Assembly: GCA_025455885.1 (NCBI GenBank)
Contig: JALOLR010000019.1
Span: 1 to 52,817 of the forward strand
DNA length: 52,817 bases
Reading direction: 5' to 3'
Source of the DNA: Acidimicrobiales bacterium
Lineage (GTDB): Bacteria > Actinomycetota > Acidimicrobiia > Acidimicrobiales > Acidimicrobilacustridaceae
Made by a program: the position numbers and the translations under genes. Of this stretch, positions 1 to 52,817 are shown in pieces. Numbering within the stretch: the stretch's first letter is position 1; each line of letters opens with the position of its first letter. The notes beneath the pieces are model-generated. The model did not search any database. It was not told the origin of the DNA and saw nothing but the letters and a program-made list of their open reading frames with translations.

Positions 1-2
1 GC

Positions 3-365
3 CTCGCCGCTACGGCGTTCTTCGTCGCCACCCCGGCGGGACTTGTTGTGGCTGTCGGCCTCGTGGCAACGGCCGGTTCTGGTGCCCAGCTACTCGGGGT
101 TCCGGTGTCGGGCGGGGAGATCAACCTCTCGTATGGGGTAACGGCGATCTCGGGGTTGTCGTTCGTGCCGGTGGACGCGTCGGGGCGGATCCTGCGGTTG
201 CGGTTGACCTCAGAGCGTGGACACGTGGTTTCCGTTGGTCGGTCCGTCGCTGTCGCCGGCTGGATGGGGCCACGTCTCACCAGCGCGGAGCACATCGGAG
301 AGGCCCCACGGCGGTCCACCGAACCTCACCAACCGGTTCGGGGCGGTGTCCGACCGAACCCCTGA
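3..365 (+). CDS. possible C-terminal fragment of a membrane protein (cut by window edge)
   Basis: The frame is open from the left edge to a TGA at 363-365. It starts with an Ala/Val/Leu-rich stretch that could be a membrane segment, then a mixed stretch, and ends in a Pro/Arg-rich tail typical of non-coding GC-rich readthrough. No domain is recognised. The antisense frame is also open here, so even the strand is uncertain. The stop codon lies inside the left arm of the palindrome in front of the antitoxin gene. Confidence 0.25.
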   Translation, partial: LAATAFFVATPAGLVVAVGLVATAGSGAQLLGVPVSGGEINLSYGVTAISGLSFVPVDASGRILRLRLTSERGHVVSVGRSVAVAGWMGPRLTSAEHIGEAPRRSTEPHQPVRGGVRPNP

Positions 366-399
366 TGGGTGCGATGTGCACCCATCAGAGTGGTAGCCT
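363..399 (+). promoter_or_regulatory. palindromic operator and -10 box of the toxin-antitoxin operon
   Basis: TGATGGGTGC (363-372) and GCACCCATCA (378-387) form a perfect 10-bp inverted repeat around the 5-nt spacer GATGT. A -10-like hexamer TAGCCT lies at 394-399, seven bases before the GTG at 407. The palindrome therefore covers the -35 region. VapB/FitA-type antitoxins are known to bind such palindromes and repress their own operon; binding here is inferred. Confidence 0.65.
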
Positions 400-406
400 G
401 GCGGCC

Positions 407-649
407 GTGTCCAGAGTGATCCAGATTCGAAACGTGCCCGATGACGTCCACGAGGCGCTGGCTGACGCGGCCGAGGCCGAGGGTCTGTCCCTGACCCGAT
501 ACATGCTGCGCGAACTGGAGCACCTGGCCAAGCGTGCGCAGGCGGTGCACGCGAACGCCGCCGTGATCAGAGAGACGCAGGCAAAGGTTCGAGGCCATGT
601 CGATCGAGACACGATCCTCAGCGCGTTGCACGAGGGACGCGGCGATTGA
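407..649 (+). CDS. vapB: FitA/VapB-like ribbon-helix-helix antitoxin
   Basis: This is an 80-residue protein. Its N-terminus (IQIRNVPDDVHEAL) has the strand-plus-helix pattern of FitA/Arc-type ribbon-helix-helix DNA-binding antitoxins, followed by a second helix (SLTRYMLRELEHLA) and a polar toxin-binding tail. The longer frame from 365 would translate through the operator. The GTG at 407 sits seven bases after TAGCCT and begins exactly at the conserved domain, so I prefer it and infer a leaderless transcript. The stop overlaps the toxin start (TTGA at 646-649). It should neutralise the downstream PIN toxin and autoregulate through the palindrome at 363-387. Confidence 0.8.
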   Translation: MSRVIQIRNVPDDVHEALADAAEAEGLSLTRYMLRELEHLAKRAQAVHANAAVIRETQAKVRGHVDRDTILSALHEGRGD

Positions 650-1023
650 GAGTCGTCGATGCCGGCGTCATCGTCGGACTCGTTGCGAACGACCTCGATC
701 CCGATCGTCTCGGAGACGAGGAGCTCGCCGTTCCCCACCTCATCGACAGCGAAGTGACCAACGTCCTTCGGCGTCTCGTCGCCCGGAAGATCCTGACCGA
801 GCAGCAAGGCGCGTCCGCCTTGGATGGCTTCATGCGTCTCGCCTTGACCAGGTTCCCGGCCGACTGGCTCCGTCCGAGGATGTGGGCACTCCGGTCGAAT
901 CTGAGCGCGTACGACGCCACCTACGTCGCCCTCGCCGAGATGACCGACGCCACGGCCCTGCTCACGACCGACACCCGATTGGCCAACGCCCCGGGCACGA
1001 ACTGCCCGATCGAAGTGATCTGA
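646..1023 (+). CDS. vapC: VapC-like PIN-domain ribonuclease toxin
   Basis: This is a 125-residue PIN-domain protein. The expected acidic residues are present: D5 in VVDAGV, E36 in DSEVTNVL, D90 in SAYDATYVALAE and D109 in TTDTRLA. Together they would bind Mg2+/Mn2+ for RNA cleavage. Length is normal for VapC. The start is TTG, overlapping the antitoxin stop as TTGA, which implies translational coupling and low toxin output. VapC toxins usually cut tRNA or rRNA; the target cannot be read from this sequence. Confidence 0.88.
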   Translation: MRVVDAGVIVGLVANDLDPDRLGDEELAVPHLIDSEVTNVLRRLVARKILTEQQGASALDGFMRLALTRFPADWLRPRMWALRSNLSAYDATYVALAEMTDATALLTTDTRLANAPGTNCPIEVI

Positions 1024-1400
1024 GCACCACCCGACGCAGCGGCGATCTCCTGGTTCGCGCAGCCAGTGACCAGCGCGTTCTCCCCGCAACCGGGTATCGG
1101 GCCGGCCGGAACGAGCGTGGGAGAGCGGGGCGCTTCGCGTCTCCGCGGGGTGAGACCGTGGCGAGGAGGTCCCGATCGGCGCGTCCGGCGTGGAGCAGAC
1201 CCTGATGGAGGTCCTCGCTGGTGCCCGCGACGAACGCCATCTCCTCCGACTGCGAGCTGCTCGGTCGGGCGACGATGCTGCCCACCGCTCCGGTCGACCA
1301 CGCCGTCCTCGCCAGGCGCACCGAGGTGCGCATCCCCCCGGCATCGGTGCGCTGCCGCCCATCCGGCTGGACCGTCGCCGATGCCCCGCCGCAGTGTGCG
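1024..1400. other. gene-free stretch, possibly decayed coding sequence
   Basis: About 380 bp lie between vapC and the convergent amidohydrolase gene. The part around 1221-1340 keeps a strong G/C third-position bias, shared by a plus frame starting GTG at 1221 and a minus frame starting at 1333, so coding descent is possible on either strand. The plus frame runs on antisense through the amidohydrolase gene and the minus frame runs into vapC, so neither is a credible intact gene. I recognise no domain, RNA or repeat. Confidence 0.4.
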
Positions 1401-2972
1401 CTACGCCGTGGAGCCCTTGATGGGCTGCCCGGCGCGGACGCTCTCGTCGACGCCGGTCGGGGTGAGCACCACCTGGCCCATCACGAGGACGTGGTCGACA
1501 CCGGCGGACATGCTGGCCGGGTCCTCCACCGAGGACGTGTCGGCGATGGTCGCAGGGTCGAACACGGTGATGTCGGCGTCGGCGCCGATCTGCATGCGGC
1601 CCTTGCGCTGCATCATCGGCACCGCCGCCTCGACCCGACGGGTGGGGATGATGGTGGCCTTGGCCAGCGCCTGTTCGAGGGTGAGCACGCCGAGGTCGCG
1701 CACGTAGGGGCCCATGAGCCGGGCGAAGCAGCCCGACGCCCGGGGATGGTTGTTGTTGCTCGACTCGGGGATGGCGTCGGAGCCGACCATCGTCCAGTCG
1801 ACCTGGGCGGCGGCGTTCACGTCCTCCTGGGGGATCGCGTAGGCCACGACCAGCTTGTTCTGGGCCTGGTACCGCCGGAACGAGTCGGCGGTGAGGCGCT
1901 CGGAGGTGCCGGCGAGCTGGAGGTCCTCGTAGGAGATGCGGAACCGGCCCTGCCAGTCGCCGTTGAACCGGGCCGACGCCAGGTAGGTGCCCCAGAACGT
2001 GTACGGGTAGAAGCACCCGGTCATGTCGAGGCCCCGGGCCCGGGCGTCCTCGAGCTTGGCCATCGCCTCGGGCATCACGTGGGTGGCCATCGACGGGATG
2101 TGGTCGACGTGGACCGACGCCCCCGAGGTCTCCGCCACCCGGATCACCTCGTCGATGGCCAGCAGCGAGCTCTTCTCGGGCGGCTCGGGGCTCGAGTACC
2201 GCACATGGGTGAAGATCGGGACGTTCAGCTCACGAGCCACCTGGCCGAGGGCCACGTACTCGTCGTAGTCGATGTCGGGGGCGTACTCGGGGTCGATGGC
2301 GATCCCGATGAACCCCGCCTCGATCTGCTCGGCGACGGCGTCGCTCAACCGGGACAGCTGGGCGTCGCTGGCCGTGCCCCGGATGCCGAGCGTCTCGCGG
2401 AAGTACTGGTCGGAGACCGCCCCGCCGTAGTGCAGCGGCGGGCCGTTCGGTCCGGCGTAGGTGTCGAAGAACCCGGCGGCGTTGCTCGGCTGGGTGATGC
2501 CGTGCATGCCGAGGTTGGTGGTGACGCCGTCGCCGATCTTGAACCACACCCCGTAGGAGTTCGGCTCGTAGGAGAGCAGATCCACGAAGCCGGGCCCCAC
2601 CACCTTCCCGGTGGCGTCGACGGTGGTCGCGCCCTGGAGGGGGTCGAGGGAGATCGACGCGATCCGCTCGCCGATGATCCCGACGTCGCCCACCGCGTCG
2701 AAGCCGGTGTCGGGGTCCATGATCCGCCCGCCCTTGATGACCACGTCGAACACCGTGTCGTTCGGGGGTGCCGGGGCGGCGCCCGGGAGGACGGGCGGGA
2801 CGGGTCGGGGCGGCTCGGTGACCTGGACCGTTCCCGCGCCGTCGTCGCCCCCGCCGATGCTGCACCCCGTGGCTGCCACCGCGGCGGCCAGCGCCGCGCT
2901 GCCGCCCAGCACCAGGAAGCGCCGGCGGCCCGGGTCGGCAGGATCGGGAGTCTGGGGTGCGGGGGGAGGCAC
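1401..2972 (-). CDS. Tat-exported lipoprotein, D-aminoacylase-like amidohydrolase with atypical metal site
   Basis: This 523-residue protein has a twin-arginine signal (RRRFLVLGG, 16-24) leading to a lipobox Cys37, so it should be a folded, membrane-tethered extracellular protein. The body resembles N-acyl-D-amino-acid deacylases of the amidohydrolase superfamily: an N-terminal beta segment (VFDVVIKGGRIMDPDTG), a TIM barrel with His residues near 255 and 287-290, and a C-terminal KGRMQIGADADITVFDP element. The family HxH after PGF(V/I)D is absent (GPGFVDLLSYEP, 125-136), and the usual metal-binding Cys after the GVTT segment appears to be His156. Activity is therefore uncertain. The GTG start at 2972 lies six bases after TAGATT, so it is probably leaderless. 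Confidence 0.8.
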   Translation of the reverse strand: MPPPAPQTPDPADPGRRRFLVLGGSAALAAAVAATGCSIGGGDDGAGTVQVTEPPRPVPPVLPGAAPAPPNDTVFDVVIKGGRIMDPDTGFDAVGDVGIIGERIASISLDPLQGATTVDATGKVVGPGFVDLLSYEPNSYGVWFKIGDGVTTNLGMHGITQPSNAAGFFDTYAGPNGPPLHYGGAVSDQYFRETLGIRGTASDAQLSRLSDAVAEQIEAGFIGIAIDPEYAPDIDYDEYVALGQVARELNVPIFTHVRYSSPEPPEKSSLLAIDEVIRVAETSGASVHVDHIPSMATHVMPEAMAKLEDARARGLDMTGCFYPYTFWGTYLASARFNGDWQGRFRISYEDLQLAGTSERLTADSFRRYQAQNKLVVAYAIPQEDVNAAAQVDWTMVGSDAIPESSNNNHPRASGCFARLMGPYVRDLGVLTLEQALAKATIIPTRRVEAAVPMMQRKGRMQIGADADITVFDPATIADTSSVEDPASMSAGVDHVLVMGQVVLTPTGVDESVRAGQPIKGSTA

Positions 2973-2978
2973 CCGGCG

Positions 2979-3042
2979 AATCTACCGGCCGTCCGGTGCC
3001 GTTCCCGGGCACCCGCGCACCTCCGGGGTCGGGCAGTACGCT
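2979..3042. promoter_or_regulatory. back-to-back leaderless-type promoters (amidohydrolase and SPFH gene)
   Basis: On the minus strand a TAGATT -10 (2984-2979) stands six bases before the amidohydrolase GTG. On the plus strand TACGCT (3037-3042) stands seven bases before GTG 3050. The two -10 boxes are about 50 bp apart, so their upstream regions overlap. The call rests on pattern only. Confidence 0.45.
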
Positions 3043-3049
3043 CGGCGGC

Positions 3050-3082
3050 GTGCACCCGCACGGGGTGCGCACGAGCTCGTGA
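3050..3082 (+). CDS. possible leaderless 10-codon leader ORF before the SPFH gene
   Basis: GTG at 3050 follows the TACGCT -10 by seven bases, the same spacing as other inferred leaderless starts here. The frame reads MHPHGVRTSS and stops at TGA 3080-3082. That stop is embedded in TGAGGTGG, which also provides the Shine-Dalgarno of the SPFH gene at 3092. It could be a translated leader peptide that tunes ribosome loading, or simply the 42-nt leader of the mRNA. Confidence 0.3.
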   Translation: MHPHGVRTSS

Positions 3083-3091
3083 GGTGGTGTC

Positions 3092-4264
3092 GTGGCGATC
3101 CTCGGTGGCGTCTTCATCGCCGTTCCGGACGACAAGAAGGACCAGGTCCTCTTCAAGTGGCCTGACGTCAACCTGCGCAAGGGCAGCCGGCTGATCGTCG
3201 AGCCCGACATGCTGGCGCTGTTCGTCAACAAGGGCGAGGTCGCCGGGGTGATGGGCCCCGGCCAGCACCGCGTCGAGGCCGACGAGCTCATGGGCATCGG
3301 CATCATCATCGACTGGGCCACCGCCGGCAACGCCTACCGCGCCGAGCTGTTCTTCGTCGGCACCCGCGAGTACACGAGCGAGCGCTTCGGGGGGCGCATC
3401 GACGACGTCCAGGACCCCCAGACCGGCAACATCGTCACCCTCGGCGTGTTCGGCGAGTACAGCTTCCGGGTCACCGATCCCACCAAGCTGGTGCTCAACC
3501 TGGTCGGCACCATCGACGTGCCCGACAACGACCACATCACCGACTGGCTCGAACAGCAGATGATCAAGGTGATGCGCACCGAGGTCACCCGCCAGATCGT
3601 GCGCAACGGATGGCCGGTGCTCGGCCTGTCGGCCTACATCCCCGACATCGAACCGGTGGTCATCGCCGCCACCAACGAGGCCATCGCCGACTACGGCCTG
3701 GCCGTGGCCCGCATGGGCAACTTCGACATCAACCTCTCCGCCGAGGACCAGGCGACGCTCAAGGAGCTCGCCAAGGACACGGCCTACAGCCGCCTGGCCG
3801 GCGGGTTCCAGCAGTACGCCCAGGGCGAGGCGCTGCTCGGGGCCGGCGAGGGCATGGCCAAGGGCGGCGGCGACGGCACCGGCGCGGCGTTCATCGGCGT
3901 GGGCATGGGCATGGCCAACCAGATGACCCAGCCCCCCGCCCAGGGCCCCGTGCCGCCTGCGGCCCCCGGGTTCGCCGGCGGCGGCGAAGGGTTCGCCGGT
4001 CAGGGCACGGCGCCCGCCGGCGCGGCGATCACGTGTGCCGGCTGCGGTGCCGAGAACCCGGCCGGCGCCAAGTTCTGCCACCAGTGCGGCACGGCGATGC
4101 CCCAGGCCCGGTTCTGCGCCGAGTGCGGCACCGAGCTCGTGGCCGGAGCCAAGTTCTGCGCGTCGTGCGGCACCGCCGTCGCCCAGGCGACCGGCGCCGC
4201 TGCTCCTGACGGCGCCGACGACCCGACCCCCGGACCGTCCGACGACACCCCGGCGTCGAGCTGA
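3092..4264 (+). CDS. SPFH (band 7)-like protein with C-terminal double zinc ribbon
   Basis: This is a 390-residue protein. Residues about 1-250 look like the cytosolic SPFH/virion-core-like family (FKWPDVNLRKGSRLIVEPD, then VTLGVFGEYSFRVTDP). A Gly/Ala/Met-rich linker follows (about 250-310), then two zinc ribbons with C315/C318/C329/C332 and C342/C345/C356/C359. I see no transmembrane segment. SPFH proteins form membrane-associated oligomers. The GTG start has an AGGTGG ribosome site six bases upstream. It lies 2 bp before the TIM44-like gene, so the two very probably form an operon and may act as one membrane-associated complex. The role is unknown. Confidence 0.78.
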   Translation: MAILGGVFIAVPDDKKDQVLFKWPDVNLRKGSRLIVEPDMLALFVNKGEVAGVMGPGQHRVEADELMGIGIIIDWATAGNAYRAELFFVGTREYTSERFGGRIDDVQDPQTGNIVTLGVFGEYSFRVTDPTKLVLNLVGTIDVPDNDHITDWLEQQMIKVMRTEVTRQIVRNGWPVLGLSAYIPDIEPVVIAATNEAIADYGLAVARMGNFDINLSAEDQATLKELAKDTAYSRLAGGFQQYAQGEALLGAGEGMAKGGGDGTGAAFIGVGMGMANQMTQPPAQGPVPPAAPGFAGGGEGFAGQGTAPAGAAITCAGCGAENPAGAKFCHQCGTAMPQARFCAECGTELVAGAKFCASCGTAVAQATGAAAPDGADDPTPGPSDDTPASS

Positions 4265-4266
4265 CC

Positions 4267-5214
4267 TTGCCCGGTCCCTTCTTGGCTCCGCTGGCGGCGA
4301 TCGCCGCGCTCTGGTTCCGCGCCGGCGGCGGCACCGGCGGTGGCTTCTCCGGAGGGGGCGGAGGGTTCTCCGGCGGCGGCGGGTTCTCCAGCGGCGGGGG
4401 CGGGTTCTCCGGCTCGGGCGTGGGCACCGTCGGGGCCAGCGCGCTGTTCACGCTGCTCTTCGGCGGCGGCTTCATGTTCTTCATCGTGATGATGGTGTTC
4501 CTGTCCGCCCGGCGTGGCGGCCGGGGCATGATGCCGAGCCAGCCCGTCAACCCCAGCCAGGGTGCCTACCTGTCGGGCACCGACGTGGCCCGCCAGCACG
4601 CCGGGTCGCTCGCCGAGCTCCAGGTCGGCCTCGACGAGATCCGCGCCCACGACCCCGCCTTCGACCCCTCGGCGTTCGTCACGGAGGTCAACAAGGCGTT
4701 CTTCGTCATCCAGCGCGCCTGGGTGGAGCGCACCCCCGAACTGGCCCGGCGGGTCATGGCCGACGCCATCTGGCAACAGCACCGGTTTCAGATCGAGCAG
4801 TACCTGTCGGCCGGCAAGCAGAACGTGCTGGAGAACCTGGCCATCCAGAACACCGTCATCGTGTGGGCCGACAGCGACGCCACCTACGACACGATCCTGG
4901 TTCGCTTCTTCGCCAGCTGCGCCGACTACGACATCGACCTGAACGACAAGAACAAGGTCGTGCGGGGCAGCACCCGGGTCGAGCCGTGGACCGAGGACTG
5001 GGCGTTCCAGCGTTCATCGAGGGCGGTCACCAGGCCCGAGGGCGGCACCCTCGCCGATCGTTGCCCCAACTGCGGGGCGCCCCTCGACCTCGACATCGCC
5101 GGCGTGTGCAGCTACTGCAAGGTGGCGGTCATGTCCGGCGAGTACGACTGGGTGCTGGCCCGCATCGAGCAGCTCCCCAGCTGGGAGTACGGCCAGGCGA
5201 CACTGCCCCGCTGA
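4267..5214 (+). CDS. TIM44-like domain membrane protein with Gly-rich N-terminus and zinc ribbon
   Basis: This is a 315-residue protein. A hydrophobic N-terminus (4-17) is followed by a very Gly-rich FSGGGG repeat (about 20-52), a membrane segment (about 57-80), a TIM44-like domain (about 100-255, with VNKAFFVIQRAWVERTPELARRVM and a TYDTILVRFFA strand) and a C4 zinc ribbon (C266/C269/C281/C284). TIM44-like domains are known in bacterial membrane proteins of unclear function. It begins with TTG right after the SPFH stop, so translation is probably coupled. Both genes of the pair end in zinc ribbons, which suggests a shared partner or an interaction with each other. Confidence 0.75.
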   Translation: MPGPFLAPLAAIAALWFRAGGGTGGGFSGGGGGFSGGGGFSSGGGGFSGSGVGTVGASALFTLLFGGGFMFFIVMMVFLSARRGGRGMMPSQPVNPSQGAYLSGTDVARQHAGSLAELQVGLDEIRAHDPAFDPSAFVTEVNKAFFVIQRAWVERTPELARRVMADAIWQQHRFQIEQYLSAGKQNVLENLAIQNTVIVWADSDATYDTILVRFFASCADYDIDLNDKNKVVRGSTRVEPWTEDWAFQRSSRAVTRPEGGTLADRCPNCGAPLDLDIAGVCSYCKVAVMSGEYDWVLARIEQLPSWEYGQATLPR

Positions 5215-5232
5215 ATCGAGGGCGACCGGCGA

Positions 5233-6708
5233 TCAGAAGCCCTCGTCGCGGTAGCGCTCGAAGGCGGCGTCGAGCTCGGCCTGCATGCCGTCGAGCGCCA
5301 CCTCGGGGGTGACCTTCTCGACGGTCAGCGCCTCCAGGCCGTTGCGGACCGCCAGGCGGGTCTCGGTGTACGGGCCGATCAGCGGGCCGGGGAACGCCGG
5401 GTCGATGCCGTCCACCACCATCTCGTTGGCGATCGACAGCCAGCGACCGGCCAGAGTCGTCGTCCAGTTCTCGACCACCCGGGGGTCCTGCGCGGCCGAC
5501 TCGCGGTAGGGCAGGTACGACCCGCCGAGGGCGAGCTGGGCCTGGGCGTCCTCGGAGTTCAGGAAGGTCATGAAGTCCCAGGTGGCCGCCTGCACCTCCG
5601 GCGGACCGGTGTTGGTCATGTACCAGGCGTTGCCCCCGACCTGGCCCCGACCACCGGTGGTGATGCCCGCGAAGGGGCCGGCGCCGATGTCGAGCGTCGA
5701 GGTGTCGGCGGGCACCGGCGTCGTGGCCCCCAGGTCGGTGATGTCGAGGGTGCCGGCGAGGAACGACGCCACCGAGGTGGCGGCGCTCGACGACTCGACG
5801 AGGAACGACGACGACTGGCTGGCCAGTGCCAGGTACTGGTTGATCTGGCCCTCGGCGTAGGGGATGACCTCGAGGAGGCCGTCGGCCTGCATCTCGCTCA
5901 TCCACGTCAACAGCTCGGTGGCCTCGGGGTTGCCGGCCAGGGTGGCGGCCTGGGCGCCGTCCCCACTGCGGCCGTTGTCGTTGTCGACGATCGACGACCC
6001 GGCCCCGGTCATCCAGAACTCGAAGATCCACGGTGCCACCGCGTAGACCATCGGCTTGTCGGCCACGCCGGCGGCCTTGATGGCCTCGGCGGTGGTCCGC
6101 AGCTCCTCGAGGGTCGTCGGCGGGACCTCGGGGTCGAGCCCGGCGCGCCGGAAGTGGTTCTTGTTGTAGTAGGTGAGCGCCGCGCCCAGGTTCGCCGACG
6201 CCGGGTACAGCGCCCCGTCGACGGTGTAGTAGTCGACCGCCGTGTCGACGAACGGCGACATGTCGTAGCCGGCGGCGTCGACGCAGCTCTGCGCGGGGAG
6301 CACCACGCCTGAGTCGACCATGAACTGCGTGGAGGTGTCGTCGACGACGATCCCCGCCGGGAGCTGACGGGTGGGGATGGCCTGGGTGAACTTGCGGACC
6401 AGCTCCTCGAAGCTGGCCCCCTGGCTCTCGAGGCTGACCCGCACCCTGGACTGCGAGGCGTTGTACTGCGACACCAGGGCCTCGATGGTCTTCTGGGGCT
6501 CGGCGACCTGGGAATGCCAGACCGTGATCTCGACCGGCTGGGTGGCCGACGCGAGGGCGTCGAGCGGGCAGGTCGGCAGCTCGGCAGAACCTCCGCCCCC
6601 GGTGTCGTCGGTGGCGTCGTCGGTGCCGCTGCTGCATGCGCCGGCCAGCAGGGCGGCGAGGCTCAGGGCGGCGATGGCGCCGAGGAGTCGGGATCGGGTC
6701 GTGGCCAC
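5233..6708 (-). CDS. ABC transporter extracellular substrate-binding lipoprotein (family 1), copy B
   Basis: This is a 491-residue family-1 (MalE/UgpB-like) solute-binding protein. The signal peptide ends in the lipobox LAGAC near residue 25. Family features include an early ITVWHS strand, YYNKNHFRRAGLD in the first lobe and the late GGSYLPYRESAAQDPRV segment. The GTG start has a strong GGAGG six bases upstream. It is the last gene of the ABC operon, 19 bp after its paralog, and shares with it several nearly identical blocks. The substrate is unknown; sugar, polyol or glycerophosphodiester-type ligands are typical of the family. Confidence 0.9.
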   Translation of the reverse strand: MATTRSRLLGAIAALSLAALLAGACSSGTDDATDDTGGGGSAELPTCPLDALASATQPVEITVWHSQVAEPQKTIEALVSQYNASQSRVRVSLESQGASFEELVRKFTQAIPTRQLPAGIVVDDTSTQFMVDSGVVLPAQSCVDAAGYDMSPFVDTAVDYYTVDGALYPASANLGAALTYYNKNHFRRAGLDPEVPPTTLEELRTTAEAIKAAGVADKPMVYAVAPWIFEFWMTGAGSSIVDNDNGRSGDGAQAATLAGNPEATELLTWMSEMQADGLLEVIPYAEGQINQYLALASQSSSFLVESSSAATSVASFLAGTLDITDLGATTPVPADTSTLDIGAGPFAGITTGGRGQVGGNAWYMTNTGPPEVQAATWDFMTFLNSEDAQAQLALGGSYLPYRESAAQDPRVVENWTTTLAGRWLSIANEMVVDGIDPAFPGPLIGPYTETRLAVRNGLEALTVEKVTPEVALDGMQAELDAAFERYRDEGF

Positions 6709-6727
6709 GGTGGCCTCCTGGGTCGGG

Positions 6728-8209
6728 CTACAACGAGTCGTTGTAGGCAGTGAGGGCGGCGGTCACCTCGGCCGACGCCTCGGCGATGGCGGTGGCCGGA
6801 TCGGTGGTCTGCAACGACACGGCGGCCATGGCGTCGGTCATGGCGATGCGGAACTTGTCGTAGGGACCGATGAGGGCGCCGGTGGAGTCGGGGTCCATCG
6901 CCTGGAGCTGGTCGTAGGCGATGCCGAGCCACTTCCCGGCCAGCTGGGTCGACCAGAACTCCTGCACCCGCGGGTCCTCGGCGGCGGCGTCGAGGAAGGG
7001 CAGGTAGCTGCCCTCGATGTTCCAGGTGGCCTGCTGGTCGATCTGGTTCCACCAGGTGATGAAGTCCCAGGCGGCGGCGATCTGGGCCTCCGACGAGGTG
7101 TCGCCGTCCATGATGAAGAAGCCGTTGCCGCCGATCTGGGTGGCGCCCGCCTCGTCGATGCCGAACATGGCGCCGGCGCCGATGTCGAGGCCGCTCGTGT
7201 CGGTGGAGGCCGCCTCGGCCCGGTTCTCCTCGCCGAGCACCGTGGTGTCGCCGCCGAGGAAGGCCACCACCGACGTCGCCGCGGTGGAGGTCTCGACGGT
7301 GATCGACGCGTTCTGGCTGGCCATGGCCAGGTAGTGGTCGACGGTGCCGGGGGTGGACTGGACCGGGGTGAGGAGGCCGTCGGCGACCATCTGGTCGATC
7401 CACTCGAACACCTCGAGGGTGACGGGGGTGTCGAAGGCGGCCTCGGTCGTCTGGTCGGGCCCGTAGCCGTTGTCGTTGTTGACGAGAGGCTGGCCGGCCC
7501 CGGCGAGCTGGGTCTCGACGAACCACGAGTCCATGAGCATCACGACCGGTGTGCCGGTGACGCCGGCGGCCTTGATGGTCTCCGCGAACTGGCGGACCTC
7601 GGCGAGGGTGCCGGGCGGCGTCTCGGCGTCGAGGCCGGCGCGCCGGAAGTGGTTCTTGTTGTAGTAGGTGAGCAGCCCCGAGACGCTGGCCGTGCCCGGC
7701 CACATCGCGCCGCCCACCGTGAAGTGGTTCACCGCCGCCTCGGCGAACCCGTCGGTGCTCGCCCCGGCGGCGTCGAAGCAGGCCTGCGCGGGGAGCACCG
7801 TCTGGCTGTCGATGAGGGCCTGGGTGGTCGTGTCCTCGCTGACGAGGATCTCGGGCAGGTCGCCCGTGGGGATGCCCTGGGTGTACTTGTTGAACAGCTC
7901 GTCGTAGTTGGCGCCCTGGAGCTCGGCGGTGACGCGGACCTTGTCCTGGGAGGCGTTGTACGCCGCCACCTGAGCCTCGAGCGTCGAGCCGGCCTTGCCG
8001 CTCAGCTGGTACCACACGGTGATGTCGACCGGCGCAGTGGCGCTGTCGAGGGCGTCGACCGGGCAGTCCGGGAGCTCGATGGTGTCGGTGGCCGGGCGAC
8101 CGACGTCGTCGCTGCCGGCGTCGTCGGAGCCACCCCCGCAGGCGGAAGCGACGAGCAGCCCGGTGAGCAGCACGCCGGCGGCGCGCAGGGTGTGGGTGGA
8201 GCGAGACAT
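6728..8209 (-). CDS. ABC transporter extracellular substrate-binding lipoprotein (family 1), copy A
   Basis: This is a 493-residue family-1 solute-binding lipoprotein (lipobox VASAC near residue 24, then a Gly/Asp-rich linker). It shares the blocks LTYYNKNHFRRAGLD, ETIKAAGV and GSYLPFLDAAAEDPRV with the downstream copy, so the two arose by tandem duplication. I start it at ATG 8209, preceded by AAGGAG; an upstream frame extension lacks signal-peptide character. It follows the permease genes by 25 bp. Two binding proteins feeding one permease pair would allow two substrates or two affinities. Confidence 0.9.
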   Translation of the reverse strand: MSRSTHTLRAAGVLLTGLLVASACGGGSDDAGSDDVGRPATDTIELPDCPVDALDSATAPVDITVWYQLSGKAGSTLEAQVAAYNASQDKVRVTAELQGANYDELFNKYTQGIPTGDLPEILVSEDTTTQALIDSQTVLPAQACFDAAGASTDGFAEAAVNHFTVGGAMWPGTASVSGLLTYYNKNHFRRAGLDAETPPGTLAEVRQFAETIKAAGVTGTPVVMLMDSWFVETQLAGAGQPLVNNDNGYGPDQTTEAAFDTPVTLEVFEWIDQMVADGLLTPVQSTPGTVDHYLAMASQNASITVETSTAATSVVAFLGGDTTVLGEENRAEAASTDTSGLDIGAGAMFGIDEAGATQIGGNGFFIMDGDTSSEAQIAAAWDFITWWNQIDQQATWNIEGSYLPFLDAAAEDPRVQEFWSTQLAGKWLGIAYDQLQAMDPDSTGALIGPYDKFRIAMTDAMAAVSLQTTDPATAIAEASAEVTAALTAYNDSL

Positions 8210-8234
8210 GTGGGGTCTCCTTCGGTTCGGGGGG

Positions 8235-9071
8235 TCAGCCCTTGACCGCACCGGCGGTGAGGCCTCGGACCAGTTGGCGTTGGAGGAAGATGAGCAGGAG
8301 CAGGACCGGGATCGCGGCGATGATGGCGCCCGCGAAGCCGATGTTGTTCTGGTCGACGGTCGAGGCCGACAGGGTCTTGAGGCCGATCTGGATCGTCTCC
8401 CAGCGGCCCTCGGTGACCACCGCCCGCGGCCAGGTGTACTGGTTCCAGGCGGCCAGGAACGCGATCACCGTGAACGACGCCACGATCGGCTTCGTGACCG
8501 GGATGGCCACGCGGCGCAGGAAGGCGAGGTGTCCGAACCCGTCGAGCGCGGCGGCGTCGCGCAGGTCGCGGGGGATGCCGAGGAAGCCCTGGCGGATGAG
8601 GAAGGTGCCGAAGGCGGTGGCCAGGAACGGCCCGACGAGCGCGGGGTAGCTGTTGAGCAGGTCCCAGTCGCGGATCGTGCCGACGTTGGGGATGAGGGTC
8701 ACCTCGATGGGCAGCATCAGGGTGGCCATGAAGACGAGGAACAGCACCCGCTTGAACGGGAACTCGAGGAAGGCGAAGGCGTAGGCGGCGAGGATCGAGG
8801 TGGCCAGCTGGGCCCCGACGATGATGACCGTGACCACCGCGCTGGTGAGCAGCTTCGGACCGAGGTCGCCGAGGTCGAAGGCCCTCGCGAACACCCCCCA
8901 CTGCACGGCGACGGGCCAGGGCGGCTGTCCGGCCTGGACGTAGTCGGCCGGGGTGGACAGGGCCCGGATCAGCGTCATGTACACCGGGAACAGCACGATG
9001 ACGCCGAGCACGGTGAGCACGACGTACCAGGCGGCCTTCTTCCACGGCGCCTGGAGGGTGTCAGTTCCCAT
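8235..9071 (-). CDS. carbohydrate-type ABC transporter permease (MalG/UgpE-like)
   Basis: This 278-residue permease has six predicted membrane helices. The EAA-loop motif RDAAALDGFGHLAFLRRVAI, which docks onto the ATPase, lies between helices 4 and 5. A periplasmic segment after helix 1 and WNQYTWPR near helix 5 fit the MalG/UgpE branch. The ATG start overlaps the 3' end of the MalF-like permease gene by 11 bp, consistent with coupled translation in the importer operon. Confidence 0.92.
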   Translation of the reverse strand: MGTDTLQAPWKKAAWYVVLTVLGVIVLFPVYMTLIRALSTPADYVQAGQPPWPVAVQWGVFARAFDLGDLGPKLLTSAVVTVIIVGAQLATSILAAYAFAFLEFPFKRVLFLVFMATLMLPIEVTLIPNVGTIRDWDLLNSYPALVGPFLATAFGTFLIRQGFLGIPRDLRDAAALDGFGHLAFLRRVAIPVTKPIVASFTVIAFLAAWNQYTWPRAVVTEGRWETIQIGLKTLSASTVDQNNIGFAGAIIAAIPVLLLLIFLQRQLVRGLTAGAVKG

Positions 9072-9999
9072 AGTGCACCCGCCGGTCGAGGAGGAGGAAC
9101 TGGGCCAGGGTGACCACGAGGGTGATGCCGAACAGGCCGATGGCGATCACCGAGCCGGTGCCCTGGTCGGAGGGCTGCTGGCTGTAGAAGATCTTGTAGA
9201 CGAGGGTCTCGGTGGCCCCTACCGGGCCGCCGGCGGTGAGGATGTCGGACTGGGCGAACGCCTGGAGGGCGAAGATCACCAGCACCACCACGAGGAACAT
9301 GAGCGTCGGGCTGATGAGCGGGAGCGTGACGCGGAAGAAGCGGCGCAACGGGCCGTACCCGTCGAGGGTGGCGGCCTCCTGGATCTCGTCGGGGACGGCC
9401 TGGAGGCCGGCCAGCACGATGATGAACGTGAGGCCGAGGTTCTGCCACACCGACGAGAGCGCGACGCCGCGCAGCGCGGTGTCCGGGTCGGCGAGGCTGA
9501 AGAACGACAGGTCGGAGAAGTAGCCGATCTGGGGGTTGAGCAGCACCAGGAACACCACCGACGCCACGGCCACCGAGCTGGCCACCGTGGAGGCGAAGAT
9601 GGTGTGGAAGATCTTGATCCCCTTGAGGCGCCGGTTGGCGGCCACGGCCAGCAGCACGCCGAGCACCAGGCCCAGCGGCACCGTGAACAGCACGTACTTG
9701 GCGCTGATCTCCAGCCCGGAGGTGAACTCGTCGCCGGTCAGCACGTCGGTGAACTGGCTCGGCCCCACGTAGCGCTCGCTGGTGCCGAAGCGGTTCTGCT
9801 GGTGGAGGCCCAGGTAGACGAGCCGGACCAGCGGGTAGAAGAAGAAGATCCCGAAGACGATCGCCGACGGCACCAGGAACAGGTACGCGACGCCGGCGTC
9901 GCGCAGCCGTCGGCGGCGGTGGCGCGGCACCGGGGTGGGCGCCGGCGGCGGGGTGGACGTCGGCGTGGCGTCGACGAGGAGGTCGGTGGTGTCGGTCAA
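9061..9999 (-). CDS. carbohydrate-type ABC transporter permease (MalF/UgpA-like)
   Basis: This 312-residue permease begins with about 40 Pro/Thr/Arg-rich cytosolic residues, then six helices (the first is YLFLVPSAIVFGIFFFYPLV). The EAA-loop motif is QEAATLDGYGPLRRFFRVTLP. I start it at TTG 9999, which overlaps the ATPase stop as TTGA; the longer frame upstream only shadows the ATPase gene. The product should pair with the MalG/UgpE-like permease to form the channel. Confidence 0.9.
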   Translation of the reverse strand: MTDTTDLLVDATPTSTPPPAPTPVPRHRRRRLRDAGVAYLFLVPSAIVFGIFFFYPLVRLVYLGLHQQNRFGTSERYVGPSQFTDVLTGDEFTSGLEISAKYVLFTVPLGLVLGVLLAVAANRRLKGIKIFHTIFASTVASSVAVASVVFLVLLNPQIGYFSDLSFFSLADPDTALRGVALSSVWQNLGLTFIIVLAGLQAVPDEIQEAATLDGYGPLRRFFRVTLPLISPTLMFLVVVLVIFALQAFAQSDILTAGGPVGATETLVYKIFYSQQPSDQGTGSVIAIGLFGITLVVTLAQFLLLDRRVHYGN

Positions 10000-11105
10000 T
10001 TCAGCCGCCCGGTGGTGTCGGGGCTGAAGAGGTGGACCTCGGCGGGGTCGGCGCTCAGCGGCAGCTGCTCCCCGGTGGTGACGGGGGTGTCGCTGCTGGC
10101 CTGGCGGACCGTGACCTCGGCGCCGCCGATCTCGCACAGCACCAGTCGCTCGTGGCCGAGCCACTCCACGGCGCGCACGGTGGCCTTCACGGGGCCGTCG
10201 GGGTCGACCACGAGGTGCTCGGGTCGCACCCCCACCACGACCTCGGTGCCGTCGGCGAGCGGTTCGGCGGCGAGGGGGGCCACCGGGATCCGTTGCCCCC
10301 CGAGGTCGACGTGGGTGGCGTCGGCCTCGACGACCACCCGACCGGGCACGGTGTTCATGGGCGGCGAGCCGATGAACCGGGCCACGAACAGGTTGTGGGG
10401 GCGGTCGTAGACGGCCTGGGGCGGGCCGACCTGTTGGAGTTCACCGTCGTTGATGATGGCGATGCGGTCGGCCATCGTCATCGCCTCGACCTGGTCGTGG
10501 GTGACGTACACGAAGGTGGTGGCCAGGCGCTTCTGGAGCTCCACGAGCTCGAGGCGGGTCTGGGCCCGGAGCTTGGCGTCGAGGTTCGAGAGGGGCTCGT
10601 CCATGAGGAACGCCGAGGGGCGGGCGACGATGGCGCGGGCCAGGGCGACGCGCTGGCGCTGCCCGCCGGAGAGGGCGCCGGGCTTCCGGCCGAGCAGCTC
10701 GGTGAGGCCGAGGATGCCGGTGGCGTCGGCCACCCGCTCCTTGCGCTCGGCGGCGGTCAGCTTTCGGGGCTCGTCCTCGCCGTCGACGTGGAACTTCCGG
10801 GCCACGAGCGGGGACTCGACGTTCTTGGCCACCGTCATGTGGGGGTACAACGCGTAGCTCTGGAAGACCATCGAGATGTCGCGGTCCTTCGCCTCGATGT
10901 CGTTGACGACCCGATCGCCGATGCGCAGCGTGCCCTCGGTGATGGTCTCGAGGCCGGCGATCATGCGCAGCGCCGTGGTCTTGCCGCACCCCGACGGCCC
11001 GAGCAGCACCATGAACTCGCCGTCGGCGATCGACAGCGTGAGCTTGCTCACGGCGGTCACGTCGCCGAAGCGCTTGGTCACGTCGTCGAAGGCGACGCTG
11101 CTCAC
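9996..11105 (-). CDS. ABC transporter ATPase (UgpC/MalK/MsmX-like)
   Basis: This 369-residue ATPase has Walker A GPSGCGKTT (36-44), the signature LSGGQRQRVALARA, Walker B FLMDEPLSNLD and the H-loop VTHDQVEAM. A C-terminal TOBE-type regulatory domain (about 240-369) includes VVVGVRPEHL. This is the general carbohydrate-importer ATPase family. It starts at GTG 11105 with no Shine-Dalgarno; instead the GTG overlaps the stop of a 29-codon leader ORF (GTGA). It heads the operon with two permeases and two binding proteins. Confidence 0.93.
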   Translation of the reverse strand: MSSVAFDDVTKRFGDVTAVSKLTLSIADGEFMVLLGPSGCGKTTALRMIAGLETITEGTLRIGDRVVNDIEAKDRDISMVFQSYALYPHMTVAKNVESPLVARKFHVDGEDEPRKLTAAERKERVADATGILGLTELLGRKPGALSGGQRQRVALARAIVARPSAFLMDEPLSNLDAKLRAQTRLELVELQKRLATTFVYVTHDQVEAMTMADRIAIINDGELQQVGPPQAVYDRPHNLFVARFIGSPPMNTVPGRVVVEADATHVDLGGQRIPVAPLAAEPLADGTEVVVGVRPEHLVVDPDGPVKATVRAVEWLGHERLVLCEIGGAEVTVRQASSDTPVTTGEQLPLSADPAEVHLFSPDTTGRLN

Positions 11106-11191
11106 GGCCGATCGCCCCCGGTGGGGTGGCCGCCCGAAGGTGCGGTGCCGCCCGCGGGTGGTGTCGGGTTGCGCACTGACCCCCCTGTCAT
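11102..11191 (-). CDS. possible leaderless 29-aa leader ORF coupled to the ABC operon
   Basis: ATG 11191 lies seven bases after a TACGCT -10, and the frame runs 29 codons (Gly/Pro/Thr-rich) to a TGA overlapping the ATPase GTG as GTGA. The ATPase itself has no ribosome site, so ribosomes finishing this ORF would be the obvious source of initiation. The peptide resembles no family I know, and GC-rich DNA often stays open for 30 codons by chance. The combination of -10 spacing, ATG and exact GTGA junction is the support. Confidence 0.45.
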   Translation of the reverse strand: MTGGSVRNPTPPAGGTAPSGGHPTGGDRP

Positions 11192-11198
11192 CGAGCGG

Positions 11199-11226
11199 AG
11201 CGTAGCCCTGGTGGCGGCGGTGTCGA
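11199..11226 (-). promoter_or_regulatory. promoter of the ABC importer operon
   Basis: On the minus strand TCGACA (11226-11221) and TACGCT (11204-11199) are separated by 16 bp, close to the -35/-10 consensus, with an ATG seven bases downstream of the -10. Transcription would start at or next to that ATG. Confidence 0.5.
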
Positions 11227-11258
11227 GGTGAACACGAGGTGACCGGCCCGCGCGCCGC

Positions 11259-12011
11259 TCAGGTGGGGAGCGCCCCGCCGGCGTGCACCGGGAGGAGCGG
11301 GGCCAGGCCGAGCGTGGCCGCGGCGTCGGCGGTGAGGCCCCCCGCCGGGTCGGCCGGGAGGACGAGACCGGGGAGTGCGTCGGTCCACACGATGTCGGCG
11401 TCGACCACCGCGAGCAGGTCGGTTCGCCAACGGCACGGGTCGCGGCGGTCGACGACGCCCGTGCCGACGGCGTCGTGTGCCCCGAGGCGGGCCTGGCCGG
11501 TGAGCCGCTCGACGAGCCAGCCCGACGGGACCGTCACGCGGTGCAGACGGGCCCAGGCGTCGGGGTCGCTGCGGTGGAGCCACGACAGCAGTGCCACCGT
11601 GGAACCGGGTCCGGGCAGGGCCCCGGTGGCGTCGAGCCACGCGTCGTGCCCGCCGGGGACGTGGCCGGCGAGCCACTCGGCGTCGGCGGCCGACGCGGGG
11701 TGCGACCCGAGCACGGCCGGACGCACCACCTCTCCCCGCTGGTCGAGGATCACCATGCCGCCCGGAGGCCGGCCGACGCCGACCATGAGGAGTGCGAACT
11801 CGTCGGTGGGCAGGCCCATGGCGGCCATCCCCGCCAGCACGTCACGGGTGGCGCCGCAGGCGGCCTCCCACCAGGCCATGGGGTCCTGCTCGTGGCCGTT
11901 CCCGGGATCGTGGCCCACCGAGGCCTCGACGACGACCTGCCCGGCGGCCCGGTCGTGCACGAGGGCGAGGACGGCGGTGGGCGACCACGAGATCTCGAGG
12001 ACGAGCGACAC
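11259..12011 (-). CDS. isolated N-terminal domain of an FGGY carbohydrate kinase, probably inactive
   Basis: This 250-residue protein matches the first half of xylulokinase-like FGGY kinases: LDQRGEVVRPAVLGSHPAS, then PGPGSTVALLSWLHRSDPDAW in place of the usual P-K-L-L-W-L signature, then RLHRVTVPSGWLVERLTG and GLTADAAATLGL. It stops at PVHAGGALPT, where full-length kinases read V-x-A-G-G-G-D with the catalytic Asp and enter the ATP-binding half. The N-terminal D-x-G-T phosphate loop is also absent (EISWSPT). The 3' side has only about 70 bp before the ABC promoter, so no displaced C-terminal half exists. It may be a sugar-sensing relic. GTG start; a weak -10 (CAGGCT) lies six bases upstream. 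Confidence 0.65.
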   Translation of the reverse strand: MSLVLEISWSPTAVLALVHDRAAGQVVVEASVGHDPGNGHEQDPMAWWEAACGATRDVLAGMAAMGLPTDEFALLMVGVGRPPGGMVILDQRGEVVRPAVLGSHPASAADAEWLAGHVPGGHDAWLDATGALPGPGSTVALLSWLHRSDPDAWARLHRVTVPSGWLVERLTGQARLGAHDAVGTGVVDRRDPCRWRTDLLAVVDADIVWTDALPGLVLPADPAGGLTADAAATLGLAPLLPVHAGGALPT

Positions 12012-12062
12012 GGGGTGAGCCTGGCACGACGGGGCGGGCGGCGCCGGGTCGCGTCCATCACC

Positions 12063-12947
12063 TCACCACGCCGGCGAGCCGGTGCCCAGCCGGGCGGCCG
12101 CCCTGATCCGGTCGACGGTGCCCGGCGCCAGGGTGGCGTCGAGCACGTCGGTGACCAGGGCGAGCGGGGGGAGCTCGGCCTCGACCCATCGGGCCAGCAT
12201 CGACCCGTCCATCCAGCCCGCGGCCGGTGGCTCCGCGCAACCGGCGGCCGCGTCGGGGTTGCCGGCCGCCACGGCGCGGCGGAGCTCCTCCCAGCTCCAC
12301 CGCACCGTGGCGTCGCGAAGGGCCGCGGCGGCGTCGGCGGGGGTGGCGGTCGGCGTGAGCGGGCGGGGCAGGCGGGACAGTGCGCCGGGCCAGTCGAGCC
12401 GGGGATCGCCCGCGGCCACGCGGGCCAACCGGCTGAGCCACAGGAGCACGACCGTGTCGACCGTCGGCGGCGGGGCCGGGGCGGTGGGCAGGCCCAGCAT
12501 CCGCCGGCAGGCGTCGGCGGCCCGGCCGGCGATCGGCTCGCGGGTGGGCCCGACGACCAGGGGCCCCAGCGCGGGGGCGACGGTGACTGACGTCCCCGTC
12601 CGGTCGACGAGGTGGACCACGACGCCGTGGACGACGGGGCCCTGGCCACGGGCGAGGCGGCTCCGGGCCGGGGCGCGCAGGCCGACGGCGACGACGTCGG
12701 CTGCCGCGATGCGCCCGACGAGCGCGTCGACCGGGTCGGGCGCATACAGGGGGTGGACCACGACCTCGTCGGCTCCGGCGCGACGGTGGACGTGGACGAG
12801 GGCCGGCCGGTGGAGACCCGAGGTGCCCAGCAGGGAGCGGGCCGCCGCGACCAACGACGGCGGTTCCGGGGTGAGGGCCGACTCGGGGCCGGTGGCGGTG
12901 GCGGTGCCGGTGCGGACGGAGGACGGGACGGACGGGGGGTGGGCCAC
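12063..12947 (-). CDS. hypothetical protein
   Basis: This is a 294-residue Ala/Pro/Arg-rich protein with no recognisable domain, signal peptide or membrane helix. The central part (RIAAADVVAVGLRAPARSR and HGVVVHLVDRTGTSVTVAP) alternates strands and helices as a globular cytosolic domain would. The C-terminal half is helical (WSWEELRRAVAAGNPDAAAG). I start it at GTG 12947, with AGAGG 8-12 bases upstream; the longer upstream frame is Arg/Pro-rich shadow. It sits 51 bp before the FGGY-like gene on the same strand, so the two may be cotranscribed. Confidence 0.6.
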   Translation of the reverse strand: MAHPPSVPSSVRTGTATATGPESALTPEPPSLVAAARSLLGTSGLHRPALVHVHRRAGADEVVVHPLYAPDPVDALVGRIAAADVVAVGLRAPARSRLARGQGPVVHGVVVHLVDRTGTSVTVAPALGPLVVGPTREPIAGRAADACRRMLGLPTAPAPPPTVDTVVLLWLSRLARVAAGDPRLDWPGALSRLPRPLTPTATPADAAAALRDATVRWSWEELRRAVAAGNPDAAAGCAEPPAAGWMDGSMLARWVEAELPPLALVTDVLDATLAPGTVDRIRAAARLGTGSPAW

Positions 12948-13054
12948 GGGAGGACCTCTCGCTCGGTGGGGTTCCGGCGAGTCGTGACGTGCCCAGCGCA
13001 CCGGGGTCTCGCGAGCCCGTGGGCCGAGTCTGCCCCGGGGGTGCGACAGCCGGG

Positions 13055-13708
13055 TCAGCGCCTGACGGTGAGGCGGCGCGCCAGGGGTCGGCTCCGACCG
13101 CCGGGCACCTCGGCGAGGAGTACGCCGAGCAGCCCGGCGGTGGCCCGGGCGTCGACCAGGGCCCGGTGCGGCCCGAGGAGCGGTACCCCCACCTCGGCGC
13201 ACAGCGCGCCGAGGGACCAACCCTGCGCAGGGCGGCGGAGCAGGCGGCGGCTCAGCTCCAACGTGCACAGCCCGGCGTCGACCCCGGCGAGCGGCGCGAC
13301 GTCGTCGCCCAGGCGGCCCTCCTCGGAGCCCAGGAAGGCCACGTCGAAGGCCAGGTTGTGGGCGACGAGGATCGTGCCGGCGAGACGGTCGGCCAGCTCG
13401 GGCGCCCGGTCGACGAAGGCGGCGGCGTCGACGAGGTCCCCGTCGGCGATCCCGTGCACGTGGGTGGCCCCGGCGTCACGTCCCGGATCGAGGAGGGTCG
13501 ACCACTCGTCGGTGATGCGTCCCTGCGCGTCGGTGGTGACCACCGCCATCTCGATGACCCGGTCGACCTCCGGGTCGAGCCCCGTGGTCTCGACGTCGAG
13601 CACCGCGAAGGGGCGGCCGTCGAGGGGCGCTCCCCACCGGCGGACCCGCACGTCGGGAAGGCGGCCACGGGACCGCCGCCGGGGGACGGTGGTCGGACGA
13701 CGGGGCAC
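13055..13708 (-). CDS. DEDDh 3'-5' exonuclease (DnaQ/epsilon-like)
   Basis: This 217-residue protein has the DEDDh exonuclease residues: D38 and E40 in VLDVETTG, D122 in AHNLAFDV, and H181 and D186 in PHRALVDA. That fits a two-metal 3'-5' exonuclease acting in proofreading or repair. No polymerase, BRCT or UvrC-like domain is attached. The GTG start at 13708 follows TACGGT by six bases, so the message is probably leaderless. Its exact partner is unknown. Confidence 0.88.
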   Translation of the reverse strand: MPRRPTTVPRRRSRGRLPDVRVRRWGAPLDGRPFAVLDVETTGLDPEVDRVIEMAVVTTDAQGRITDEWSTLLDPGRDAGATHVHGIADGDLVDAAAFVDRAPELADRLAGTILVAHNLAFDVAFLGSEEGRLGDDVAPLAGVDAGLCTLELSRRLLRRPAQGWSLGALCAEVGVPLLGPHRALVDARATAGLLGVLLAEVPGGRSRPLARRLTVRR

Positions 13709-13781
13709 GGGATCACCGTACGCGCCCCCGCCGACACCGCTCCCCGGTCGTTCCGGGCCGGCAGAGGCCGGTCGCCGTCGC

Positions 13782-15146
13782 TCAGCCGTGGAGGGGCACG
13801 TCGAGCAGCTCGGTCACCACGGCGGCGATCTCGCTGCGCTCGCTGCGGGTCAGGGTGATGTGGCCGAAGATCGGGTGGCCACGCAACGCCTCGATCACCG
13901 ACACCACCCCGTCGTGGCGCCCGACGCGCAGGTTGTCGCGCTGGGCGACGTCGTGGGTCAGCACCACCCGGCTGCCCACCCCGAGGCGGCTGAGCGCGGT
14001 GAGCAGGACCGGCCGCTCGAGGTTCTGGGCCTCGTCGATGATCACGAAGCTGTCGTTCAGGCTGCGACCCCGGATGTGGGTGAGCGGCAGGACCTCGAGC
14101 AGGCCCCGCGCCTGCACCTCGTCGATCACCTCGGGCCCGGTGATGGCCTCGAGCCCGTCGAGGACCGCCGCCGTCCACGGGCTCATCTTCTCGAGCTCGG
14201 ACCCGGGGAGGTAGCCGAGCTCCTGACCCCCGACGGCGAACAGGGGTCGGAACACCAGGACCCGCTTGGCCGACTGCTGCTCGAGCACCGCCTCGAGCCC
14301 GGCGGCGAGGGCCAGCACGCTCTTGCCGGTGCCCGCCGGCCCGCCCAGCGACACGATCCCGACGTCGGGATCGGCGAGGAGGTCGATGGCGATGCGCTGC
14401 TCCGCGGACCGGCCCCGCACGTCGAAGAGGTTGCGGTCGCTGCGGATGAGGTGGAGGGCCTTGTCCTCGTGCACCCTGGCCAGCGCCGACTGCGAGCCGG
14501 CGTGCAGCACGACCCCGGTGTGGCAGGGCAGGTCGCGGGCCCGGTCGTCGTCGGCCACGCCGACGTCGAAGAGCTCGTCGATCGTGGCGCCGTCGACCTC
14601 GAGCGAGGTCATGCCCGTCCACCCGGTGTCGCGGGCCAGCTCGTTGCGGTACTCCTCGGCGTCGAGATCGACGATCGACGCCTTGAGCCGCAACGGCAGG
14701 TCCTTGGTGACCACGCTGACGGCGAGGTCCTCGTCGGCCAGGTTCCTGGCCACGGCCAGGATGCGGTGGTCGTTCGTGTCGCCGGTGAGCGACGGCGGCA
14801 GCGCCGCGGGGTCCTGGTGGTTCAGCTCCACCCGTAGCGTGCCGCCCTGGTCGTTGACCGGGATCGGGGAGGTCAGCCCCCCGTGGCGCACCCTCAGGTC
14901 CTCGAGGAAGCGCAGCGCCTCACGGGCCGCCCAGCCGAGCTCGGGGTGGTTGCGCTTCGACTCCAGCTCGAGCAGCACCACCACCGGGATCACCACGTCG
15001 TGCTCCTCGAAGCGCACCAGGGCCTTCGGGTCGGCCAGCAGCACCGAGGTGTCGAGCACGTAGGCCCGGCGACGCACCTCGGAGGTGGCGGAGGGACGGG
15101 TGGGGCACGCGCCGGGGCGCGTAGGGGTGCGGCTCAGGTCGTTCAC
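13782..15146 (-). CDS. phoH2: PIN-PhoH fusion, PhoH2-like RNase/RNA helicase
   Basis: This is a 454-residue protein with an N-terminal PIN domain (about 26-165; D32 in YVLDTSVLL, later [12 protein letters not shown]) and a C-terminal PhoH-type P-loop ATPase (Walker A GPAGTGKS with K275, Walker [10 protein letters not shown] with D371/E372, then [18 protein letters not shown]). In mycobacteria the same fusion acts as an RNA helicase with ribonuclease activity. I choose GTG 15146, which has GGGAG about five bases upstream, over the GTG at 15173. It is not next to an obvious antitoxin; about 250 bp upstream are gene-free. Confidence 0.88.
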
Positions 15147-15396
15147 GGATCTCCCACGGGGCTCGGGCACCACGGGCGACCCACGATCTCAGCGTGCTCC
15201 CGCTGGTTGCGCACCGGCGGGAGGCGACGTCCGGGAGGGCGTCGGGTCCGGCAGCGATGGGCGTGAGGTGGGCTCGGGTGCAGGACGGAGCATGCACTGC
15301 ACATATGACACCCCGACCGCGAGGACGTGGTGGATCCCACGGGACATGTCACGTCCTGTTCACGTGCCGGTCCGGAACCGTCCACGGGGGTGTCGC

Positions 15397-16113
15397 TCAG
15401 ACCACGATCCGCATCGGGAGCCCCCGCTCGTCGCGGCTCCCGTCGCCGAGCACCTCCGCGGTCCCGGCCCACCACCGTCGGGCCGTCCAGGCGTTGGCGC
15501 CGGCGTCGAGGAGGTCGTCCACGGCCGCCCCCCGGGTGCGTGACGTGAGCACGGCCGCGTTGTCCGCGAGGTGGGCGACGAGGAGGTCGACACGTTCGCG
15601 TCGGCCCTCCGGCGATCGCTTGGACGTGGTCAGCGGCGCGCCGGCCATCGCCGCGAACCCCGACTCGGGGTGCGCCTCCACGACCGCCGCGGCGTCGGCA
15701 GGCCCGAGGGCGGCGTCGAGCTCCGCGATCCGGGGCAGGAGGTTGTAGGCCTGGACCGAGATCCCCCGCCCGTCGAGCGCCCGCCCGCGGCGCACCGCCT
15801 CGGCGTGGGTCGCCGCGCCGAGCAGCGGCCGCGGTGGCGTGGGGAACACGGTGGCCCGGCGGGGCCCGAGGCGGCGGCGGGCCTCGTCGTCGCAGGCCCG
15901 GCGTCCCGAGGCCGCGAGACCGAAGGGCATGTCGATCGCGACGACGGCCAGCCGTCCCCGTCGCACCCGGTCGACCAACGGGGCGACGTGGGTGACCACC
16001 TCCACGTCGAGCACCGGCCCGGCCGGCCCGACGGTGACGACCACCCACCCGCCCCGGGCCCCGTCGACCCCCGCCAGGAGCGGCCCGGTCCGGGCGTCGG
16101 GGGGCGTCGTCAC
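15397..16113 (-). CDS. DUF429 family protein
   Basis: This 238-residue protein has the DUF429 pattern: an N-terminal LLAGVDGARGGWVVV with the acidic D, VVAIDMPFGL in the middle, VQAYNLLPRIAELD and the VVEAHPESGFAAM motif. DUF429 has been proposed to have an RNase H-like fold and nuclease activity; function is not established. Its GTG start overlaps the deacetylase stop (GTGA), so it is the third gene of the cofC operon. Confidence 0.8.
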   Translation of the reverse strand: MTTPPDARTGPLLAGVDGARGGWVVVTVGPAGPVLDVEVVTHVAPLVDRVRRGRLAVVAIDMPFGLAASGRRACDDEARRRLGPRRATVFPTPPRPLLGAATHAEAVRRGRALDGRGISVQAYNLLPRIAELDAALGPADAAAVVEAHPESGFAAMAGAPLTTSKRSPEGRRERVDLLVAHLADNAAVLTSRTRGAAVDDLLDAGANAWTARRWWAGTAEVLGDGSRDERGLPMRIVV

Positions 16114-16895
16114 AGGTCGCGCAGCGCCTTGAACGCCTCGCCGGCCTCGACCCCGGCGGTGGCACCGACCGCGGCCGCCCGTTCGGCGACCCGCCGTCGG
16201 AAGGCGGCGCGGGCGGTCCCGTCGTCGTCGGCGGGGATCCCGTGGGTGGTGACGAACTGCGACTCGTGGGCCAGGAGGGCGTCGACCTTGCTGTCGACGA
16301 AGCCCGTCACGTCCTCGACGTGGTCGGCCTCGTCGGCCTCGAAGAGCAGCACGGTCGAGGGGCGGTGCGGCGCCACGTCGTGGTGCGGGGCGAAGTGGGG
16401 GTCACGGGCGGCGACCACCGCGTCGAGGGCCAGCCAGCCCGCGGCGCGGTGGTCGGGGTGCAACCGGTAGCGCTTCCACGGGTCGTGGGCCGCCACGACG
16501 TCGGGGCGCAGTCGCCGGATCCAGTAGGCGACCTCGTCGCGGACGGTGAGCGAGACCTCGAGCTCCCCGTCGACGTGCCCCAACATGACCACCATGCCCC
16601 GCGACCCGAGGCGACGGGCCGCCTCGTGCTGCTCGTCCTCGCGGCGGGTGATCAGCGCGCCCGTGTCGGCCTCGGGGTCCCAGGTCCCCTTCGAGCCGTC
16701 GGTGAGCACCAGGTGGTCGAGCACGCACCCCCGGGCGGCCCACTTGGCGAAGGTCGCCCCGCAGAGGAACTCGGCGTCGTCGGGGTGGGCGGCGATGACG
16801 AGGGCCCGCCCCGGTACCGGGAGGTCGACCGAGTGGATCGGGTTCGCCGGCACCGCCCCGACCGGCAGCGGCGACGGTCGGGGGGCGTCGGTCAA
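16110..16895 (-). CDS. PIG-L/LmbE family zinc deacetylase
   Basis: This 261-residue protein has the family zinc motifs: AHPDDAEF (H37, D39/D40) near the start, a D-P-W segment, and LHPDHRAAGW. PIG-L enzymes deacetylate N-acetylglucosaminyl compounds such as mycothiol precursors. This one is not the MshB/Mca type found at 47263; it has its own N-terminus and lies between cofC and a DUF429 gene. It starts at TTG 16895, overlapping the cofC stop as TTGA. The substrate is unknown. Confidence 0.85.
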   Translation of the reverse strand: MTDAPRPSPLPVGAVPANPIHSVDLPVPGRALVIAAHPDDAEFLCGATFAKWAARGCVLDHLVLTDGSKGTWDPEADTGALITRREDEQHEAARRLGSRGMVVMLGHVDGELEVSLTVRDEVAYWIRRLRPDVVAAHDPWKRYRLHPDHRAAGWLALDAVVAARDPHFAPHHDVAPHRPSTVLLFEADEADHVEDVTGFVDSKVDALLAHESQFVTTHGIPADDDGTARAAFRRRVAERAAAVGATAGVEAGEAFKALRDL

Positions 16896-17476
16896 CGGAC
16901 GGCGCCCCAGTCGGGGGCGACGAGGTCGGCGGGGACGTCCACGTCCCACCCGAGCCGCGGCTCGCGCACGACCCGCAGCCCGAGGCCCAGGCGCTCGGCC
17001 TCGGCGGCGTGGCGGGCGAACGAGCCGGGGCCGTAGGCGAAGGTGAAGCCGGCCGCGGTGGGCACGGCGGCCACGTTCGTGCCGTCGTCGTGGCGGTCCG
17101 GGACGAGCGTGACCTCCGGCCCGTCGGCCACCCAGGCGAGCTCGAGGGCGTGGGGGAGGTCGGCGTGGGCGACGATGGCCCTCGCGTACCCGGCGACGGC
17201 GAGGTCGGCCACCCCCTCGTTCACGGCGCCGTTGAGCCCCCGTCCCGGCTTCCACAGCACCGTCGCACCGTGGTCGACGGCCCACTGCGCCACCCGTTCG
17301 TCGTCGCAGACCACGTGGACGGGCAAGGGGCGGGCGGCGGCCACGACCGCCGTCGCCATCTGCCGTGCCAGCTCGGCGCGGGCGGGTCCGTCGAGGGCGG
17401 GAGCCAGGCGCACCTTCGCCTCGTGGAAGGCCTTCACCGGCACCAGCACGGCGACGGCGGGCAGCGGGCTCGGCAC
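16892..17476 (-). CDS. cofC: CofC/FbiD-like guanylyltransferase of coenzyme F420 synthesis
   Basis: This is a 194-residue nucleotidyltransferase-fold protein. VPVKAFHEAKVRLAP near the start, HADLPHA, PDRHDDGTNVAAVP and LGWDVDVPADL near the end fit the 2-phospho-lactate / phosphoenolpyruvate guanylyltransferase family. It activates the phospho-acid with GTP for transfer to Fo. The GTG start lies six bases after TAGACT, so it is probably leaderless. It is the first gene of a coupled operon with a PIG-L deacetylase and a DUF429 protein. An LLM oxidoreductase at 32045 is a plausible F420 user. Confidence 0.88.
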   Translation of the reverse strand: MPSPLPAVAVLVPVKAFHEAKVRLAPALDGPARAELARQMATAVVAAARPLPVHVVCDDERVAQWAVDHGATVLWKPGRGLNGAVNEGVADLAVAGYARAIVAHADLPHALELAWVADGPEVTLVPDRHDDGTNVAAVPTAAGFTFAYGPGSFARHAAEAERLGLGLRVVREPRLGWDVDVPADLVAPDWGAVR

Positions 17477-17482
17477 GGGCCG

Positions 17483-17566
17483 AGTCTAGGGGGAGGGGTT
17501 CGAACGACCCCCGGTCGCCCCGGTCGGTCAGATCCCCGTCACCGGTCGCGGCCCGGGTCCTAGGGT
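17483..17566. promoter_or_regulatory. divergent promoters of cofC and gpsA
   Basis: On the minus strand TAGACT (17488-17483) precedes the cofC GTG by six bases. On the plus strand TAGGGT (17561-17566) precedes the gpsA ATG by seven bases. Neither gene has a Shine-Dalgarno at this distance. Confidence 0.5.
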
Positions 17567-17573
17567 GCCGCGC

Positions 17574-18593
17574 ATGGAGATCCGGTGCGCAGTGCTCGGC
17601 GCCGGCAGCTGGGGGACCACCGTCGCCCACCTGCTCGCCCACAACACCCCCACGGTCCTGTGGTCACGAGACCCGGCGGTCGCCCGTGAGGTCCGGGAAC
17701 GCTCGACGAACGAGCGCTACCTGCCCGGTGCATCGCTGCACCCCGAGCTCGCCGCCACCGACTCGATGGCCGAGGCCGTCGCCTCCGCCGACCTGCTCGT
17801 CATGGGGGTGCCGTCGCACGGCTTCCGCGACTCGCTCGAGGCCGCATCGGCCCATCTCCGCCCGTGGGTCCCGATCGTCAGCCTGGCCAAGGGCCTCGAG
17901 CAGGGGACCCGGCTGCGGATGACCGAGGTGATCAACGAGGTCGTGCCCGGTCATCCCTACGGGGTGCTCACCGGCCCGAACCTCGCGAAGGAGATCCTCG
18001 CCGGTGACGCGGCGGCATCGGTGCTGGCCATGAGCGACGAGACGATCGCCGCACGGCTCCAGCGGGTCTTCTGCACCCGGCTGTTCCGCGTCTACACGAA
18101 CCCCGACGTCGTCGGGTGCGAGGTGGCCGGCGCGCTCAAGAACGTGATCGCCATCGCCTCCGGCATGGCCGACGGCCTCGGCACCGGCGACAACACCCGT
18201 GCCGCCGTCATCACCCGGGGCCTGAACGAGATGGCCCGCCTGGGCACGGCCATGGGCGGCCAGGTCGTGACCTTCGGGGGCCTGGCCGGCCTCGGCGACC
18301 TGCTGGCCACCTGCATCAGCCCCCAGAGCCGCAACCGCCACGTGGGCGAGCAGCTCGGCCGGGGCCGCACCATCGAGGAGATCCAGGCGGAGATGCACAT
18401 GGTCGCGGAGGGCGTGAAGTCGGCACCCGTCGTCATGGCCCTCGCCGAGGAGCACGGTGTCGAGATGCCCATCGCCAACCAGGTGTACAAGGTGCTCTAC
18501 GAGGGCAGCACCGCCCAGGACGCGTACCGGGGACTGCTCGGTCGCGACCACGTCGACGAGATGTACGGGATGCGCCGGGCCCGGCGGCGCTGA
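17574..18593 (+). CDS. gpsA: glycerol-3-phosphate dehydrogenase [NAD(P)+]
   Basis: This is a 339-residue GpsA. It has the Rossmann motif VLGAGSWGTT (7-16), LSGPN-type VLTGPNLAKEI, the catalytic Lys189 in AGALKNVIAIASG, the DNTRAAVITRGLNEM segment, and FGGLAGLGDLLATC with the substrate-binding loop. It reduces dihydroxyacetone phosphate to sn-glycerol-3-phosphate for phospholipid synthesis. A GTG three codons upstream is in frame, but ATG 17574 sits exactly seven bases after TAGGGT, so I prefer it. Confidence 0.95.
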   Translation: MEIRCAVLGAGSWGTTVAHLLAHNTPTVLWSRDPAVAREVRERSTNERYLPGASLHPELAATDSMAEAVASADLLVMGVPSHGFRDSLEAASAHLRPWVPIVSLAKGLEQGTRLRMTEVINEVVPGHPYGVLTGPNLAKEILAGDAAASVLAMSDETIAARLQRVFCTRLFRVYTNPDVVGCEVAGALKNVIAIASGMADGLGTGDNTRAAVITRGLNEMARLGTAMGGQVVTFGGLAGLGDLLATCISPQSRNRHVGEQLGRGRTIEEIQAEMHMVAEGVKSAPVVMALAEEHGVEMPIANQVYKVLYEGSTAQDAYRGLLGRDHVDEMYGMRRARRR

Positions 18594-18672
18594 CGCCCGC
18601 CGTCGGAACGCTGCAGCGCATCGGCGAGCCGCCCCGACCTCCGGCACGGGGCGACCGGTAGCGTCTGGCCCG

Positions 18673-20961
18673 ATGGCCGCGCCCCCCGACGACCGAGTGC
18701 TGCCCTGGTGGCTGGAGCGCCAGCTCGATCCGGCCGGCCCCGACGTCGTGCCCGGGCCGGCGGCGACCGAGAACTCGACCCACCGCAACTGGGTCCGGCT
18801 CGGCACCGTCGGCGCGCCGGAGCGGGCCGTGCTCGACCCGCGAGGGCTGCTGACGCCCTGGCCGCAGGGCTGGTCGCTCGACTGGTGGGCGGGGGCCGAC
18901 GACCGCTGGCACCTCCCTTCGAGGTCGGCGACGGTGCGCCAGCGCCTGATCGACGATGCCCCGGTCGTCGAGACGGCGATGCGCATCCCGAGCGGCGAGC
19001 TCCTGCACCGGGCGTGGGCGGTCGCCGGGGGCTCGGGGGTCGCTCCCGGCGGCGCGGTCGTCGTCGAACTGGAGAACGCCTCGCCGGTGCCGGTGGCGGT
19101 GGCCGTGGCCGTCCGGCCGTGGAACCCGCTCGGTCCGGCTCGGGTCGACCTGATCGAGCTCGACGGCACCACGGTCGCCGTCGACGGCCTCGTCGCCGCG
19201 ATCCTCCCCAAGGCCCCCTCCCGGGTGGCGGTGGGCGATGCCGAGGCCGACTCCGTGCACGTGGTGCTCTCCGGGGCGGCCACCGGCGACTGGCCCGACG
19301 GTGGGGCCCGCTGTCGGCGCGGTGGCGCCAACGCCGCGTTCCTGTTCCCACTGCCCCACACCGCCGTGCTCCGCCTCGTCGTGCCGTTGGCGGGCGTCGA
19401 GGTCCCGACGACCGCGCGCCGCAGGGCCGCGAACGAGGCCGCGTCGGTGGACGTGGGGGCGCTCCCGTCGGCCGAAAGGGTCGCGTCGGGCTGGGAGGCC
19501 CAGGTGCGGCGGGCGCCGCGCCTCGAACTGCCCGAGCGGCGGGTCACCGAGGCGCTGGCCGCTTCGCGCCGCCACCTCCTGCTCCACGCCGCCGGCGACG
19601 ACGCGGGGGCCTGGCCGGCGGTGCTCGTCGGCGGGCTCGACACCGCGCTCCTGGCCGTCGCGCTCGACCGGCAGGCCCTGCACACCGAGGCCGGGCGCCT
19701 CCTGGTCGGCTTCGCCGACCGTCAGAACCTCGACGGGTCGTTCGCCCGGGAGACCCACCGGGCCGATGCCGCCGGCGCCTGGCTGTGGGCCGTCGGCGAG
19801 CACGTCCGCCTCTCCGGCTCCCCGGACCTGGCCGTCGCCCTCGTCGGCCCGATCGCCAAGGCTGCCCACCACGTGCAGCGCCGTCACACCTCGCGCCGGG
19901 CCCGGCGCGTCGACGGCCGGCCCGCGCTGCTCCCTGCCGGGGAGGGCCCGACCTGGCTGCCCGACGACGTCGTCACCAACCACGATGCGCTGTGGAGCTG
20001 GCGGGGGCTGGTGGGGGCGGCGTTCGCGCTCGACGCCGCGGGGCAGCCCGACGCGGCCGCCGAGGTCCGGCGCTTCGGGGAGGACCTCGGCGCCGCGATC
20101 GCCGCGCACCTGGCCGGTGCGGCGGCGCCCGTCGGAGCCGGTCCCGACGTCGTCGGTGGCCCGCTCGGCCCGCTGGCCACCGCCGTGGCCCTCGCCCAGA
20201 CCCTCGCGGGGATCGATCCCTGGCCCACCGGGGCCGCCGACGCGCTCGCCGACGCAGTCCGGGCGGTCGGCGATGATCCGTCGCTCACGCCGGCGGTGTG
20301 GCACTGGCCGGGGCACGGCGGGCACAGCCCCCGTCTGACCGCCGCCGCCGCCCTCGCCGAGGCGATGGCGGGGCTCCCCGACGCGCTGGCGCGCCTGCGT
20401 TGGCTGCTCGACATCGGCGCCCCGCTGTGGACGTGGCCGGAGCTCGTGCACCCCCGCACCGGGGGAGGGTCCGGTGGCCAGGGCCACGACGCCGCCGCCA
20501 CCGCGGCGGTGCTCGACCTGCTCCGCGGGCTGGTGGTGGTCGAGACCGCCGACGGCCTCGACCTGTTGCCGGCCGTGCCGGCCGAGTGGTACGGCCAGCC
20601 GATCGAGGCGCACGGCGTCCCCACCGCATGGGGGACCCTCTCGTACGCGGTGCGCTGGCACGGCGAGCGGCCGGCTCTTCTCTGGGAGCTCGTGCCCCAT
20701 CGCGAGCCGGGCGTGGCGGCGGCGCTCGGCGACCGCGTCCCCGTGCTGCGGGCCCCGGGCCTCGACCCGGGCTGGCGCAGCAGCGAGGCCGAGGGTGAGG
20801 CGTTGCTGGCCGTGCCGCCCCTCGCCCGACCGCCGGCCCCCGCGGCCGACGAGGCGGCCCCGTCACCCGCCGATCCGCCCCGCGGCGACGGTCCGCCGCT
20901 CGACGACGGTGCCGACGGATCGACGCCGTCGGCACCCGACGAAGGGGCGTCGTTCTCGTGA
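18673..20961 (+). CDS. glycoside-hydrolase-like protein, probable (alpha/alpha)6 barrel
   Basis: This is a 762-residue protein without signal peptide. The N-terminal third (to about 280) is beta-rich. The middle is helical with repeated Trp/Gly/Asp turns (VTNHDALWSWRGLVGAAF, WHWPGHGGHSP, WTWPELVHPRTGG), as in six-hairpin glycosidases. Near the end, GLDLLPAVPAEWYGQPIEAHGVPTAWG resembles the C-terminal beta domain of bacterial alpha-L-rhamnosidases. I cannot name the sugar or confirm a catalytic acid/base. A disordered Pro/Asp tail ends the protein. The start is eight bases after TAGCGT. Its stop overlaps the cyclase GTG (GTGA). Confidence 0.6.
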   Translation: MAAPPDDRVLPWWLERQLDPAGPDVVPGPAATENSTHRNWVRLGTVGAPERAVLDPRGLLTPWPQGWSLDWWAGADDRWHLPSRSATVRQRLIDDAPVVETAMRIPSGELLHRAWAVAGGSGVAPGGAVVVELENASPVPVAVAVAVRPWNPLGPARVDLIELDGTTVAVDGLVAAILPKAPSRVAVGDAEADSVHVVLSGAATGDWPDGGARCRRGGANAAFLFPLPHTAVLRLVVPLAGVEVPTTARRRAANEAASVDVGALPSAERVASGWEAQVRRAPRLELPERRVTEALAASRRHLLLHAAGDDAGAWPAVLVGGLDTALLAVALDRQALHTEAGRLLVGFADRQNLDGSFARETHRADAAGAWLWAVGEHVRLSGSPDLAVALVGPIAKAAHHVQRRHTSRRARRVDGRPALLPAGEGPTWLPDDVVTNHDALWSWRGLVGAAFALDAAGQPDAAAEVRRFGEDLGAAIAAHLAGAAAPVGAGPDVVGGPLGPLATAVALAQTLAGIDPWPTGAADALADAVRAVGDDPSLTPAVWHWPGHGGHSPRLTAAAALAEAMAGLPDALARLRWLLDIGAPLWTWPELVHPRTGGGSGGQGHDAAATAAVLDLLRGLVVVETADGLDLLPAVPAEWYGQPIEAHGVPTAWGTLSYAVRWHGERPALLWELVPHREPGVAAALGDRVPVLRAPGLDPGWRSSEAEGEALLAVPPLARPPAPAADEAAPSPADPPRGDGPPLDDGADGSTPSAPDEGASFS

Positions 20962-22601
20962 CCGAGGCGTCCGATCCGCACGGGTCGACCGGGTCGACCG
21001 ACCCCGAGGCCGACACCCCGGCGCTCGAGGCCCTGGGCCTCGACGCCCTGGAGAACTACGCGGACCTCGGCGCCCCGGAGTTCGACCTCGCCGACGTGGC
21101 CCGGACCTCGGGACTCGACATCGGGGCGCTCGAGGCGTTCTGGCGGGCCCTCGGCTTCCCCGAGGCCCGGGCCGGGGAGAAGCAGCTCACCGCCGCCGAT
21201 GTCGACATGCTGTCGACGGTCGTGTCGAGGATCGCCGACGGCACGCTCGACCCCGACGCCGCGCTGCAGATGGCCAGGGTCATCGGGTCGGCGCTCGACC
21301 GGGTGGCCGCCGCCCAGGTGGACGCGCTCGTGAGCCGTCTCACCAGACCGGCGGTCGGCACCGAGCGTGAGGAGCTGCGTCGCACCCTCGACCTCGCCGG
21401 GCTGATGCCCCCCGTCCTCGAGTTCGTGTGGCGTCGCCAGCTCGCCGCGGCCGCCCGCCGCCGCCTCCTCCGGGCCGCCGCCCCCGGCGAGTCGCCCCCG
21501 GCGTGCGTGGGCTTCGCCGACCTCGTGGGCTTCACCGCCCAGACCCAACAGCTCGACCAGTCCGAGCTGGCCCTCGTCGTCGGCCGCTTCGAGGCGATCG
21601 CCTACGACGTCGTGGCCCGTCACGGCGGTCGGGTCGTCAAGACCATCGGCGACGAGGTGATGTTCCTCACCGACGACGCCGACGTCGCCGCCCGCATCGC
21701 CCTCGACCTCGCCCGCACCTACCGGGACGACCCCGATCTGTCCGACGTCCGGGTCGGGCTGGCCCTCGGACCGGTCCTCGAACGCGACGGCGACATCTAC
21801 GGCCACACCGTCAACCTGGCCAACCGGATCGTGAGCGTCGCCTACCCCGGTTCGGTGGTCGTCAGCGGCGAGCTGTACGACGCCCTGGAGCAGCACGACG
21901 ACTACGAGTTCACCTCGCTGCGCAACCACTACCTGAAGGACATCGGGCGGGTGCCGCTCTGGCGGCTCCGCCGCACCGGGGAGGAGGTCGACGGCCCGTA
22001 CCGAGCCGCCCGTCGGAAGCGCTCGTCGCGCTCGCGCATCCTCGAGGAGCGCTGGCGCGAGCGTGACCGCCAGCTGAGGCTGCGAGGAGCCGGAGCGCTC
22101 ACCGCCGCCGTGGCCGGTCGCATCGAGGACCTCCCCGACCGCGTCGCCCACGTGCTCAGCGGCTCGGCCCCACCCGAGGTGGTGCAGGAGCTGGTCGACG
22201 ACCCCACGCCCGAGGAGCTCTCCGCACTCGCCGATCTGGTGCTCGACGCCGGGCTCGATCCCGACCTCGAGATCGAGCTGCTCACCGACATCGGTGCGGC
22301 GCCCGACCTGCGGCTCCTCGACCTCGAGGCCAACCGTCGGGCCACCGAGGCCGAGGACGACGCCGAGCGACGGCTGAAGGACATCGAGGATGCCACCGCG
22401 CGGCGCATCGCCCAGGTGGAGCGCGAGGCCCAGCAGAAGGTGGCCGACGTGATCGCCAGGGCCGAGGCGGACTCCCGCAAGGTGGATCTCGATGCGGCCA
22501 AGCGGATGGAGAAGGTGGTGGACGAAGCGCACCGCAAGGCCGAGAAGGCCACGAAGGAGGCTCGCCAGCGCGCCGCCGAGGCCGCCCGACGCAAGTCCTG
22601 A
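20958..22601 (+). CDS. class III adenylate cyclase with long C-terminal coiled coil
   Basis: This is a 547-residue protein. The N-terminal helical domain (about 15-165) resembles the regulatory domain seen before mycobacterial Rv1264-type cyclases. The catalytic domain has both metal Asp residues (D188 in FADLVGFT, D232 in KTIGDEV), the ATP-specifying pair K228/D279 and the transition-state N286/R290 in VNLANR. About 100 C-terminal residues form a charged Ala/Glu/Lys coiled coil. All catalytic residues are present, so cAMP production is expected. GTG start by GTGA overlap with the glycosidase-like gene. Confidence 0.88.
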   Translation: MTEASDPHGSTGSTDPEADTPALEALGLDALENYADLGAPEFDLADVARTSGLDIGALEAFWRALGFPEARAGEKQLTAADVDMLSTVVSRIADGTLDPDAALQMARVIGSALDRVAAAQVDALVSRLTRPAVGTEREELRRTLDLAGLMPPVLEFVWRRQLAAAARRRLLRAAAPGESPPACVGFADLVGFTAQTQQLDQSELALVVGRFEAIAYDVVARHGGRVVKTIGDEVMFLTDDADVAARIALDLARTYRDDPDLSDVRVGLALGPVLERDGDIYGHTVNLANRIVSVAYPGSVVVSGELYDALEQHDDYEFTSLRNHYLKDIGRVPLWRLRRTGEEVDGPYRAARRKRSSRSRILEERWRERDRQLRLRGAGALTAAVAGRIEDLPDRVAHVLSGSAPPEVVQELVDDPTPEELSALADLVLDAGLDPDLEIELLTDIGAAPDLRLLDLEANRRATEAEDDAERRLKDIEDATARRIAQVEREAQQKVADVIARAEADSRKVDLDAAKRMEKVVDEAHRKAEKATKEARQRAAEAARRKS

Positions 22602-22623
22602 GCCGACCGCGGGCCAGGGTCTC

Positions 22624-25329
22624 CTAGTCCGTCGGCGACTGCGGTCGGACGAGCAACGTGGCGATCCGCCACGGCTCGAGGACCAGTGAGCCGTCGAAGG
22701 GTCCGACCGTTCGGCCCCGGAGGTCGAGCACCCGTCCGGTGCACCCGTCGATCTCGACCGTCGACGGTGCTGACGACGGGTTGAACACCCGGACCGCGAG
22801 CGCGTCGCCTCGACGACGGATCGACGACACCTCCGCACCGGTCACCGAGAGGGCCTGGCCTTCCGCAGGGCGCCCGCCGTGGCCCTCGGAGCGGATCGTC
22901 AGCAACGGCACGCTCAGCTCGTCGGCGAGGACGTGGGCCCGTGCCCAGCGCTGTGGGGCGTCCGGCGGGGCGTCGTCGTCGAAGGCGACGCCGTAGCGGA
23001 ACTCGTGCCGACCGGGCACCTGAGCGGCGGGGGTCGCCATCACCGGACCGGCCGGGAGGGGACGTGACGGCATCGGGCCGTTGGAGAGCAGGCTCGTCGC
23101 CCGAACGAGGGTCACGGCGAGCGCGCCGGCGCTCGTCGGGTCGGACTCCCGGTCGAGATCGACGAGCTCGTACTCGTGGAGACCTTCGTGGACGACGACG
23201 AGGCCGCCGGCGGCGACGAAGCGCCGCGAAGGGTAGGTGGCCAACGGCTTCTCGGTCGGTCCGCCCTCCGCCACGAGACCGCGCTCGACGACCGCGAACG
23301 CGCACTCGGCGAAGCTGGCGGCGGCCCGACGGGGGAGGGGCACGACGGTGCGGAGACGGTGGTCGCGCTGGCGATGATCGAGCGTCGTGGTGATCCGCAC
23401 CAGCCCCGACCCGATCTGGAGCTCGACCACCGTGCACACCTGATCGGTGAGCTCGCCCACCCGCCGGCCGCCCTCGGCCCGTTCCGGCCAGGTGTAGGTG
23501 GCCGTGACCTCGAGCCGGCCGCGCAGCGGCCCTTCCTCGAGGACGCGGATCCCGACGGCCACCGGGCGGTCGATCACGGTGTCGTGGGGTGGGGCGTCGT
23601 GGTTGTAGGTGTCACCGGTGTCGCCGCTGTCGACGAGACGGGCCACGCCCTCGACGGCACGGCCCGCACCCCCGACCTCGCGCAGGCCGAGGGTGCCGTC
23701 GACCGGGTCGACCGACACCTCGACGACGCCGTTGGCGAGGCTGCGACCGTCGCCGCCGACGGTGACCGGCGCCAGGTCGGGGTCGGCCGGCTCCCAGACC
23801 CTCCAGCCGTACCCGGGCAGCGTCGGCACGTGGACGACGGCGCGGTGTGACGGCGGCGCCTGGATCGTCACCCGGGCGGGCCCGTCGGGCGCCTCGGCCG
23901 CCCTCGCCGCGACGTCGGTGCGGATCGGGCCGCTGTAGCGCACCCGCCGGTCGGCGGGGTCGTGGCGGAGCCACACCTCGAGCACCCCGTCGTCGCCCAC
24001 CTCGGCACTCGCCGAGAGGAGGTGCGGGAAGTTGTCGAGGGCGCTCTGCACCAGGGTGACGGCATCGGCCCGTGTGATGCCCTCGGTGATGGCGGTCCCG
24101 TCGCTGCGGGCCAGGACCTGGCTGCCGGCGCAGGGCTCGTGGCCGGGGAAGCGCAGCTCGACGAGCCCCGCCCGCGGGCGGTGGGTGGGGTTCACCATCA
24201 GCGGCCCGGCGGTGTCGAGGTCCGCGGCGAGCGCGGTGAGTGCCCGTCCGGCGAGCCCCTCGGCCAGGTGGCGGGCCTCGGCGTAGCGCACCAGCACGGC
24301 GTCGACGACCTCGTCGGCCGAGCATGCGCAGCTCGAGTCGTGGGCGGCGTCGAGGACCACGGCGCGCCACGCCTCGGCGAGGAAGGCCGCGGGCCACCGC
24401 TCGGCGGGGAGGAGGAGGGCCGACAGCGGTTCGGCGAGTCGCTCGAGGCCCCGTTCGGCAGCCGCGGCGGCGCGGCGCACGTCGACACGGTTCGAGGTGA
24501 CGCCCATCAACAGGTTGGCCCTGGCCCCCGATCGCAGCTCCCCCCGCCAACGGGGGAGGCCGGTGGTGGGAGCGACCGCGAGGTGAGCGGCCAGCCCGGT
24601 GACGACGAAGCGGTACTCGTCCTGGAGGGCATTGGCCTCGGTGACCACCCGCCCCAGCCAGGGTTGGGGCATCAGGTGGTCGGTGCCGTTCATCCAGAGG
24701 AAGTCGCCGGCGAGGGTCGCGCCGTGGCGTTCCTCGTAGCGGTGGACCATGGCCACCAGCTCCGCGGCGTCGTCGGGCAGCGTGGCCCCGTTGCCGTAGC
24801 CCTCGGGGAGGTACTCGGCGCGTACCGTCGAGCCGTCGGGCGCCTCCCACCAGAAGCCCGTCCGGTCGATGCACGAGGGCACACCGCGCCACACCACGGC
24901 GTGTTCGAAGCCGAACCCACGCAGGATCTGGGGCATCTGGGCGACGTGGCCGAACATGTCGGGCAGGTATCCGACCTCCATGGCCCCGCCGAACTCGGCG
25001 GCCCGCTCGAGGCCCATCTCGAGGTCCCTCACGATCGTCTCGCCCGAGACGAGGAACTCGTCCATCAGGACGTACCACGGGCCGAGCCCGAGATGCCCGG
25101 CCTCGGCCAGACGGCGGAGCACCGGGGCGGCGTCCGGGCGGACGGCGAGGTAGTCGTCGACCACCGCCATCTGCCCGTCGAGCATGAAGTGGGAGGCACC
25201 GGGGTCGCGCTCGAACCGGGGGAGGAGCTCGTCGAGCAGCTCGACGAGCTGGAGCCGGAAGGTCTGGAACGGGGCGTACCACTCGCGGTCCCAGTGGGTG
25301 TGGGGGACGACGTGCACGGTCCTCGTCAT
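22624..25329 (-). CDS. glycoside hydrolase family 38 alpha-mannosidase-like enzyme
   Basis: This is a 901-residue GH38 protein. VPHTHWDREWY (9-18) gives zinc ligands H12 and D14, and YLPDMFGH (121-128) carries the nucleophile D124, with HDSSCACS as a later active-site element. The C-terminal half is the usual beta domain. No signal peptide is present, so it probably acts in the cytoplasm on mannosides or mannosyl-glycerate-like substrates. The frame stays open far upstream but only as antisense shadow. ATG 25329 begins the conserved domain and stands eight bases after TACCCT. Confidence 0.9.
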   Translation of the reverse strand: MTRTVHVVPHTHWDREWYAPFQTFRLQLVELLDELLPRFERDPGASHFMLDGQMAVVDDYLAVRPDAAPVLRRLAEAGHLGLGPWYVLMDEFLVSGETIVRDLEMGLERAAEFGGAMEVGYLPDMFGHVAQMPQILRGFGFEHAVVWRGVPSCIDRTGFWWEAPDGSTVRAEYLPEGYGNGATLPDDAAELVAMVHRYEERHGATLAGDFLWMNGTDHLMPQPWLGRVVTEANALQDEYRFVVTGLAAHLAVAPTTGLPRWRGELRSGARANLLMGVTSNRVDVRRAAAAAERGLERLAEPLSALLLPAERWPAAFLAEAWRAVVLDAAHDSSCACSADEVVDAVLVRYAEARHLAEGLAGRALTALAADLDTAGPLMVNPTHRPRAGLVELRFPGHEPCAGSQVLARSDGTAITEGITRADAVTLVQSALDNFPHLLSASAEVGDDGVLEVWLRHDPADRRVRYSGPIRTDVAARAAEAPDGPARVTIQAPPSHRAVVHVPTLPGYGWRVWEPADPDLAPVTVGGDGRSLANGVVEVSVDPVDGTLGLREVGGAGRAVEGVARLVDSGDTGDTYNHDAPPHDTVIDRPVAVGIRVLEEGPLRGRLEVTATYTWPERAEGGRRVGELTDQVCTVVELQIGSGLVRITTTLDHRQRDHRLRTVVPLPRRAAASFAECAFAVVERGLVAEGGPTEKPLATYPSRRFVAAGGLVVVHEGLHEYELVDLDRESDPTSAGALAVTLVRATSLLSNGPMPSRPLPAGPVMATPAAQVPGRHEFRYGVAFDDDAPPDAPQRWARAHVLADELSVPLLTIRSEGHGGRPAEGQALSVTGAEVSSIRRRGDALAVRVFNPSSAPSTVEIDGCTGRVLDLRGRTVGPFDGSLVLEPWRIATLLVRPQSPTD

Positions 25330-25527
25330 GGCGTCCGAGGGTACGGCAGCTCCCGGTCGGCACCCGTCGCGACGGCGCCCGCGCCCGTGCGGGGGAGCCC
25401 ACCGTCCCCGACTGTGTCGTCGGTCACTCCTAAAGTGGATGCCGCACGGCGCCGAACCTTCGGAGCGAGTGACGTGGCGGCCGGCCGGCCGCATGATCCG
25501 GCAACGCCGCCGGGCGAGGGGAGCACG

Positions 25528-27198
25528 ATGAGGACCCGATCGACATCGAGGAGACTGGTCGCCGTCGGCGCCGTCGCAGTGGCGGGGCTCGTCCTCGCGG
25601 CCTGCGGTTCCGGGGGTGACGACGAGGCCGTCGACATCCAGTCGGCCGACGTCACCATCGAGCCCACCGGCTCGCCCACCCCCGGGGGCAAGGTCAAGTA
25701 CGCCCTCGAAGGCGAGAGCGACGGCTTCAACCCGGCGGTCAACCGCTGGGCCATCTCCGGGCTCATGGTCGCCAACGCGGTGTTCGACCCGCTCGCCGCC
25801 TTCGACGCCGACGGCAACGCCCAGCCCTACCTCGCCGAGTCGTTCACCCCCAGCGCCGACTTCCTCACCTGGACCGTCACGATGCGCCCCGGCATCACCT
25901 TCCACAACGGCGAGCCGCTCGACGGCGCGGCGGTGAAGACCTCCCTCGACGCCGCCCGGGAGTCGCTCCTCGCCGGCGGGGCGCTGCGCAACATCGCCGA
26001 CACCGCGCCGGACCCCTCCAACCCCCTCGCCCTCGTCGTCACCATGGCCGAGCCGTGGGCCAACTTCCCGGCCAGCCTCACCCAGCAGGTCGGCATGGTC
26101 ATGGCCCCCGCCCAGGTCGACGCCCCCGAACCCGACAACACGCGCGTCCCGATCGGCACCGGGCCCTTCGTGTTCAAGGAGTGGGTCCCCGACAAGGGCT
26201 GGATCGGCACCAAGAACCCGAACTACTGGCGCACCGACAGCGAGGGCACGAAGCTGCCCTACCTCGACGAGGTCGAGTTCATCCCGGTGCCCGACTCCCA
26301 GAACCGCGGCACCGCTCTCATCACGGGCGACGTCCAGATGGCCCACACCACCAACTGGCCGACCATCGCCACGCTGAAGGCCGAGGCCGACGCCGGCAAG
26401 GTCCAGTTCGTCGCCGACGTCGGCGAGAACGAGGAGAGCTTCGTGGTCCTCAACACCGCGAAGCCCCCCTTCGACGACGTGCGGGTGCGGCGGGCCCTCG
26501 CGCTGTGCACCGACCACGCCAGCTACCTGGCCGTGAACGAGATCCCGGCCGAGTTCCAGGCCGACAGCCAGTTCCGTGAGGGCTCTCGGTGGTACAACCC
26601 CGACAACGGGTACCCCTCCTTCGACGCCGCGGCGGGCACCGCGCTGGTGGCCGAGGTCGAGGCGGAGAGGGGGCCGCTGACCTTCACGCTGGGCACCACC
26701 ACCGACGTGGCCAACCAGCTGTCGACCCAGACCCTGAAGACCCAGTGGGACGCCTGTGGCATGGACGTGTCGCTCACCTCCACCGAGCAGGGGAGCTTCG
26801 TCGGGGACATGGTCCTCGGCAACTACGAGGCCAACCTCTCGCGGCAGTTCGGTGAGGCCGATCCGGATGCCGACTACGTCTGGTGGACCGGGCAGAACGC
26901 GCCGCCGCTCCCCGGGCTGGCGCTGAACATGGCCCGCCTGAGCGACCCCCAGGTCCAGGCCGCCCTCGACGCCGGTCGGGCCTCGTCCGACCCGGCGACC
27001 CGCGAGCAGGCCTACGACGACCTGCAGCGGCGCCAGAGCGAGCTGATCCCCTACATCTGGCTCAACCACTCCCAGTGGGCGATCGGCGCGGCGAACGACG
27101 TCCGCAACCTCACCAACCAGACCCTGCCCGACGGCCAGCCGTCGCTGCCCTTCGGCCGGGGCGTGCACCGCCTGACCGAGACCTGGCTCCAGCAGTGA
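25528..27198 (+). CDS. ABC transporter substrate-binding lipoprotein (family 5, peptide/nickel type), copy 1
   Basis: This is a 556-residue family-5 binding protein. The signal peptide ends in LAAC (about residue 26). Family landmarks include PYLAESFTPSADFLTWT, FHNGEPLDGAAVKTSLDAA, VPIGTGPFVFKEW and a QRRQSELIPYIWLNH segment near the end. ATG 25528 has GGGGAG about four bases upstream; a TAAAGT -10 lies at 25431-25436. No permease or ATPase gene is nearby. A close paralog lies at 28108, beyond rnhB. Two stem-loops follow the stop. Confidence 0.9.
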   Translation: MRTRSTSRRLVAVGAVAVAGLVLAACGSGGDDEAVDIQSADVTIEPTGSPTPGGKVKYALEGESDGFNPAVNRWAISGLMVANAVFDPLAAFDADGNAQPYLAESFTPSADFLTWTVTMRPGITFHNGEPLDGAAVKTSLDAARESLLAGGALRNIADTAPDPSNPLALVVTMAEPWANFPASLTQQVGMVMAPAQVDAPEPDNTRVPIGTGPFVFKEWVPDKGWIGTKNPNYWRTDSEGTKLPYLDEVEFIPVPDSQNRGTALITGDVQMAHTTNWPTIATLKAEADAGKVQFVADVGENEESFVVLNTAKPPFDDVRVRRALALCTDHASYLAVNEIPAEFQADSQFREGSRWYNPDNGYPSFDAAAGTALVAEVEAERGPLTFTLGTTTDVANQLSTQTLKTQWDACGMDVSLTSTEQGSFVGDMVLGNYEANLSRQFGEADPDADYVWWTGQNAPPLPGLALNMARLSDPQVQAALDAGRASSDPATREQAYDDLQRRQSELIPYIWLNHSQWAIGAANDVRNLTNQTLPDGQPSLPFGRGVHRLTETWLQQ

Positions 27199-27199
27199 C

Positions 27200-27257
27200 G
27201 GTGGGCGGTGCCGCCGCACCGCCCACCCCGACGAGGCCCGGGCACCGCCCGGGCCTC
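27200..27257 (+). terminator. two tandem hairpins after the binding-protein gene
   Basis: Arms 27200-27211 and 27216-27227 form a perfect 12-bp GC-rich stem with a 4-nt loop. Arms 27233-27242 and 27248-27257 form a perfect 10-bp stem with a 5-nt loop. There is no T tract. GC-rich tandem hairpins without U tails commonly end transcripts in actinobacteria. The second lies just before the likely rnhB promoter. Confidence 0.6.
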
Positions 27258-27301
27258 GCCGCGTCCGGACCCCGGAGCGGCGGGCTACGGTCGCATCCGT
27301 C

Positions 27302-28000
27302 GTGGCCAGCACCGTGCCCCCGCTGCGCAGAGCCCTCCGGGCCAAGGCGCCGTCGCTGCTCGTCGAACGCGAGCGGTGGGCCATGGGGGAGTCCGTGGTG
27401 GTCGGTCTCGACGAGGTCGGCCGCGGTGCCTGGGCGGGCCCGCTCGTGGTGGGCGCGGCCGTGGTCCCCAAGGACCGGCGCATCAACAAGGTCCGTGACT
27501 CCAAGATGCTCACCGAGACCGAGCGCGAGGCGATCTTCGAACGGGTGGCGCAGTGGTGCGACGCCTGGGCGGTGGGCTCGGTGAGCCACGAGGAGTGCGA
27601 CGAGCTGGGCATGTCGGCCGCGCAGCGCCTGGCCGCCCGTCGAGCGCTCGACGCGTTGGGGGTGGCCGCGGACCGCGTGCTGCTCGACGGGAACTGGGAC
27701 TTCGTGGGGCGCGGCAACACCACGACGGTGGTCAAGGGCGACGCCCGCTGCCTGTCCATCGCCGCGGCGTCGATCCTCGCCAAGGTGAGCCGCGATCGGC
27801 TCATGCGAGCCGAGGCCGAGCACCACCCCGGCTACGAGTTCCACGCCAACAAGGGCTACCCCTGCCCGCGCCACAAGATCGCCCTGGCCGGGATGGGGCC
27901 CACGGCGATCCATCGGCGCACCTGGGCGTTCATGGACGCCCTGCCGTGGTCGGGGGTGCCGCGCCGTCCCGGCTTCGACGCCGAGCCCACGCTGTTCTGA
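27302..28000 (+). CDS. rnhB: ribonuclease HII
   Basis: This 232-residue protein has the RNase HII core: GLDEVGRGAWAGPLVVGA with metal ligands D37/E38, LLDGNWDF, SIAAASILAKVSRD, and HKGY-like ANKGYPCPRH. It removes ribonucleotides from DNA-RNA hybrids. The GTG start lies ten bases after TACGGT (27286-27291). It is placed between two paralogous binding-protein genes, which separates it from its more usual ribosomal/signal-peptidase neighbours. Confidence 0.94.
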   Translation: MASTVPPLRRALRAKAPSLLVERERWAMGESVVVGLDEVGRGAWAGPLVVGAAVVPKDRRINKVRDSKMLTETEREAIFERVAQWCDAWAVGSVSHEECDELGMSAAQRLAARRALDALGVAADRVLLDGNWDFVGRGNTTTVVKGDARCLSIAAASILAKVSRDRLMRAEAEHHPGYEFHANKGYPCPRHKIALAGMGPTAIHRRTWAFMDALPWSGVPRRPGFDAEPTLF

Positions 28001-28107
28001 GTCGATCCGACCCGGCCCACGGTGTCGGAGTCGGTTCACCTACAGTTGAGTCCCCCGGGGGGTCGTTCGTCAGGCCAGGGGTCCGGGGTTCGTCAGGGGG
28101 ATCATCG

Positions 28108-29793
28108 ATGTCGCGGTGCACCGCGAAGGCAGGAGGCGTGCGAGCTCTCGTCGCCGTCGGAGCAGCGCTGGTCGTGGCATCGGGCCTCGCGGCGTGCGGC
28201 GGGAGCACCAGCCCCACCGAGGACGCCGCCTCCACGGCCGTCGACGTGACGATCGCGCCGAGCGGGCCGCCGCGCCCCGGGGGCTCGATCACCTACGCCC
28301 TGGAGGCGGAGAGCGACGGCTTCAACCCGACGTCGAGCCGGTGGGCGGTGTCGGGGTACACCGTGGCCGGCGCGGTCTTCGACCCGCTGGCGGCCTACGA
28401 CGAGTCGGGGGTGGCCCGCCCCTACCTCGCGGAGTCCTTCACCCCGTCGTCGGACTTCCTGACGTGGACCGTCGCCGTCCGGCCCGACGTGCGCTTCCAC
28501 AACGGCGAGGTCCTCGACGGCGCCGCGGTCAAGAAGAGCCTCGACGCCGCCATCGCCTCCCCGCTCGTCGGCGCGTCGCTGGCCAACGTCGCCGGCATCA
28601 CCGTCGACCCGGCCCGCCCGCTCGAGCTCGTCGTCACCATGCGTGAGCCATGGGCGGTCTTCCCGTCGGTCCTGACCGGCCAGCCCGGCTACATCGCCGC
28701 TCCCGCCCAGCTCGACGCGCCGGCGCCCGACAACACCCGGGTCCCGATCGGCACCGGGCCCTTCGTCGTCGAGTCGTGGACGCCCGACAAGAGCTGGACC
28801 GGCACGCGCAACCCCGACTACTGGCGCCGCGACGCCGACGGCACGCAGCTGCCGTACCTCGACGCCGTCGAGTTCGTGCCGGTGACCGACGCCGCGTCGC
28901 GCACCGCCGCCCTGCTCAACGGCGACGTGCAGCTCGCCCACACCTACGACTGGCCGGCCATCCGGGAGCTGCGGGCCGCGGCCGACGAGGGACGGGTCCA
29001 ACTCGTCGTCGACGTCGGCCCCGGTGAGGAGGGCTTCGTGATCTTCAACACGGCGCGACCCCCGCTCGACGACGTGCGGGTGCGTCGGCCGCTGGCGCAG
29101 TGCACGAACCGCGACGAGTTCCTGGCCGTGAGCCAGGTCCCGCCCGAGCAGGCGGCCACCAGCCAGTTCGCCCCGAGTTCGCCGTGGTTCGAGCCCGACG
29201 CCGGGTTCCCGGCCTTCGACCAGGCGGCCGGCTCGGCGGCGATCACCGAGCTCGAGGCGGAGAAGGGCCCCCTCCGGGTCGAGCTCAACTCCGTCCCCGC
29301 GCCGGAGACCCAGACGCAGATCCAGGTCATCGCCACCCAGTGGGAGGCGTGCGGGGTGGACGTCGACCTGAAGGCCACCGAGCAGTCCGCCTTCATCGCC
29401 GACATGGTCAGCGGCAACTACTCGGCGAACCTCTCACGCCAGTTCGGGGCCACCGACCCCGACGGGGACTACGTGTGGTGGATCGGCCGCAACGCCGCCC
29501 CGATCGGATCCTTCGCGTTGAACTTCGCCCGTCTCGCCGACGCCCGGGTCGACGACGCCCTCGACCGGGGGAGGGCCACCGACGACGTCGAGGCCCGCAC
29601 CCGGGCCTACGCCGACCTCCAACGTCGGCAGAGCGAACTGGTCCCCTATGTCTGGCTGAGCCACATCCAGTGGGTCGTCGGCGGCGCCAACGACGTGCGC
29701 AACATCGGCAACCAGACCCTTCCCGACGGCGAGCCGGCCCGCACGATCAGCAACGGGAACGTCCGCCTGACCGAGACCTGGTTGGAGCGCTGA
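28108..29793 (+). CDS. ABC transporter substrate-binding lipoprotein (family 5, peptide/nickel type), copy 2
   Basis: This is a 561-residue paralog of the protein at 25528: the same lipobox region (LAAC), and near-identical blocks such as YALEAESDGFNP, LAESFTPSSDFLTWTV, NTRVPIGTGPFV and LQRRQSELVPYVWL. ATG 28108 has GGGGG upstream, and a TACAGT -10 lies at 28041-28046. It ends 6 bp from the convergent acyl-CoA dehydrogenase stop. No transport membrane subunits are in the window, so both copies must use permeases encoded elsewhere or act as binding proteins only. Confidence 0.9.
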   Translation: MSRCTAKAGGVRALVAVGAALVVASGLAACGGSTSPTEDAASTAVDVTIAPSGPPRPGGSITYALEAESDGFNPTSSRWAVSGYTVAGAVFDPLAAYDESGVARPYLAESFTPSSDFLTWTVAVRPDVRFHNGEVLDGAAVKKSLDAAIASPLVGASLANVAGITVDPARPLELVVTMREPWAVFPSVLTGQPGYIAAPAQLDAPAPDNTRVPIGTGPFVVESWTPDKSWTGTRNPDYWRRDADGTQLPYLDAVEFVPVTDAASRTAALLNGDVQLAHTYDWPAIRELRAAADEGRVQLVVDVGPGEEGFVIFNTARPPLDDVRVRRPLAQCTNRDEFLAVSQVPPEQAATSQFAPSSPWFEPDAGFPAFDQAAGSAAITELEAEKGPLRVELNSVPAPETQTQIQVIATQWEACGVDVDLKATEQSAFIADMVSGNYSANLSRQFGATDPDGDYVWWIGRNAAPIGSFALNFARLADARVDDALDRGRATDDVEARTRAYADLQRRQSELVPYVWLSHIQWVVGGANDVRNIGNQTLPDGEPARTISNGNVRLTETWLER

Positions 29794-29799
29794 GCCCGA

Positions 29800-31047
29800 T
29801 CAGTTGACGAGCAGGTCCTTGAACGGGGTCTTCGAGTCGACGCCGGGCTCCTTCGGGAGGCCGAGGACCCGCTCGGCGACGATGTTCTTCATGATCTCGT
29901 CGGTGCCGCCGGCCACGCGCATGCCGGGGATGCCGAGCACGATCCCGTTCCAGCTGTAGGTGCCCCACTCGCCGCTGTCGGCGGTGAGCCGGGGACCGAG
30001 CACCCGGGCCACGAACTGGGCGAGGGCCCACATGTTGTTGGTGAGCGCCAGCTTGGCGGTGCTCATCTCGGGGCCGGGCAGCTGCCCGGACTTGATCTTG
30101 TCGAGCGCCCGCTGGTTCGTGTACTTCGCCACCTGGAAGGCCACCTGGACCTTCATGAACTCGTCTCGGACCAACGGGTCGTCGGAGAGACCGAGGTGCT
30201 CGACGAGCTGGCGCACCCGGGTGAGCATCTGGCCGCCGGTGCCGCCGCCCGCGCCGAGGCTGGCCCGCTCGTTCATCAGGGTGGTGAGCGCCACCCCCCA
30301 GCCGCCGTTGACGTCGCCCATGCGGTGGCTGTCGGGCACCCGCAGCTCGCTCAGGAACACCTCGTTGAAGCTCGCCCCGCCCGTCATCTGGCGCAGTGGT
30401 CGCACCTCGACGGCGGGGTCCTTCATGTCGATCACGAACGCGGTGAGCCCCTTGTGCTTGGGCAGGTCGGGGTCGGTGCGACAGATGATCTCGCCGATGT
30501 CGCTGTAGTGCGCCCCGGAGGTCCAGACCTTCTGTCCGGTCAGCACCCACTCGTCACCGTCGCGGACCGCCTTGGTCTGCACCGACGCGAGATCGGAGCC
30601 GGCGCCGGGCTCGCTGAAGAGCTGGCAGGCGATCATGTCGCCCCGGTACAGCTTGGCCAGGTAGGCGTCCTTCACCTCCTGGGTGCAGTGCGCGTGGATG
30701 GTGGGGGCGACCATCCCGAGCCCGATGGTGAACGGCGCCGAACCGGGGACCTTGTACTGGCCCTCCAACGACGTGTAGATGCGCTCGTGGGCCGACCCCA
30801 GCTCGCGGCCTCCGTACTCGGCGGGCCCGGTGATCCACCCGAGGCCGGCGTCGTAGCGCTGGGCCCGCCACGCCTGGCTCTCCTTGACCTCGAGCAGCTC
30901 CTGCTCCCGGTCGAGCTCTTCGAACATCGAGGTGTTGTCGTCACCCTCGCCCCAGGCCAGCTGCCGGGCGGGCGGCTTCTTCTCGGCGTGCGCGTCGAGG
31001 AAGGCGGTGACCTCGGACGTGAAGTCCTCGAGGGTGACGTCGGGCAT
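29800..31047 (-). CDS. acyl-CoA dehydrogenase
   Basis: This 415-residue protein has the family plan: helical N-domain, FAD-binding beta domain (QLFSEPGAGSDLASVQTKA, then GQKVWTSGAH) and C-terminal helices with GGTDEIMKNIVAERVLGLP. It oxidises an acyl-CoA to the enoyl-CoA using FAD. Sterol- or branched-chain-type FadE proteins have similar C-termini; the substrate is not determinable. Start ATG 31047 with GGAGG upstream. No beta-oxidation genes adjoin it. Confidence 0.92.
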   Translation of the reverse strand: MPDVTLEDFTSEVTAFLDAHAEKKPPARQLAWGEGDDNTSMFEELDREQELLEVKESQAWRAQRYDAGLGWITGPAEYGGRELGSAHERIYTSLEGQYKVPGSAPFTIGLGMVAPTIHAHCTQEVKDAYLAKLYRGDMIACQLFSEPGAGSDLASVQTKAVRDGDEWVLTGQKVWTSGAHYSDIGEIICRTDPDLPKHKGLTAFVIDMKDPAVEVRPLRQMTGGASFNEVFLSELRVPDSHRMGDVNGGWGVALTTLMNERASLGAGGGTGGQMLTRVRQLVEHLGLSDDPLVRDEFMKVQVAFQVAKYTNQRALDKIKSGQLPGPEMSTAKLALTNNMWALAQFVARVLGPRLTADSGEWGTYSWNGIVLGIPGMRVAGGTDEIMKNIVAERVLGLPKEPGVDSKTPFKDLLVN

Positions 31048-31159
31048 GGGGGCCTCCGGGGTCGGGCGACGGGCCGTCGCCGGTCATGCGGTGCGGCGGC
31101 GCGTTCACGGTAGCGGACCCGGCTTCGGGGGCGGCCACCCGCGGCGGTACCCTCCGGCC

Positions 31160-31600
31160 ATGGCCCGTCGTCGCTGGTTCGGTGTCCTCGCGCTCGTGGG
31201 GTGGACGTTCTTCGTGTGGGGCAACCGCCTGGTGAACGCCTGGGGCTCCGACACCGAGGGGACCGGGGACAAGGTCGTGTCGACGGTGCTCGCGCTGGCG
31301 TTCTTCGGCCTCGCCGCCGCGGCGACGGTGGTGCTGGTGCGCACGTGGCGGCGGCCCCTCACGGTCGGGGCGGCCCGGGTTCTGCAGGTCTTCGCGGCGC
31401 TGACCGTCGTCGTGTGGGCGGTGCGGGTCCCCCTGATCGCGCTCGGCGACCACGAGGTGGGGTTCGTGGTGGTGCACGCCGCGATCGGGATCGTGGCCAT
31501 CGCCCTCGCCGTCGGTGTGTGGCGCACCGCCTCGCGCGTCGAGCCGCGCCCGAGCGCGCCGGGCCGCGAGGGTGGCGTCGGCGTCGAGCGGGTCAACTAG
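31160..31600 (+). CDS. small four-helix membrane protein, unknown
   Basis: This 146-residue protein has four predicted membrane helices (about 7-25, 38-60, 73-95, 98-118) and a polar C-terminus. I recognise no family. ATG 31160 follows TACCCT by six bases, so it should be leaderless. Its TAG stop is also the start of the -10 hexamer (TAGCCT) of the Nfu-like gene that follows. Confidence 0.72.
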   Translation: MARRRWFGVLALVGWTFFVWGNRLVNAWGSDTEGTGDKVVSTVLALAFFGLAAAATVVLVRTWRRPLTVGAARVLQVFAALTVVVWAVRVPLIALGDHEVGFVVVHAAIGIVAIALAVGVWRTASRVEPRPSAPGREGGVGVERVN

Positions 31601-31612
31601 CCTCGCAGCGCC

Positions 31613-31942
31613 ATGGGTCAGCCAGTCACCGTCATCGAGAAGCCGTCGTCGCACCCGGGCGTGGTGCGCTTCGAGACCAACCGCCCTCTCACCGGCACGG
31701 GCCACGAGATCTTCCGGTCGGAGGCCGAGGTGGCGTCGGCCCGCGACACGCCCGCCTCCCGGGTGGCGGCGGCGTTGTTCGCCCACGGCGGCGTGAGCGC
31801 CGTGCACGTGAACGCCAACGTCATCAGCGTCCACCTCGACCGGGTGAACGCCACCGAGGGCCTCAAGGAGGTCGTCGAGGAGATGTTCATCTACTACGGC
31901 GAGGGCGTCGAGGTCGTGCAGCCGGAGGGCTTCGGCGACTGA
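31613..31942 (+). CDS. Nfu/NifU N-terminal-domain protein
   Basis: This 109-residue protein corresponds to the Nfu N-terminal domain: VVRFETNRPLTGTG, then DTPASRVAAALFAHGGVSAVHVNANVISV. It lacks the C-terminal CxxC domain that carries the Fe-S cluster in full-length Nfu, so it is a stand-alone form. It could be an accessory or targeting factor in Fe-S assembly. ATG 31613 lies nine bases after TAGCCT (31598-31603). Confidence 0.82.
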   Translation: MGQPVTVIEKPSSHPGVVRFETNRPLTGTGHEIFRSEAEVASARDTPASRVAAALFAHGGVSAVHVNANVISVHLDRVNATEGLKEVVEEMFIYYGEGVEVVQPEGFGD

Positions 31943-32044
31943 CGCGTCGGCGATCGACGCCCCGGCCGACGACGAGCGGTCGGACGTCGGCGCATCGGGG
32001 TAGGTTGCCGGCACCGTCGCCGCGACCGATCCGAGGAGGCCACC

Positions 32045-32806
32045 ATGGCCCGTTTCAAGGTGGGCGTGCAGCTCCAGCCCCAGCACACCACGATGGACGA
32101 CCTGCGCCGGGCGTGGCGCACCGCCGACGCCATGGGCGTCGACTCGATCTGGACCTGGGACCACTTCTACCCGCTCTACGGCGAGCCCGACGGCCCCCAC
32201 TTCGAGGGCTGGACCACGCTGGCCACGATGGCCGCCGACACCGCCAGTGCCCGGGTCGGGATGTTGGTCACCGGCAACACCTACCGCAACCCCGAGCTGC
32301 TGGCCGACATGGCCCGCACCCTCGACCACATCAGCGGGGGCCGGGCCTATCTCGGGCTCGGCGCCGGTTGGTTCGAGCGTGACTACGACGAGTACGGCTA
32401 TGACTTCGGCACCCCCGGGTCGCGGCTGCGTGACCTCGAGGCCTCGCTCGAGCGCATCACCGCCCGCCTCGCGGCGCTGAACCCGCCGCCCGTGGGCGAC
32501 CTGCCGATCCTGATCGGCGGGGGCGGCGAGAAGGTCACGTTGCGGATCACCGCGCAGCACGCCGACGCGTGGAACACGTTCGGCCCGCCCGAGAACTTCG
32601 CCCACAAGAACGCCGTGCTCGACCAGTGGTGTGCCGACGTCGGCCGTGACCCGTCCGAGATCGAGCGCACGGTCGCCATCCAGGGCAGCGAGATCGACCA
32701 GGCCGAGGCCTTCCTCGAGGCCGGCGCCACCCACCTCATCCTCATGAAGGGCACCGAGGGCCCCTTCGCGTTCGACGACCTCGAGCGGCTGCTCGCCCTG
32801 CGCTGA
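32045..32806 (+). CDS. LLM-class flavin/F420-dependent oxidoreductase
   Basis: This 253-residue luciferase-like monooxygenase-fold protein has GVQLQPQHTTMDDLRRAW, DSIWTWDHFYPLYG, LGLGAGWFERDYDEYG, and LPILIGGGGEKVTLRITAQHADAWN. The WTWDHF and AGWFERDYDEYG motifs resemble F420-dependent members. It is at the short end of the family, and its C-terminal helices are compact. Start ATG 32045 with GAGGAGG; a TAGGTT -10 lies about 40 bp upstream. F420 use is inferred from the family and from cofC in the window. Confidence 0.88.
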   Translation: MARFKVGVQLQPQHTTMDDLRRAWRTADAMGVDSIWTWDHFYPLYGEPDGPHFEGWTTLATMAADTASARVGMLVTGNTYRNPELLADMARTLDHISGGRAYLGLGAGWFERDYDEYGYDFGTPGSRLRDLEASLERITARLAALNPPPVGDLPILIGGGGEKVTLRITAQHADAWNTFGPPENFAHKNAVLDQWCADVGRDPSEIERTVAIQGSEIDQAEAFLEAGATHLILMKGTEGPFAFDDLERLLALR

Positions 32807-32855
32807 CCGCGTTCCCCAGCGGACCCCCGCCGGGGTACGAGCGGACTCGTCCCGG

Positions 32856-32884
32856 TTGCCAGTCTCGAACAGATGTTCGATACT
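32856..32884 (+). promoter_or_regulatory. SOS promoter of imuA'-imuB with perfect LexA box
   Basis: TTGCCA (32856-32861) and GATACT (32879-32884) are separated by 17 bp. The perfect palindrome TCGAACAGATGTTCGA (32865-32880) lies in the spacer and touches the -10. It matches the Gram-positive/actinobacterial LexA consensus. LexA bound there would block polymerase, so the operon should be DNA-damage induced. Confidence 0.85.
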
Positions 32885-32890
32885 GGGGAG

Positions 32891-33760
32891 GTGGCCGTCC
32901 CCTCCGAGCTCCGCCGCCTCGCCGGGCACGTCGCCCCCGTGGTGCTGGCCCGCGACCAGGGCCTCGACGTGCTCGACCCGCTGCGCCCCCTGCTGCCCGA
33001 CGGTCGCCTCACCCGCGGCTCGGTGGTCGGGGTGGCCGGCGGACCGGGGGCCCTCACCCTGGCGTTGGCCCTGGCCGCAGGCCCCTCGACGCACGGCTCG
33101 TGGACGGTGGTGATGGGCCTGCCCGAGCTGGGACTGGCCGCGGCCGGCGAGCTGGGAGTCCGCCTCGACCGGCTCGCACTGGTGGCCCTGCCCCCGCACG
33201 ACCCGGCGGTGTGGGCGCCGACGTTGGCCGCCGTGGTGGGGTCGGTCGACGTGGTGCTGGTCGACGGGCGCCTGACGTTGCGGGCCGCCGAGACCCGCCG
33301 CCTGGCCGCTCGCGCCCGTGAGCGGGGCACCGTGGTGGTGCCCGTGGTCCCCGGCACCGGGGCCCCCGAGGAGGCGTCGGCCCCCGGACGCCGTCGGCGG
33401 GGGACGGCCCTCGGCGACTGGGCCACCGACGTGGTGCTCGAGGTCGACGCCGGGCCGTGGGAGGGCGCCGGGGCGGGGGACGGGCACCTCTCGGGGCGCC
33501 GGGTGGAGGTGGCCGCCGGGGGCCGGGGACGGGCGGCCCGGGTCCGGCGGGCCGCGTTGTGGCTCCCCGGTCCCGACGGGACGGTGAGCGCCGCCCCGCT
33601 CCCGGCCGGGCACCGCGACGCGACCCGGTCCGACGGGGCGTCGTCGCGCCCCGGAGGCGGCCCGGCTCCTGGCGACGGGGGCTCGGCGGTGGTGGCCGCC
33701 GGGGTGGCGCGCACCGAACGGTTCCTGCGGTCGGTGCCGACCGGGCGGCAGGTGTCGTGA
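32891..33760 (+). CDS. imuA': ImuA'-like RecA-fold accessory protein of the mutasome
   Basis: This 289-residue protein has a RecA-like core but no P-loop lysine (GVAGGPGALTLALAL replaces G-x4-G-K-T), followed by strands VDVVLVDGRL and GTVVVPVVPG and a basic, Gly/Arg-rich tail. Position before imuB and the LexA box identify it as ImuA'. In mycobacteria ImuA', ImuB and DnaE2 together carry out damage-induced mutagenic synthesis. An ATG at 32873 is in frame but lies inside the LexA box and -10. GTG 32891 is six bases after the -10, so I use it. Confidence 0.82.
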   Translation: MAVPSELRRLAGHVAPVVLARDQGLDVLDPLRPLLPDGRLTRGSVVGVAGGPGALTLALALAAGPSTHGSWTVVMGLPELGLAAAGELGVRLDRLALVALPPHDPAVWAPTLAAVVGSVDVVLVDGRLTLRAAETRRLAARARERGTVVVPVVPGTGAPEEASAPGRRRRGTALGDWATDVVLEVDAGPWEGAGAGDGHLSGRRVEVAAGGRGRAARVRRAALWLPGPDGTVSAAPLPAGHRDATRSDGASSRPGGGPAPGDGGSAVVAAGVARTERFLRSVPTGRQVS

Positions 33761-35331
33761 CCGCAGTACGCACCCTGGTGGTCGTGTGCCCCCACTGGTC
33801 GGTGGTGGCCGCCGGGGCGGCACCGGACCGTCCCGCCGCGGTGGTGCGGGCCAATCGGGTGGTGGCCGCCACCCCCGCCGCTCGTGCCGAGGGGGTCAGC
33901 GCCGGTCAGCGCCGTCGCGAGGCCCAGGGGCGGTGTCCCGCGCTGGAGGTCCACGACCACGACGAGGCCCGTGACGGGCGGGCCTTCGCCGGCGTGGCCG
34001 CCGCCCTCGAGCGCTACACCCCCCGCATCGAGCTCTCGGTGCCGGGCACGGCCGCGTTCCCCACCAGAGGCCCGTCGCGGTACTTCGGGGGCGACACGGC
34101 GTTGGCCGAGGCGGTGGTGGCGACCGTCGACGAGGTCATGGGGGAGTGGGGCTGGGCGGGCACCGCCGGGGTGGGGGTGGCCGACGGGCCGTTCCCCGCC
34201 GCGTTGGCAGCCCGGGGTGCCGCCCCGGGCCGGGAGGTCGTCGCCCCCGGGGGGTCACCGGCGTTCCTCGCGCCCCTGGCGGTGGCCGCCCTCGACCGAC
34301 CCGACCTCGTCGACGTGTTGGTGCGCCTCGGGTTGCGGACCCTGGGGGCGTTCGCGGCCCTCGACGCGGCCGACGTCGTGGCCCGCTTCGGCGCCGAGGG
34401 GCGGGCCGCCCACCGTCTGGCCAGGGGCCTCGACGAGCGCCCGCCGGCCACGTCGCCCCCGCCTCGGCACCTCGAGGTCGCCGCCGACCTCGATCCCCCC
34501 GCCGAGCGGGTCGACGTCGCGGCCTTCGTGGCCAAGGGGCTGGCCGACGAGCTCCACGCCCGTCTCGGGGCCTACGGGCTGTCGTGCACCCGGGTGGTGG
34601 TCACCGCCGAGACCGAGCAGGGGGAGGTGCACGAGCGGGTGTGGCGCCACGAGGGTGCCCTGGGGGCGGGGGCGGTGGCCGACCGGGTGCGCTGGCAGCT
34701 CGACGGGTGGCTCAACGGGCCCGCCGCCCGGCGGCCGACCGGTGGGGTGGTACGCCTCGTCATCGCCCCCGACGAGGTCGTGCCGGCCGCCGGCCGCCAG
34801 CTCGGCTTCTGGGGCGGCGAGAGCGCCGCCACCGAACGGGCCCACCGGGGCCTCGCCCGGGTGCAGGGCCTCCTCGGCCCCGACGCCGTGACCGTGCCCG
34901 AGCGTCGGGGCGGACGGGGGCCGGGCGAGCAGGTGGTGCGGGTGCCGGCCGTCGCCGAGGAGTCGGGTGAGCCCCGCCGGTCGACGGCGGAGCCGCGGGG
35001 CGGGGAGGCGCCGTGGCCCGGACGTGTCCCGGCCCCGTCGCCGGCCGCCGTGCCCGCCGAGCCGGTGCCCGTGGAGGTGCGTGCCGCCGACGGGACCGTG
35101 GTGGCGGTCGACGGCCGTGGGACGGTGGGCGCCGCCCCGGCCACGCTCGTGGTGGCCGGACGGAGTGTCGGGGTCGAAGCCTGGGCGGGCCCGTGGCCGG
35201 CCGACGAGCGCTGGTGGGATCCCCACGCCCGCCGTCGCCGGGCCCGTCTCCAGCTCCGTACGGCCGACGGCCGTGCGGTGCTCGTCTTCGTGGAGGGTGG
35301 CCGGTGGTGGCTCGAAGCGGTCTACGACTGA
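33757..35331 (+). CDS. imuB: ImuB, catalytically inactive Y-family polymerase homologue
   Basis: This 524-residue protein has a Y-family polymerase layout (palm/fingers about 1-170, thumb about 170-240, little finger about 250-350), but the catalytic acidic motifs are lost: VVVCPHWSVVAAG replaces the D-x-D start motif and ELSVPGTAAFP replaces S-x-D-E. QLGFWG at 348-353 is a clear beta-clamp-binding motif, like QLPLWG in mycobacterial ImuB. The C-terminal RWWDPHARRRRARLQL region is typical. GTG start overlaps the imuA' stop (GTGA). It should bridge the clamp and DnaE2. Confidence 0.93.
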   Translation: MTAVRTLVVVCPHWSVVAAGAAPDRPAAVVRANRVVAATPAARAEGVSAGQRRREAQGRCPALEVHDHDEARDGRAFAGVAAALERYTPRIELSVPGTAAFPTRGPSRYFGGDTALAEAVVATVDEVMGEWGWAGTAGVGVADGPFPAALAARGAAPGREVVAPGGSPAFLAPLAVAALDRPDLVDVLVRLGLRTLGAFAALDAADVVARFGAEGRAAHRLARGLDERPPATSPPPRHLEVAADLDPPAERVDVAAFVAKGLADELHARLGAYGLSCTRVVVTAETEQGEVHERVWRHEGALGAGAVADRVRWQLDGWLNGPAARRPTGGVVRLVIAPDEVVPAAGRQLGFWGGESAATERAHRGLARVQGLLGPDAVTVPERRGGRGPGEQVVRVPAVAEESGEPRRSTAEPRGGEAPWPGRVPAPSPAAVPAEPVPVEVRAADGTVVAVDGRGTVGAAPATLVVAGRSVGVEAWAGPWPADERWWDPHARRRRARLQLRTADGRAVLVFVEGGRWWLEAVYD

Positions 35332-35406
35332 GCGCCGTCGGGTTCGGCCGTCGTGCTCCGCCGAGCCGGGGAAGGGGTTCAGGAACGGGTCGCAACCGTC
35401 GATGAG

Positions 35407-35431
35407 GAGAGGGCCGTCCCGACGGCCTCTC
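35407..35431 (+). terminator. imperfect hairpin after imuB
   Basis: GAGAGGGCCGTC (35407-35418) faces GACGGCCTCTC (35421-35431) with one bulged G and a very short loop. It lies about 75 bp after the imuB stop and just before the next gene. No T tract. Confidence 0.35.
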
Positions 35432-35465
35432 GTCCCTCGATCCGCACCTCTGCATCGGAGACCCC

Positions 35466-35984
35466 ATGAGCGAACACGACCTCGTCGACCGGGCCCAGGC
35501 CGTCGTCGGTGACGCCGACACCATCGTGGCCGCGGCCTGGTTCCAACCCCGGGGCACCTCCGGATCGATCGTGGGGGGATCCACGCTCGTGGACGGCCAC
35601 GGGTGGGCCGGCGCGGCGGTCGACATGGCCGCCGGCCTGGCCGCCTACGGCGCCGAGAAGCACCACGACGACCGGTTGGCCTCCGCCGACGGCGAGACCC
35701 GCGCCGTGCCCTTCTACAGCATGGTCGCCGTGTCCCCGAAGCGCATCTACTGCTGGAAGGTGGCCACCCACCACGGGCACCGCGAGCCGGGCGACCCGAT
35801 CTTCGCCTACGACCGTGACCGCATCGCCGTCACCGTGCACTCCCGCATCGGGGTGCGCACCTTCTCCGTCGAGGACCTCGACACCGGGGTGCGCTGGGAG
35901 TTCGAGTCGCCCCGGGTCGAGGGGCACCTCAAGTTCGTGCTCGACGCCCTCCACGCCGACCAGCCCGACGCGGACCCGTCCTGA
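35466..35984 (+). CDS. hypothetical protein
   Basis: This 172-residue protein is soluble-looking, with no signal peptide or helix of membrane type. A Gly-rich N-terminal part (GSIVGGSTLVDGHG, AAGLAAYGAEKHHDDR) precedes a beta-rich part (MVAVSPKRIYCWKV, RDRIAVTVHSRIGVRTFSV) that could be a PH-like domain. That is only an impression. ATG 35466 has GGAG upstream. It follows the imuAB operon but has its own spacing and probably its own transcript. Confidence 0.65.
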   Translation: MSEHDLVDRAQAVVGDADTIVAAAWFQPRGTSGSIVGGSTLVDGHGWAGAAVDMAAGLAAYGAEKHHDDRLASADGETRAVPFYSMVAVSPKRIYCWKVATHHGHREPGDPIFAYDRDRIAVTVHSRIGVRTFSVEDLDTGVRWEFESPRVEGHLKFVLDALHADQPDADPS

Positions 35985-36085
35985 CCGGCGCCGACCGTGG
36001 TGCGCGCACCACGGGGGGATAGGTTGACGGCGGGCCCGGGGACGCCATCCGGTCGCCTCCCCCCACACGACCCCAGGAGCGGGGC

Positions 36086-39000
36086 ATGAGGTCAGGACCC
36101 ACTCGACGGCGCGCCGGTTGGGCTGTGGTGGCCATGGTCGTGGTCGTGGCGTTCGTCGTGGCCGCCCTGGCGGGCGGACCGGCGCCCACCTCCGACGCGT
36201 CGGGCCCGACCGCAGATGCTCCGGACGCGTCGACCCCCCCCACCTCCGCGGATCCGTCCGAGCCGCAGGAGCCGCCGCCGACCGTGCCGTCCGACGGGGG
36301 GCAGTCGGGCCAGGCCGATCCGGTGGAGCCGACCGACCCGGTCCCGGTGGAGCCCGGGGTGGAGGCGGCCATCGCCACCGACGGGTCGGCCCCGGTGCTG
36401 GTGCGCCTGGACGTCCCCGACGGGCTCGTCCCCGAGGAGCGCGCGGCCGCCGTCGCCGCCGCCGCCGAGGGCGTGCTCGCCGTGTTGTCGACGGAGGTGG
36501 CGGCCACGGCCAAGCCCACCGGCACCACCCCCGTGCTGGCGCTCACCGCGGACGCCGACGCCCTGGCCGCCCTGCGGGTGGCCGATGCGGTCACCGCCGT
36601 GTCCGAGGACGGGATCAACACGATCAGCTCCACCAACTCGACGGCGTCGATCCAGGCTCCACAGGCCTGGACGCAGGGCGCCGACGGCACCGGCCAGGTC
36701 ATCGCGGTGCTCGACACCGGTGTGGCCCGCGACCACCCGTACCTGACGCGTGACGGGGTGTCCGACGTGCTGGCCGAGGCGTGCTTCTCCTCCACCGGCT
36801 CGTCCGGCGGCGCGGCGTGGTCGTCGTACTGCCCCGGCGGCGGGACCGCCGGGGTGTTCGGCACCGGGGCGGCGGCACCGTGTCCGGTCCCGGCCACCGA
36901 CTGCGCCCACGGCACCCACGTGGCCGGCATCGCCGCCGGCGGGACGGGAGCGGCCTCGTTGGGGTCGACCGTCGGTGCCTCGGGGGTGGCGCCCGACGCC
37001 GAGCTGCTCGGGGTGCAGGTGTTCTCGAAGGGCCTGAACTCGACGGTGTGCGGTGCGAGCGCGCCGTGCGCCATCGCCTTCGACTCCGACGTCATCCGCG
37101 GTCTGGAGTGGGTGTACGCCCAGCGGGCCGCCTACCCCGGCCTGGCGGCGGTGAACCTGAGCCTCGGGGGCGGCAAGTACGCGGGGACCTGCGACGCCAG
37201 CTACGGCGACGTCAAGCAGGCCATCGACGACCTGCGCAACGCGGGCATCGCCACGGTCGTGGCGTCGGGGAACAACGGCTGGGACGGGTTCGTCAGCGGC
37301 CCGGCCTGCGTCACCACCGCCGTCGCGGTCGGCGCCGTCGACGACGCCACGCTGGCCGTGGCCGGCTACTCGAACCAGAGCGCCCTCGTCGACCTGCTCG
37401 GGCCGGGCAGCACCGTGCGGTCGTCGTTCCCCCCGAACGTGATGGGCAACCTCACCGGCACGTCGATGGCCACCCCCGCGGTGGCCGGGGCGTTCGCGGC
37501 GCTGAGGGAGGTCCGGCCCACGGCCACGGTCAGCCAGCTCGAGGCGTCGCTCGAGGCGACCGGGATCACGATCAGCCTCTCCGGCGTGGGTTCGTGGCCC
37601 TACCTGCAGCTCAACGCGCCCGTGACCGCGGCGGTGAGCGGGCGGCCCACGGTCCCGCTGGGGGTGTCCGGTGTGCCGGGCCCCGGTCAGGCGCAGGTCT
37701 CGTGGTCGCCCCCGGCCAGCCCGGGCACGACGCCGGTCACCTCCTACCGCGTGACCGCAAGCCCCGGGGGGGCGACGTGCACGACCGCCGGTCTCGGCTG
37801 CACGGTCACCGGTCTCACCAACGGCCAGGCCTACCGGTTCGCGGTGGCGGCGGAGAACGCCTCGGGTCCCGGTCCGGCGGCGGGCACGCTGCCGTTGGTG
37901 CCCTTCACCTCCCCGACGGCACCGCAGGCCGTGACGGCCTTCGGCGGTGACGGCTCGGGCGTGGTGGCGTGGTCGCCGCCGTCGTTCGACGGGGGGCGCC
38001 CGATCACCGGGTACACGGCGACGGCCTCGCCGGGCGGGGCGACGTGCTCGACGACCGGCGCGCTCGGGTGCGTGGTGCCCGGGCTGACCAACGGCGTCGG
38101 CTACACGATCTCGGTGCGGGCCACGAACCTGGCCGGTCCCGGCCCGTCGGCGGGTGCGGCCGCGGCGATCACCGCTGCGCCCGGTGCGCTCGTGCCGCTC
38201 ACCCCCGCCCGTCTCATGGACACCCGGCCCGGGCCGCAGTTCACCACCATCGACGGCCAGGCCCGCGGTGGCGGGCCGCTCGGCGCAGGCGCGGCCGGGG
38301 AGGTCTCGTTGCCGGTGCTCGGCCGAGGCGGTGTGCCGTCGTCGGATGTGGGGGCGGTGGCGTTGAACGTCACGGTCACCGCTCCGACGGCGTCGAGCTG
38401 GCTGACGGTGTACCCGTCGGGGGCGCCGATACCGGGCGCGTCGAGCCTCAACTACGGACCCGGCCAGACCGTGCCGAACATGGTGATGGCCGGGGTGGGC
38501 GCCGATGGGCAGGTGGTGCTGCGCAACGAGTTCGGCTCGGCGCACGTGATCGTGGACGTGATGGGCTGGCTGCCCGATGCCGCCGGCTTCTCGTCGCTCG
38601 TCACCCCCGCACGGCTCATGGACACCCGCGCCGGAGCGCAGTTCCCGACCGTCGACGGCCAGGCCCAGGGCACCGGTGCCCTCGGGGCGGCGAGCACCCG
38701 GTCATTGCTGGTCACCGGCCGCGCCGGAGTGCCGGCCTCCGGGGTGGGCGCAGTGGCGTTGAACGTGACGGTCACGGCGCCGACGGCGTCGAGCTGGCTG
38801 CGGGTGTACCCCTCGGGTTCGCCGTTGCCCGACGCCTCCAGCATCAACTACGTCCCCGGCCAGACCGTGCCCAACATGGTCATCGCCCGGGTCGGTCCCG
38901 ACGGCCGGATCGCGCTGCGCAACGAGTTCGGCTCCGCCCACGTCATCGTCGACATCGTGGGGTGGTTCCCGCTCACCGGGTACGCACCGTTGTCCCCGGC

Positions 39001-39358
39001 CCGGCTGCTCGACACGCGGCCCGGCTTCACCACCATCGACGGGCAGTTCGTGGGGACCGGCGCCCTCGGTTCCGGCGGGACCCTCGCCCTCACCGTGGTG
39101 GGACGGGGTGGGGTGCCCCCGGTCGGAGCGCGGTCGGTCGTGCTGAACGTGACGGTCACGTCGCCGACGGCGTCGAGCTGGCTGCGGGTGTACCCGACGG
39201 GGACGCCGCTGCCCACCGCGTCCAACCTGAACTACTCGCCGGGCCAGACCGTCGCCAACGCTGTGGTGGCCCGGGTCGGTGTCGACGGCAAGGTGGCGCT
39301 GCGCAACGAGCTCGGCTCGGCCCACGTGATCGTCGACGTCGTCGGCTGGATCCCGTAG
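36086..39358 (+). CDS. secreted subtilisin-like (S8) protease with FN3 and triple C-terminal module
   Basis: This is a 1090-residue protein. A basic N-terminus and hydrophobic segment (about 11-30) act as signal or anchor, followed by a Pro/Asp/Ser-rich linker. The S8 triad is complete: D210 in VLDTGV, H275 in HGTHVAGIAAG, S460 in GTSMATPAVAG. Four extra Cys pairs fit an extracellular enzyme. Two fibronectin-III domains (about 523-700) follow, then three copies of a 122-126-residue module (705-1090). An inhibitor-like segment (about 110-190) precedes the catalytic domain. ATG 36086 has AGGAG upstream; TAGGTT at 36020-36025 may be the -10. Confidence 0.9.
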   Translation: MRSGPTRRRAGWAVVAMVVVVAFVVAALAGGPAPTSDASGPTADAPDASTPPTSADPSEPQEPPPTVPSDGGQSGQADPVEPTDPVPVEPGVEAAIATDGSAPVLVRLDVPDGLVPEERAAAVAAAAEGVLAVLSTEVAATAKPTGTTPVLALTADADALAALRVADAVTAVSEDGINTISSTNSTASIQAPQAWTQGADGTGQVIAVLDTGVARDHPYLTRDGVSDVLAEACFSSTGSSGGAAWSSYCPGGGTAGVFGTGAAAPCPVPATDCAHGTHVAGIAAGGTGAASLGSTVGASGVAPDAELLGVQVFSKGLNSTVCGASAPCAIAFDSDVIRGLEWVYAQRAAYPGLAAVNLSLGGGKYAGTCDASYGDVKQAIDDLRNAGIATVVASGNNGWDGFVSGPACVTTAVAVGAVDDATLAVAGYSNQSALVDLLGPGSTVRSSFPPNVMGNLTGTSMATPAVAGAFAALREVRPTATVSQLEASLEATGITISLSGVGSWPYLQLNAPVTAAVSGRPTVPLGVSGVPGPGQAQVSWSPPASPGTTPVTSYRVTASPGGATCTTAGLGCTVTGLTNGQAYRFAVAAENASGPGPAAGTLPLVPFTSPTAPQAVTAFGGDGSGVVAWSPPSFDGGRPITGYTATASPGGATCSTTGALGCVVPGLTNGVGYTISVRATNLAGPGPSAGAAAAITAAPGALVPLTPARLMDTRPGPQFTTIDGQARGGGPLGAGAAGEVSLPVLGRGGVPSSDVGAVALNVTVTAPTASSWLTVYPSGAPIPGASSLNYGPGQTVPNMVMAGVGADGQVVLRNEFGSAHVIVDVMGWLPDAAGFSSLVTPARLMDTRAGAQFPTVDGQAQGTGALGAASTRSLLVTGRAGVPASGVGAVALNVTVTAPTASSWLRVYPSGSPLPDASSINYVPGQTVPNMVIARVGPDGRIALRNEFGSAHVIVDIVGWFPLTGYAPLSPARLLDTRPGFTTIDGQFVGTGALGSGGTLALTVVGRGGVPPVGARSVVLNVTVTSPTASSWLRVYPTGTPLPTASNLNYSPGQTVANAVVARVGVDGKVALRNELGSAHVIVDVVGWIP
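38198..39355 (+). repeat. three tandem copies of a secreted beta-rich module in the protease gene
   Basis: Copies lie at about 38198-38575, 38600-38971 and 38990-39355. Each runs (L/V)(T/S)PARL(M/L)DTRxG, then a Gly-rich strand, GAVALNVTVTAPTASSWL-type core, (V)YPSGxPxPxAS, PGQTVPNxV, and ends LRNEFGSAHVIVDVxGW. The copies are similar at DNA level too (the core TCGAGCTGGCTG recurs), which shows recent or conversion-maintained duplication. Confidence 0.85.
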
Positions 39359-39368
39359 TCGGCTCACC

Positions 39369-39384
39369 ACCGCCCATCGGCGGT
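39369..39384. terminator. short hairpin between convergent genes
   Basis: ACCGCC (39369-39374) and GGCGGT (39379-39384) flank a 4-nt loop in the 45-bp gap between the protease gene and the convergent Tat-protein gene. Short and without a T tract. Confidence 0.3.
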
Positions 39385-39403
39385 ACGCCGGTACGCGCTC
39401 GGC

Positions 39404-40744
39404 TCAGCGGTAGTAGGCGATGGCGTCGATGATGAGGTCGGTGGTGTAGTTGGCAAGGGCGGCGATCGTGGCGTTTGGACCGAGGGCGACGGTGGTGGTG
39501 GTGGCCACGACGGCTCCGGCCGTGGTCCAGTTGAGGGTGGAGGCGTTGGGGGTGGGGACGCCGTTGGCGTAGAGGGTGAGGAAGCCGGGGATGGTGGGGG
39601 AGCCGCCGCCGGTGTTGGCGACGGTGGTGGTGACGATGGCGGCGGTGGCGTCGGTGGGGATGCCCGAAGAGGCGGTGGTGAGGGCGAGGCCGGTGCGGGG
39701 GGTGCCGGCGGCGAGTCTGGTCTGGGGGGCGACGAAGGGGGGTTGCCCGGGGCGGGAGTCGTAGACGCGCACGGGGGAGGGGAGCACGGTGAGGGCCCCG
39801 GCCGTTGATGGTCCGGCAAGACGTCGCCATGTGCCGGGCGTCCCGTCGGCGACGCACAGCCAGAGGGTGTAGTCCCCGTCGAACACCACCTCACCGCCGG
39901 ATCTCGTGAAGGTCGTCGAGGGTGGCGCCGGGATCGCCCCGCTGGTTCCGATCTGGTTGTCGAGCAGCAGCGCGGCCCGGTCGGCGACGAGGACGGCGCC
40001 GTACCCCCTCGCGAAGGAGACGAGGCCGTCCTCTCCGGCGGCGACGACGCCCACGGAGTCCGAGGCTTCGAACGCGCTGGCCCATACGCCGTACTTCCCG
40101 CCCTCCACCCGTAGACCGCCGCTGGTCTCACCGCGTGCTTCCACCCGAAGGGCCGTGCCGTTCTCCTGGGTCTCGGTCGAAAGGATGTCCACCGCCACGT
40201 CGGCTCCGGTGCTCTCCGCGACGACGGCTGTCCCTCCGGCGGAGTTGGTCGCCTGGACGGCGGCGCCGGTGCCGGTGCTGGTGGCGGTCACAGCGGGGGT
40301 CGAGTTGGAGGTGTCGAAGGAGCCGGTGGCGGCGGCGGCGGGGGAGGCGGTGGCCACTGTCGCGGCGGCCCCGCCGAGCACGGCCCCGGCGGCGACGGCG
40401 CCGGCCCGGGTGAGCATCCGGCGTCGATCGACCCGGCCGTCGTCGGCGTCGTCGGCTCTGGTCGCCTCGGCGTCGTCGCAGTTGGGGTCGGTCTCGGCGT
40501 CATCAAGTGACCTGGTGTCGGAGCGCGGGGTCGGTGCGGCGGTGGCGCCTTTGGCAACCGGGTCGGCGGCTCCTACGGGTTCGCGCTGACCCAGCCCTGC
40601 GAGGAGGTCGGCGAGCGCTGAGTCGTGTGGCGCCGATCGAGTTTCCAGCGCGGCGGTGAGGCGGGCCACGGTGATCTCGAGCTCGGCCACCCGCCGGGCC
40701 AGGTCGGCGGGGGTGTCACCCTCGGTGGGCGTGCGATCGTCCAT
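39404..40744 (-). CDS. Tat-exported beta-rich protein with long cytoplasmic N-terminal extension
   Basis: This is a 446-residue protein. Residues 1-106 are hydrophilic, with a predicted coiled coil (DLARRVAELEITVARLTAAL, 14-33). Then RRRMLTRAG (107-115) plus a long Ala/Gly hydrophobic stretch ending near 138 look like a buried twin-arginine signal. After that comes a Ser/Thr/Gly-rich, strand-repeating region and a C-terminal domain (about 322-446; RVYDSRPGQ, FLTLYANGVPTPNAS, LIIDAIAYY) resembling one copy of the module in the neighbouring protease. Start ATG 40744 with GGAGG upstream and a TACGCT -10 at 40801-40796. Function unknown. Confidence 0.75.
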   Translation of the reverse strand: MDDRTPTEGDTPADLARRVAELEITVARLTAALETRSAPHDSALADLLAGLGQREPVGAADPVAKGATAAPTPRSDTRSLDDAETDPNCDDAEATRADDADDGRVDRRRMLTRAGAVAAGAVLGGAAATVATASPAAAATGSFDTSNSTPAVTATSTGTGAAVQATNSAGGTAVVAESTGADVAVDILSTETQENGTALRVEARGETSGGLRVEGGKYGVWASAFEASDSVGVVAAGEDGLVSFARGYGAVLVADRAALLLDNQIGTSGAIPAPPSTTFTRSGGEVVFDGDYTLWLCVADGTPGTWRRLAGPSTAGALTVLPSPVRVYDSRPGQPPFVAPQTRLAAGTPRTGLALTTASSGIPTDATAAIVTTTVANTGGGSPTIPGFLTLYANGVPTPNASTLNWTTAGAVVATTTTVALGPNATIAALANYTTDLIIDAIAYYR

Positions 40745-40881
40745 GGCGCGTGCCTCCGCCGGTGGTCGGATGGCGGGGGCGTCCGCCGCCTCGCCAGCGT
40801 AGGTTGTGGGCCCCTTCGGGTGTCGGGCGCTTCCGGTGTCGAGGGTCGAATCGCCCGGGTATCCACCCTCCGAGATCGCGG

Positions 40882-40910
40882 TTGCGGTACGAACAGGTGT
40901 TCGGTACGGT
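40882..40910 (+). promoter_or_regulatory. SOS promoter of dnaE2 with LexA box
   Basis: TTGCGG (40882-40887) and TACGGT (40905-40910) are 17 bp apart. The 14-bp palindrome CGAACAGGTGTTCG (40890-40903) fills the spacer and matches the actinobacterial LexA box. ATG 40917 lies six bases after the -10. The layout equals that of the imuA' promoter. Confidence 0.85.
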
Positions 40911-40916
40911 GCGGGC

Positions 40917-43900
40917 ATGGGGTGGAGGAACCCGCCGGTGCCGTGGGGCGAGCTGGAGCGACGGTTGGGCGACGGGCCGCGTCCCGCCGGTGGTCGCGCC
41001 GAGCCGTTCTTCCCCGGTGACGGCAGCGACAGCCCGGCGTGGTCGCGGAAGCGCCCGGCCTACGAGCCGCCGGCCGAGCCCGCCCGTCGGCGGGGGGCGG
41101 TGCCCTACGCCGAGCTGCACTGCCACAGCCACTTCAGCTTCCTCGACGGGGCGTCGTCGCCCGAGGCGCTGGCCGAGGAGGCGGTCCGCCTCGGTCTGGA
41201 GGCGTTGGCCGTCACCGACCACGACGGCTTCTACGGGGTGGTGCGCATGGCCGAGGCCGCCCGCGAGCTCGGCCTGCCCACCGTCTTCGGCAGCGAGCTC
41301 ACCCTCGGTCGACGGCGGGTGCCGGTGGGGGAGCCCGACCCGGGGGCGGGCACCGACGAGAGCCACCTGGTGGTGCTGGCCCGCGACCCCCGCGGCTACG
41401 CCCTGCTGGCCCAGGCCATCAGCGACGGCCAGCTCCGCGGCGAGAAGGGCGGCCCGCGCCTCACCCTGGCCGACCTCTGCGGCATCGGCGGCACCGGCGC
41501 GCCGACCGCCGACCGGGGTCACTGGCTGGTGCTCACCGGGTGCCGCAAGGGCGCGGTGCCTGCCGCCCTCGAGGCTGCCGGGCCCAGCGCGGCGGGGCGC
41601 CGCCTCGGCGAGCTGGTCGACGCCTTCGGCCGCGACCACGTGGCCGTCGAGCTGTGGGACCACGGCCACCCCCTCGACTCGGTGCGCAACGACGGTCTGG
41701 CGGCCCTGGCCGTCGCCGCCGGGGTCGACCTCGTGGCCACCACCAACGCCCACTACGCCACCCCGGCCCAACGCCCGTTGGCCACCGCCGTCGCCGCGGT
41801 GCGGGCGCGACGCAGCCTCGACGAGATCGACGGTTGGCTGCCCGCCGCCGCCGGCGCCCACCTGCGCTCCGGGGCCGAGCAGGCCCGCCGGTTCGCCCGC
41901 TATCCGGGAGTGGTCGAACGGGCCGGTGAGCTGGGGCTCGACTGCGCCTTCGACCTGCACCTCGTCGCCCCGGCGTTGCCGCCCTACCCGTGCCCCGACG
42001 GGCTCGACGAGATGGGCTTCCTGCGCCGGCTGGCCGAAGCCGGGGCCGAGCACCGCTACGGGCCCCGCTCCGCCGACCGCGTCCCCGGGGCCTGGGCCCA
42101 GATCGACCACGAGCTCGCCGTCATCGACCAGCTCGGCTTCCCCGGCTACTTCCTGATCGTCTGGGACCTCGTCGAGTTCTGCCGCCGCCGCAACATCTAC
42201 TGCCAGGGCCGCGGGTCGGCGGCCAACTCGGCGGTGTGCTTCGCGCTCGGCATCACCAAGGCCGACGCCGTCCAGCTCGGCCTGCTGTTCGAGCGGTTCC
42301 TGTCCCCCGAACGCGACGGCCCACCCGACATCGACGTCGACATCGAGTCCGGCCGGCGCGAGGAGGTCATCCAGTACACCTACGAGCGCTACGGGCGCCG
42401 CTACGCCGCCCAGGTCGCCAACGTCATCACCTACCGGGGTCGCTCGGCGGTGCGTGACATGGCCAAGGCCCTCGGCTACGCCACCGGCCAGCAGGACGCG
42501 TGGGCCAAGCAGGTCGACCGGTGGAGCGGGGTGTCGGCCAGCGCCCGCGCCGCCGACTGCGACATCCCCGCCGCGGTGCTCGACCTCGCCGCCCAGATCG
42601 AGCACGCCCCCCGCCACCTCGGCATCCACTCCGGCGGCATGGTCCTGTGCGATCGCCCGGTGGTCGAGGTGTGCCCCGTCGAGTGGGCCCGCCACGAGGG
42701 CCGCACCGTGCTCCAGTGGGACAAGGACGACTGCGCCGCCGCCGGCCTCGTGAAGTTCGACATGCTCGGCCTGGGCATGCTCACCGCCCTGCACCGTACG
42801 GTCGACTTCGTGGCCGGCGCCCACGGCCTCGAGCTCGACCTGGCCACCATCCCCCAGGACGACGCCGTCTACGACATGTTGTGCGCCGCCGACTCCATCG
42901 GGGTGTTCCAGGTCGAGAGCCGGGCCCAGATGGCCACCCTGCCCCGGCTGCGGCCCCGCACCTTCTACGACCTGGTCGTCGAGGTCGCCCTCATCCGCCC
43001 CGGACCCATCCAGGGCGGCTCGGTGCACCCCTACATCCGGCGCCGCAACGGCCTCGAGCCCGTCACCTACCTGCACCCGCTGCTCGAGAACTCCCTGGCC
43101 AAGACCCTCGGCGTGCCCCTGTTCCAGGAACAGCTCATGCAGATGGCCATCGACGTCGCCGGTTTCACCCCCGGCGACGCCGACCAGCTCCGCCAGGCCA
43201 TGGGCTCCAAGCGCAGCCGCGAACGCATGGAGCGCCTGCGCGAGAAGCTCTACGGCGGCATGGCCGAGCGGGGCATCACCGGCGAGGTGGCCGACCGCAT
43301 CTACGACAAGCTCGCCGCCTTCGCCAACTTCGGGTTCCCCGAGAGCCACTCGGTGTCGTTCGCCTACCTGGTGTACGCCAGCTCGTATGCGAAGCGGTAC
43401 TTCCCGGCCGCGTTCTGCGCCGGGCTGCTCGACGCCCAGCCCATGGGCTTCTACGCCCCCCACACCCTCGTGGCCGACGCCCGCCGCCACGGCGTGCAGG
43501 TGCGCACCCCCGACCTCAACGCGTCGCTGGCCGGGGCCTCGCTGGAGTGGGCCGAGGGGGTCGCCGTGGCCTGCCGGTCCGTCGGGGCGCCCGAGGAGAC
43601 CGGGCCCGACCCCCACCCCCCGGCCGACGACGATCCCACCTTGTTGCCCAGGGGCGGGGTCGACGTGGCCCAGCCGGCGCTGCGCCTCGGGCTGGCGTCG
43701 GTGCGCACCGTCGGCGACGACCTGGCCGCCGAGATCGTGGCCGAGCGCCACACCCACGGCCCCTACGCTTCCATGGAGGACCTGGCCCGGCGGGTGAAGG
43801 TGGACCGCAGCACCCTCGAGGCCCTGGCCACCGCCGGGGCGTTCGCCGGGCTCGACGACGGCACCGGCCGGGCTCTCGACCGGCGTCGGGCCCTGTGGGC

Positions 43901-44396
43901 CGCCGGTGCGGTGGCCCAGGGCGGCGCCGATCGGCTGGCCGGGGTGGTCACCGGGGTCGAGGCCCCTCCACTCCCCGGGCTCTCCGACCGCGAGATCGCC
44001 GGGGCCGACCTGTGGGCCACCGGGGTGGCTCCCGACGGCCACCCCACCCGGTTCATCCGCGGCGAGCTCGACCGGCTGGGGGTGGTCACCTCCACCGGGC
44101 TGGCCGCCGTCGAAGCCGGGAGCAGGGTGCTCGTCGGCGGGGTCGTCACCCATCGCCAACGCCCGGCCACCGCCGGGGGCACCACCTTCCTCAACCTCGA
44201 GGACGAGACCGGTCTGGTGAACGTGGTGGTGTCGATGGGGTGCTGGGCCCGCTACCGCCGGGTGGCCCGCACCGCCCCGGCGCTGCTGGTGCGGGGCCGC
44301 CTGGAGCGGGCCGAGGGCGTCACCAACGTCGTGGCCGACAAGCTCGAACCGCTGCCGCTCGCCGCCGGCCTGCCCGCCTCGCGGGACTTCCGCTGA
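40917..44396 (+). CDS. dnaE2: error-prone DNA polymerase III alpha-type subunit DnaE2
   Basis: This is a 1159-residue C-family polymerase. The N-terminal PHP domain starts ELHCHSHFSFLDG (H68). The palm carries PDIDVDIES with D471 and D473, and QGRGSAANSAVCFALG precedes it. Later helix-hairpin-helix (SMEDLARRVKVDRSTLEALATAGAF) and OB-fold parts (TFLNLEDETGLVNVVV) complete the DnaE2 layout. It performs damage-induced mutagenic synthesis with ImuA'/ImuB. ATG 40917 is placed by the promoter; about 55 Pro/Arg-rich residues precede the PHP domain. It lies 5.6 kb downstream of imuB rather than next to it. Confidence 0.95.
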   Translation: MGWRNPPVPWGELERRLGDGPRPAGGRAEPFFPGDGSDSPAWSRKRPAYEPPAEPARRRGAVPYAELHCHSHFSFLDGASSPEALAEEAVRLGLEALAVTDHDGFYGVVRMAEAARELGLPTVFGSELTLGRRRVPVGEPDPGAGTDESHLVVLARDPRGYALLAQAISDGQLRGEKGGPRLTLADLCGIGGTGAPTADRGHWLVLTGCRKGAVPAALEAAGPSAAGRRLGELVDAFGRDHVAVELWDHGHPLDSVRNDGLAALAVAAGVDLVATTNAHYATPAQRPLATAVAAVRARRSLDEIDGWLPAAAGAHLRSGAEQARRFARYPGVVERAGELGLDCAFDLHLVAPALPPYPCPDGLDEMGFLRRLAEAGAEHRYGPRSADRVPGAWAQIDHELAVIDQLGFPGYFLIVWDLVEFCRRRNIYCQGRGSAANSAVCFALGITKADAVQLGLLFERFLSPERDGPPDIDVDIESGRREEVIQYTYERYGRRYAAQVANVITYRGRSAVRDMAKALGYATGQQDAWAKQVDRWSGVSASARAADCDIPAAVLDLAAQIEHAPRHLGIHSGGMVLCDRPVVEVCPVEWARHEGRTVLQWDKDDCAAAGLVKFDMLGLGMLTALHRTVDFVAGAHGLELDLATIPQDDAVYDMLCAADSIGVFQVESRAQMATLPRLRPRTFYDLVVEVALIRPGPIQGGSVHPYIRRRNGLEPVTYLHPLLENSLAKTLGVPLFQEQLMQMAIDVAGFTPGDADQLRQAMGSKRSRERMERLREKLYGGMAERGITGEVADRIYDKLAAFANFGFPESHSVSFAYLVYASSYAKRYFPAAFCAGLLDAQPMGFYAPHTLVADARRHGVQVRTPDLNASLAGASLEWAEGVAVACRSVGAPEETGPDPHPPADDDPTLLPRGGVDVAQPALRLGLASVRTVGDDLAAEIVAERHTHGPYASMEDLARRVKVDRSTLEALATAGAFAGLDDGTGRALDRRRALWAAGAVAQGGADRLAGVVTGVEAPPLPGLSDREIAGADLWATGVAPDGHPTRFIRGELDRLGVVTSTGLAAVEAGSRVLVGGVVTHRQRPATAGGTTFLNLEDETGLVNVVVSMGCWARYRRVARTAPALLVRGRLERAEGVTNVVADKLEPLPLAAGLPASRDFR

Positions 44397-44504
44397 CGGC
44401 GCCTGCGGGTCCTGTACCGACCCGAGCCGGCGCGGTCGAACGGGCTCACCTGTGTCGCCGCCTAGTGTGACGAACCGTCAGCGCACGTCAGGGGGAGCAC
44501 CCAC

Positions 44505-45053
44505 ATGGTCATCGCCGAGGTCATCGACAGCCCGGTGTTCAACGAGACCGGCCTCGACCTGGGGCTGTTGATCCTGCGGGTCGTGATCGGGCTCACCATC
44601 GCCGCCCACGGCTACAACCACATCTTCCGGGGCGGCAAGATCCAGGGCACAGCCGGGTGGTTCGCGTCGCTGGGCATGAAGCCCGGCATCCTGCACGCCT
44701 GGCTGGCGAGCATCACCGAGCTCGTGGGGGGCGTCCTGTTGGTCCTCGGGCTGCTCACCCCGTTCGGCGCCGCCGCCGTGGCCGGCACCATGGCCGTCGC
44801 CTTCGTCACCAACCACCGGAAGAACGGCTTCTTCATCTTCCGTCCCGGTGAGGGCTGGGAGTACGTCAACGTGTTGATGTGCACCGGTCTGGCCCTCGGC
44901 GCCCTCGGCCCGGGCCAGTGGTCACTCGACCACGCCCTCGAGCTCGAGTGGGTGTCCGGGCTGACCGGCTTCGCCATCGCCGCCGTCGGCGGCCTCGGCG
45001 GGGCGGCGCTGCTGCTCGCCGTCTTCTGGCGCCCCGAGAAGAAGCCAGCCTGA
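44505..45053 (+). CDS. DoxX family membrane protein
   Basis: This 182-residue protein has four predicted helices and the DoxX pattern: LILRVVIGLTIAAHGYNHIF, a loop with GTAGWFASLGMKPG, LASITELVGGVLLVLGLLTPF, and AVAFVTNHRKNGFF. DoxX-like proteins are linked to quinone-dependent redox and thiol stress in actinobacteria; the exact role here is unknown. ATG 44505 has AGGGGGAG upstream; TAGTGT at 44463-44468 may be the -10. The transcript should end at the strong hairpin downstream. Confidence 0.87.
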   Translation: MVIAEVIDSPVFNETGLDLGLLILRVVIGLTIAAHGYNHIFRGGKIQGTAGWFASLGMKPGILHAWLASITELVGGVLLVLGLLTPFGAAAVAGTMAVAFVTNHRKNGFFIFRPGEGWEYVNVLMCTGLALGALGPGQWSLDHALELEWVSGLTGFAIAAVGGLGGAALLLAVFWRPEKKPA

Positions 45054-45064
45054 GCCCACCGAAG

Positions 45065-45114
45065 GAACTGTGAGTGAAAGCGTCCGGACAAGCGGACGCT
45101 TTCACTCACAGTTC
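45065..45114. terminator. perfect 22-bp hairpin, bidirectional terminator
   Basis: The arms at 45065-45086 and 45093-45114 are exact reverse complements (core GTGAAAGCGTCCG) with the 6-nt loop GACAAG. It lies between the stops of the convergent DoxX and alcohol dehydrogenase genes, 12 bp from each. It is less GC-rich than its surroundings and symmetrical, so it can serve both strands. A T tract is absent apart from TATTT on the plus side. Confidence 0.8.
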
Positions 45115-45126
45115 GCTATTTGGGCG

Positions 45127-46170
45127 TCAGGGCACCAGGACGGCGCGGCCCTGGAGGGTGCCGCCCACCATCATGCGGTACACGTCGGCGGCCCGTTCGA
45201 GGGGGTACCGCTCGGCGTGCACGTGGAACGAGCCGGTCGCGGCCAGCTCGAAGAGCTCCTGGAGCTCGGTGATCGACCCCCAGTAGGTGCTCTGCACCGA
45301 GCACTCGTAGGGGAACGTGAAGAAGTTCACCGGCAGGGTTCCCCCACCGACCCCCACGATGGTGAGCCGGCCCAGCGGCGCGACGACGGCGGCGGCCAAC
45401 GCCAGGGTGTCGTCGTAGCCGACGATGTCGAGCACGAGGTCGGCTCCCCGGCCGCCGGTCAGGCCCCGGATCTCGGCGGCGGCGTCGGGACCGGCCACGA
45501 CCGTGTGGTCGGCACCCAGGTCGGCGACGAGGGCGAGGGCCGACTCGCGTTGGTCGACCGAGACGACCCTCGTCGGCGACAGCGCCTTGAGGAACTGCAC
45601 GGCGAGGTGGCCGAGGCCCCCGGCCCCGATCACCACCGTCGTCGAGCCGGGCACGAGCCAGGGGAGCGACGCCTTGATGGCGTGGTACGGGGTGAGACCC
45701 GCATCGGTGAGCGGGGCGGCGTCGGCCGGTGCGGTGTCCCCCAGCGGCACCAGGTAGCGCGCCGCCGGGACCAACAGGTACTCGGCCATCCCACCGTCGA
45801 CGCTCAGGCCCGGACCCGACGCCGAGATGTTGCGGCAGTAGTTCTCCATCCCCCGTCGGCAGTTGAGGCACTGGCCGCAGCCCCACGCCCCGAAGACCGC
45901 TACGGGCGCCCCGACCTCCAGCCCGGGGGTGGGGAGCGTGCCGGGGCCGAACGCCTCGATCCACCCGGCGTTCTCGTGGCCGAGCGTCATCGGCGTCTCG
46001 CGGGGCGCCGCCGCGGAGAACTCCATGAGGCTCACGTCGCTGTGGCAGGCTCCCGCCCCACCGACGCGCACCAGCACCTGCCCGGGCCCCGGGTCCGGTT
46101 GGGGCACGTCGTTCAGCGCCGTGGTCTCGTCGACGTCGGCCGACCCGCCGACCAACTGGAACGCCTTCAT
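45127..46170 (-). CDS. zinc-dependent NAD(P)-alcohol dehydrogenase
   Basis: This 347-residue medium-chain dehydrogenase has catalytic zinc ligands C42 (ACHSD) and H65/E66 (GHE), structural zinc ligands C98/C101/C104/C112, and the Rossmann motif VIGAGGLGHLAVQFL. An acidic residue after the next strand (VVSVDQR) favours NAD+. The ADH branch acts on primary alcohols/aldehydes, but the substrate is not clear. ATG 46170 has GGGGGTGG upstream. Convergent with the DoxX gene across the hairpin. Confidence 0.93.
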   Translation of the reverse strand: MKAFQLVGGSADVDETTALNDVPQPDPGPGQVLVRVGGAGACHSDVSLMEFSAAAPRETPMTLGHENAGWIEAFGPGTLPTPGLEVGAPVAVFGAWGCGQCLNCRRGMENYCRNISASGPGLSVDGGMAEYLLVPAARYLVPLGDTAPADAAPLTDAGLTPYHAIKASLPWLVPGSTTVVIGAGGLGHLAVQFLKALSPTRVVSVDQRESALALVADLGADHTVVAGPDAAAEIRGLTGGRGADLVLDIVGYDDTLALAAAVVAPLGRLTIVGVGGGTLPVNFFTFPYECSVQSTYWGSITELQELFELAATGSFHVHAERYPLERAADVYRMMVGGTLQGRAVLVP

Positions 46171-46227
46171 GTGCCACCCCCAGATCGCCGCGGCCGTGCG
46201 CTGCGGTCGTCCCAGGGTTCTAGCGGA

Positions 46228-46518
46228 TCAACGCAGCGCCTGTCCCAACGCACCGATCGACGCCGCGATGGCGAGGTAGGCGTCGTTGTCGGGTCGCCCC
46301 GATGCCTTGTCGTTCACCTGCTCGGCGAGGAGGCGCAGCTGGGTGGCCACGGACTCGGCCTCGGCCCGGGTGACCTCGTCGCGGTCGGAGCGCAGGAGCG
46401 GGGCGAGCTGCTCGGCCTGGAGCCGCACGGCGGTCGCCCCTTCGACGGCACCGAGGCGCTCGCCGAGCACGGCTCGGGCGGTCTCGGTGACGAAGCGGAC
46501 GCGTTCGGCCGGGTGCAC
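46228..46518 (-). CDS. small helical hypothetical protein
   Basis: This 96-residue protein is almost entirely helical and charged (RVRFVTETARAVLGERLGAV, DEVTRAEAESVATQLRLLAEQV). No domain is recognised. GTG 46518 has a weak AAGG upstream. It lies 39 bp after the PEBP lipoprotein gene on the same strand and may be cotranscribed with it. Codon use fits its neighbours. Confidence 0.6.
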   Translation of the reverse strand: MHPAERVRFVTETARAVLGERLGAVEGATAVRLQAEQLAPLLRSDRDEVTRAEAESVATQLRLLAEQVNDKASGRPDNDAYLAIAASIGALGQALR

Positions 46519-46557
46519 GTCGAGAGCCTTGCACGCCGGGAGCGGCGCCGACCCTCG

Positions 46558-47202
46558 TCAGCCTCGTCGCCGGTAGGTCCCGGTGAGCACCGCGGCGCTG
46601 GTCGACTCCGCCCCGACGACGCCGAGGGCCTCCTCGGCCGAGGTCGACTCGCCGATGCCCGACGGCTCCGCCAGGGCGTAGAGCGTGAACTCGTAGGTGT
46701 GGGTCTCGCCTGTCGGGGGGCACAGCGGCTCCCAGGCTGCGTCACCGGCGGTGTTGCGGCCCGTCACCGCCCCGGGCGGGGTCGCGTCGGCAGGGATCTG
46801 GGCCCCGCTGGGGTCGATGCCCGCCACGACCCAGTGGACGCGTCCCGCGGCGTCGGGGTCGGTGGCGATCACCACCAGCTCGGCGGCGCCGGGGCTGCCC
46901 CCGACGGTGATCGGCGGCGACTCGCCGGCACCGTCGCAGCTGTACGTGGTCGGGATCGGCTCTCCCGGCGCCCACGCCGGCGAGACGATCGAGAGCCCGA
47001 TCGGCGTCAGCGGTGCGGTGGTCGTCGTCGTGGTCGACGACCGGCGGGGTGGTGCGGTGGCGCCCGGAGCCGGGTCGCGCAGCTCGCGACCGCTGGTCCC
47101 ACAGCTCGTGGCGAGGACGGCCACCGCGAGGCCCGCCGCGACGGTCAGGGCCCACCGGGCGCGGCGGGGGCCGGGACGACGGGAGGCCGGTGAGGGAGCC
47201 AT
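46558..47202 (-). CDS. YbhB/PEBP-like lipoprotein
   Basis: This 214-residue protein has a basic N-terminus and hydrophobic segment ending ATSC (a weak lipobox), a Pro/Thr linker with a poly-Thr run, then a PEBP (Raf kinase inhibitor-like) domain: PTTYSCDGAGESPPI, VVIATDPDAAGRVHWVVAGI and ETHTYEFTLYAL. These are the ligand-pocket motifs of the family. Bacterial PEBPs have no settled function. ATG 47202 stands eight bases after TAGTCT. It is divergent from mca. Confidence 0.86.
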   Translation of the reverse strand: MAPSPASRRPGPRRARWALTVAAGLAVAVLATSCGTSGRELRDPAPGATAPPRRSSTTTTTTAPLTPIGLSIVSPAWAPGEPIPTTYSCDGAGESPPITVGGSPGAAELVVIATDPDAAGRVHWVVAGIDPSGAQIPADATPPGAVTGRNTAGDAAWEPLCPPTGETHTYEFTLYALAEPSGIGESTSAEEALGVVGAESTSAAVLTGTYRRRG

Positions 47203-47210
47203 GGGGGCCG

Positions 47211-47256
47211 AGACTACGACCGCCCCGGTGGCGGGCCGGGCCCACCCCGATAGTTT
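47211..47256. promoter_or_regulatory. compact divergent promoters of the PEBP gene and mca
   Basis: TAGTCT on the minus strand (47216-47211) lies eight bases before the PEBP ATG. TAGTTT on the plus strand (47251-47256) lies six bases before the mca ATG. Only 34 bp separate the -10 boxes, so the two polymerases would compete for overlapping upstream DNA. Confidence 0.5.
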
Positions 47257-47262
47257 CGGTCC

Positions 47263-48114
47263 ATGGCCGACCGCTGTCTGCTCTCCGTGCACGCCCACCC
47301 CGACGACGAGGCGTCGAAGGGCGCCAGCACGGTGGCCAGGTACAAGGCCGACGGGGTCCGCACCGTGCTGGTCACCTGCACCGGGGGCGAGGAGGGCGAC
47401 ATCCTCAACCCCGCCATGGACACCCCCGAGGTCCGCGAGCGCCTCGCCGACGTGCGCCGCGCCGAGCTCGACCTGGCCGCCCGGATCATCGGCTACGACG
47501 AGGTGATCCTCCTCGGCTACCGCGACTCGGGCATGCCCGACAGCGAGGCCAACGCCCGACCGGAGGCCTTCGCCAACGCCGATCTCGACGAGGCCGTGGC
47601 CCGGCTCGTCGAGATCATCCGTCGGGAGCAGCCCCAGGTGATCCTCACCTACGGCGACGAGCAGAGCCACTACCCGCACCCCGACCACCTCCGGGTGCAC
47701 GACATCTCGTTGCCGGCCTTCGCGCTGGCCGGCGACGCCGCGTACCGCCCCGATCTCGGTGCGCCCTTCACACCGCTGAAGCTGTACTACTCGGTCTGGT
47801 CCCGGGCCCGCATCGAGGCCATGCACGAGAAGTTCCTCGAGCTCGGACTCGAGTCGCCGTTCGGCGAGGGGTGGTTCGACCGGCCGAGCCAGGACGACCG
47901 CATCACGACCTCCGTGCCGATCGACGACTACCAGGACGTGCGGCTCGAGGCGCTCCTGGCCCATGCCACCCAGGTCGATCCCACGTCGCCGTTCTGGTTC
48001 GGGCTGCCTCGTGAGGTCGCCCGCAAGGTGCACCCCTTCGAGGACTACATCCTCGCGGAGTCCCGGGTGCCCACCGACCTCCCCGAGAGCGACCTCTTCG
48101 CCGGGATCTCCTAG
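47263..48114 (+). CDS. mca: mycothiol S-conjugate amidase
   Basis: This 283-residue PIG-L-fold enzyme has VHAHPDDEASKG (H12, D14, D15), VTCTGGEEGDILNP, LLGYRDSGMPDS, and YPHPDHLRVHD as the second zinc motif. The long C-terminal region (KLYYSVWSRARIEAM) fits Mca rather than the shorter MshB. It cleaves mycothiol conjugates during detoxification. This implies that the organism makes mycothiol. The start is probably leaderless. Confidence 0.9.
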   Translation: MADRCLLSVHAHPDDEASKGASTVARYKADGVRTVLVTCTGGEEGDILNPAMDTPEVRERLADVRRAELDLAARIIGYDEVILLGYRDSGMPDSEANARPEAFANADLDEAVARLVEIIRREQPQVILTYGDEQSHYPHPDHLRVHDISLPAFALAGDAAYRPDLGAPFTPLKLYYSVWSRARIEAMHEKFLELGLESPFGEGWFDRPSQDDRITTSVPIDDYQDVRLEALLAHATQVDPTSPFWFGLPREVARKVHPFEDYILAESRVPTDLPESDLFAGIS

Positions 48115-48149
48115 CGCGCCCGGTCGGCTCGACCAGGCGCCCCGAGACC

Positions 48150-49112
48150 GTGTCCCGCCAGCCCCGGAGCGCCGGCGTCGCCGTGCTCGGCGCGGTGCTC
48201 CTCCTCGTCGCCGGGGCGTCCGTCTCCCTGGCCGTCGGGGCGTGGTGGCTACGCGCCGAGGTGCTCGACCCCGATCGATGGACGGCGACGTCGGCGCTGG
48301 TCGTGGCCGACCCGGATGTGCGCGCCGACCTCAGCGCCGAGCTGGCCGACCGGATCGTGGCGGCGGTCCGCCTCGAGGAGGTCCTGGGGCAGACCCTGCC
48401 CTTCCCGCTCGGGCTGCTGGCCGACCCGCTCGCCGAGGGGGCCGCCGAGCTGGTGGCCGCGGCCACCGAGGCCGGCGTGGCCACGCCGGCGTTCGCGGGG
48501 GTGTGGGAGAGCGCCAACCGGGCCGCGTGGTCCGAGCTGCTGTCGGCCCTGCGTGACGACGGCCGGCTCACGTCCGTGGTCGACGGGGCGCTCACGCTCG
48601 ATCTCGAGCGGTCGTTGACGTTGGTGCGCGACGAGCTCGTCGACGCGGGCGTGCCGGGGATCGACGCCCTCGACTTCTCGGGGGTCGACACGCGGTTCGT
48701 GCTGGTCGACGAACCCGAGCTCGACCGGCTCCGCCAGCTGGTCCAGGCGATCGACGTTGCCGTCATCGTGTTCCCGGTCGTCGCCATCGTGCTCACCGGG
48801 ATCGGCTTCGTGCTGTTGCGACGGGTCGGCCCGGGGCTGGTCGCCGTCGGCGCGGGCATGGTGCTCGGGGCGGTCACGGCCCTGGCGGTGGCCTCACGGG
48901 CTCGTTCGGTGGCCGTCGAGGCGTTCAGCGGAGGCATCCTGGGGCCGGTGGCGGCCGGACGTGTGGTGGACGCCGTCGTGGAAGGGGTCCGCACCCCGTT
49001 CCTCGGGGTCGTCGTCCTGGGTGCCGTGTCCCTGGGTGTCGGCACCGCCGTGTGGGTGGCGTCGGGGCGGCGCCCGTCCGCCGCAGCGCCTTCATCGGGC
49101 CTCGTGCCCTGA
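48150..49112 (+). CDS. actinobacterial membrane protein, unknown
   Basis: This 320-residue protein has one N-terminal helix (about 9-31), a long extracytoplasmic region (about 35-195, with DPDRWTATSALVVADPDVRADLS) and three C-terminal helices. Similar proteins are known only as conserved membrane hypotheticals. GTG 48150 has no clear ribosome site or -10. It lies 35 bp after mca, so cotranscription is likely. Confidence 0.75.
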   Translation: MSRQPRSAGVAVLGAVLLLVAGASVSLAVGAWWLRAEVLDPDRWTATSALVVADPDVRADLSAELADRIVAAVRLEEVLGQTLPFPLGLLADPLAEGAAELVAAATEAGVATPAFAGVWESANRAAWSELLSALRDDGRLTSVVDGALTLDLERSLTLVRDELVDAGVPGIDALDFSGVDTRFVLVDEPELDRLRQLVQAIDVAVIVFPVVAIVLTGIGFVLLRRVGPGLVAVGAGMVLGAVTALAVASRARSVAVEAFSGGILGPVAAGRVVDAVVEGVRTPFLGVVVLGAVSLGVGTAVWVASGRRPSAAAPSSGLVP

Positions 49113-49159
49113 TCGGGGGACTCCGCGGTGTCCCGCCGTCAGGTCGGTCGCTCAACGCG

Positions 49160-49663
49160 CTAGCGGGTCGTCACCTCGATCGGCAGTCGACGATCGGGAC
49201 GATCCGGGTCGTACAGCTCGAGGGTGCCGGGATCGGTGAGCACGACGGTGACCTCGTCGCCGGGTTCCTGGCGGCCGGTGTCGACGAGGGGCGACGGGGT
49301 GGTGGTCGCCCGGTCGGCGAGGTCCGCCGGTTCGGTGCCGGTCGGGACGAGAACCCCCACGACCCGGCGATCGTCGGTCCCCTCGACCCGGATCGCCATC
49401 ACCGACCCCGTCGGCAGCCGGGCCGGGTCGGTCGAGACCTCCGCGGTGTCCTCGCCCCGCTCGCCCAGTGACGCCGTGAGGCCCGACTCGTCGGCGGTGA
49501 CGACGAGTCGGGGTCGCAGGTCGACGGTGGCCACGCCCGGGTCGCCGGTGGCGTCGTCGCCACAGCCCGAGAGCAGCAGGGCCACGACCACCAGCGCGAC
49601 AGCGGGTGGGCCCCACCGCCGGGTCCCCTGGCCGGCAGGGCGGATCCGGGCGGGTCGGGCCAT
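49160..49663 (-). CDS. small lipoprotein, unknown
   Basis: This 167-residue protein has a signal peptide ending LLSGC (about residue 34) and a beta-rich body (RPRLVVTADESGLTASL, GDEVTVVLTDPGTLELYDP) without known domain. It should be anchored to the outer face of the membrane. ATG 49663 lies six bases after CAGACT, a weak version of the leaderless pattern. Confidence 0.72.
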   Translation of the reverse strand: MARPARIRPAGQGTRRWGPPAVALVVVALLLSGCGDDATGDPGVATVDLRPRLVVTADESGLTASLGERGEDTAEVSTDPARLPTGSVMAIRVEGTDDRRVVGVLVPTGTEPADLADRATTTPSPLVDTGRQEPGDEVTVVLTDPGTLELYDPDRPDRRLPIEVTTR

Positions 49664-49739
49664 CGGCCGAGTCTGGCATGGCCGCCGGCTGCCCCCGTGG
49701 TTCCCTCACCGCTCGGGGCCGGCGCCGCCGGCGCCCGGC

Positions 49740-50576
49740 TCAGGCGCCGACGCGCTGGAGGTCGCGCAGGGCGCGGTACCCGATCAGGGTGGCGCCCGAG
49801 CGGCTCACCATGGCCCGCAGGCCCGAGTCGTGGCAGACGGCGTGGTGGTCGTCGACCCTCGCCGCCCAGTCGGGGGTCATGGCCCGCAGTTCGGGGGTGT
49901 CGAGGGCGGGGTGGACGTACATCTCGGTCACCCCCGGGGCGAGGTCGAAGAGCGATCGCTCGAGGCTGCGGCGGCTGCCCACCCCGTTGACGTGGACGAA
50001 GTGGTCGGGGAACACCACGCCCTCGTCGGCGGCGAGGCGGCGGAACGGAAAGCCGATGGTGCGTTCGCTGGAGGCTCCCGAGAGTCGCAGCGGCAGGCCG
50101 AACTCGACGGCCAGCTCGAGGTACACGTCGAAGAACTCCGGGCGCAGCTGCAGCGCCCCCATGTGGCTGTCGAGGTGGCTCACGTCGAAGCCCCAGAGGA
50201 TGGCCCGTTCCACCTGGGCCCGGCACTCCCGACGGACCTCGTCGAGGTCGGCGTGGTCCCACACGTCGGACAGCGTCCGCGGGAAGCCGCCGTCGCCGTC
50301 GAGCAGCGACGGCGCCCGCGTGATCGGGCCCCACCGGTAGGCGTCCCACTCGGCGTTGAGGGTGAGGTGCACGCCCACGTCCTCGCCCATGTACTGCTCG
50401 GCGGCGTGACGGGCCCACGGGCAGGGGACCATCAGCGAGGCGCTGGTGGCCAACCCGGTGCGCAGCGCGTCGTAGACGCCGGCGTTGGCGGCGTGGGCGA
50501 GGCCGAGGTCGTCGCAGTTGAGGATCAACAGGCGGGCGTCGGGGTCGTGGCCGAGGCGCTCGGCGAGGGTGGTCAC
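49740..50576 (-). CDS. ChbG/YdjC-like polysaccharide deacetylase-fold protein
   Basis: This 278-residue protein has the YdjC/ChbG/HpnK motifs: LLILNCDDLGLAHAANAG with metal ligand D23, GVHLTLNAEW, and DVSHLDSHMGALQL with the metal His pair. Family members deacetylate chito-oligosaccharides or hopanoid precursors. The substrate here is unknown. GTG 50576 overlaps the nuclease stop as GTGA and also lies seven bases after TACCGT, so it could be read both as part of the operon and from its own leaderless promoter. Confidence 0.88.
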   Translation of the reverse strand: MTTLAERLGHDPDARLLILNCDDLGLAHAANAGVYDALRTGLATSASLMVPCPWARHAAEQYMGEDVGVHLTLNAEWDAYRWGPITRAPSLLDGDGGFPRTLSDVWDHADLDEVRRECRAQVERAILWGFDVSHLDSHMGALQLRPEFFDVYLELAVEFGLPLRLSGASSERTIGFPFRRLAADEGVVFPDHFVHVNGVGSRRSLERSLFDLAPGVTEMYVHPALDTPELRAMTPDWAARVDDHHAVCHDSGLRAMVSRSGATLIGYRALRDLQRVGA

Positions 50577-51175
50577 GGGCCTGACGGTACCGTCCCCGAG
50601 CAGGCGGCCCACAGACCTCGGCCCTCCCGGCGGGCCTCGGCGGCGGCGGCGGTGAAGTCACGGGTGTGGGCGGTGTTGGGGGCAATGGTGAGCACCTCGG
50701 CGAAGCCGCCCCGAACCAGCTCGAGGTTCACGAACAGTCCGTCGCTGCGCCGCAGCACGTAGGCCAGCAGCCGGCCGTAGGTGTCGCGCTCCTCGCGGTC
50801 GCGCTCGAGGTCGACGGGCGTGCCCGGGGGGAGCAGCTCGGTGGTCCGTGCCGAGGCCTCCGGCCCGTAGCACCCCACCGGCTCGGTGGGGTGCACGGTC
50901 TCGGGCGTGTCGACGCCGATCAAGCGGATGCTCTCGGTGCGCCCGTCGACGGCCACGCGGATGGTGTCGCCGTCGACCACCTCGCGCACGACCGGACCCG
51001 TGTCGATCGGGAGCGCGCGCTCGGCGGCCTGGTGGGCGACCACCACGACGGCGAGCACCGCCAGCCCGACGAGCAGGCCGATGCCGGCGAGGGCGGTGAG
51101 CCCCCGGGAGGGGGAGCGCGCCACGAGGCGGGGATGGTTCGTGGGGCGCGAGCGGTCAGAGGTTCGGGCGGCCAT
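50573..51175 (-). CDS. membrane-anchored thermonuclease (SNase) family protein
   Basis: This 200-residue protein has one N-terminal membrane helix (about 26-48) and then an SNase domain. Catalytic-type residues are R84 and E92 in IRLIGVDTPET and R135 in DTYGRLLAYV, at the same spacing as R35, E43 and R87 of staphylococcal nuclease; D68/D70 in VDGDT and D89 would bind Ca2+. It probably acts outside the membrane on DNA or RNA. ATG 51175 has AGGA upstream; the longer frame is antisense shadow of the thiolase gene. Confidence 0.88.
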   Translation of the reverse strand: MAARTSDRSRPTNHPRLVARSPSRGLTALAGIGLLVGLAVLAVVVVAHQAAERALPIDTGPVVREVVDGDTIRVAVDGRTESIRLIGVDTPETVHPTEPVGCYGPEASARTTELLPPGTPVDLERDREERDTYGRLLAYVLRRSDGLFVNLELVRGGFAEVLTIAPNTAHTRDFTAAAAEARREGRGLWAACSGTVPSGP

Positions 51176-51276
51176 GGCGGTCCTCAGGGGTGAGTCCTGT
51201 CGATGGCCGCCGAGGCGGCGAGCGGTCGGCCGTGACCACTGCGGACGAGCGGGGCGGCGTCGTGGCCGCCCGGAGG

Positions 51277-52455
51277 TCAGAGGCGTTCGACGATGGTGCC
51301 GGTGCCGAGGCCCCCGCCGCAGCACATCGTGACGAGCCCGTAGCGTCCGCCGGATCGGTGCAGCTCGTGGACGGCCTTCGTGACGAGGATCGCTCCGGTG
51401 CCGCCGAGCGGGTGGCCCAGGGCGATGGCCCCGCCGTTGGGGTTCACCGTGTCGGGGTCGGCGCCGAGCTCCTTGGCCCAGGCCAGCACCACGGATGCGA
51501 ACGCCTCGTTGACCTCGGCCACGTCGATGTCGCCCATGGTGAGCCCGGTGCGGGCCAGGAGGTGGCGGGTGGCGTCGATGGGGCCGGTGAGCATGAGCAC
51601 CGGATCGACGCCCACGAGGCAGGTGTCGACGACCCTGGCGAGCGGGGTGAGCCCGAGGTCCTCGGCCTTCTCGGCGGACATCATGAGCACGGCGGCGGCG
51701 CCGTCGGAGATCTGGGAGGACGAGCCGGCCGTGTGCACGCCGTCCTCGCGGGCCACCGGCTTCAGGTTGGCGAGCCCCTCGGGCGTGGTGTCGCGCAGGC
51801 CCTCGTCCCGGGCGACCAGGTGGGTGGTGCCGAGCGGGGTCCCGTCGTCGTCGACGTCGGGGGCGTGCACCTCGACGATCTGGGTGGCGAAGCGGTCCTC
51901 GGCCCAGGCCCGAGCGCCGAGCTGCTGGGAACGCAGGGCGAAGGCGTCGGCGTCGGCGCGGGAGATGCCCCACGCGTCGGCGATGCGTTCGGCCCCCTCG
52001 AACTGCGAGGTGGCCTCGTAGCGGGGGAAGTACGTCTTGGGCAGCGCCGAGCCGAAGCCGAGCCTCTTCGACGAGTTCGACCCGATGGGCACCCGGCTCA
52101 TCACCTCGACACCGCAGGCGACGGCGACGTCGACGACCCCGGCGCCGATGAGCGCCGCGGCGATGTCGGTGGCCTGTTGGCTCGACCCGCACTGGGTGTC
52201 GACCGTGGTGGCGGCGGTCGACGCGGGGAGCCCGGCCGCCAGCCAGGCCGTGCGGGCGACGTTGAACGACTGCATGCCGACCTGGCTGACACAGCCCCCC
52301 ACGACCTGGCCGACCTCGGCGGGGTCGACACCCGTGCGTTCGAACAGGGCGGTGAGGGGGACGCCGAGGAGGTCGGCGCTGTGGAGGGTGGACAGCCCGC
52401 CGTTGCGCTTCCCGACCGGGGTACGCACGGCATCGACGATCACGACGTCGCTCAT
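51277..52455 (-). CDS. thiolase family acetyl-CoA acetyltransferase
   Basis: This 392-residue thiolase has C89 in VDTQCGSS (acyl acceptor), H348 in ALGHPLGGTG and C378 in TMCCGGGLG. Also present are RTPVGKRNGGL and EVNEAFASV. It makes or splits 3-ketoacyl-CoA in beta-oxidation or acetoacetyl-CoA formation. Length is normal. ATG 52455 lies six bases after TAGGCT, so it is probably leaderless. No other fatty-acid gene adjoins it. Confidence 0.94.
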   Translation of the reverse strand: MSDVVIVDAVRTPVGKRNGGLSTLHSADLLGVPLTALFERTGVDPAEVGQVVGGCVSQVGMQSFNVARTAWLAAGLPASTAATTVDTQCGSSQQATDIAAALIGAGVVDVAVACGVEVMSRVPIGSNSSKRLGFGSALPKTYFPRYEATSQFEGAERIADAWGISRADADAFALRSQQLGARAWAEDRFATQIVEVHAPDVDDDGTPLGTTHLVARDEGLRDTTPEGLANLKPVAREDGVHTAGSSSQISDGAAAVLMMSAEKAEDLGLTPLARVVDTCLVGVDPVLMLTGPIDATRHLLARTGLTMGDIDVAEVNEAFASVVLAWAKELGADPDTVNPNGGAIALGHPLGGTGAILVTKAVHELHRSGGRYGLVTMCCGGGLGTGTIVERL

Positions 52456-52498
52456 CGGGCGAGCCTACAAGGCTGCCCGCTCCGCCCTCCCGGGTGGT

Positions 52499-52705
52499 TC
52501 ACGCCGCTCGTGCCGACACAGGGGAACGGGGGTCGGCCTCGGCCTCGGTGCCTGCGCCCTGGCGGGCTCGTCGGAGCGCCTCCCGGGCGAGGGCCAGACC
52601 GGAGCGCCCCACCGCCTTGGTGGTGTCGTCGATCCGCCAGGCGACCGGGGCCTCGATGGGGTCGACCGAGCGGGCCTCGGCCAGGAGTCGGAGCTGTGCG
52701 TCCAT
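52499..52705 (-). CDS. small hypothetical protein
   Basis: This 68-residue protein is helical at the start (AQLRLLAEARSV) and has a basic middle and an Ala/Asp-rich tail. I recognise no domain. ATG 52705 lies seven bases after GATACT (the same hexamer as at imuA'), which supports this start over one ten codons upstream. The remaining 112 bp to the window edge show nothing I can call. Confidence 0.55.
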   Translation of the reverse strand: MDAQLRLLAEARSVDPIEAPVAWRIDDTTKAVGRSGLALAREALRRARQGAGTEAEADPRSPVSARAA

Positions 52706-52817
52706 GGGACCCAGTATCCGCAGGGGGTGTGACATCGAGGATCCGGTGCTGGCCCGTTGGGGTCGGTGAGGATGCGTTCGGCGTCGTGGAGGCCTGGTCT
52801 GACCCTGGGTGTGACCG

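Follow-up and report, generated by a model that had tools for sequence, protein, structure and literature searches.

A candidate C1q/TNF-like module that may act in threes, shared by a subtilase and a convergent putative Tat substrate of an Acidimicrobiales bacterium

Introduction

Three jelly rolls on one chain are found in engineered single-chain trimers, such as the C1q head scC1q (5hkj, 5hzf), adiponectin (4dou) and APRIL-BAFF-BAFF (4zch), all of which are recombinant fusions of human domains. The collagen-like spore proteins BclA and F-BclA carry a trimeric C1q-like head. The available text on the Bdellovibrio MAT fibre protein Bd2133 (8ok3, 8ond) describes a trimeric fibre consisting of a beta-helix plus tip, with one tip per chain (PMC10769870). 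Three tandem C1q domains in one natural chain were described for HcC1qDC6 of a pearl mussel, in a source whose main text, as available, does not contain the word "trimer" (PMC5519582). Among the listed open-PMC papers on C1q-like, tandem or single-chain trimers, no bacterial example was found; the mussel protein, CTRP4-type proteins and engineered C1q were present. The open PMC literature held nothing relevant on a Tat-exported trimeric fibre with a coiled coil, and a motif-string search of the open PMC library returned nothing relevant on the module analyzed here.

The window is a stretch of 52,817 nucleotides from an Acidimicrobiales bacterium (contig JALOLR010000019.1). It encodes a subtilase ending in three copies of this module (the triple) and, convergent to it, a putative Tat substrate (the Tat protein) ending in one. 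The triple resembles the engineered trimers in its three predicted jelly rolls per chain, but it is natural, bacterial and borne on an enzyme. It shares the tandem arrangement of HcC1qDC6, while the latter is an animal protein with true C1q domains (PMC5519582, available text). The layout of the Bd2133 fibre, as far as described in the available text, resembles that proposed for the Tat protein, and its single tip per chain differs from the three modules of the protease (PMC10769870).

Results

Organization of the convergent genes

The two genes are convergent and their stop codons are 45 nt apart. The features were as follows.

36086 to 39358, plus strand: subtilase of 1090 aa with fn3 repeats and three C-terminal modules, predicted jelly rolls (translation and Pfam)
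36686 to 37561, plus strand: Peptidase_S8 catalytic domain, aa 201-492 (Pfam and motifs)
38189 to 38578, plus strand: protease module 1 (profile/blastp, AlphaFold2)
38594 to 38968, plus strand: protease module 2 (profile/blastp, AlphaFold2)
38981 to 39355, plus strand: protease module 3 (profile/blastp, AlphaFold2)
38189 to 39355, plus strand: modules 1-3, predicted single-chain (cis) C1q/TNF-like trimer head (AlphaFold2, structure comparison)
39404 to 40744, minus strand: Tat protein of 446 aa with heptad segment, putative twin-arginine signal, stalk-like repeats and one C-terminal module
40646 to 40708, minus strand: heptad (coiled-coil-like) segment ADLARRVAELEITVARLTAAL, N-terminal to the Tat motif (shuffle test)
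40328 to 40432, minus strand: region of the putative twin-arginine signal, with RRRMLTR at aa 107 (sequence)
39791 to 40327, minus strand: stalk-like region (alignment; low-confidence model)
39407 to 39790, minus strand: single module, proposed homotrimeric tip (profile, alignment, fold models)

The enzyme part of the protease matched known subtilases (Peptidase_S8, E 1.5e-29) and contained the Asp, His and Ser motifs LDTGV (aa 209), HGTHV (aa 275) and GTSMATP (aa 458), whereas no Pfam or NCBIfam model searched included the C-terminal triple. Two stretches matching fn3 (E 2.8e-18) lay between this domain and the modules, each of about 125 residues and starting at aa 702, 837 and 966.

In the Tat protein, RRRMLTR is followed by the hydrophobic stretch AGAVAAGAVLGGAAATVATA, and a counterpart region was recognized in relatives by eye and by pattern, which marks the protein as a putative Tat substrate. 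The first-pass annotation was right in this respect, one protein carrying a twin-arginine motif. The contrast that it proposed between two export routes, Sec-like and Tat, is not tied to copy number: a DUF1501 protein of the source genome combines an RRRFLQ motif with three modules. The signal region gave a sub-threshold match to NCBIfam MelC1 (E 0.0071), and the only PDB sequences matching the Tat protein were four weak MelC chains near this region (E 0.22 or worse). The query sequence P0002 bore one extra residue ahead of the start.

Ahead of the Tat motif lies a heptad segment that was equalled by 3 of 500 shuffles. Such a segment was detected in 20 of the 22 testable Tat proteins, which include several near-duplicates, using a window of 21 residues. 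A window of 28 residues missed many Tat proteins, including that of the window, because prolines flank the segment. The stalk-like region terminates in a segment, LWLCV..GTPGTWRRLAG, common to the aligned relatives, and the single module begins at aa 319. A collagen-like run is absent from this Tat protein. The Tat protein of genome G010 (192 aa) lacks the stalk, and its N-terminus was too short for the coil test.

A perfect LexA-like box is located between the Tat gene and dnaE2, and a GAACN4GTTC box occurred near this interval in all 10 relative loci checked. SOS regulation of the pair is not claimed, since the box is closest to dnaE2 and no perfect one was present within 3 kb before the protease.

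Homology and phylogeny of the modules

The first-pass annotation had placed three modules in the protease and one in the Tat protein with the same order of motifs, and both the positions and the order were borne out by profile and blastp searches. A profile built from protease modules 1-3 scored the Tat protein at 24.8 bits (E 2.1e-5), while the top score among 22,000 shuffles (20,000 of its C-terminal 128 aa and 2,000 of the whole protein) was 16.2 bits. With blastp, the Tat module matched all three protease modules (E 5.6e-9, 9.6e-8 and 2.9e-5; 27-32% identity). Residues R8, D11, R13, P50 and D123 (module 1 numbering) were invariant in an alignment of 36 single and triple modules. The modules of the two genes are therefore homologous. 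Neither result that the annotation had named as contradicting it, a profile score at shuffle level or differing predicted folds, was obtained.

This likeness might have come from recent DNA exchange between the convergent neighbours, by gene conversion or inverted duplication. The genes are indeed adjacent and inverted, and protease modules 2 and 3 share 73% and 67% identity with module 1, but the identity of the Tat module to any of them is far lower, as given above. Moreover, all 11 tested single modules of Tat proteins formed one clade that was distinct from the triple modules (support 0.995), and the protease modules of the window formed a clade of their own (0.93). Gene conversion between the two genes was rejected on this tree, and recent exchange of any kind is highly improbable. 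Of 31 proteins, 15 had all their own modules in one clade and the other 16 did not, so copies appear to have been re-made or homogenised in many proteins while their number is still three.

Among the curated family models and PDB sequences searched, none covered the module convincingly. C1q/TNF models were absent from the Pfam matches to the protease or the Tat protein at E ≤ 5, and from the 25 of 100 families listed for 88 triples at E ≤ 0.5. Matches were found in 15 plasmid records, 10 of them from Streptomyces, annotated as hypothetical, PKD, RHS, cutinase or LamG-like. A phage origin of the module was rejected, as no phage record matched the Tat protein or the triple and no viral contig encoded a relative of the triple in a search that reaches close relatives only.

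Predicted fold

AlphaFold2 predicted modules 1-3 with high confidence from an alignment of 88 sequences (pLDDT 96.5, pTM 0.93). In comparisons with VIA-align, the five best solved entries for this model, representing four molecules, were all single-chain C1q/TNF-like trimers (Z 12.7-14.9). They were the single-chain C1q head (5hzf and 5hkj, Z 14.9 and 14.8, 306 and 300 residues aligned of 402), APRIL-BAFF-BAFF (4zch, Z 13.3), adiponectin (4dou, Z 12.8) and the Cbln1 C1q trimer (5kca, Z 12.7, 310 residues aligned in one chain of 807). The engineered trimers among them (Z 12.8-14.9) share 5-9% identity with the triple across aligned residues, and the Foldseek TM-score against the single-chain C1q head was only 0.40-0.41. 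The Bd2133 tip, aligned to one module, came next (Z 9.4/9.3), and all others were at Z 7.7 or less, among them PNGase F, polyomavirus VP1 and CBMs, which were not taken for relatives.

The model of the Tat protein, built from nine sequences, was weak (mean pLDDT 48; about 46-75 in the module). Its best match was again the Bd2133 tip (Z 9.4/9.3), the closest single-domain structure for both models, over 102-108 residues of a module whose trimeric state is proposed; by sequence, the module matched no PDB chain. BclA and F-BclA followed, each at Z 8.2 and with no sequence relation found, and below them many C1q/TNF-like homotrimers (Z 6.6-7.9) were mixed with some CBM and other entries. Since a Z below 8 may reflect merely a common arrangement, the matches below Bd2133 and BclA are soft. 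By these models the module appears to be a jelly-roll head resembling those of C1q and TNF, C1q-like in predicted fold and outside the curated C1q family by sequence. The two proteins are predicted to share the fold, with the Tat model being weak, in agreement with the beta-rich common module that the first-pass annotation had suggested; a predicted three-fold C1q/TNF-like assembly goes beyond it, as does the pattern in which chains carry either three modules or a single one that is often joined to a stalk.

Alternatively, the three modules could be independent beta-sandwiches of the carbohydrate-binding type, placed in tandem to raise avidity. CBM-like sandwiches did match single modules, at Z of about 6.5-7.2, but these values are well under those of the single-chain trimers and Bd2133. 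Copy number would also be expected to vary in such a tandem, yet no ORF with four scored modules occurred among the ORFs listed; in L087, a RIMDTR motif after the third module may be a degenerate fourth copy. We regard this alternative as unlikely.

Copy number and placement in relatives

One set of relatives comprised the 80 top-scoring of 351 loci matched by a query of 389 aa and so favours triples. In the genomes scored, the copy number per ORF was almost always three or one. The complete rows of the source genome (G000) gave 3, 3, 3, 3 and 1. Dozens of copies of the module are present in some related genomes: G042, with 150 of 222 first-look candidates scored, contained at least 120 module matches, in at least 37 ORFs with three modules and at least 10 distinct ORFs with one. 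The former include one with a weak third copy (L203, 9 bits); among the latter, two identical singles at L195 were counted once, and a looser cut-off gives one of them a second weak match. The sole two-module piece of G042 is a fragment truncated by the start of L234, the full ORF being counted in L235. At E ≤ 1e-15 and with at most 44 candidates scored per genome, G076 contained six triples and two singles (40/40 candidates scored), and G128, G144 and G150 contained some ORFs with two modules. Several two-module ORFs were found altogether, some of which are explained by truncation of the contig, by the E-value threshold or by a weak copy that escaped detection.

In G042, a stalk element was detected in 7 of the 10 singles (all except L193, L199 and L200) versus 2 of the 37 triples (Fisher p 6e-5), by crude rules that were drafted after viewing some sequences and with cut-offs chosen by eye on the output. 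In one single, 54 G-X-Y triplets were counted (Pfam Collagen, 4.3e-27). L194, a relative with a single module, resembles BclA in having a collagen-like region, but there the module precedes the collagen part.

Modules were found on enzymes, RHS proteins and fibre-like proteins, and the domains joined to them included RCC1, S8, DUF1501, amidase, CAP and metallopeptidases (48 of 88 upstream parts scanned). This variety of attached domains, together with the C-terminal position of the modules in 76 of 97 three-module ORFs, would suit an envelope anchor, as the first-pass annotation had suggested. The module would then be a tag binding wall, capsule or membrane and attaching the two proteins to a common component, with no special three-fold assembly. 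In 12 of these ORFs, however, the modules are N-terminal and in two internal (seven were unclassified), indicating that the module is not a C-terminal sorting signal. An anchor would also leave unexplained both the copy number and the structural matches to single-chain trimers, and we consider it rather improbable.

Recurrence of the pair

The convergent protease/Tat pair recurred at seven further loci (G018, G020, G023, G030, G032, G034 and L074). A Tat gene was present in all seven loci, the window included, where an S8 domain was seen with modules, and absent in all four (G001, G004, G012 and G014) in which that protease terminates in a different repeat. A tree of the S8 domains suggests at least two switches of the protease end, with support of only 83 and 91. 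From this distribution the pair could be a working unit, in which fibre and protease bind one another or a common target, the fibre for example displaying or recruiting the protease, and are kept together for that reason. The modules and the Tat gene are contiguous, though, so that a single replacement may gain or lose both. Furthermore, Tat paralogues elsewhere in these genomes (L057-L061, L063 and L066-L072) lack such a protease in the stretches examined, several of them short. In G010 a Tat single occurs with no protease, and G036 has a module fragment ahead of dnaE2 and no Tat gene. A working unit is a genuine possibility on this evidence, if somewhat short of an even chance.

Discussion

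We consider it probable that the module is an uncatalogued C1q/TNF-like jelly roll that acts in threes, as a cis fusion in the protease and as a homotrimer in the Tat protein. In the protease, the three copies on one chain would pack together as a natural single-chain trimer and provide the secreted enzyme with a ready-made three-fold head. Three chains of the Tat protein, each with its repeat stalk, would form a homotrimer tipped by an equivalent head, and the coiled coil ahead of the Tat signal may join the chains, so that the trimer is exported already folded. A surface polymer or receptor is the most likely ligand of the head, as for many C1q- and TNF-like heads; such binding would target the protease and let the fibre adhere, perhaps through one common partner.

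A broader version of this proposal is offered tentatively. Bacteria may have evolved natural single-chain C1q-like trimers repeatedly, with tandem copies renewed or homogenised in each protein and a three-fold working form keeping their number at three. The locus would then pair a cis-trimer protease with a Tat-exported homotrimeric fibre that bears the same head, assembled by its coiled coil before export, and the two would meet on one target.

A trimer head of the C1q/TNF-like kind, as read here, would account for the module's odd and nearly fixed copy number, and would give the enzymes, RHS proteins and fibre-like proteins that carry it a testable role in targeting or adhesion. In the triple module, bacteria would have a natural parallel to the single-chain trimers engineered by hand.

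Homology of the modules

The source contig C19 belongs to a genome of 3.29 Mb in 33 contigs. The two genes analyzed are convergent, their stop codons lying 45 nt apart:

36086-39358, + strand, protease: S8 domain, fn3 repeats and three C-terminal modules (translation, Pfam)
39404-40744, - strand, Tat protein: one module at the C-terminus (translation, profile search)

The first-pass annotation had proposed that both genes carry a common secreted, beta-rich surface or adhesion module. The common module is real and uncatalogued. The Tat protein scored 24.8 bits with a profile of the three protease modules, whereas none of 22,000 shuffles exceeded 16.2 bits, and its module matched all three protease modules by blastp (E 3e-5 to 6e-9). 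No Pfam or NCBIfam model scored above cut-off for the module in either protein, the nearest being a sub-threshold fimbrial model (E 0.017). Comparison of the 88 three-module proteins (triples) of alignment A2 with Pfam yielded scattered hits to 100 unrelated families, each matched by at most nine of the triples; the best E overall was about 1e-6. A PHROGs search matched the S8 part of the protease (the N-terminus weakly) and left the modules without a match, and the module profile matched no PDB chain at E<=1.

Copy number and phylogeny of the modules

The genome G042 is a single contig and belongs to the same order; its 120 module matches were distributed over 48 ORFs (35 triples, 11 singles and two doubles; 150 of 222 candidates scored). 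Rescanning of the fetched loci gave 37 triples, 10 distinct singles and no four-module ORFs; in this recount the third module of L203 was weak, one further single was left out as an identical tandem copy, and the sole two-module case was a truncated part of an ORF that the count already included. The window's own genome showed counts of 3, 3, 3, 3 and 1, the triples being the protease, a DUF1501 protein, a PD40 propeller protein and an RHS protein, and the single being the Tat protein. The RHS-repeat protein (L191, C11:18314-19492) carries its three modules in mid-chain, followed by RHS-core-like sequence. At E<=1e-15, six triples and two singles were found in genome G076 (40 of 40 candidates scored), and some two-module ORFs in G128, G144 and G150; locus L087 has an additional motif after its third module. 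A sample of 100 genomes from the phylum, including the window's, contained 10 with the module at the same threshold. The best 80 named loci, whose selection favours triples by design, include Rudaea, Streptomyces and Amycolatopsis as well as MAGs labelled Chloroflexi, Dormibacteraeota and Proteobacteria.

A tree was calculated from 104 modules, those of 31 three-module proteins plus the 11 singles of Tat proteins. Modules of the same protein formed a clade in 15 of the 31 triples, among them the window's protease (0.93), and did not in the other 16, so that the tandem copies have been re-made or homogenised in many proteins, the number staying three. Such turnover at a constant three is the best argument from sequence that the number has a structural reason. 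For 39 of 93 modules, the closest counterpart in a different protein held the same position (31 expected by chance). The 11 Tat modules formed one clade (support 0.995). The module tree speaks against recent exchange between the protease and Tat genes.

Predicted fold

The triple was modeled by AlphaFold2 from an alignment of 88 sequences, taken from the window and from named genome contigs, with pLDDT 96.5 and pTM 0.93. The top PDB match of this model in Foldseek was 5hkj, a single-chain C1q head (E 1.1e-6, TM 0.40-0.41). In VIA-align the top five entries (four molecules) were all one-chain C1q/TNF-like trimers, with Z from 14.9 to 12.7 and 289-320 aligned residues spanning the whole model; the Bd2133 tip followed on one module (Z 9.4/9.3, 102 residues), and all others were at or below 7.7. 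A viral structure library returned a phage C1q-domain protein, A0A6J5LW36 (425 aa, TM 0.40-0.42).

The Tat-only model, built from nine Tat proteins, was weak (mean pLDDT 48.3, module blocks 46-75), and in it the eight strands of the module were ordered as in module 1. Its best VIA-align matches were Bd2133 (Z 9.4/9.3, 106-108 residues), followed by BclA and F-BclA (Z 8.2); further down were many C1q/TNF-like homotrimers at Z 6.6-7.9, interspersed with CBM and other rows, in a range (under 8) where Z may reflect common arrangement only. On the best reading, the module forms a C1q/TNF-like trimer head: the protease would carry a covalently complete one, and the Tat protein a homotrimeric one. 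By sequence the module is not a member of the C1q family, but its working would be C1q-like, judging from the predicted fold.

Putative oligomerization elements and partner domains

An oligomer element was recognisable in seven of the 10 distinct G042 singles versus two of the 37 triples (Fisher p 6e-5), by crude rules whose patterns were fixed in a script, whose cut-offs were chosen by eye on its output, and which were drawn up after some of the scored sequences had been viewed. In L194 (L194:462-2099) the module comes first, then a collagen-like stretch of about 54 G-X-Y triplets, and last a C-terminal domain. L195 has a strong heptad run and L198 glycine repeats, while in L196, L197, L201 and L202 the module is closely followed by an HxH motif; L201 also matched a phage long-tail-fibre PHROG (1.1e-4). 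The singles L193, L199 and L200 failed these rules, and both scoring triples, L204 and L235, did so by HxH matches. In pyocin and T4 fibres, HxH sites are described as binding metal with three symmetry-related chains (PMC6116203).

The Tat protein carries a coiled-coil-like heptad segment (40646-40708) N-terminal to its twin-arginine motif. Of the 22 Tat proteins amenable to the test, which are not all independent, 20 had such a segment (at most five of 500 shuffles as good); L069 fell narrowly short (six of 500) and L067 had no segment. Three more proteins were too short or cut. Because the segment precedes the twin-arginine motif, the Tat protein may assemble before Tat export.

Pfam hits in 48 of the 88 sequences lying upstream of the modules included RCC1 repeats (six), fn3 (four), S8 and DUF1501 (three each), and kumamolisin propeptide, reprolysin-like, C39, amidase_2, FG-GAP and CAP (two each). 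These partners, enzymes and repeats alike, are of extracellular types, as a targeting head would lead one to expect.

The dnaE2 locus

The genes flanking the pair are taken to be imuB-like and dnaE2-like by similarity. The protease and the fibre-like Tat gene lie within an apparent SOS mutasome cassette (33457-44396), and recur there in relatives. Only two perfect CGAACNNNNGTTCG boxes (LexA/SOS-like) occur in the window, at 32866-32879 and at 40890-40903, the latter between the Tat gene and dnaE2; a GAACN4GTTC box was present in 10 of 10 relative loci checked.

We compared 45 loci with a dnaE2-like gene (the window, seven others and 37 from two further locus sets). A three-module protein with a convergent Tat gene was present in seven (the window, G018, G020, G023, G030, G032 and G034); the S8 part lies beyond the contig in G018, and G032 has two single-module Tat genes in tandem facing the protease (L056/L100). 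In three loci (G019, G024, G033) the Tat gene adjoins dnaE2 at a contig end. One (G010) carries a short single-module Tat gene and no protease. In another (G036) a module fragment precedes dnaE2 in the same orientation, and the Tat gene is absent. Neither gene was detected in 29 loci, many of them cut by contig ends. A further pair occurs in L074, a contig without dnaE2. The locus is present on contigs L074 and L106, both titled Bifidobacterium breve MAG. Since L106 and G020, which comes from the window's family, are one contig stretch, this label looks wrong.

In the remaining four loci (G001, of the window's genus, G004, G012 and G014) the S8 protease bears another triple repeat, and there is no Tat gene. 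The module-less proteases ending in the other repeat are:

L153:3320-5896
L155:7300-10185
L161:412-2928
L163:377-2980

By eye this repeat has three copies of about 85 aa (GWALDPDT..HVYV..SR.DV..FPGYG..HGF...YAIN...LGCR), and it matched no Pfam model above cut-off in the two proteases scanned (L153 and L161). It is possibly another cis-trimer. In the S8 tree, G001, G004 and G014 grouped together (99/98) with G000, the window's genome, beside them (83/91) and not paired with its own congener G001, while G012 fell outside, in an unresolved part. This branching suggests two switches, at modest support.

Where the S8 domain was visible, a Tat neighbour accompanied seven of seven module-bearing proteases but none of the four other-repeat proteases. 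This pattern supports a joint function of the protease and the Tat protein but does not prove it, since modules and Tat gene are contiguous and a single replacement could change both. Tat paralogues elsewhere had no such protease neighbour in the fetched stretches. The head may bind a ligand, and the target may be common to both proteins.
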